Of a DNA stretch of 25,897 nucleotides, positions 1-25,897 are shown piece by piece. The position numbers and the translations under genes were made by a program. The notes beneath the pieces were generated by a model. It searched no databases and was not told the origin of the DNA. It worked only from the letters and a program-made list of their open reading frames with translations. Location of the stretch: positions 1 through 25,897 of the IMG/VR virus record IMGVR_UViG_3300042566_001944; one strand, 5' to 3'. Numbering within the stretch: position 1 is the stretch's first letter; each line of letters begins with the position of its first letter. The DNA comes from a virus.

Positions 1-1518
1 TACCACGCCGCGCGCTTCGCCCACGCCCGCCGGGCCCATCGCCTCGTGCGCGGCGCGCTCCAGCGCATACCACCACGCCACCACGGCCGGCGAGGCTTCG
101 CGCCACGCCACCTTGAGCTGGTCAGCGCGCTCGTCGCTAATCTCCACGCCGTAGCCGCGGGCCATCGTCTGGAACGCGCCGACGCCACCTTGGTAGCCCA
201 GCGCCAGCTCCATGACCTTGCCGATTTGGCGCATGGCCTTGTCCACCTGCGCCAGCGGCACGCCGAACGCGCGCGAGTACGAGAGCTTGTAAAGGTCGGG
301 GCCCACGCCCGCGTCGAACTCGCGGAACGCGCGCAGGCGCCACTCCTCGCCGGCCATCCACGCCAGCACCCGGCCCTCGATGTTCGCGTAGTCGGCGGCG
401 ACGAGTGTGTAGCCCGGCGCGGCGACGAGCGTCGCGCGCAGCGCCGACGACAGCACCTGCAGGCGCGGGCCGAACACCAGCTCGACCGCTTCGTCGTTGC
501 CGTCGAGCACGAACGGCAGCGCGCGCTCGACGATGCTGTGCTCCAGCACGCCGCGGCTGGGGAAGTTCTGCGGCTGAATCAGGCGCCCGGCCCAGCGGCC
601 CGTGCCGGCGCCGTGGTAGAGCAGCGCCCCGTGCACGCGACCGTCGGGCGACGCAGACTCCAGCATCGCCGTGAACTTGGCCACGCTGGACTTGCCGACC
701 TCTTGGCGCAGCGCCAGTACCTTGGCCACGTTGGACCCCGGCTCCGCGCACGCCAGCAGCGCCTCGACCTTGTCTTTGGCCACGGAGTCGGTTTCGAGCC
801 AGCGCGCCAGCCCGCCGTTGTCGGTGATGCTGGTGACAGCGCCGTCCGTCAGCTCGGCCATGCGGCGCCCCGCGCGCTCGGTCTCGCGCGCGGCCATCGC
901 CACGGCGGCACGCGCCAGCGGCAGGTCGAGGCCCACGCCGCGGTCGTTGATGCGCTGGTCGAGCAGCCACACTTCGCGCTCGGCGGGGCGCAGCCGGCGC
1001 ACCTGCTCCTTGACGGCCTGCTCGACGCGCACGTCCTGCTTGCAATAGGCGTACAGGCGCTCGCGGCGCTCCCTGTCGTCCCACCACGTGTGCACGCCGT
1101 TGACCGTGGCGCGCGGCCGGGCCATGCGCATCATCAGGCGCCGGCCCGCGTCGTCCTTCTCCGCCGGCACGCGCAGCGCCTTCGCCGCTTGGTCGAGCGA
1201 CCCGGGCAAGGCCATCGCGCGGGCCTCGGCCGCGGTGCAGGTCCACCGCTCCAGCGCCGCGCGCGGGAAGCCGTAGCGCGGCACCAGCACGTACTCCCAG
1301 ATGACGCGCTCGAACGGCGCGTTCCATGCGCGCAGCGCGGCGTCGCGCGCCCACGCCGGCGGTGGGTCGCCCGGGAGCCACAGGCCGTCTTGGCCATCGC
1401 AGGCCCACGCCATGCACCATACGTCCGTCGAAGCGTGCTGGGCGTAGGCATACGCCCCCGACTTTTTCAAGTCGAGGGCGCTGCGGGTCTCGAAGTCGAG
1501 GGAGATTTCGGCGAGCAT
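1..1518 (-). CDS. Family A DNA polymerase with 3'-5' exonuclease domain (C-terminus beyond window)
   Basis: Replicative DNA polymerase of the phage PolA-like group; it copies the phage genome. The 506 residues present start at an ATG overlapping the upstream stop (TGATG). The N-terminal DEDD exonuclease shows D8 and E10 (DFET), N66/E70 and Y158-D162 (YCKQD). Conserved GRWAGR and QPQNFPSR lie near residues 307-322. Polymerase motif A is around D376 (DYANIEGR) and motif B runs R430, K434, Y442-Q443-G444 (RQIGK...GYQGG). Motif C with the second catalytic aspartate is cut off by the window edge. The exonuclease-polymerase arrangement and the IEGRVLAW form of motif A are typical of podophage polymerases. 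It is the last gene seen in the leftward replication operon, directly after a small unknown gene and the dNMP kinase. Family assignment is firm; fidelity and processivity partners cannot be judged. Confidence 0.95.
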
Positions 1519-1763
1519 CAGAACACCCGGAGGTCTTCGTCGAGCACGAAGGCGCGACGCTTGCAAGTGCGCAACGCGGCGAACAACTCGTTGACGAGCG
1601 CGCGTTGACGCAACCGGAATTTGGCCCGGTCGCGCCGCGTCTTGGCCGGCTTGTCCACCATCAACCGCCACTCCGGTGTGATGCTGTCGAGGTACTCCAC
1701 CGTCTTGGCAGACAGCGAGACCACGCCGAAATCGGTGATGTAAAGGTGCGCGGCGTCTTTCAC
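1518..1763 (-). CDS. Small unknown protein between dNMP kinase and DNA polymerase (81 aa)
   Basis: Not recognised. An 81-residue soluble-looking protein with a basic middle ([17 protein letters not shown]) and an acidic C-terminus. The start is GTG, one nucleotide after the dNMP kinase stop, with a GAGG ribosome-binding sequence about 6 nt upstream inside the end of the kinase gene. The stop overlaps the polymerase start. The tight coupling suggests co-translation with the replication genes, and the basic segment could bind nucleic acid, but this is inference only. No membrane segment or cysteine motif is visible. Confidence 0.75.
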
Positions 1764-1764
1764 G

Positions 1765-2340
1765 TCACGCCTCGACGACGATGTCTCGGCGGAAGTTGAG
1801 CCGCTTGAGCTCGTCCACGATGGCTTCGTAGAGCTCCTGCGGCGTGCCGTTGTTGACCACCGTGCCGTCCACCAGCGGCGCCGGCAACGGGGCCTCGCTC
1901 ACGTGCGTGTCGCCACTGTTCTCGGCGGCGTCGCGCGCGATTTCGATGATGTAGCCGCCGCGCTGCCGGATGGCCTCGGCCTCGTTGATGAAGCGCACGT
2001 CGGAGAACGCGACGGCGTAGCCCGCGGCGCGCGCACGGTCGGCGGCCGTCATGCCGGTCAGCACCCACAGGTCCGGGTGGACCGTGTCGCGGCCCCACTC
2101 GGTGCCCAGCGTCTGCAGCATCTTGCGCGGCGTGATGCCGTTGAACTGGGGCAGCGGGTGTTCCTTGATGGTGTCGAGGTCTTCCTGCGAGATGCCCAGC
2201 AGGTCGGCGACGAACGTGCGCATCGGCTGGGCGAAACCCATGCCGATGAAGCCGTGCGCCTGCATCAGAATCTCGGTGGCCAGCGTCTTGCCGGCGCGCT
2301 TACGGCCGGCGAAGCCGACCAGAATCGGGAGCTTGTCCAT
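1765..2340 (-). CDS. Deoxynucleoside monophosphate kinase-like P-loop protein
   Basis: Probably phosphorylates dNMPs to dNDPs for phage DNA synthesis, in the cytoplasm. The 191-residue protein opens with a P-loop (GRKRAGKT, residues 12-19), followed by sequence resembling phage dNMP kinases (GFAQPMRTF, HPLPQFNGITPRKMLQTLGTEWGRDTVHPD written here as two conserved blocks, then FSDVRFINEAEAI). The length fits the family. The ATG at 2340 is preceded by AAGGA at good spacing and by a C-rich leader (CACCCACCC) also found upstream of several other early genes. It lies directly upstream of the polymerase block. A general AAA-type nucleotide kinase of other specificity is the alternative; the substrate is not shown by sequence. 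Confidence 0.85.
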   Translation of the reverse strand: MDKLPILVGFAGRKRAGKTLATEILMQAHGFIGMGFAQPMRTFVADLLGISQEDLDTIKEHPLPQFNGITPRKMLQTLGTEWGRDTVHPDLWVLTGMTAADRARAAGYAVAFSDVRFINEAEAIRQRGGYIIEIARDAAENSGDTHVSEAPLPAPLVDGTVVNNGTPQELYEAIVDELKRLNFRRDIVVEA

Positions 2341-2346
2341 GTCTGT

Positions 2347-2360
2347 TCCTTGGGTGGGTG
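2347..2360 (-). promoter_or_regulatory. C-rich leader plus Shine-Dalgarno (CACCCACCCAAGGA) before dNMP kinase
   Basis: Read on the minus strand, the sequence CACCCACCCAAGGA sits just upstream of the kinase ATG. The AAGGA part is a Shine-Dalgarno sequence; the CACCCACCC part recurs ahead of other genes at 11507-11520, 11734-11752, 13109-13126 and 13372-13385, and as a variant on the plus strand before 14696. The role of the C-rich part is unknown. Confidence 0.6.
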
Positions 2361-2403
2361 AGAGTGCCCCGTATCGGCCAAGCCGGGGCCACGCTTGTCC
2401 AAA

Positions 2404-2419
2404 CCCGCGAAGCCGCGGG
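2404..2419 (-). terminator. Hairpin after ssDNA-binding protein gene, weak terminator or processing site
   Basis: On the minus strand CCCGCG pairs with CGCGGG across a GCTT loop, followed by TTTGG. It lies a few bases after the stop of the ssDNA-binding protein gene. The T run is only three bases long, so termination would be partial at best; it could instead protect mRNA ends or mark a transcript boundary before the kinase gene. Confidence 0.45.
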
Positions 2420-2426
2420 GGCCGGG

Positions 2427-2981
2427 TCAGTCGAGCAGGTCGTTGCCGCCCGCGGCTTCGTCCGAGTCCGCCTCGAACTCGTCCTCGGCCTTCATGCGGC
2501 CATCCCAGCGGTCGCTGTCGCCCACCTTCTGCAGGTTGTTCAGCGCGACGCCGACGCCCTTGTTGCCCTTGGCCTCGTAGCCGTAGAAGCGGATGGACGC
2601 GCGGAACAGCGCGCCCGGGTACACCGCGTCTTCGTCGTGGATGGCCTGCGGCTTGTTGTCCGGGCCCGGGTAGCGCGACACGATGCCCGGCTTGGTCTTG
2701 GTCTTGGCCGAGAAGAACGTGGCGCCTTCGGGGTAGCCCTTGTCTTCGGTGTCGGTGCGGAACGGCAGCTTGTAGGTGCCGGCCTTGACGCCCGCGTCGA
2801 ACTTGGTGCCGAACTTCTCGCGGCCCGCCTCGACGGCGGCTTCCTTGAGCTTGCTCAGGTCGGTGCCGGCCGGGAAGACGAACGAGGCGGAGTAGAAGAA
2901 CTCGCCTTGGTCGTTGGCCTTGGGCTCGAACACCTGCGGGTAGGAGATGTGGAACGTCGGGGTGATGATTTTCTCGGACAT
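2427..2981 (-). CDS. Single-stranded DNA-binding protein, Enc34/DUF2815 family
   Basis: Likely coats single-stranded DNA during phage replication and recombination. The 184-residue protein matches the Enc34-type ssDNA-binding (DUF2815) pattern: N-terminal ITPTFHISYPQVFEP, then a beta-rich body with YSASFVFPAGTDLSKLKEAA, and a late AVYPGALFRASIRFYGYE block. The C-terminal 20 residues are acidic (EDEFEADSDEAAGGNDLLD), the tail type many SSBs use to recruit partner proteins. The ATG start at 2981 lies 13 nt after the nuclease gene, with a weak GAGAG ribosome-binding sequence. Pairing with the Cas4-like nuclease immediately upstream is a common arrangement in such phages and points to a shared recombination or end-processing role. 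Confidence 0.88.
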   Translation of the reverse strand: MSEKIITPTFHISYPQVFEPKANDQGEFFYSASFVFPAGTDLSKLKEAAVEAGREKFGTKFDAGVKAGTYKLPFRTDTEDKGYPEGATFFSAKTKTKPGIVSRYPGPDNKPQAIHDEDAVYPGALFRASIRFYGYEAKGNKGVGVALNNLQKVGDSDRWDGRMKAEDEFEADSDEAAGGNDLLD

Positions 2982-2993
2982 AATCGCGGTCTC

Positions 2994-4139
2994 TCAGTCA
3001 GTGGAAAACTCGTGGCCCGCCGGGAGCAAGGTCGCACCCGGTCGGGGGTCGCTGTCGCGGACCAGATTGTAGCCAGAAGAAACGGCGGCAATCAAGCCCT
3101 GTGGCAGTTTCTTTTTGCCCACCAGCTTTTCAGCTTGGGCGGGCGACACCAGCTCGCGCTTATACAGGTCCGCTTCCACGGCGCCTGCCTCGGTGAGCTG
3201 CTTGACAATCTCCTCCTCGGGGCCCGCCCACTTGCGCATCGCGCGCTTGGGCACCAGCTTGAGACCCGGGATTTCCACGCCCGACTCTACCTGCCGGAAC
3301 ACGTGGCCACGGAACGCACGCAGCCATTCCTCGATGATGTCGGCCTTGTCGAGGATGGCCACCAACTGCTCGGGCGTCAGGTCGGCCGGCCGCGGCAGCT
3401 CGCCGAACTCGTCTTTGGCCACCGTCAACGCCTGCTCGCGCAGCGCTGGGCACACCCCGGCCGCCTTGCACCAGCGACAGTGGTCGCCGGGCGTGGCCTC
3501 CGGGTTGGGCGCCAGCGCCCGCTTCGCCGCCTCGATTATGTCAAGTGCGAAGTCGAGCAGCGCCTCGGGCCCGATGTCGAAGCTGCGCACCGCGCCCAGT
3601 CCGGCGCGCGGCTGCACCACGGTCAGGCGGACCAAGTCCACCGGCGTGCCCGGCTTCATCGCCAGCAGCGCGCCCAACCCGTAATACTTGAGCTGCGGGT
3701 TGTCCGCGACATCCACCACCTTGCCGCGGCCGTACTTGAGGTCCACAACTTCGAGCACGAACTCGCCCGGGTTGTAAACGACCGCGTCGGCCGTGCCGAA
3801 CATCGGCACCGGCGGGCGAATCTTCGACAAGTCGAAGCGGTGCTCGATGGCCAACTCGCCGCCGAGCCCGCGGACGTAGTCCACGTAGATTTGCACGTTG
3901 GACACCATCTCGTCGTCCACCTCGAACTCGAAGCCGTCTTGGTGGAGCACCATGCCCAAGTACGTGTCGCAGTCCTTGCCGCTGCGCAGCGCCATCTCGC
4001 CCAGCTCGTGGGCGGCGCTGCCCTCTGCGGCGTGCTCGTTGGTCGTGTCGGGCATGCCGGCGCTCAGGGGAACGGACGCCGCGCACACCAGCCAGCGGTG
4101 CGAACCGGATGCGCCGAAGGAAGCGTGCGCGGCGGTCAC
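2994..4139 (-). CDS. DUF2800-family nuclease, PD-(D/E)XK fold with Cas4-like Fe-S cysteines
   Basis: Probable DNA exonuclease for recombination or end processing. The 381-residue protein begins with a typical DUF2800 N-terminus (GSHRWLVCAASVPLS) and contains AAEGSAAHELGE. Nuclease residues are D118 (GTADAV) and D133-L-K135 (VVDLKYG), the PD-(D/E)XK pattern. Four cysteines, C19 plus C221, C224 and C230 (CRWCKAAGVC), match the spacing seen in Cas4/AddB 4Fe-4S nucleases. The GTG start was chosen because it overlaps the preceding stop as GTGA, the rule in this operon; a longer frame reaches upstream through two other genes and is rejected. It is followed 13 nt later by the ssDNA-binding protein. 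Family call is strong; the exact reaction is inferred. Confidence 0.88.
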   Translation of the reverse strand: MTAAHASFGASGSHRWLVCAASVPLSAGMPDTTNEHAAEGSAAHELGEMALRSGKDCDTYLGMVLHQDGFEFEVDDEMVSNVQIYVDYVRGLGGELAIEHRFDLSKIRPPVPMFGTADAVVYNPGEFVLEVVDLKYGRGKVVDVADNPQLKYYGLGALLAMKPGTPVDLVRLTVVQPRAGLGAVRSFDIGPEALLDFALDIIEAAKRALAPNPEATPGDHCRWCKAAGVCPALREQALTVAKDEFGELPRPADLTPEQLVAILDKADIIEEWLRAFRGHVFRQVESGVEIPGLKLVPKRAMRKWAGPEEEIVKQLTEAGAVEADLYKRELVSPAQAEKLVGKKKLPQGLIAAVSSGYNLVRDSDPRPGATLLPAGHEFSTD

Positions 4140-4297
4140 AGGTGCATCCCCTTGAGGAAGCGGTACACCAGCTCCTCGCCTTCGTGCCGGCCAAACACCC
4201 ACGCATGGGCGACGAAGGTCCACGCGACGCCCAGCAGGATGACCGGCGTCGTGAGGAAGAACGCCACGTACATGGCGGCCCGCGCGCCGGCGCTCAC
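4136..4297 (-). CDS. Tiny single-pass membrane protein (53 aa)
   Basis: Not recognised. This 53-residue protein has one strongly hydrophobic stretch (YVAFFLTTPVILLGVAWTFV, about residues 10-29) followed by a charged tail (GRHEGEELVYRFLKGMHL). The start is GTG overlapping the upstream stop (GTGA), and the stop overlaps the nuclease start (GTGA), so it is translationally embedded between two genes. An internal ATG nine codons in (MYVAFF) is an alternative start. A membrane role, for instance holin-like or a membrane anchor for replication, is possible, but nothing in the sequence decides this. Confidence 0.7.
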   Translation of the reverse strand: MSAGARAAMYVAFFLTTPVILLGVAWTFVAHAWVFGRHEGEELVYRFLKGMHL

Positions 4298-4398
4298 CGG
4301 GCACCCCGCTTCGCAAGCACGTAGATGCGGGCGCTGAGAATAACCACCGCCAGCGACAGGCCCACGTTGGCCCACGCCCAGAACAGGCCCCAGTTCAC
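4294..4398 (-). CDS. Tiny membrane protein (34 aa)
   Basis: Not recognised. A 34-residue ORF with an almost fully hydrophobic N-terminal two thirds (NWGLFWAWANVGLSLAVVIL) and a basic end (AKRGAR), predicting one membrane helix with a positively charged cytoplasmic end. It starts at GTG overlapping the stop of the upstream gene (GTGA) and its stop overlaps the start of the next membrane protein (GTGA). Exact overlaps on both sides, matching every other junction in this operon, are the main reason to believe a gene this short. Together with its neighbour it forms a pair of tiny membrane proteins inside a replication operon. Confidence 0.6.
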   Translation of the reverse strand: MNWGLFWAWANVGLSLAVVILSARIYVLAKRGAR

Positions 4399-4922
4399 GA
4401 GGCGTCCTTCACGGCGGCGACGAACTCGGCGTAGTCGTCAGCAACGTACAGGCCGAAACGCGGCACACCGAAGCGGCGCAGCAGCGCGGCGACCACGTCG
4501 CTGCCCTTGTCCTTGAGCAGCGCGGTCAGCGCGTCGGTGGCTTCCTCGCGCGTCACCTTGCGGGCGACTTCGGGCGTGGGTTCCTCCGGCTTGCCGTCCG
4601 TCTTGGGCTCGGCCGCGGCAGGCGGCGGGTCCTTCTTCACGCGCGGCTTCCTGCCGGGGCGCTCGGTCTCGCGCGCGTCGCGCGGCTGCAGCGGCACGAC
4701 ATTCGGGTCCGCGTCGGGCGTGGCGTGGGCCAGCCCGTCGGTGCCGACATAGACGCCGGAATCCGGGGAGAACGTGGGCGGATTCGGGGCGCCCAGCGTC
4801 GGCAGGTGGCCTTCGGCCGAGAGCTGGCGCACGGTGACGAAGGCGCGAGTCAAGGCGGCGAGGTCTTCCGACTCGATGACGAGGTGGACGTTGTCGAAAA
4901 AAACGGTGAGGCTGAGTTTCAT
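4395..4922 (-). CDS. Unknown protein with proline/charge-rich linker (175 aa)
   Basis: Not recognised. The first 50 residues (MKLSLTVFFDNVHLVIES...) look like a compact alpha/beta domain. Residues about 50-120 are a low-complexity linker rich in Pro, Lys, Asp and Glu. The last 55 residues form a predicted helical domain (EEATDALTALLKDKGSDVVAALLRRFGVPRFGLYVADDYAEFVAAV) whose FGVPR-DDYAEF pattern resembles a short C-terminal module in other phage proteins of unknown function. ATG start with AAGGAG a short distance upstream; ATGA overlap with the helicase gene. Lying between helicase and nuclease, it may be an accessory replication factor. Confidence 0.8.
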   Translation of the reverse strand: MKLSLTVFFDNVHLVIESEDLAALTRAFVTVRQLSAEGHLPTLGAPNPPTFSPDSGVYVGTDGLAHATPDADPNVVPLQPRDARETERPGRKPRVKKDPPPAAAEPKTDGKPEEPTPEVARKVTREEATDALTALLKDKGSDVVAALLRRFGVPRFGLYVADDYAEFVAAVKDAS

Positions 4923-6262
4923 GGGTGGGACTCCTTGGTGATTTCGATTTCGAGTAGCGCGCGTGTCTTGCGGGTGAGCGCGCGGTCAATGGCTTCGTCG
5001 AGCGTACCCGCTACGCTCGCAACACGAACAAAAACGGGCCGTGTCTGCCCGATACGGTGGCAACGCTTCGCGGCTTGGGCGTTCTCGCCCGGCACCCACG
5101 ACTGCTCCACGAACACCTGTTGGTTCGCGGCGTGCAGCGTGACGGCCGTGCCGCACGCCTGAATCTGGCCGATGAACACCCGCCGGGACGGGTCCGTCTG
5201 GAACGCGTGGATGCCCTTGTTGCGCTGGCTATTGGTGACGCGGCCGTCCACGCGAACCGGAGCGAACTCTGCCAGCAACCGCTCCAGCGTGTCAAGCACG
5301 TCGTGGTGCACCGCAAACAGCACGATTTTATCAATCGCGCCCGAGATAAGCTCCTCGCCGACATAGCGCGCCACGGCGGCGGCCTTGGCCCGGCCCGTCT
5401 CTCGGCGCAGCACCGAAAGCTGCGGCGAGGCTTCGGCCAGCGCGAGGTCCATGTCGCCGGTGCGCGCGTAGATTTTCGCGGCCTCGTTGACGCGCATGGC
5501 CTCGGCCTCGAACTCCAGCATTTGCTGAATCCCCTCGACCACGTTGCCGTCGAGCAGCAGCGGCCCTAGCGTGATGGGCGGCAGCTCGGTCAGCACGTCG
5601 GCCGCGCGCCGGCGCAGCATGATTTGCGCCAGCTTGGCCTTGAGCTCGGGAATCATCTTCTTCTTGTTGCCGCCCACGGTGTAGCCCTTGCCAAACGGGC
5701 TTGGCCGCGTGTAGCAGTAGGCGTTCATGAACGTCACGAAGCGCCGCGTCTCGCCGAACAACGCGTGCAGGTGCGTCCACAGCTCCGATGCGTTGTTGGG
5801 CGCGATGGTGCCCGACAGCAGCCACACGCGGCGCGAGTGCTCGACGGCCGATTTGCGCGGCGGGCCCTCTTTGGCGAGGCGCGCCTTGAGGCCGGCGCCT
5901 TGGTCGGTGCCGTAGATGACGGCGGTGCGCTTGGCCTTCGGGGTCTTGAGGTAGTGCGCCTCGTCAAGAATCAGCAGGTCCCACACGCCGGCGACCGGCG
6001 CCACCTTGAGCGGCGTGCGCACCACTTCGTCGTAGCTGTAAACTACGGGCGTGATTTCCGGGGCCCACTCGGCAAACTCGCGCAGCCAGTTGCCGCGGCC
6101 GATGGCCGGGCACACCACCAGCACGCGCTTGAGCCCGAGCTCCGACGCCGCGACGATGGCCTGTACCGTCTTGCCCAAGCCCATCTCGTCGCCGAGAATC
6201 GCGCGCTCTTGCGTCTTGAGCCAGTCGGCGCCGGCGCGCTGGTAGGGGAACAGCTCTTTCAC
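4919..6262 (-). CDS. SNF2-family DNA helicase/translocase
   Basis: ATP-driven DNA translocase of helicase superfamily 2, SNF2 branch, probably remodelling replication or recombination intermediates. The 447-residue protein shows all core motifs: FPYQRAGADWL at the start, Walker A GDEMGLGKT (24-32), DEAH (100-103), SGT (150-152) and a C-terminal motif VI with QAAKRCHRIGQTRPV, the hallmark HRIGQ of SNF2 proteins. Only the bare two-domain motor is present, without extra DNA-binding domains. The GTG start at 6262 overlaps the RuvC-like stop (GTGA); the longer upstream frame would run through that gene. Neighbours are a RuvC-like resolvase upstream and a Cas4-like nuclease downstream, so a recombination-linked role is likely. 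Confidence 0.93.
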   Translation of the reverse strand: MKELFPYQRAGADWLKTQERAILGDEMGLGKTVQAIVAASELGLKRVLVVCPAIGRGNWLREFAEWAPEITPVVYSYDEVVRTPLKVAPVAGVWDLLILDEAHYLKTPKAKRTAVIYGTDQGAGLKARLAKEGPPRKSAVEHSRRVWLLSGTIAPNNASELWTHLHALFGETRRFVTFMNAYCYTRPSPFGKGYTVGGNKKKMIPELKAKLAQIMLRRRAADVLTELPPITLGPLLLDGNVVEGIQQMLEFEAEAMRVNEAAKIYARTGDMDLALAEASPQLSVLRRETGRAKAAAVARYVGEELISGAIDKIVLFAVHHDVLDTLERLLAEFAPVRVDGRVTNSQRNKGIHAFQTDPSRRVFIGQIQACGTAVTLHAANQQVFVEQSWVPGENAQAAKRCHRIGQTRPVFVRVASVAGTLDEAIDRALTRKTRALLEIEITKESHP

Positions 6263-6768
6263 TGGACGTTCCTCTGGTAGCACAGAATCGCCATCAGGGC
6301 GGCCTCCGCGCGGCCGTCGTCCTTGACGCGCGCAAACAGGCCGGCTTGCGCGGGCAGCAGCTCCTGCGCGCGCAAGCGGCTCCCGTCCTTCCCGCCGCGC
6401 ACGTTCATGGCTTTGCGCCACGCGCTCGGCAGCACCAGCTCGGTGGGCACCGTCATGCCGGCCAGTATGCCCTCGACGAGGCCCAGCGAGCGCCCGAACG
6501 AGAACATGGACGTGACGCCCTGCCCGGGCATCGCGCCGACCTTCTCGACGTAGGCGCGCAGCACGCCATCGGGGGCCTTCTGCTCGGCCAGCATGTCGGC
6601 TTCGCGCAGCAGGTAGGCCAGCATCAGGGGCGACACCTCCCGCTTGTTCTTGCCGTTGCGCGCCACGTGCACCGTCGGCATGTCCCACACGTGCACCCGC
6701 GCGCCGTCGTAAAGCGCGATAGCTCCGTTGAGCCCCGGGTCCACGCCGAGCGCCGGGTGCGCGCTCAC
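6259..6768 (-). CDS. RuvC-like Holliday junction resolvase
   Basis: Likely cuts four-way DNA junctions made during phage recombination or before packaging. The 169-residue protein has the RNase H-fold RuvC layout: D10 in GVDPGLNGAI, E75 in YVEKVGAM, and an acidic pair D150/D151 followed by E155 in DDGRAEAALMA. The MFSFGRSLGLVEGIL segment is typical of RuvC relatives in phages. The length is close to bacterial RuvC. The GTG start overlaps the stop of the HTH gene (GTGA). It is followed by the SNF2 translocase, which could act as its branch-migration partner in place of host RuvAB; that pairing is inference. Confidence 0.9.
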   Translation of the reverse strand: MSAHPALGVDPGLNGAIALYDGARVHVWDMPTVHVARNGKNKREVSPLMLAYLLREADMLAEQKAPDGVLRAYVEKVGAMPGQGVTSMFSFGRSLGLVEGILAGMTVPTELVLPSAWRKAMNVRGGKDGSRLRAQELLPAQAGLFARVKDDGRAEAALMAILCYQRNVQ

Positions 6769-6992
6769 GCGGCGTCCTCCAGCGTGTCGAAGAACGCCGG
6801 CGTGTTGACCATGCCGGTGCGAATCAGCATCAGGCTCCACACGGGCCGTGCCATGTGGCGTCGGCCCTGCTCCCAGTACGAGACACTGGTCACGGACACG
6901 CCAAGCTGGGCGGCCAGCTCCTTCTGGGTCCAGCCTACGGCGTTGCGCACCGCCTTAACGTGCGCGGGCGTGGGGCGAACGGGAATCGTCAT
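6765..6992 (-). CDS. Small XRE-type helix-turn-helix protein
   Basis: DNA-binding regulator candidate of 75 residues. Residues about 10-45 form an XRE/Cro-like helix-turn-helix (VRNAVGWTQKELAAQLGVSVTSVSYWEQGRR given here as the motif WTQKELAAQLGVSVTSVSYW). The rest is a short C-terminal tail without a dimerisation or peptidase domain, so it is not a CI/LexA-type repressor. ATG start with ATGA overlap to the upstream gene; the stop overlaps RuvC as GTGA. Being inside the replication operon rather than at the control region, it may act as a Cro-like late regulator or as an autoregulator. Its operator is not known; the repeats near 11794 and 13857 are candidates to test. Confidence 0.88.
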   Translation of the reverse strand: MTIPVRPTPAHVKAVRNAVGWTQKELAAQLGVSVTSVSYWEQGRRHMARPVWSLMLIRTGMVNTPAFFDTLEDAA

Positions 6993-7186
6993 CGGTCCTT
7001 CCTCTGTGTGTTGTTTGCCGCGCTGAGTGCTTCGCGGGCACTTGCAATGCGGGCTTGGTGCATAGGCTCTGCGTGTTTGGCGCAGTAGTCGCCATTAGGG
7101 CCGTGACCTTTAGCGCGGTCACACCGATAGGCTGGGTTGACGAAACTCGGGGCTTGGCAACGAAGCACCCACTCGATGCGGCTCAC
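6989..7186 (-). CDS. Small cysteine-containing unknown protein, possible zinc binder (65 aa)
   Basis: Not recognised. This 65-residue protein has C10, C22, C35 and H38 (CDRAKGH...YCAKH), a spacing that could bind one zinc ion, followed by a helical, charged C-terminus. The GTG start overlaps the upstream stop (GTGA) and the stop overlaps the HTH start (ATGA). The Cys/His pattern resembles short phage proteins that carry an isolated zinc-ribbon, but no family is assigned. A longer frame starting at 7249 is possible but would overlap the neighbour by about 65 bases. Confidence 0.7.
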   Translation of the reverse strand: MSRIEWVLRCQAPSFVNPAYRCDRAKGHGPNGDYCAKHAEPMHQARIASAREALSAANNTQRKDR

Positions 7187-7938
7187 TTGCCGCCACCAGC
7201 AGCGGCAAGCGCATCGTTCCAACCCCTCGCGTACTCCGGGTGATGGCACATGCTGGCCGTCAGTGGCTCCACCATCGCCTCCGTCACCCCGGCGCTGGGA
7301 CTCGCCGCGCTGAGTGCTGCGCGGTAAGTCTTGAACTGTTCAGATTCCTCTACGCAGTAGTACCCGTCTGTGCAACTTTCCAAAAGTTCAATGTAAGCTT
7401 GCGCGGCCTCCATCACCCCGGCGCTGTCGGCGGGCTTCCCGTAAGGGTTGGCTAGGTCGGTAATAGTCCAATCCTCGGCCTGCGGGTCAATGATGTTGAC
7501 CAGCCTGCGGGCCGTTTCAATGTCGCCAGTGTAGAAGTATCCGTTCGGCCCGTCGCACAGGTAGCGCGTGGATGCGTTGTCCGTTGTGAAGTGCGCGTCC
7601 CCCTCCACTGCAGCGGCGGGCGGGGCCTTGAGTTCGCGGAAGTAGGTTTCAGCAGACGATACCATCAGGGATTCATAAGCATCCCCCTCGGGATTGGCCT
7701 GCTCCACGGCGGCGCGGGCGTAGGCTTCGCGGGCGTCACCGTAGGCTTGCAACTGCTCGGCGGTGTAGTACGGCTCTGTCGTCCACACCGTCCATCCGGG
7801 GCCGTGGGCGCTTTCGACTTCCTCGTTCACTTCATCACGAGAAACGCCGACAACGTGATTTGGCTGGTGTGTCTCCAGCCCGCGCAGTCCAGTGGCGACC
7901 CAAAGCTCGGCTTCCGGCAACTTCGTTTTACTGGTCAC
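7183..7938 (-). CDS. Modular accessory protein, paralogue of the 9346-9630 product (251 aa)
   Basis: Function unknown. Clear modules are visible: an N-terminus TSKTKLPEAE; a helical YTAEQLQAYGDA...YARAAVEQANPEG block (about 58-85); a core domain at 126-167 beginning YLCDGPNGYFYTGD and ending DWTITDLANPYG; and a C-terminal HPEYARGWNDALAAA segment of a kind often ending phage accessory proteins. The start, helical block and core domain recur in the 94-residue product at 9346-9630 (26 of 42 core residues identical), so this is a family duplicated within one cassette. The GTG start overlaps the upstream stop (GTGA), as does the downstream junction. Such shuffled proteins are often host-interaction or anti-defence factors; this is inference only. 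Confidence 0.85.
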   Translation of the reverse strand: MTSKTKLPEAELWVATGLRGLETHQPNHVVGVSRDEVNEEVESAHGPGWTVWTTEPYYTAEQLQAYGDAREAYARAAVEQANPEGDAYESLMVSSAETYFRELKAPPAAAVEGDAHFTTDNASTRYLCDGPNGYFYTGDIETARRLVNIIDPQAEDWTITDLANPYGKPADSAGVMEAAQAYIELLESCTDGYYCVEESEQFKTYRAALSAASPSAGVTEAMVEPLTASMCHHPEYARGWNDALAAAGGGK

Positions 7939-8171
7939 GGCTTGCTCTCCTCGTAGTCGGTGTAAAAAACATCCGGGTCGTACTCCACCCCGCCGTCGTC
8001 CTTGATTCGCCGGAAGTCTGAAAACCTTTTGTTCTCCGTCATTCCGATAACGTCAATGTGGCAAAGGCCCGTTTCTACGCAGATAAGGGTTATCGGCCAC
8101 CAATCGCCGCTAACGTCACCGTACAACTGGCCTAGCGAATTGATGTAGTCCATGCGAAGAAGGTCGCTCAC
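7935..8171 (-). CDS. Unknown acidic accessory protein (78 aa)
   Basis: Not recognised. A 78-residue acidic protein with aromatic-rich N-terminus (GDVSGDWWPITLICVETGLCHIDVIG split over two strands) and an acidic C-terminus (YDPDVFYTDYEESKP). The GTG start at 8171 overlaps the upstream stop (GTGA); an ATG seven codons in (MDYINSL) is an alternative. Its last codons (ESKP) resemble the end of the upstream gene (KESKS) at DNA level, another sign that gene junctions in this cassette share sequence. The surrounding DNA is visibly less GC-rich than the structural genes. Confidence 0.75.
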   Translation of the reverse strand: MSDLLRMDYINSLGQLYGDVSGDWWPITLICVETGLCHIDVIGMTENKRFSDFRRIKDDGGVEYDPDVFYTDYEESKP

Positions 8172-8359
8172 GACTTGCTCTCCTTCATGGCTTGGTCAAT
8201 GGCGGCGTCCAACGCCTCGCCCTCGGTGGCGTCTAGGGCGGCTTGGAGGGCGGTGGCGAACCGTTGCGGCGACAAGTCCTTTTTGTTCAGCGGGCCAGCC
8301 GACTCAATGTCTGCCCGCCACTCCCGCACCAGCGCCTCGCATCGGTCGCGCAGGGTCAC
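8168..8359 (-). CDS. Small helical unknown protein (63 aa)
   Basis: Not recognised. A 63-residue protein that looks wholly helical (LRDRCEALVREWRADIE; PQRFATALQAALDA; ALDAAIDQAMKES). I chose the GTG at 8359 because it gives a GTGA overlap with the upstream stop and puts a GGAGGA ribosome-binding site at the usual distance. An ATG two codons earlier (8365) would leave that site almost touching the start codon. The sequence type (short helical protein with conserved LxxxLxxW) is common in phage accessory cassettes but without known function. Confidence 0.75.
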   Translation of the reverse strand: MTLRDRCEALVREWRADIESAGPLNKKDLSPQRFATALQAALDATEGEALDAAIDQAMKESKS

Positions 8360-8529
8360 GGCCATTCCTCCAAGCTTGCGATTTCATTGGCCTGCCGGTA
8401 CAGCGCGGCTTGCTGGGCATCGGTGAAGGTCGGCCACATGGTGCGAACTTCGTCGCTAATGTAGCGCCGCCATTCATGCACCCGGCCAATGTTTTCCCAT
8501 TCAGGGAATCGCCACGGCGTGTATCTCAT
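8356..8529 (-). CDS. Small unknown tryptophan-rich protein (57 aa)
   Basis: Not recognised. A 57-residue protein rich in aromatic residues (TPWRFPEWENIG, HEWRRYIS, TMWPTF) with a helical C-terminus (DAQQAALYRQANEIASLEEW). It starts at an ATG preceded by GGAGGAAACGAA, a strong ribosome-binding site, and overlaps the upstream stop as ATGA; its own stop overlaps the next start as GTGA. The coordinates fill what would otherwise be a gap in an otherwise continuous string of overlapping genes, which supports it. Confidence 0.75.
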   Translation of the reverse strand: MRYTPWRFPEWENIGRVHEWRRYISDEVRTMWPTFTDAQQAALYRQANEIASLEEWP

Positions 8530-8723
8530 TTCGTTTCCTCCGGTGTGATGGTGAATTGCGTGGCCCGCAAAGCTTGTGCGGCCAGTAGCGCCCGCAAGTG
8601 TTCAAGTAATATCGGATGCCGGGGCGAGCTATGCGCCGTGCGATAGGCTGCATTTGAAGCCCAAGCTATCGCCTCCGCAAGCTCGGCGTTCGTCATTACC
8701 CACCCGCGCACAGGGGCGGTCAC
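8526..8723 (-). CDS. Small unknown helical protein (65 aa)
   Basis: Not recognised. The 65-residue product is mainly helical (NAELAEAIAWASNAAYRT; ILLEHLRALLAAQALR) and ends TITPEETK. The GTG start at 8723 overlaps the preceding stop (GTGA); the internal ATG (MTNAELAEAI) nine codons on is an alternative. Its stop and the start of the next gene fall in the sequence ACGAAATGAG, which is repeated exactly at the 8944 junction, where the ending gene also finishes in ETK. Confidence 0.72.
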   Translation of the reverse strand: MTAPVRGWVMTNAELAEAIAWASNAAYRTAHSSPRHPILLEHLRALLAAQALRATQFTITPEETK

Positions 8724-8947
8724 TTCGCGCTCTCCAGCTCTGCAATTAGGGCGTCGGCGTATTCCAGCGCCCAATGCGCTACGTCCCTCGGGCTTAGGTT
8801 TGCGCCGTTAGCGGTATACCCCTGCATCGCCAGCCCCGCGTAGTGTTCGCGCAGGGTCATGCCGGAGCGACCGTAGAGGAAATCCCCATTCGGTAGTCCG
8901 GTCATTCCCGCTTCCGGATACGCCGGCTCATCACCACGCTTGCTCAT
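8720..8947 (-). CDS. Conserved small phage protein of the TLREHYAG...ADALIAEL type (75 aa)
   Basis: A small phage protein type I recognise by pattern but not by function: a glycine-rich N-terminus containing YPEAGMTGLPNGDFLYG, then GMTLREHYAGLAMQG, then a final helix in which residues like YADALIAELE recur. Similar short proteins are common in early or accessory regions of phages infecting GC-rich Gram-negative bacteria. The ATG start is preceded by AAGGAGAAACGA and overlaps the upstream stop (ATGA); the downstream junction is GTGA. No catalytic motif is visible. Confidence 0.82.
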   Translation of the reverse strand: MSKRGDEPAYPEAGMTGLPNGDFLYGRSGMTLREHYAGLAMQGYTANGANLSPRDVAHWALEYADALIAELESAK

Positions 8948-9345
8948 TTCGTTTCTCCTTGCGGCGAAGGGGGAAGGGGGTGGAAGTGGGTGGGTTCGTC
9001 GTAGTGCATCGCCAGTTGCTCTCCGCTAACCGGCTCAATCCATGCCGACACTCCGGTACGGTATCCGCGTCCACCTTCAGCGTAGTACCAGTCCCAATAA
9101 CCAGCGGACTGGCTCCCGTCCGCGAACAACAGCAATACCTTCGGAGGGTCAACCCACTTCGGGTCAGTCCGCATTTCAGCTCCGCCACCTTTCGGCGCTT
9201 CCTCAATCGGCCTCCACCCACCGCCCAGCGCCGCGATGGCGAGGTCGAGGGCGGCACGTTCTTCGCACGGCTCGGGGATGCCATCGAACGCCGAACGCAC
9301 GGCCAGCAGCACGGTTTTCTGGCGCTCTCTCGTCATGGTGGCCAT
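8944..9345 (-). CDS. DUF551-like accessory protein (133 aa)
   Basis: Function unknown, family recognisable. After a 43-residue helical N-terminus (RERQKTVLLAVRSAFDGI...ALDLAIAALGG), the rest fits the DUF551 pattern: WRPIEEAPKGG, then VLLLFADG, GYWDWYY, a central tryptophan and a closing PTHFHPLP. DUF551-like proteins are widespread in phages and prophages and have no known activity. The ATG follows the upstream stop directly (TGAATG) without overlap, unlike most junctions here. It lies between the two genes of a paralogous pair, suggesting this cassette was assembled by module exchange. Confidence 0.85.
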   Translation of the reverse strand: MATMTRERQKTVLLAVRSAFDGIPEPCEERAALDLAIAALGGGWRPIEEAPKGGGAEMRTDPKWVDPPKVLLLFADGSQSAGYWDWYYAEGGRGYRTGVSAWIEPVSGEQLAMHYDEPTHFHPLPPSPQGETK

Positions 9346-9630
9346 TCACTTCTCCCGGAGGGTGATGGTGCCAAACGGGTTGGCTATGTTGGTGATAGTC
9401 CAATCGTCGCCTTCCGGGTCAATCAGGTTGACCAACTTCCGGGCCATGCCCAAATCGTCATGGTAGAAATAGCCTTCCGGGCCGTCGCAGAACCACACCG
9501 CCTCCACCCCCTCGGGCTTGGCCTGCTCCACGGCGGCGCGGGCGTAGGATTGCATTTGGTCGGCGGTGTAGCCTCCGGGCAACCAGTAATCGGGCAGCGG
9601 CAACTCCGGCAATTTCGTTTCACTGGTCAC
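9346..9630 (-). CDS. Short paralogue of the 7183-7938 product (94 aa)
   Basis: Function unknown. It carries the N-terminus TSETKLPEL, the YTADQMQSYARAAVEQAKPEG helical block and a core domain at residues 46-87 (WFCDGPEGYFY...DWTITNIANPFG) also found in the larger protein encoded at 7183-7938. It lacks that protein's long insert and C-terminal segment. The GTG start at 9630 overlaps the upstream stop (GTGA). The DNA around the two start codons is also nearly the same, so the pair probably arose by duplication inside the genome or by import of related modules. Confidence 0.82.
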   Translation of the reverse strand: MTSETKLPELPLPDYWLPGGYTADQMQSYARAAVEQAKPEGVEAVWFCDGPEGYFYHDDLGMARKLVNLIDPEGDDWTITNIANPFGTITLREK

Positions 9631-10034
9631 GGCGCAATGTCCTGCCACTCGTGCTTGGAGATGTTCTGGCCGTACACGCCGCCGTAGTGGTAATCCCCCG
9701 GCCACGACAGGTTTCCGCCATAGTAGCCGTTGGACGCGTTGCGGTAGTCAACGATGATGGTGCCCTTGTCGGTTTCAATCTTGAACCCGTAGAACGCCAG
9801 CTCGCCGCTCTGGTCGTCCTCGGCCTCGTTGAGCGGAATGTCGCCCGCCGCCGTGACCAGCGCCGGGAATCCCCGCGCCGGCAGCTCCACCGACTCCACC
9901 CACGTGTGCGAGCAGCAATCGCCTTCGCAGTCGGCGATAACCTCGCCGGTGTCGGTTTCAAACAGCAGCGCCTGCTTGTCGGACGCTATCTTGACGCCCA
10001 GCAGCGTGCGACCGAGTAGGATGTGGTCTTTCAT
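9627..10034 (-). CDS. Conserved phage protein with CEGDCCSxTWVE motif (135 aa)
   Basis: A small beta-rich protein whose pattern I recognise from other phages (possibly the DUF7448 group, by memory only). Residues 6-31 resemble a short strand-turn-strand unit (LLGRTLLGVKIASDKQAL...TDTGEVI), followed by the cysteine motif at 36-47, CEGDCCSHTWVE, which may bind a metal. The C-terminal half is rich in Tyr and Gly (NGYYGGNLSWPG, YHYGGVYG). ATG start with ATGA overlap to the preceding gene. Function unknown. Confidence 0.8.
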   Translation of the reverse strand: MKDHILLGRTLLGVKIASDKQALLFETDTGEVIADCEGDCCSHTWVESVELPARGFPALVTAAGDIPLNEAEDDQSGELAFYGFKIETDKGTIIVDYRNASNGYYGGNLSWPGDYHYGGVYGQNISKHEWQDIAP

Positions 10035-10174
10035 GCTTTGACTCCCATGCGTTGATTGTAGGGGACAACGCGCTGCTCGCTCTGCTCACGCTGCGCGCGC
10101 TGCGCCGTTGTGGGGCCTTGCGCACGCCACGGGTGCGTGCGCTTGGCCGGTTTGGGGATGCGCGTCTTGCTCAC
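10031..10174 (-). CDS. Small basic unknown protein (47 aa)
   Basis: Not recognised. A 47-residue, strongly basic, glutamine-rich protein without hydrophobic stretch (KTRIPKPAKRTHPWRAQ; QRAQREQSEQRVV). It is probably disordered or nucleic-acid binding. The GTG start overlaps the upstream stop (GTGA) and the stop overlaps the next ATG (ATGA). The double overlap and the operon context are the support; the reading frame itself continues further upstream and is not decisive. Confidence 0.62.
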   Translation of the reverse strand: MSKTRIPKPAKRTHPWRAQGPTTAQRAQREQSEQRVVPYNQRMGVKA

Positions 10175-10359
10175 TCCATGTCCTCCCACACCAGCGCGCC
10201 TACCCCGGCGAATATGAAAGCGAACGCCAGCGCCAAGGCCGCGTGCCCGCCCACCCAAGGCGAGCGGTGGTCGAAGTTGTACCCCGACAGCCACGCCAGC
10301 GCGACGGCCACCAGCAGCAGCGCGACGAGCAGAACGACGAACCGCAGCGGCCGGCTCAC
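10171..10359 (-). CDS. Small protein with two predicted membrane segments, holin-like topology (62 aa)
   Basis: Function uncertain. The 62-residue product has a basic N-terminus (MSRPLR), a first hydrophobic helix (FVVLLVALLLVAVALAWL), a short polar loop (NFDHRSPW), a second hydrophobic helix (AALALAFAFIFAGVGALVW) and an acidic end (EDME). Two close helices in a small protein is the class II holin layout, but many phage membrane proteins share it, and no endolysin or spanin gene is seen nearby. The GTG start at 10359 overlaps the upstream stop (GTGA). A longer frame covers the neighbouring gene and is rejected. Confidence 0.72.
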   Translation of the reverse strand: MSRPLRFVVLLVALLLVAVALAWLSGYNFDHRSPWVGGHAALALAFAFIFAGVGALVWEDME

Positions 10360-10811
10360 TTGCGCTCCAATGCGCGCAGGATGCGCTCCAGCAACCGGAT
10401 GATTTTCTGGTTGTCGCTGAGTGGGATGGGCTCCTCGCGGTCCCAGCGCGGCTCGGCCTCGGCGTGGCCGATGTCGCCGCGCGGCACGTTGGCCACGTTC
10501 TGCATCAGCCGGCGGCGCTCCTCGTTTTTCGCCCGGTCCTGCTCCCGCGCGTACTCGTTTGACACCGAAGGCGCTTTGCGCGGCCACGCACGCACCTTGC
10601 CGAGGTCGGCGTTACAAACGCACCATTGCGCGTGGTCGGCAGACACGGAAATCCAGCCGCCGTAGCCGCGGGGGGCGTCGTAGCTATCCGCGCACGCCGT
10701 GAACTCGAACTCGAACTCGAACTCGAACTCGCACCCGTCGGCGAGCGCGGCCACGTCTTCGGGGTTTCGCACAATGATGGCGCCGTGCGCCGTCCGTTCT
10801 TCGTTGCTCAC
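10356..10811 (-). CDS. Unknown protein with (Glu-Phe)5 tandem repeat (151 aa)
   Basis: Not recognised. A 151-residue protein containing five consecutive Glu-Phe pairs at residues 28-37, encoded by five perfect hexanucleotide repeats. The middle is compact with GGWISVSADHAQWCVCNADLG, and the C-terminal half is charged and helical (YAREQDRAKNEERRRL; NQKIIRLLERILRALERK), likely a coiled coil. The GTG start lies one base after the upstream stop, with GGAG about 8 nt before it; the stop overlaps the membrane protein start (GTGA). Confidence 0.78.
   Translation of the reverse strand: MSNEERTAHGAIIVRNPEDVAALADGCEFEFEFEFEFTACADSYDAPRGYGGWISVSADHAQWCVCNADLGKVRAWPRKAPSVSNEYAREQDRAKNEERRRLMQNVANVPRGDIGHAEAEPRWDREEPIPLSDNQKIIRLLERILRALERK
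10701..10730 (-). repeat. Perfect hexanucleotide tandem repeat, five units
   Basis: Five uninterrupted copies of GAACTC on the plus strand (GAGTTC on the coding strand). Each unit adds Glu-Phe to the protein encoded at 10356-10811. The unit length is a multiple of three, so slippage changes protein length by two residues without breaking the frame. Confidence 0.95.
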
Positions 10812-10812
10812 G

Positions 10813-11100
10813 TCACTTCTCCGTCTCAGTTTCGATGGGCCAGCCGGGGCGGCCGGGGATGTCGGCGGTGTTGGGGTCGTCGGTGGGCGCCGGGAACGTC
10901 AGCAGCTCGGCCATGCGTGCCTCGCACGCGATGGCCGTGCACACCGCTTCGTGTTGCGCCGCCCAGTCCACTTCGCCGTGCCTGTTGTCGCGGAGGGTTT
11001 GGCGCGCGGCCTTGTACGACGCCCACACCGTGCGCATCTCGCGCAGGGTCAGCAGGGCTTGCTCGGCCGCGCGCTCGCGCGGCGTGGTGTTCTTGTTCAT
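10813..11100 (-). CDS. Unknown helical protein with proline-rich tail (95 aa)
   Basis: Not recognised. Residues 7-70 are helical (RERAAEQALLTLREMRTVWASYKAARQ; EAVCTAIACEARMAELL), and the end is polar and proline-rich (PAPTDDPNTADIPGRPGWP). The ATG at 11100 is preceded by a purine-rich AAGGGGGAGAA and overlaps the stop of a 10-codon mini-ORF (ATGA). Starting at an upstream ATG in the same frame would overlap the preceding gene. Similar helical proteins of this size are common among phage early genes. Confidence 0.75.
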   Translation of the reverse strand: MNKNTTPRERAAEQALLTLREMRTVWASYKAARQTLRDNRHGEVDWAAQHEAVCTAIACEARMAELLTFPAPTDDPNTADIPGRPGWPIETETEK

Positions 11101-11129
11101 TTCTCCCCCTTCATGGCGGTCGCGCTCAC
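11097..11129 (-). CDS. Ten-codon mini-ORF bridging two genes
   Basis: A reading frame GTG...TGA encoding MSATAMKGEK. Its GTG overlaps the stop of the 123-residue gene (GTGA) and its own stop overlaps the start of the 95-residue gene (ATGA). The Shine-Dalgarno sequence of the next gene lies inside it. It may serve only to carry ribosomes from one gene to the next rather than to make a working peptide. Seen only by position; no other support. Confidence 0.35.
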   Translation of the reverse strand: MSATAMKGEK

Positions 11130-11497
11130 GCGGCACCGCCGATGGCCACGTCGCGGCTCAGCGGGTAGGTGGCGCTCGGGTCCATCACGTGGCCGGCGCC
11201 GTTGTGCATCAGCACCGTGCGGCCACGCATGCGCGCCACGTAGGCGCCCGGCACCAGCGCGGCCAGCACGACGTTGACGCGCGAGCGGGTCGTCGGGGTG
11301 TCCCCGCCGCACAGGCTCACCAGCACGCGCGGGGGTGCGTGCAGGTTGTTGGCGGGGATGGTGGCGATGCGGGAGCCATGCAGCTCCACCTGCAGGTCGC
11401 CCGTGGCGGGGTCGCGGCGCACGCGGTCACGCGTGCCGGAGCGGAAGTCGCGGCCGTCGCGGATGGCGGCGGCCAGTTGCTGTTCAATCTTGCGCAT
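11126..11497 (-). CDS. Conserved phage protein of unknown function (123 aa)
   Basis: Function unknown. The product opens with MRKIEQQLAAAIRDGRDFRSG, then a short beta-rich unit with LQVELHGSRIATI, and then RVLVSLCGGDTPTTRSRVNVVLAALVP. I recognise this as a pattern shared by small proteins of many phages of Gram-negative bacteria; it has no known activity. ATG start with AAGGA in a C-rich leader (CACCCCAAGGA) that is repeated ahead of other genes. A GC-rich hairpin lies just upstream. This gene opens the run of overlapping genes leading to the replication block. Confidence 0.8.
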   Translation of the reverse strand: MRKIEQQLAAAIRDGRDFRSGTRDRVRRDPATGDLQVELHGSRIATIPANNLHAPPRVLVSLCGGDTPTTRSRVNVVLAALVPGAYVARMRGRTVLMHNGAGHVMDPSATYPLSRDVAIGGAA

Positions 11498-11519
11498 GGT
11501 CTTGGGTCCTTGGGGTGGT

Positions 11520-11542
11520 GCCCGGCGCGGGATGCGCCGGGC
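11520..11542 (-). other. Intergenic hairpin, 9-bp perfect stem
   Basis: GCCCGGCGC and GCGCCGGGC pair perfectly across a 5-nt loop in the 52-nt gap between two early genes. On the minus strand it is followed by a C-rich leader rather than a T run, so it is probably an mRNA-stabilising or processing structure rather than a terminator. Confidence 0.55.
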
Positions 11543-11549
11543 GGGTGGG

Positions 11550-11726
11550 TCAGGTGAAAATGGTCAGGTGGGTGTAGGCAGACTCCAGCGCCAGCCACGC
11601 GCGCCCCGCGGCGGCGTGCTCGGGCGTGCCGTCGTCGAGATTGTCTTCCAGCTCCGCCATTTCTTCCTGCAGCGCCTCGATGCGCGTCCGCAGGGCTTGG
11701 GCTTTGGCGTACAGGGTGTCATCCAT
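11550..11726 (-). CDS. Small coiled-coil protein (58 aa)
   Basis: Not recognised. A 58-residue acidic protein, with residues 3-30 forming an obvious coiled coil (LYAKAQALRTRIEALQEEMAELEDNL in heptads) followed by a short helical end. The ATG at 11726 follows AAGGAC within a long C-rich leader; a second ATG-like frame position 4 nt away is out of frame. It is the first gene after the leftward promoter at 11765-11827, and so the first product of that transcript. Confidence 0.75.
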   Translation of the reverse strand: MDDTLYAKAQALRTRIEALQEEMAELEDNLDDGTPEHAAAGRAWLALESAYTHLTIFT

Positions 11727-11764
11727 CAGTAGGTCCTTGGGTGGGTGGGTGGTTGGTACAGGGT

Positions 11765-11827
11765 CAGTATGCCACAGGTGAAACGTAGTTGCTTACCGTT
11801 CGTCGGTCGAATCGTACCGTTCGTCGG
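11765..11827 (-). promoter_or_regulatory. Leftward early promoter with two 13-bp operator-like direct repeats (copy 1)
   Basis: On the minus strand an extended -10 (TGGCATACT; CATACT at 11766-11771) lies 40 bp before the 11726 start codon. Upstream are two perfect copies of CCGACGAACGGTA (plus coordinates 11794-11806 and 11815-11827), 21 bp apart, with the nearer one over the -35 position. There is no good -35 hexamer. The whole 63-bp block matches 52 of 63 bases with the block at 13828-13890. Two helical turns of spacing suggest adjacent binding of an activator or repressor. The repeats also encode the end of the small membrane protein at 11793-11930. Confidence 0.72.
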
Positions 11828-11930
11828 CTTCTCGCTCGGCGCGTCGCGCACGGTCCCGGGCGTCGGCCACTTCCAGCCCGAGACCAAAGACCAAGCCGCA
11901 CAGGAGCACCAGAAGGGCGGCCCATATCAT
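11793..11930 (-). CDS. Small membrane protein ending inside the promoter repeats (45 aa)
   Basis: Not recognised and short. It starts with MIWAALLVLLCGLVFGLGLE, one membrane helix, followed by a highly charged tail (ARDRARRAEREADER). The ATG overlaps the upstream stop (ATGA), as is usual here. The last 14 codons lie in the two CCGACGAACGGTA repeats of the leftward promoter, giving the tail the repeated ending DER. A single helix plus charged coiled tail would fit a membrane anchor or a small Rz-like protein; there is no proof of either. Confidence 0.6.
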   Translation of the reverse strand: MIWAALLVLLCGLVFGLGLEVADARDRARRAEREADERYDSTDER

Positions 11931-12121
11931 CGCTCGGGCCTCCCATCCACGCGCCAGCCCTTGGCGCGCGTCGCGTCGCCACGCGCGCGCTGCGCATGCT
12001 CGCCCGCGAAGGCGCGCGCCTGATACCGGGTGGGGAAAAACCCCAGCACCTCGGCGCCCAGCTTGACGACAAAGGCCGTGCGCGTCGCCGATTCCTTTAC
12101 GGTGTAGCGGCGCGCGGTCAT
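11927..12121 (-). CDS. Small basic unknown protein (64 aa)
   Basis: Not recognised. The 64-residue product has a short beta-like N-terminus (TARRYTVKESATRTAFVVKLGAEVLGFF in two strands) and a basic helical end (YQARAFAGEHAQRARGDATRAKGW). The ATG at 12121 overlaps the upstream stop (ATGA), and its own stop overlaps the next ATG the same way. A longer frame reaching 12196 would overlap the upstream gene by nearly 80 bases and is rejected. Confidence 0.72.
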   Translation of the reverse strand: MTARRYTVKESATRTAFVVKLGAEVLGFFPTRYQARAFAGEHAQRARGDATRAKGWRVDGRPER

Positions 12122-12393
12122 GGCGCGGTCTCCGCCACGTGGTACTGGCAATTCAGCCATTTGCCCAGCGGCCACGTCTCGCCGTTCGACCGGCAATACT
12201 GCGAACCCTTTGAAATGCCTCCTTCGCCGGGGAAAACAGTCAAGTCATACCATTCGCGGCAATCGCGGTACTGTGGCGCGTAGAACTTCCCGCTAAACGG
12301 CATAGGCCGCTTGGCCCATTCCGGAACGTGCGTCATAGTGAAACGATGCACGAACAGAGCGCAGGCGCGTTCAAAACTTACCGGGCGGGTCAT
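12118..12393 (-). CDS. Unknown protein rich in aromatic and cysteine residues (91 aa)
   Basis: Not recognised. A 91-residue protein with many Trp, Tyr, Phe and Cys residues, including FERACALFVHRF, YRDCREWYDLTVF and SQYCRSNGETWPLGKWLNCQYH. Three cysteines (in the DCRE, QYCR and NCQY segments) and nearby histidines might bind metal. ATG start with ATGA overlap on both sides. The local base composition is less GC-rich than the flanking genes, as in the accessory cassette to its left, hinting at separate acquisition. Confidence 0.75.
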   Translation of the reverse strand: MTRPVSFERACALFVHRFTMTHVPEWAKRPMPFSGKFYAPQYRDCREWYDLTVFPGEGGISKGSQYCRSNGETWPLGKWLNCQYHVAETAP

Positions 12394-12725
12394 GCCGCAC
12401 CCCCGAACTTGGACAGGGCGGCCAGCAGGCGAGCCGTGCGGGCGTCAGTAGCGCCAAGCCCCATTGTGCCGCCACGCTTCGCCTTGATAGCCGTCGCCGC
12501 CGCTACCAGCTCCGCCACAGCGGCGCGGGCAAGGGACAGTTCCCGCACCCGCGCGGCGCCTTGCTCCAGCGTGTCGCCGGTTTCGCCCAGTGTCGCACCG
12601 GGCCGCCGCGCAAGCATCGCGACCCTGTTCGCGGCCACCTTCTCCGCCCAGTCCATCACCGCCAGCACATCCACCGGGGCGCTCACTGGTATGCCGTAGT
12701 TGCGGCAGTCCACCGGCCCGCTCAC
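12390..12725 (-). CDS. Unknown helical protein (111 aa)
   Basis: Not recognised. A mostly alpha-helical 111-residue protein (VLAVMDWAEKVAANRVAMLA; RVRELSLARAAVAELVAAATAIKAKRG), probably a helical hairpin or coiled coil. The GTG start overlaps the stop of the upstream gene (GTGA), and its stop overlaps the next ATG (ATGA). No motif suggests a function. Confidence 0.75.
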   Translation of the reverse strand: MSGPVDCRNYGIPVSAPVDVLAVMDWAEKVAANRVAMLARRPGATLGETGDTLEQGAARVRELSLARAAVAELVAAATAIKAKRGGTMGLGATDARTARLLAALSKFGGAA

Positions 12726-13099
12726 GCCGGCACCCCGGCGCGCTCGTCGCGGTCCTCGAACAGTTCCAGCGGGCCGTCGGTCGCCAGCCCGTTGGCCAGC
12801 AGTCCCAGCCGCATCTTATACAGCCCGTCGGCGATGCGCTTCTGCGTCAGGGGCGCGCCCTGCGGATAGTCCAGCACCAGCCTGTGGCGGCGGTCGCCGT
12901 CGCCGGCCAGCCCGATGGCGGTTTCCCACGACGTGCCGGTCAGGCCGTCGCGGTAGGTGTGGCGCATGCGGCGCCCTTCTTGGGCCACGGCTTGGATACT
13001 GCCGCCCGAGTTCTTGTAGCAGGTCACGCGCCACGTGTGGCCGGGCTTGGTGCTGGCCAGCATCAGGTCGGGCGAGTCGGTCTTTGCTTTGGTGTTCAT
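12722..13099 (-). CDS. Unknown protein, possibly nucleic-acid associated (125 aa)
   Basis: Not recognised. A 125-residue protein with a beta-rich centre (TWRVTCYKNSGGSIQAVAQ; GLTGTSWETAIGLAGDGDRRHRLVLDYP) and a helical C-terminus (AQ...KRIADGLYKMRLGLLANGL). Starts at ATG 13099 behind AAAGGA in a C-rich leader (CCCACCCAACCCAAAGGA); longer frames upstream lack such a site. It overlaps the next gene as GTGA. It belongs to the first genes transcribed from the leftward promoter near 13830. Confidence 0.78.
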   Translation of the reverse strand: MNTKAKTDSPDLMLASTKPGHTWRVTCYKNSGGSIQAVAQEGRRMRHTYRDGLTGTSWETAIGLAGDGDRRHRLVLDYPQGAPLTQKRIADGLYKMRLGLLANGLATDGPLELFEDRDERAGVPA

Positions 13100-13127
13100 G
13101 GGTCGGTGTCCTTTGGGTTGGGTGGGT

Positions 13128-13361
13128 TCAGCAATCGGTGGCGCGCGAGACCGCCAGCGCGGCCGCGTGGTCGGCGTCTTGGATGACGCGCTCGGCGGCC
13201 AGCGCGAAAGCCGCCGCGCGGCCGGCGAGAATGGCGGCCGGCGTATCACGCGCGGCCGTTTGCAGGCGGCTGGCCAGCCGCTCGGCTTCGCGTACCGCGT
13301 CACGGGCGCGGCCGATGGCCTTGTGCGCTTCGTTGGCGGCGTTCAACAGTTCGATGTTCAT
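13128..13361 (-). CDS. Unknown alanine-rich helical protein (77 aa)
   Basis: Not recognised. A 77-residue protein made of long alanine-rich helices (AANEAHKAIGRARDAVREAERLA; AAILAGRAAAFALAAERVI), most likely a coiled coil. The ATG at 13361 is preceded by CACCCAAGGACCAAGACCCC, the recurring early-gene leader, and another AAGGA copy 17 bases further upstream. Separated from both neighbours by short gaps rather than overlaps, unlike the genes further left. Confidence 0.75.
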   Translation of the reverse strand: MNIELLNAANEAHKAIGRARDAVREAERLASRLQTAARDTPAAILAGRAAAFALAAERVIQDADHAAALAVSRATDC

Positions 13362-13371
13362 GGGGTCTTGG

Positions 13372-13405
13372 TCCTTGGGTGGGGGCCGTCCTTGGCCGGG
13401 TGGGG
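13372..13405 (-). repeat. Doubled C-rich leader/Shine-Dalgarno repeat
   Basis: Two copies of the early leader lie in tandem in the gap between genes: 13372-13385 (CCCCCACCCAAGGA on the minus strand) and 13389-13405 (CCCCACCCGGCCAAGGA). Only the nearer one is at normal distance from the start codon at 13361. The second looks like a duplicate. Confidence 0.6.
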
Positions 13406-13410
13406 CGCGG

Positions 13411-13785
13411 TCAGGCCGCGCGGGTGCCGTTGGGCAGGATGAAGAAGGCCGGGTTGAACGGGCCCCAATCGTCGGCCTTGGGGCCAACCAACTCGCCGGT
13501 GCTAATCAGCGGCTCCACGTTGCCGTCCGCGTCCACGCGGGCCTTGCAGTAGGCGACGCAGTCCTGCAGCAAGCCGGCCGCGATGGCATCGAGCGTGCTC
13601 GTGTACGGGGGCCAGCCGTCCACCAGCAGCACGAGCGTGGGCTCGGTGTCGCTCGCGTGCACGGCCGACGATGCGATGGTGTCCGTGCGGCCGACGTGGG
13701 TTTGGACCAAGGCCAGCGCCGTCGCGGCGGGTAGGGTCTTGTCGGTGCCGGGGATGTTCAGGCCGATGTTAAGAAGGTAGTGCAT
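13411..13785 (-). CDS. First leftward gene, unknown protein (124 aa)
   Basis: Not recognised. A 124-residue protein predicted as mixed alpha/beta (MHYLLNIGLNIPG; LPAATALALVQTHVG; TEPTLVLLVDGW; LDAIAAGLLQDCVAYC; FNPAFFILPNGT). It starts at ATG 13785 with AGGAA upstream and is the first gene after the control region, 44 bp downstream of the -10 of the leftward promoter. The regular strand-helix pattern suggests a small globular domain, but no family was recognised. As the first product of the leftward operon it would be made very early in infection. Confidence 0.78.
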   Translation of the reverse strand: MHYLLNIGLNIPGTDKTLPAATALALVQTHVGRTDTIASSAVHASDTEPTLVLLVDGWPPYTSTLDAIAAGLLQDCVAYCKARVDADGNVEPLISTGELVGPKADDWGPFNPAFFILPNGTRAA

Positions 13786-13827
13786 GGGTCGGGTTCCTGT
13801 CAGATGCTGGCTCGGTGCCAGTGAGTG

Positions 13828-13890
13828 CAGTATGCCACAGGTTGGACGTAGTTAACTACCGTTCGTCGGCCAAAAGCTACCGTTCGTCGG
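13828..13890 (-). promoter_or_regulatory. Leftward early promoter with two 13-bp operator-like direct repeats (copy 2)
   Basis: Same layout as the block at 11765-11827: extended -10 TGGCATACT (CATACT at 13829-13834) and two perfect CCGACGAACGGTA repeats at 13857-13869 and 13878-13890, 21 bp apart, with identical distance from -10 to repeats. Expected transcription starts near 13822 and proceeds to the gene at 13785. A weak -35 (TTAACT) is visible here but not in the other copy, so regulation through the repeats is probable. Confidence 0.74.
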
Positions 13891-13908
13891 TCGTGGACGG
13901 ATGGAGCT

Positions 13909-13917
13909 TGTGGATAA
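13909..13917 (-). promoter_or_regulatory. Consensus DnaA box
   Basis: TTATCCACA on the minus strand, a perfect match to the bacterial DnaA-binding consensus. It is the only such box in the control region and lies next to an AT-rich stretch. A chance match is possible, but the position favours a role in origin firing or in host-DnaA-dependent regulation. Confidence 0.5.
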
Positions 13918-13945
13918 GTGCATCCGTCAGGGCTTGTGTCAGTCG

Positions 13946-13963
13946 TAAGTGCTTGATTAGTAT
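13946..13963 (+). repeat. 18-bp direct repeat, copy 1
   Basis: TAAGTGCTTGATTAGTAT; it matches 17 of 18 bases with the copy at 14434-14451, about 490 bp away in the same orientation. Confidence 0.85.
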
Positions 13964-13969
13964 AGATAA

Positions 13970-13995
13970 TGACAGATAGACAGTTCTGACAGATA
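13970..13995 (+). repeat. TGACAGATA direct repeats spaced 17 bp
   Basis: TGACAGATA occurs at 13970-13978 and 13987-13995, with a further GACAG in between. On the minus strand the copies lie just upstream of TATACT, a good -10 sequence (13958-13963), so they may be binding sites for a regulator of an additional leftward promoter or iterons of the origin. Confidence 0.65.
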
Positions 13996-14010
13996 AATAA
14001 CTAATACAGC

Positions 14011-14033
14011 TATACATGTATGTACGTGCACAT
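14011..14033. other. 23-nt alternating pyrimidine-purine tract
   Basis: An unbroken alternation from TATACATG through TACGTGCACAT, preceded by AT-rich sequence. Such tracts tend to unwind or adopt Z-form DNA, which would suit an origin or promoter opening site. Contains the palindrome ATACATGTAT. Confidence 0.55.
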
Positions 14034-14063
14034 CATGCGTGTGCTGGGGTTAACCGGAAACCT

Positions 14064-14087
14064 ATGCGTCAGCCGTCAATGCGTCAG
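14064..14087 (+). repeat. ATGCGTCAG direct repeats spaced 15 bp
   Basis: Exact copies at 14064-14072 and 14079-14087, with a related ATGCGT at 14035. Possible protein-binding sites; function unknown. Confidence 0.6.
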
Positions 14088-14134
14088 GGGGCGATGCGGC
14101 GGGGTGGTTGGGAGCGGCCGAGCTCAGGCCGGGG

Positions 14135-14200
14135 ACCGTACGGGTTCGGGGTTGGGCGTATGGTGGTGGGACCATACGGTTCAGGGGCGGGGAGTACGGT
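14135..14200. repeat. Cluster of CCRTACGG motifs with a perfect 8-bp inverted repeat
   Basis: CCGTACGG (14136-14143) is a palindrome. CGTATGGT and ACCATACG (14157-14164 and 14171-14178) form a perfect inverted repeat around GGTGGG, and AGTACGGT follows at 14193-14200. The first and third motifs are followed by similar GGTTC-GGGG sequence. The arrangement resembles clustered operator sites for a dimeric regulator. Confidence 0.65.
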
Positions 14201-14259
14201 CGGGAGTGTAATGTTATAACGTAACGTCGGCCGTGCCGGCGTGGTGGGCGCCGGGGGGC

Positions 14260-14283
14260 ATCCGACTTGACATAATATCCGAC
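14260..14283 (+). promoter_or_regulatory. ATCCGAC repeats flanking a consensus -35 (TTGACA)
   Basis: ATCCGAC at 14260-14266 and 14277-14283, 17 bp apart, with TTGACA at 14267-14272 between them. No matching -10 is seen 16-18 bp downstream, so a functional promoter is not shown; the repeats might bind a regulator. Confidence 0.4.
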
Positions 14284-14357
14284 CTGCACGTGGGGGCTTG
14301 GGGGTGTGCTCGATGTTCCACGCCGCAATGCCTTACTAATCAAGGGGTTAGCGCATC

Positions 14358-14400
14358 TTAACTTTCGTTCGGATACCTACAACGCCGGAACGAATGTTAA
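14358..14400. repeat. Long imperfect inverted repeat (15-16 bp arms)
   Basis: TTAACTTTCGTTCGG (14358-14372) is complementary to CCGGAACGAATGTTAA (14385-14400) with one mismatch and one bulged base, around a 12-nt spacer. It has no T run on either strand fitting a terminator. An operator or a recombination site is likelier. Confidence 0.75.
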
Positions 14401-14433
14401 GGCCGGGGCGGCTGGGCACGGCCTAGACTGGGC

Positions 14434-14451
14434 TAAGTGCTTGATTCGTAT
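14434..14451 (+). repeat. 18-bp direct repeat, copy 2
   Basis: TAAGTGCTTGATTCGTAT, 17 of 18 bases the same as at 13946-13963. It is followed by a G-rich run on the same strand. Confidence 0.85.
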
Positions 14452-14568
14452 GGGGTGGGGGAAGGGCGTAACGGAAAATTAACGAAAGGCCCCCCGGGTG
14501 CCCCTTCGCGCCGGGGCGGCTCTCACCGCGGGACTCCACGCCTACCCGGCTCCAAAAAATTCGGCAGA

Positions 14569-14607
14569 CCCCCCACCCACCCCCCTTCGCCGCCACGCCC
14601 CCTCCCC
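14569..14607 (-). other. G-quadruplex-prone tract on the minus strand
   Basis: Five runs of three to six guanines on the minus strand, with single-base gaps except one 12-nt gap. This meets the usual pattern for a stable G-quadruplex. It is flanked on both sides by a related AAAAATT...GACCCCC sequence (from about 14554 and 14610), possibly an old duplication. Confidence 0.5.
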
Positions 14608-14629
14608 TGAAAAATTTTGGGCGACCCCC

Positions 14630-14670
14630 TTGCCTTCCCCGTTCCGGCGTGCCAGAATCGTCGCCGGAAC
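14630..14670 (+). promoter_or_regulatory. Likely rightward promoter overlapping a perfect inverted repeat
   Basis: TTGCCT (14630-14635) and CAGAAT (14653-14658) are 17 bp apart, and a TG one base before the -10 strengthens it. The perfect inverted repeat GTTCCGGCG/CGCCGGAAC (14641-14649 and 14662-14670) encloses the -10 and would let a bound protein block it. CGCCGGAAC recurs in the inverted repeat at 14383-14391. It lies 26 bp before the first rightward ATG. Confidence 0.6.
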
Positions 14671-14695
14671 ATCCTACCCACCCAAGAGAACGAAC

Positions 14696-15103
14696 ATGCC
14701 CACCGACTACCACGGCGCCCTCACCGGCCGGTACTACGCCGCGAAAGCGGCCCGAACCCACGAGGCCCAGTTGGCCAACGAACTGCTCCGCGAGCACGGC
14801 CGCATCCACGACGGCTGGGCCGCCGCGGGGCAAGCCTTCATAGGCGGCCGAGGCCCGGGATTCAGCAGCTTCGGCCTGCTCGTCCGCACCGGCCCCGGCC
14901 GGTTCGACATCGTGGGGACCGCGGTGGCGGGGCTGGCGGCGGACTTCGCCGGGGAACTGATGCCGATTGGCCCCCGTCGGCCCGACACGTTCTACCGGGA
15001 GGGGGGTCAAGCCACCACCCGCGGCGAGCCCACGCGCTTTAGCGTCACGGGCGACTACCTCACCCGGCGCCTCCGCGCCGCCGAGTTGGGCCGGGAGCTC
15101 TGA
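14696..15103 (+). CDS. First rightward gene, unknown protein (135 aa)
   Basis: Not recognised. A 135-residue protein with a polar helical N-terminus (YYAAKAARTHEAQLANELLREHG), a central glycine-rich part (FIGGRGPGFSSFGLLVRTGPG) and a basic C-terminus (YLTRRLRAAELGREL). The ATG at 14696 was chosen over upstream starts because it follows CCCACCCAAGAGAACGAAC, a variant of the leader seen before the early genes, and comes 26 bp after the likely promoter. It overlaps the recombinase gene (TGATG), suggesting linked expression. Perhaps a partner or regulator of the recombinase; this is inference. Confidence 0.78.
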   Translation: MPTDYHGALTGRYYAAKAARTHEAQLANELLREHGRIHDGWAAAGQAFIGGRGPGFSSFGLLVRTGPGRFDIVGTAVAGLAADFAGELMPIGPRRPDTFYREGGQATTRGEPTRFSVTGDYLTRRLRAAELGREL

Positions 15104-15843
15104 TGGCCGTTTACGGCTACACCCGCGTCTCCACTGCGCTGCAGGTGGACGGCACCAGTCTGGGGGACCAGCGACGCCGCATCGTGGCCATCGCGGATTT
15201 CCACGGCTGGACCATCGAGGAGATGTTCGAGGACCGCGGCGTCTCCGGCGGCACGTCCCTGCACGAGCGGCCGATGGGCCACGCCCTCGTGGCCAAGCTC
15301 CAGCCCGGGGACACGCTGGTGGTCTCGAAGATGGACCGCCTGTTCCGCTCGGCCGAGGATGCGGTGCGCCGGACCAACGTGTGGGCCAAGGTCGGCGTGC
15401 ACTTGGTGGTGGGCGACATCTCGACCGACCCCGTGACCAAGGACGGCGTGGGCCGCCTGTTCTTCACCATTCTGGCGGCGATGGCCGAGTTCGAGCGGTC
15501 GCGCATCGCCGAGCGCGTCAACGCCGGCAAGGAGGCCAAGCGCGCGGCCGGTGGGTTCGCCGGCGGCAAGCCCCCGTTCGGCTACATCGTCGAGGGCAAG
15601 GGCAAGTTCGCCAAGCTGATGCCCCACCCGCAGTTGTTCCCGGTGCGGGCCCGCATCGCGGCCATGCGCATGCGGGGGTCGAGCTTCCGCGAGATTCAGG
15701 CGGCCGTGATGCAGGACTTCCCCATCCGGCTGGGGCTGGCCACCATCACGAAAGTGTGCAAGGATTCGGCCCCCGAGGCGTCGTTTGGCGATGACCGCAC
15801 GCTGCCGCCGCCCCTTCCGTTTGCCAACGAGCTGCTGGACTGA
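15103..15843 (+). CDS. Small serine recombinase (resolvase/invertase family)
   Basis: Site-specific recombinase that cuts DNA through a serine-DNA link. The 246-residue protein shows the catalytic N-terminus YGYTRVSTALQ with nucleophile S10 and R8, the MDRLFRSAEDA helix and the typical EFERSRIAERVNAGKEAKR segment near residues 132-150. It then has a PPFGY-containing linker as in recombinase-domain proteins and a short C-terminal DNA-binding part. The length is near resolvases and invertases (about 180-250) and well below the large phage integrases (450-700), so resolution or inversion is likelier than classical phage integration. It lies between the control region and terminase; inverted repeats in the control region are candidate target sites. 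Confidence 0.92.
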   Translation: MAVYGYTRVSTALQVDGTSLGDQRRRIVAIADFHGWTIEEMFEDRGVSGGTSLHERPMGHALVAKLQPGDTLVVSKMDRLFRSAEDAVRRTNVWAKVGVHLVVGDISTDPVTKDGVGRLFFTILAAMAEFERSRIAERVNAGKEAKRAAGGFAGGKPPFGYIVEGKGKFAKLMPHPQLFPVRARIAAMRMRGSSFREIQAAVMQDFPIRLGLATITKVCKDSAPEASFGDDRTLPPPLPFANELLD

Positions 15844-15845
15844 CC

Positions 15846-16343
15846 GTGACGACACTGAGCAAGGGGCGTGCCGCCCAAGTGGACCTGCTGCGCCGCATCG
15901 AGGCGGCCGGCGGCTGGGAGCAGGTGGTGGACATGGTGGCCGACGGCCAAACCCTGCGCCAGATTGCCGAGGTCTATGGCACCGAGCGCGTGCAGTTGCG
16001 CCGGCTGATGCGCGAGTACGTGGACACCCGCGTGCTCAACGAGGCCGTGTACGACGGCGTGGACGGCATGGTCGAGGACGCCCGGGAGGCGATGGACCTC
16101 GCCTCGCCCGAGACGGCCCAGCTCCGGCACTCCCAGTTCAACATGGCCCTCAAGCTCGCCGGCTTCCTGCACAAGGACAAGTTCGGCGAGACCAAGACGG
16201 CCGTGCAGGTGAACCTCTCCATCGCCGACCTGCACCTGCAGGCGGTCAAGCAAGTCAACGCCGAGCAGCGCGCCCCCATCGAGGGCACGTTCCGGCAAGT
16301 CGCCACCCCCGAGGAACCCGATGGCCACCACCTGCTCCGCTGA
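15846..16343 (+). CDS. Probable terminase small subunit
   Basis: Probably binds the phage packaging site and brings DNA to the large terminase. The 165-residue protein has an N-terminal helix-turn-helix (GGWEQVVDMVADGQTLRQIAEVYG followed by RVQLRRLMREY), a helical oligomerisation region (LNEAVYDGVDGMVEDAREAM; LRHSQFNMALKLAGFLHKDKFG) and an acidic, disordered end, as in podophage small terminases. Identity rests on this layout and position before terL; sequence alone is not conclusive. GTG start, two bases after the recombinase stop; no strong Shine-Dalgarno, which fits translational coupling. Confidence 0.78.
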   Translation: MTTLSKGRAAQVDLLRRIEAAGGWEQVVDMVADGQTLRQIAEVYGTERVQLRRLMREYVDTRVLNEAVYDGVDGMVEDAREAMDLASPETAQLRHSQFNMALKLAGFLHKDKFGETKTAVQVNLSIADLHLQAVKQVNAEQRAPIEGTFRQVATPEEPDGHHLLR

Positions 16344-16548
16344 ATTTGAAGACACGCCGGCCGCTCGCGCGACGATGGGCCGCCTGTTCCAAGACCTGCT
16401 CGAAGCGGGGCGCCAGTTCGCCGTCACGCCGCGGTTTGACACCGGGCCGCAGGGCCTGCACGTGGTCCCGGGCTTCATCGTGTCGTGGCCGGGCGCCGTG
16501 CCCGCCGAGCTGGAAGCCGCCCCGGCCCCCGGCCCGGAGGTCGCGTGA
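16321..16548 (+). CDS. Small unknown protein between terminase subunits (75 aa)
   Basis: Not recognised. A 75-residue protein with a short helix (ARATMGRLFQDLLEAGRQF), a beta-like section (GLHVVPGFIVSWPG) and a proline/alanine-rich end. Its ATG lies inside the end of the small terminase gene with GAGGAA at proper distance, and its stop overlaps the large terminase start (GTGA). Small genes in this position sometimes encode packaging accessories, but there is no direct evidence. Confidence 0.7.
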   Translation: MATTCSAEFEDTPAARATMGRLFQDLLEAGRQFAVTPRFDTGPQGLHVVPGFIVSWPGAVPAELEAAPAPGPEVA

Positions 16549-17963
16549 AAAAGGCGCCCAAGGAGAACCCGTTTCAGGAGTTCGTCCGCAAGTATTTCAA
16601 CGACCCCGTGGCCTTCGTGCGCGAAGTCCTTGGGTTCGAGCCCGACGCGTGGCAGGTCGAGATGCTGGAGGCCATCGCCAAGGGCGAGCGCCAGATTTCG
16701 GTGCGCTCTGGCCACGGCGTGGGCAAGTCGTCGGGCGCGAGCTGGGCCATGATTTGGTTCCTGACCACGCGCTACCCGGTCAAAGTCGTCGTCACGGCGC
16801 CCACCAGCGCCCAGTTGTTCGACGCCCTGTTCGCCGAGCTCAAGACCAACCTGCGCAAGCTGCCGCCGGCGCTGCAGGAGCTCTACAACGTCAAGCAGGA
16901 GCGCGTCGAGCTCGTGGGCGACCCCGAGGGCGCGTTCATCTCGGCCCGAACGGCGCGCGCCGAGTCGCCCGAGGCCCTGCAGGGCGTCCACTCCGAGAAC
17001 GTGCTGCTGGTGGCCGACGAGGCATCGGGCGTGCCCGAGCCCGTGTTCGAGGCCGCCATCGGCTCGATGTCCGGCACGCACGCCACCACGCTGCTGCTGG
17101 GCAACCCGACGCGAACGAGCGGGTTTTTCTTCGACTCCCACAACAAAAACCGCGGCGACTGGCACACTATCCACGTCTCGTGCCTCACGTCGCGCCTCGT
17201 GTCCGAGGCGTTCGTGCAGCAGGTGGCCCGGACCTACGGCGAGGACTCCAACGCCTACCGCGTCCGCGTTTTGGGCGAGTTCCCGCGCTCCGACGACGAC
17301 ACTGTCATCAGCCTTGAGCTCGTCGAGGGCGCCATGCAGCGCGACGTGGCCACCACCGCGGCCCAAGCCCGCTACTGGGGCGTGGACGTGGCGCGTTTCG
17401 GCGACGACTCCACGACCTTGGCCAAGCGGCAGGGCAACACGCTGCTGGAGAAGGTCAAGAAGTGGAAGAAGCTCGACCTGATGCAGGTGGTGGGCGTCAT
17501 CGTGAGCGAGTGGAACGAGACGCCCGTGCCCGAGCGCCCGGCGGAAATCCTCGTGGACTCCATCGGCCTAGGCTCGGGCGTGGTGGACCGCCTGCTGGAG
17601 CTCAAGCTGCCGGCGCGCGGCATCAACGTGTCCGAATCGCCGGCGCTCAAGGGCTCTTACGCGAACCTGCGCACCGAGCTGTGGTTCCTCGCCCGGGCGT
17701 GGTTCGAGAAGCGTGACTGCAAAATGCCGTTCGACGAGGACCTGTGCGCCGACCTCGTGAGCGTGAAGTACCTGCCGCCCGATTCCACCGGCAAGCTGCG
17801 CGTGGAGTCCAAGGACGCGACCAAGAAGCGCCTGCGCCGCTCGCCCGACGTGGCCGATGGGTTCCTGATGACCTTCGCCGGCGACGCCGGCACGGCCCTC
17901 TACGGCGTGTCCGCGGGCGGCGGGTGGGCAAAGCCCTTGAAACGCAACCTGCCCATCGTGTAA
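16545..17963 (+). CDS. terL: Terminase large subunit
   Basis: ATP-driven packaging motor and headful or site-specific nuclease. In the 472-residue protein, Walker A is SGHGVGKS (55-62), Walker B with catalytic glutamate is LLVADEAS (about 154-161), and the coupling segment LLLGNPTR (183-190) follows. The C-terminal RNase H-fold nuclease has D281 in WGVDVARFGDD, D338 in ILVDSIGLGSGVVDRL, and D435/D438 in RRSPDVADGFLM. The GTG start overlaps the preceding stop, with GGAGG ahead of it; the longer frame adds only a low-complexity arginine-rich leader. The overall length and motifs match terminases of podophages with P22-type portals. Confidence 0.96.
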   Translation: MKKAPKENPFQEFVRKYFNDPVAFVREVLGFEPDAWQVEMLEAIAKGERQISVRSGHGVGKSSGASWAMIWFLTTRYPVKVVVTAPTSAQLFDALFAELKTNLRKLPPALQELYNVKQERVELVGDPEGAFISARTARAESPEALQGVHSENVLLVADEASGVPEPVFEAAIGSMSGTHATTLLLGNPTRTSGFFFDSHNKNRGDWHTIHVSCLTSRLVSEAFVQQVARTYGEDSNAYRVRVLGEFPRSDDDTVISLELVEGAMQRDVATTAAQARYWGVDVARFGDDSTTLAKRQGNTLLEKVKKWKKLDLMQVVGVIVSEWNETPVPERPAEILVDSIGLGSGVVDRLLELKLPARGINVSESPALKGSYANLRTELWFLARAWFEKRDCKMPFDEDLCADLVSVKYLPPDSTGKLRVESKDATKKRLRRSPDVADGFLMTFAGDAGTALYGVSAGGGWAKPLKRNLPIV

Positions 17964-17968
17964 CCTGA

Positions 17969-18005
17969 CGGCGTCGGCAAAAGTTCGTGCGCAGACACGA
18001 CGCCG
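17969..18005. repeat. Inverted repeat after terL
   Basis: CGGCGTCG (17969-17976) pairs with CGACGCCG (17998-18005) across a 21-nt loop. It lies just past the terL stop, ahead of the strong terminator, and may help fold the transcript end. Confidence 0.5.
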
Positions 18006-18028
18006 ACGCTGTCCTTGGGTGGGACGGG

Positions 18029-18057
18029 GCCCCCGGCGCAATGCCGGGGGCTTTTTT
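18029..18057 (+). terminator. Strong intrinsic terminator between terL and portal
   Basis: GCCCCCGGC (18029-18037) and GCCGGGGGC (18043-18051) form a perfect 9-bp GC-rich stem with a 5-nt loop, directly followed by six T. This is a textbook rho-independent terminator on the plus strand, in the gap before the portal gene. No convincing promoter is seen between it and the portal start. Confidence 0.92.
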
Positions 18058-18106
18058 CATATAGACTGGACCCCTCTCACCCCTACATCTACGGGTTCTC
18101 CGGCGC

Positions 18107-20164
18107 ATGCGCAAGTCGAAAACCGAAAACCGCGAGGATTTCGAGGCGCATGTCGGCGCGTTGATTGAAGCCGCGGCGAACTACATTGACGAGGACTTGG
18201 GCCCCGAGCGCGCCCAAGCCACGAATTACTACCACGGCGCCGAGTTCGGCGACGAGCAGGACGGCCGGAGCCGGTTCGTCAGCCGCGACGTGCGCGACAC
18301 CGTGCAGGCGATGCTGCCGAGCCTGCTGCGCGTCTTCTTCGGCCCCAAGCACGTGCTGGAGTTCTCGCCCAGCAGCGCGGCCACCACCGAAGTGGCGGCA
18401 CAGGCCACCGACGTGGTCCGCCACATCGTCGAGGTCGAGAACCCGGGCTTCGACATCCTCTACTCGGCCATCAAGGATGCGCTGATTCGCCGCACCGGCG
18501 TGCTCACGTGGTACTACGACGACGGCGTTGACCTGCGCTTCGAGGAGCGCGAGGGCCTGTCCGAGCTCGACCTGATGGTCCTGCTCGACGAGGAAGGTGT
18601 CGAGGTCGGCGTGCTCAAGCAGTACCCGGACACGGCCGCCGAGGCCCAGCCGGCCGAGCTCGACCCGATGACCGGCCAGCCGGCGCCGCCCCCGACCCTC
18701 TACGACGTGCGCCTGCGCCGCGAAGCCAAGCGCGGCAAGTTCGTGCTGGCGGCCATCCCGCCGGAAGAATTCATCATCTCGCGCAACGCGCGGACCATCG
18801 CCGACGCCGACGTGTGCGGCTGGCAGCGCAAGCTGCCCGAGCACGAGCTGCTGGCGATGGGCTACTCGGCCGAGGACATCGAGCCGCATTTGGGCCACAG
18901 CGAGCTCGAAGACAACGAGGAAGTGCTGGCGCGCGACCCCGACGCCGCGATGGACCTCGGCGAGCTGACGCCGCGCGCGCTCTACGGCGAGTTCTACACC
19001 CGCTACGACTACGACGGCGACGGCTACCCGGAGCTGCGCAAGGTCTGCGTCATCGGCAACAACCGCGAAATCCTGCACACCGAATACGCCGATGCGGCGC
19101 CGTTCTCGGTCATGTGCCCCGACCCGGAGCCGCATCGCTGGGTGGGCAGCTCCATCGCCGACAACACCCTCGACATCCAGCGCGTCAAGAGCTACATGAT
19201 TCGCGCCCTGCTCGACTCGCTGTCGCAGTCGGTGCGCCCGCGCATGGCCGTGGTGGACTCGCAGGTCAACATCGAGGACCTGCTCAACGACGAGAACGGC
19301 GGCTACGTGCGCATGCGCCAGCCGGGCATGGTGCAGCCGCTGGATGTCCCCTTCGTGGGCCAGCAGGTGCTGCCCGTGCTCGCCTACATGGACGAGGTCA
19401 AGGAGAACCGTACCGGCATCTCCAAGGCCGCCGCGGGCCTCGACGCGGATGCGCTGCAGTCGAGCACGCGCGCCGCGGTGGCGGCCACCGTCACGGCCAG
19501 CCAGCAGCAGATTGAGCTCGTCGCGCGCCTGCTGGCCGCGTCGCTCAAGCCCGCCTTCATGGGCCTCTACGGCCTGTTCAAGAAGCACCAAGACCGCGCC
19601 CGGGCCATCCGCCTGCGCGGCGAGTGGGTCGAAGTGGACCCGCGCACGTGGCCGGCGGAGCTCGATGTTTCGGTCAACGTGGCGCTGGGCGACGGCGACG
19701 AGGAGAAGAAGTACCTTTTCCTGACCCAAGTCGCGGCCAAGCAGGAGGAAATCCTGACCACCCACGGCCTGAGCAACCCGCTCGTCACCCTGCGCCAGTA
19801 CCGCAACACGCTCGGCCGCCTGATTCAGCTCGGCGGCTACCGCGACGTGGGCGAGTTCTTCAACGACATCCCGGCGGACTTCCAGCCGCCCGCGCCGCCC
19901 GCGCCCCCGCCGGACCCGGCAATGGCCGCCGTCCAGCTCGAAGCGCAGGTGCAGCAGGCCAAGTTGGCGCTGCAGGCCGAGGTCGAGCGCGCCAAGGACG
20001 ACCGCGAGCGCGACACGGCCGCGATGGACTTCTGGCTGGGCAAGCGCGACCTTGAGCTCAAGTACGCCACCCAGCTCGACACGGCCGAGCTCAAGGCCGA
20101 GGTCGAGCGCGACCGCGCGGCCCAGCAGGCCGCGGCCCAGCCCGCCCCCGGAGCCGCTGAATGA
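18107..20164 (+). CDS. Portal protein (P22-like)
   Basis: Forms the dodecameric ring through which DNA enters and leaves the head. The 685-residue protein has the long P22-type portal pattern: ATNYYHGAEFGDEQDGRSRFVSRDVRDTVQ near residues 43-72 (conserved NYY and SRDVRD), MLPSLLRVFFG, a central ADNTLDIQRVKSYMIRALLD segment and QSSTRAAVAATVTASQQQIELVAR. The last 90 residues are helical and charged (QAKLALQAEVERAKDDRERD; ELKAEVERDRAAQQAA), like the barrel helix region of podophage portals. The ATG start lacks a clear Shine-Dalgarno sequence. It overlaps the next gene (ATGA). Confidence 0.92.
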   Translation: MRKSKTENREDFEAHVGALIEAAANYIDEDLGPERAQATNYYHGAEFGDEQDGRSRFVSRDVRDTVQAMLPSLLRVFFGPKHVLEFSPSSAATTEVAAQATDVVRHIVEVENPGFDILYSAIKDALIRRTGVLTWYYDDGVDLRFEEREGLSELDLMVLLDEEGVEVGVLKQYPDTAAEAQPAELDPMTGQPAPPPTLYDVRLRREAKRGKFVLAAIPPEEFIISRNARTIADADVCGWQRKLPEHELLAMGYSAEDIEPHLGHSELEDNEEVLARDPDAAMDLGELTPRALYGEFYTRYDYDGDGYPELRKVCVIGNNREILHTEYADAAPFSVMCPDPEPHRWVGSSIADNTLDIQRVKSYMIRALLDSLSQSVRPRMAVVDSQVNIEDLLNDENGGYVRMRQPGMVQPLDVPFVGQQVLPVLAYMDEVKENRTGISKAAAGLDADALQSSTRAAVAATVTASQQQIELVARLLAASLKPAFMGLYGLFKKHQDRARAIRLRGEWVEVDPRTWPAELDVSVNVALGDGDEEKKYLFLTQVAAKQEEILTTHGLSNPLVTLRQYRNTLGRLIQLGGYRDVGEFFNDIPADFQPPAPPAPPPDPAMAAVQLEAQVQQAKLALQAEVERAKDDRERDTAAMDFWLGKRDLELKYATQLDTAELKAEVERDRAAQQAAAQPAPGAAE

Positions 20165-20466
20165 CCGACCAGACCGAAGAACACATCCGCCGCGGCCTCG
20201 CCGCCGAGCGCCTGTCCAATGACCCCCTGATGGTCGAGGCGTTCGCCGTCGTGGCGTCCGACCTGACCGGCCGGTGGGCCACGTCCGACGCGGCCGACCT
20301 GCCCGGCCGGGAACGCCTCTACCAGCAACTGCAGAACTTGGACGCGGTGCGCGACCACCTGCGCCGGGTCGTGGCCACGGGCAAGATGGCCGCGGCCGAG
20401 GTCAAGCGTCGCACGCTTCTGGAAAAAGCCCGAGACCACCTGACCGGTGTTCGGGACTTCCTCTAA
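20161..20466 (+). CDS. Small conserved phage protein after portal (101 aa)
   Basis: Function not known. A 101-residue helical protein with the pattern RGLAAERLSNDPLMVEAF, GRERLYQQLQNLDAVRDHLRRVVATGKM and a final basic helix (VKRRTLLEKARDHL). This pattern commonly follows the portal gene in podophages of this type. It may assist head assembly or the portal-scaffold contact. ATGA overlap with the portal stop. Confidence 0.85.
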   Translation: MTDQTEEHIRRGLAAERLSNDPLMVEAFAVVASDLTGRWATSDAADLPGRERLYQQLQNLDAVRDHLRRVVATGKMAAAEVKRRTLLEKARDHLTGVRDFL

Positions 20467-20467
20467 C

Positions 20468-20481
20468 TCGGCACTTGCCGA
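20468..20481. other. Short hairpin upstream of the scaffold gene
   Basis: TCGGC and GCCGA around ACTT, in the 35-bp gap before the scaffold start. Too short and lacking a T run for a terminator; it may tune translation of the next gene, whose AAGGTGG ribosome site lies just after it. Confidence 0.35.
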
Positions 20482-20501
20482 ATTCAAAAAGGTGGTAATC
20501 T

Positions 20502-21521
20502 ATGGGCACTACCAGCACCCCCACGGATAGTGGGACTGGCATTTCCGACGCGCAAGCTCGAATCTTGGCACTCCTGCCCGCCGACGGCGACCAGCAGGGT
20601 GACGAAGGGGAGGCTGCGCTGCAGGCCGAAGACGACGCCGACGAGGCGGACGACACGGCCGACGATGACCTCGACGAGTCCCCGGAGCAAGGCGAGCCGG
20701 GCGACGAAGACGAGGAAGTCGAGTCCGACGAGACGCAAGACGAGTCCGAAGACGAGACGCCGCCCGACGACGCGACCATCGAGATAGATGGCACCGCGGT
20801 CCCGGTGGAAGAAGTCAAAAAGGGCTACCTGCGGCAGGCGGACTACACCCGCAAGACTCAGGCGCTGGCCGAAGAACGCAAGTCCTTCGCCGAACACGCC
20901 GAAGCCGTGCGGGTAGAGCGTGCGCAATACTCGCAGCTCCTCTCGGCCCTCCAGCAGCAGCTCACGGAAGGCGACGAGGGAGAGCCCGATTGGGACAAGC
21001 TCTACGAGCATGACCCGATTGAGGCGGTAAAGCTCGAACGCGTATATCGGAACCGGCGCGAACAGCGCGAAGCCAAGCTCGCGGCCATTGCGGCCGAGAA
21101 CGAACGCCTCGCACAGGTTCACGAGCGAGAGCAGGCGGAACACGTCCAGCGAGTGCTGGTCGGGGAACGCGAAGCCCTCCTCAAGGCCATCCCGGCGTGG
21201 AAGGACCCCAAGGTCGCTAAGGCCGAACGGGCCAAGGTCAAGGCGTTTGCCGTGTCTATCGGATTCTCCGAGGACGAGCTGGCGCAAGTGACCGACCACC
21301 GCGCTGTGCTGGGCCTGCGTATGGCCATGAAGTACGCCGAGCTGTCCGCCAAGCGGCAGCAGGGCACTCCGCCCGTGACGCCCAAGGTGCGCCCCATGCG
21401 CCCCGGCGCCCCGGCCGACAGCAAGAGCCCCCGCCGCGCCGAGATTGTGCAGGCCAAGCAGCGCCTCGCCAAGTCCGGCAGCGTCAAAGACGCGGCCGCC
21501 AACATCCTGCACTTGCTCTAA
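20502..21521 (+). CDS. Head scaffolding protein
   Basis: Likely the internal scaffold that guides capsid assembly. The 339-residue protein has a very acidic disordered N-terminus (about residues 30-95, Asp/Glu-rich), then a conserved short unit TIEIDGTAVPVEEVKKGYLRQADYTRKTQ (residues about 90-125; characteristic YLRQADYTRKTQ), a long charged coiled coil (about 125-235) and a basic C-terminus that would contact the capsid protein. Position between portal and major capsid and the highly helical, charged make-up fit podophage scaffolds. ATG start with AAGGTGG upstream. No protease motif is visible. Confidence 0.88.
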   Translation: MGTTSTPTDSGTGISDAQARILALLPADGDQQGDEGEAALQAEDDADEADDTADDDLDESPEQGEPGDEDEEVESDETQDESEDETPPDDATIEIDGTAVPVEEVKKGYLRQADYTRKTQALAEERKSFAEHAEAVRVERAQYSQLLSALQQQLTEGDEGEPDWDKLYEHDPIEAVKLERVYRNRREQREAKLAAIAAENERLAQVHEREQAEHVQRVLVGEREALLKAIPAWKDPKVAKAERAKVKAFAVSIGFSEDELAQVTDHRAVLGLRMAMKYAELSAKRQQGTPPVTPKVRPMRPGAPADSKSPRRAEIVQAKQRLAKSGSVKDAAANILHLL

Positions 21522-21533
21522 GGAACCGCTCCC

Positions 21534-22499
21534 ATGCCCGCACCAACCGGTACTTTCTCCCGCTACACCGCCATCGGCGTCCGCGAAGACCTCGCCGATG
21601 TCATCTACAACATCAGCCCGCAGGACACCCCGTTCATGTCGAACGCGGGCCGCGACACCGCGGACAACACCCTGTTCGAGTGGCAGGTGGACGAACTGGC
21701 CGCGGCGACCGCCGCGTCGGCCGTCGTGGAAGGCAACGACGTGACCGGCTCGACCTCGGCGCCGACCACCCGCCTCGCCAACTACACGCAAATCAACAGC
21801 AAGGACGTGGTCATCTCCGGCACGGCCGAGCGCGTGAAGAAGGCCGGCCGCAAGTCGGAGCTGGCCTACCAGCTCGCCAAGCGCGGCAAGGAGCTCAAGC
21901 GGGACATGGAGCTCTCCATGCTCCAGAACCAGATTGCCGTCGCCGGCGATACTGCGTCCACCCCGCGTCGTTCGGCGGGCCTGCCGGCCTTCCTCGTCAC
22001 CAACGCCAACCGTGGCGCGGGCGGCGCGGGCGGTTCGCTCTCCGGCGGTCTCGTCACCACCGGCGCCACCGACGGCACCCAGCGCGCCTTCACCGAAGTC
22101 ATCCTCAAGGATGTCATCCAGAAGGTGTGGACCGAGGGCGGCACCCCGCGCATGCTGATGGTCGGCCCGGTCAACAAGGTCCGTGCCAGCGGCTTCGCCG
22201 GCATCGCGGAAATCCGCTTCGACCTGACGGCGCCCAAGCAGGCGACCATCATCGGCGCGGCCGACGTGTACGTGTCGGACTTCGGCAAGATTTCCATTGT
22301 CGCCAACCGCTTCCAGCGCGAGCGTGACGCGTTCGTCCTCGACCCGGAGTATTTCTCCATCTCGTGGCTGCGCCCGATTTTCCAGCACGCGCTGGCGAAG
22401 ACCGGCGACTCCGAGAAGCGTCAGATTCTCGGCGAGTGGGGTCTCAAGATTTCCCAGCAGAAGGCGCTGGGCGTCGCGGCCGACCTGACCGTCGTCTAA
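21534..22499 (+). CDS. Major capsid protein (DUF5309/SU10 type, HK97 fold)
   Basis: Forms the icosahedral head. The 321-residue protein has the recognisable SU10/DUF5309 pattern: an N-terminus with REDLADVIYNISPQDTPFMS, AGRDTADNTLFEWQVDEL, then NYTQINSKDVVISGTAERV and KRGKELKRDMELSMLQNQ. Later segments are GTPRMLMVGPVNK and a C-terminal VANRFQRERDAFVLDPEYFSISWLRP. AAGGAACC precedes the ATG, and it follows the scaffold gene by 12 nt. It is followed by a strong hairpin, as expected for a highly expressed gene. Confidence 0.94.
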   Translation: MPAPTGTFSRYTAIGVREDLADVIYNISPQDTPFMSNAGRDTADNTLFEWQVDELAAATAASAVVEGNDVTGSTSAPTTRLANYTQINSKDVVISGTAERVKKAGRKSELAYQLAKRGKELKRDMELSMLQNQIAVAGDTASTPRRSAGLPAFLVTNANRGAGGAGGSLSGGLVTTGATDGTQRAFTEVILKDVIQKVWTEGGTPRMLMVGPVNKVRASGFAGIAEIRFDLTAPKQATIIGAADVYVSDFGKISIVANRFQRERDAFVLDPEYFSISWLRPIFQHALAKTGDSEKRQILGEWGLKISQQKALGVAADLTVV

Positions 22500-22513
22500 G
22501 ACGGGGTGTGACC

Positions 22514-22539
22514 GAAGGGCCCGGTTCGCCGGGCCCTTC
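22514..22539 (+). terminator. UUCG-capped hairpin after the capsid gene
   Basis: GAAGGGCCCGG (22514-22524) and CCGGGCCCTTC (22529-22539) form an 11-bp perfect stem with a TTCG loop. Only TCTCCC follows instead of a T run, so it may terminate partially or stabilise the capsid mRNA end. Confidence 0.6.
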
Positions 22540-22554
22540 TCCCACGGGGGAACA

Positions 22555-22866
22555 ATGGAAAAGCGACTCTTTGACGTGGACCCGCTGACCGGCGCGCGTC
22601 AGTATTTCTACTACGACGAGATGGCGGACGAGTCCATCATCGAAACCGTGCAGGATGTCGAGCCCCTGTTCGACATCAACGCGGCGACGTTCAACTCGAC
22701 CGACAGCCGCGCGCGCTGGGGCGAGGGCCAGATGGTGGCCCGGCTCCCGCTCAACATTTGGTGGGACCTCAAGCAGAAAGGCGTCATTGACGACCAGAAG
22801 AAGTTTGCACGCTGGCTCAACGACTCCGAGAACATGAAGTTCCGCACCCGACCCGGACGTGTCTGA
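22555..22866 (+). CDS. Small conserved phage protein after capsid (103 aa)
   Basis: Function unknown. It has a pattern seen in other podophages just after the capsid gene: FYYDEMADESIIETVQDVEPLFDINAATFN near the N-terminus, then MVARLPLNIWWDLKQKGVIDDQKKFARWLND and a short basic end. Possibly a head-completion or stabilising protein. ATG start with GGGGGAA upstream; the stop overlaps the next start (TGATG). Confidence 0.85.
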   Translation: MEKRLFDVDPLTGARQYFYYDEMADESIIETVQDVEPLFDINAATFNSTDSRARWGEGQMVARLPLNIWWDLKQKGVIDDQKKFARWLNDSENMKFRTRPGRV

Positions 22867-23489
22867 TGGCCCTGTCGAACTACACCGAGCTCCAAGCGTC
22901 CGTGCTGGACTGGCTCAACCGCGACGACCTCGCGGCCAAGGTGCCCGACTTCATTCGGCTGGCCGAAGCCAAGTTCAACCGCAAGCTGCGCCTGCGCGAA
23001 CAGCTCGTGCGCGTGCTGACGACCGTCGGCGACTGCGGCGAAACGGCGCTGCCCGACGACTGGCTCGAATCCAAGGACGTGTGGCTGGAGAACGGCGACG
23101 ACGACGCGCAGCTCGAAGTGGTCGCCTACGACGACCTGCTGAACATCCGCCGCACCGAAGCCCCGGGCACGCCCCGGGCCTACGCGCTCCAAGGCACCAC
23201 GCTGGCCCTCGCGCCGCTCAACGGCGGCTCCAACGAGGTCAAGCTAGCCTACTACCGCACCATCCCGCCATTGGCCTCGAACACGACCAACTGGCTCCTC
23301 CTCAAGGCCCCCGACGCGTACCTCTACGGCGCATGCCTGCAGGCCGCGCCGTACCTGCGCGACGCCGAACAGCTCGCGGTTTGGAACGCCGGGCTGACCC
23401 AGACCCTCGACGAACTGGTCGAGGCCGACAAGCAGGCCCAGCACTCGGGCTCTCCCCTCCGCATGCGCTCGCGCAAGTCTTTCGGGTAA
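22866..23489 (+). CDS. Head-to-tail connector/adaptor-like protein
   Basis: Likely binds below the portal to join the tail. The 207-residue helical protein begins NYTELQASVLDWLNRDDL, continues DFIRLAEAKFNRKLRLREQ with an inserted beta region (ALPDDWLESKDVWL; VVAYDDLLNIRR) and ends with helices containing LYGACLQAAPYLRDAEQLAVWNAGL. This resembles the adaptor family of SU10-type and related podophages, by pattern only. Position between capsid and structural genes is as expected. It overlaps the previous gene and is followed by a 6-nt gap. Confidence 0.82.
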   Translation: MALSNYTELQASVLDWLNRDDLAAKVPDFIRLAEAKFNRKLRLREQLVRVLTTVGDCGETALPDDWLESKDVWLENGDDDAQLEVVAYDDLLNIRRTEAPGTPRAYALQGTTLALAPLNGGSNEVKLAYYRTIPPLASNTTNWLLLKAPDAYLYGACLQAAPYLRDAEQLAVWNAGLTQTLDELVEADKQAQHSGSPLRMRSRKSFG

Positions 23490-23495
23490 TCCATC

Positions 23496-23894
23496 ATGGC
23501 CATCCAGCTCTCGGTCGCGGCACGTAACGGCGGACTCGACGCGTTCGAGACGGCCGCCGGCGCCACCGCCAAGCTCCAGATTCGCACCGGCGCCCAGCCG
23601 GCCAACTGTGCGGCCGCGGCGTCGGGCACCCTGCTGTGCGAAATCACGCTGCCGGCGGATTGGATGGGCGCGGCCAGCGCCGGCGCCAAGTCCAAGGCGG
23701 GCACGTGGACCGGCACGGCCGTCGCCACGGGCACCGCGGCGCACTTCCGCATCGTGGACAACGCGGGCACCACCTGCCATATGCAGGGCACCGTGGCCGC
23801 GTCCGGCGCCGACATGAACCTCGACAACATCTCCATCGCGTCGGGCCAGACCGTCACGGTCAACACCTTCACCCTGACGGCGGCGAACGCCTGA
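23496..23894 (+). CDS. Small structural protein, beta-rich (132 aa)
   Basis: Probably part of the neck, tail or head surface. The beta-rich 132-residue protein follows a pattern seen in structural regions of several phages: TAAKLQIRTGAQPANCAAAASGTLLCEITLPADW, then SAGAKSKAGTWTGTAV, HFRIVDNAGTTCHMQGTV and NLDNISIASGQTVTVNTFTL, with the motif order kept. It is almost without charged residues, as structural virion proteins often are. Starts at ATG after a 6-nt gap with no strong ribosome site. Confidence 0.82.
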   Translation: MAIQLSVAARNGGLDAFETAAGATAKLQIRTGAQPANCAAAASGTLLCEITLPADWMGAASAGAKSKAGTWTGTAVATGTAAHFRIVDNAGTTCHMQGTVAASGADMNLDNISIASGQTVTVNTFTLTAANA

Positions 23895-23895
23895 C

Positions 23896-24738
23896 ATGGC
23901 CATTGACGTTAGCGAAATCGGCCGCGCCCTCGCGGTAGATAAGGACCCCTTCATCGTTGACAAGGCGAGCCTCGCCAACGCCGCGGCGGGGCAAATCTTC
24001 TCGCTGTGGCGGGCGACCGGCCAGCCGGCGCAGGGCGCCATCCCCACGGCCGCGGCCGTCTGCACGAAGGCGCTCACCGGCGCCATCGCGTTCAACAACC
24101 AGACCGCGCCCAAGTCCACGTTCCTCGGCGCGCTGTCCATCGGCAACATCAACAACAGCGGCATGTCGTTCCTCGTGCGCGACCGGCTCGTGCATCAGGC
24201 GGGGCTGGTGCTGAACGTCACCACGTCGCAGACGACCAACTTGCCGATTGACCTGAACACGCAGGTGCCCTCGGCCGAGCGGCGTGGCGCCGCCGACTGG
24301 TCGGACATCGAGTGGTTCCTCGACGTGTATTCCGACGGTGGCGCGACCGCCTCGAACGCCACCGTGAACGTCACCTACAACGACGGCACGACCGGCAACC
24401 TCAACGTCATTGCCGTGGGCGGCACGCTGCGCGCGGGGCGCCAGATTTCGCTGACGCCGTTCATCCCCAACACCAGCCCGGCCAAATACATCCGAGGCAT
24501 CAACTCGGTGATTCTGTCGGCCAGCACCGGTACCGCCGGAAACTTCGGGTTCACCGCGCGCCGGAACAAGGGCAAATTCCCGATGGCCACCGTCAACCTC
24601 GCCGGCAACTTCGACTGGGCGCAGTGCCGGCTGTCGGAGTTCCCGAACGATGCGTGCATGGAGCTGGCGGTCATTTGCTCGACCACCAGCACGGGCGCCA
24701 TCCGCGGTGAAGGCGACCTTATCCACCTGACGCCGTAA
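23896..24738 (+). CDS. Virion structural protein (280 aa)
   Basis: Not assigned to a family, but looks like a virion protein: 280 residues, few charges, many beta strands (KSTFLGALSIGNINNSGMSFLVRDRL; NATVNVTYNDGTTGNLNVIAVGG), and position between two other structural genes. It may be a tail or decoration protein. ATG start two bases after the previous stop; its stop overlaps the next start (TAATG). Confidence 0.78.
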   Translation: MAIDVSEIGRALAVDKDPFIVDKASLANAAAGQIFSLWRATGQPAQGAIPTAAAVCTKALTGAIAFNNQTAPKSTFLGALSIGNINNSGMSFLVRDRLVHQAGLVLNVTTSQTTNLPIDLNTQVPSAERRGAADWSDIEWFLDVYSDGGATASNATVNVTYNDGTTGNLNVIAVGGTLRAGRQISLTPFIPNTSPAKYIRGINSVILSASTGTAGNFGFTARRNKGKFPMATVNLAGNFDWAQCRLSEFPNDACMELAVICSTTSTGAIRGEGDLIHLTP

Positions 24739-25388
24739 TGGCCAACCCGACGTTCAACACGCGCTACCCCCGCGGCGGCGCCGCGGCGTGGACCGACGCC
24801 ACGCCCGCGGCGGACGTGCTGAACCTCGAATTCTTCGGCGCGCCCGTATCGGGCCCCGTCGCCGACCTGAATCAGACGCTCGGCGCGGCCACCCTCTCGG
24901 CCAGCGGCACCGTTACGGGCGCCAGCGGCATCTCGGGCGACCTCGCGGTTACGCTTGGCGCCGTCACCAGCAGCGGCGACGTGGATGTCGTCGTCGCTGG
25001 CACTCTCGCTCAGACCCTCGGCGCCGTCACCAGCAGCAGCGACGTGGACGTGTTCGTGGCGGCGGTGCTGTCTCAGGCCCTTGGCGCGGCCACCAGCAGC
25101 GGCGACGCCGATGTCGTGGTCTCGGGCGCGCTCGACCAGTCGCTCGGCGCCGCCACGCTTTCCGCGGACGGCGCCCTCTCGGGCGGCGGCATCACCGCCG
25201 ACCTCGACCAGCCGCTCGGCCAGATGCTGCTCTCCGGCTCGGGCGTGCTGCCCATCGCGGTCGAATTGCAGGCCCTGCTGGGGGCTGCTAGTATGGCCGC
25301 CGACACGGACGCATATGGCTGGGTGCCGGCGCCGGTCGTTTGCCCCCCTGCGGGCTGGGCCACCGTCGCGTCTTGCGACTGCGATTGA
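24738..25388 (+). CDS. Tandem-repeat structural protein (216 aa)
   Basis: Likely a virion repeat protein (tail or fibre accessory). After about 45 residues it contains seven units of 16-25 residues with the consensus LxQTLGAxTxSxxxDVxVxG (units from LNQTLGAATLSASG through LQALLGAASMAADTD). The repeats are strand-like and would stack into a beta-rich fibre or solenoid. It ends with a cysteine-containing CPPAGWATVASCDCD. The DNA repeats are similar but not identical, so this array is older than the one in the next gene. TAATG overlap with the previous gene. Confidence 0.8.
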   Translation: MANPTFNTRYPRGGAAAWTDATPAADVLNLEFFGAPVSGPVADLNQTLGAATLSASGTVTGASGISGDLAVTLGAVTSSGDVDVVVAGTLAQTLGAVTSSSDVDVFVAAVLSQALGAATSSGDADVVVSGALDQSLGAATLSADGALSGGGITADLDQPLGQMLLSGSGVLPIAVELQALLGAASMAADTDAYGWVPAPVVCPPAGWATVASCDCD

Positions 25389-25397
25389 GGGCTGCAC

Positions 25398-25897
25398 ATG
25401 ACCATCTCCGTCAAACACGCCAAGGTCTCGTCCGTCCCCGACGTGGAGAACGACGAGCTCGTTCGGCCGTCTGACTGGAACGCCGAGCACCAGATTCTCG
25501 CGGGGGCCAACGTGCTGCTCGGCCGGGGCGCTGTCGAAGGCCCGGTCGAGGAAATCCCGACCACGCCGTTCATGCGCACGCTCCTCGACGACACGGACGC
25601 CGCGACGGCGCGCGCGACGCTGGGCGCGCAGGCCGCGCTGGGCTACACGCCGCTCAACGCAACCGCCGTCTCGGCCTTTGGCCTGACGCTTATTGACGAC
25701 GTGGACGCCGCGACGGCGCGCGCGACGCTGGGCGCGCAGGCCGCGCTGGGCTACACGCCGCTCAACGCAACCGCCGTCTCGGCCTTTGGCCTGACGCTTA
25801 TTGACGACGTGGACGCCGCGACGGCGCGCGCGACGCTGGGCGCGCAGGCCGCGCTGGGCTACACGCCGGTCAACCGCGCTGGCGACACGATGACGGG
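25398..25897 (+). CDS. Tail fibre/tail spike protein with 36-residue repeats (partial)
   Basis: N-terminal part (166 residues) of a probable tail fibre that would contact the host. After a short N-terminal domain (TISVKHAKVSSVPDV; RPSDWNAEHQILAGANVLLG) come 36-residue repeats (DDVDAATARATLGAQ, AALGYTPLNATAVSAF, GLTLI), then the fibre pattern GYTPVNRAGDTMTG. The two full repeats and the start of a third are nearly identical in DNA. The C-terminal receptor-binding part is beyond the window. ATG start 9 bases after the previous stop, with no strong Shine-Dalgarno. Confidence 0.88.
   Translation, partial: MTISVKHAKVSSVPDVENDELVRPSDWNAEHQILAGANVLLGRGAVEGPVEEIPTTPFMRTLLDDTDAATARATLGAQAALGYTPLNATAVSAFGLTLIDDVDAATARATLGAQAALGYTPLNATAVSAFGLTLIDDVDAATARATLGAQAALGYTPVNRAGDTMT
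25587..25877 (+). repeat. Nearly identical 108-bp tandem repeats in the tail fibre gene
   Basis: Units begin at 25587, 25695 and 25803; the third is partial. Units one and two differ only at two adjacent bases; unit three matches until the GTCAAC near 25870. Third codon positions match too, so the copies are recent or kept alike by recombination. Confidence 0.93.

Follow-up and report, generated by a model that had tools for sequence, protein, structure and literature searches.

Two leftward promoters in a phage genome are probably driven by a host-encoded LytTR regulator of the AlgR type (to which we assign a probability of about 0.73), with binding, activation and the identity of the host and its regulator being inferred. 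They lie in a stretch of viral DNA of 25,897 nucleotides (IMG/VR record IMGVR_UViG_3300042566_001944), the whole of which is here called the window. In the proposed mechanism, the upstream half of each of two 63-bp blocks would be a tandem AlgR-type LytTR site with identical half-sites 21 bp apart, the proximal half-site lying near -41, flush against a degenerate -35 element that is followed by an extended -10. A host AlgR-like response regulator would occupy the two half-sites from the same side of the helix, recruiting or positioning RNA polymerase, and the two leftward operons (from 13785 and from 11726) would be switched on together when the host regulator is active. We infer early timing for both operons.

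The paired blocks and their boxes

The blocks at 13828-13890 and 11765-11827 (promoters P1 and P2, respectively) are identical at 52 of 63 bases, and each holds two copies of the exact 13-mer CCGACGAACGGTA (plus-strand form TACCGTTCGTCGG) with a period of 21 bp. The four copies, all on the minus strand, are the only ones that a search of the whole window found, and other matches at up to 3 mismatches occur at chance level. The 22-mer ACGTNNNACCTGTGGCATACTG is present only at the two blocks, with 0 expected in shuffles. In both blocks the 9-mers GACGAACGG stand 12 nt apart, giving a 9/12/9 direct-repeat layout, and 22 bp separate the end of the proximal box from CATACT, which is preceded by TG (an extended -10). 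P1 (13846-13853) and P2 (11783-11790) have the octamer AACTACGT in common between box and -10, and the block alignment shows the 15 bp around the -10 to be identical as well. If transcription starts near 13822 and 11759, as predicted, the proximal boxes are centred at about -41 and the distal boxes at about -62. The individual features are as follows.

13857-13869, minus strand: P1 proximal box CCGACGAACGGTA, exact match, with the AlgR 9-mer at 13859-13867; centre about -41
13878-13890, minus strand: P1 distal box CCGACGAACGGTA, exact match; centre about -62
13829-13837, minus strand: P1 extended -10 TGGCATACT, from sequence; its 22-bp offset from the box is the peak offset in other phages
13838-13856, minus strand: P1 stretch from box to -10 with the octamer AACTACGT, from the block alignment; without a consensus -35
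13411-13785, minus strand: first gene downstream of P1, an ORF of 124 aa assigned to phrog_11722 (PHROGs, E 2e-17), of unknown function
11794-11806, minus strand: P2 proximal box CCGACGAACGGTA, exact match
11815-11827, minus strand: P2 distal box CCGACGAACGGTA, exact match
11766-11774, minus strand: P2 extended -10 TGGCATACT, from sequence
11550-11726, minus strand: first ORF downstream of P2, 58 aa, with no family match in a PHROGs search

The product of the first P1 gene, which starts at 13785 (that of P2 starts at 11726), has no relatives among the viral contigs. The block identity, the four 13-mers, their spacing and the identical extended -10 reported in an earlier, sequence-only reading of this DNA were all reproduced, and the lack of a good -35 that it had described is borne out by a scan of positions 11000-14800, in which no consensus sigma-70 promoter was found. 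Its wider picture, of regulated leftward promoters with a site that is bound twice at two-turn spacing, also appears sound as a prediction; the site would lie by the -35, and the promoters head the leftward cluster. Two other assignments of the blocks were rejected. For a sigma-54 promoter (TGGCA...TGCA) the spacing is off by 4 bp and TGCA is not conserved in the second block, and the resemblance to lox66/lox71 arms (TACCGTTCGT) is a coincidence, the copies being direct, not inverted, and having no link to a recombinase.

Several other features lie around the promoters. The minus strand has a perfect DnaA box, TTATCCACA, at 13909-13917; it precedes the P1 distal box by 19 bp and adjoins an AT-rich stretch in which TGACAGATA occurs twice (13970 and 13987), and together these may form a replication origin. 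The same TTATCCACA directly follows the doublet in one viral locus (L001), making 2 of 45 sites as against 0.19 expected. The sequence GTCCTTGGGTGGG occurs exactly three times (11733-11745, 13371-13383 and 18011-18023), with further near copies (8 at up to 2 mismatches, 1 expected); two of the exact copies directly precede minus-strand starts and read CCCACCCAAGGAC there, perhaps as a repeated ribosome-binding leader. A 45-bp direct repeat of 96% identity lies within two ORFs (7683-7727 and 9507-9551) and probably represents a domain common to both. Just past the intergenic region there is a serine recombinase/integrase-like gene (15103-15843), so the phage may be temperate.

Recurrence of the doublet in viruses and bacteria

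The pair of boxes with a 21-bp period (the doublet) recurs widely. A scan of IMG/VR with 26 fixed bases and any 8-nt spacer found it in 20 other viral contigs, and an 18-base core in 57; across these occurrences the spacers vary freely while the boxes are constant, the search itself having demanded exact boxes. At control spacings of 22-29 bp, 28 IMG/VR contigs were found in all, 12 of them at 22 bp (of which about seven are promoter-like) and 1-2 at each of the other spacings except 27 bp, where the peak (N18) proved to be in-frame coding repeats. Judged from these counts, the preferred period is 21 bp, with 22 bp a minority.

Among phage isolates, blastn with three doublet queries found full doublets in one record only, that of Stenotrophomonas phage Sonora (S. 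maltophilia, MZ326860), in which gene groups are preceded by four exact doublets, the 21-bp spacing being the only one to occur in the range 10-39 bp. In three of its promoters TATACT lies at 39, 39 and 49 bp on the opposite side of the boxes, again one turn apart; compared with the window, the Sonora boxes are reversed relative to the promoters, so more than one arrangement exists. Two boxes occur singly in Xanthomonas phage FoX6, and TATTAT follows at about 21 bp.

The distance between box and -10 was analysed in 44-45 dereplicated viral sites, counting hexamers that match TATAAT in at least five of six positions. Such hexamers fall at 21-25 bp past the proximal box in 11 of 220 cases, versus 11 of 2156 at other offsets (Fisher p 1e-6), and a smaller group lies one turn further, at 32-35 bp. 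The pattern box-N22..24-TATAAT occurs in 31 stretches, whereas a control distance of 15-17 nt gave 0. Four of the 31 (loci L217, L222, L223 and L216; five matches) come from one 55-kb phage contig, IMGVR_UViG_3300022305_000867, whose five single-box promoters of the same type make it a candidate for a whole LytTR-box regulon. A weak -35 as a general trait of such promoters was considered and rejected, -35 quality showing no significant difference between doublet and single-box promoters.

Descent probably does not account for the distribution. None of 160 relatives of the window phage (80 by capsid (MCP) and 80 by DUF2800, few of them close and many of them fragments) carries the doublet, and conservation by descent was rejected on this basis. 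The box is absent from distant relatives, which indicates a patchy distribution rather than descent, as would be expected if phages with suitable hosts had acquired it independently several times. The sequence-only reading had staked its case partly on conservation in relatives; the doublet is indeed missing from the distant ones, but that absence is not decisive, as their protein identity reaches about 70% at most, many of them are fragments, and unrelated phages do have the site.

In bacteria, one genome scan with a 22-base core found the doublet at 52 loci (in Actinobacteria, Proteobacteria, Lachnospiraceae, Myxococcales and others). A LytTR gene adjoins it at 14 of 48 loci, as against 0.13 predicted by the per-genome count of LytTR genes, the LytTR profile having been seeded from these same loci and the per-genome counts taken from an independent Pfam search. 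LytTR is encoded in 44 of the 48 motif-bearing genomes, mostly exactly once, and in 30 of 60 Actinomycetes in a comparison sample. In Actinobacteria the doublet adjoins genes for a REC-LytTR response regulator, a LytS-type kinase and a sodium:solute symporter-like protein (the last named from its sequence rather than by family search), and in a Chitinophagaceae contig it lies between tgt and a LytTR gene. At three proteobacterial loci, in beta-type genomes, it has lpxH as a neighbour and directly precedes a minor-pilin operon that includes PilV; at a fourth, in Thiomonas, a pilin-like gene lies downstream. The LytTR domains of the motif-bearing proteobacterial genomes, AlgR-like ones included, and of the actinobacterial genomes have HRSxL and VSRR in common. 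The 18-base doublet was present in only 3 of 369 genomes of a gammaproteobacterial sample, which makes the perfect doublet uncommon in chromosomes as well. The Lachnospiraceae doublets (L064, L075 and L092) are beside apparent terminators and not by obvious promoters.

The putative binding protein and its effect

The Pseudomonas AlgR box is the 9-bp CCGTTCGTC, which forms the core of algD RB1/RB2, algC ABS1 and rhlA ABS1 (PMC4064291). All four window boxes match it at 9 of 9 positions, as bases 3-11 of TACCGTTCGTCGG, the box core GACGAACGG being CCGTTCGTC on the opposite strand. LytTR sites in general comprise repeats of 9-11 nt with spacers of 11-13 nt (PMC4847170), and typically lie just upstream of the -35 of promoters with an extended -10, being activating in the cases studied (PMC6193735). 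The window site has the features of a LytTR operator in its repeat/spacer layout, its AlgR box sequence, its position by the -35 and -10, and the linkage of its bacterial counterparts to LytTR and pilin genes. No LytTR domain was found in the window, in 50 motif-bearing viral records (mostly fragments, whose phages may encode one elsewhere) or in four phage isolates, including Sonora. With a site of the AlgR/LytTR type and no LytTR found in the phages checked, a host-encoded regulator is favoured, and one of the AlgR type would be the simplest reading of the binder.

It may be that the boxes are LytTR repression operators, at which a host AlgR-type regulator bound by the -35 keeps the operons off until a host signal changes, though we consider this unlikely. 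AlgR does repress some promoters, e.g. rhlA (PMC4064291), and polymerase can be blocked from a site that abuts the -35. Many of the single-box promoters in phages combine a strong -35 with a strong -10, so that they do not necessarily need an activator. By contrast, the window promoters have no consensus -35, the proximal box at about -41 is at the usual place for a class II activator, LytTR repeats just upstream of the -35 activate in the cases studied (PMC6193735), and the distances most often seen to the -10 are 22-25 bp or roughly a turn more (32-35 bp). Activation would be favoured over repression by the combination of helical phasing, a box in the class II position and a -35 of poor quality. 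The earlier proposal had left the choice between activator and repressor open; its protein site bound twice is retained, as probably that of an activator and possibly that of a repressor.

A phage-encoded protein binding the direct repeats, either the small XRE-type HTH protein encoded at 6765-6992, named earlier as a candidate, or another early phage factor, is improbable. Such a small HTH protein is indeed encoded in the window, and Xis/MerR-like phage proteins, such as 186 Apl, can bind direct repeats (PMC7498355). However, among 40 doublet-carrying records only one has a relative of the HTH protein, and that a weak match, and the box is not palindromic, unlike the usual XRE operators. No phage gene is common to most of these records: the one found at the largest number of viral loci (14) is terminase-type. 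The same motif adjoins LytTR genes and pilin operons in bacterial chromosomes. A BldC/Xis-like direct-repeat binder was rejected in the same way, no such gene being common to the viral loci.

That the two blocks are a recent duplication of one promoter, with repeats devoid of regulatory meaning, is very improbable, for although the blocks are alike beyond the boxes (in the octamer and the 15 bp around the -10), the doublet is found with different spacers, fixed spacing and a fixed -10 distance in many unrelated phages; the earlier argument that selection had kept the repeats draws its support from these independent occurrences, the pair alone being compatible with recent duplication too.

Wider meaning and relation to known systems

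The LytTR/AlgR type of operator is already known from bacterial genes. A literature search, which covered few subscription journals, did not find described a wide use of LytTR operators by phages that have no regulator of their own. There is perhaps an even chance that a host two-component regulator of the AlgR/LytTR kind, controlling type IV pili as well in several hosts, has been recruited independently by many unrelated phages to run early or middle operons. If so, phages would commonly read a host two-component system, and phage expression would be gated by the signalling state of the host surface and pili without any phage-encoded regulator. Infection would then be predicted to depend on the host AlgR-type regulator, for which the isolated phage Sonora allows a direct test, and the geometry of box and -10 provides a ready sequence signature for finding such promoters. 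Type IV pili are a common phage receptor. They serve as the receptor of the S. maltophilia phages DLP1 and DLP2 (PMC6024842). A link from the boxes to type IV pili as phage receptors is put forward as a hypothesis only.

In P. aeruginosa, the fimU-pilVWXY1E operon is under AlgR control, so that AlgR and the bacterial doublet have a minor-pilin operon as a shared target. The P. aeruginosa AlgR sites (algD RB1-RB3, algC, rhlA and fimU) and the window boxes have the identical core CCGTTCGTC. The counterpart of the window proximal box, by position and orientation, is algD RB3, which is a related site in the opposite orientation, at -45, and is required for full expression (PMC4064291). The P. aeruginosa sites are, however, dispersed and usually not in tandem with a 12-bp gap (PMC4064291), whereas those of the window are perfect tandem copies, and are in a phage.

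The promoters regulated by AgrA, ComE, HdrR/BrsR, YpdB and BtsR resemble those of the window in having repeats of 9-11 nt with a spacer of 11-13 nt, immediately ahead of a weak -35, the -10 being extended. By contrast, their sites are chromosomal and usually beside the regulator gene, whereas the window phage has the site but no LytTR gene. The actinobacterial loci encoding LytS/LytTR and an SSS permease have the same (C/G)CGACGAACGGTC doublet at 21 bp, but there it is a chromosomal cognate target by the regulator and usually ends in C, not A. Among phages, FoX6 and FoX7 (Carpasinavirus) of Xanthomonas are unrelated to the window phage, FoX6 having single boxes, while Sonora, also unrelated, has the exact doublets of the window, with boxes facing the other way.
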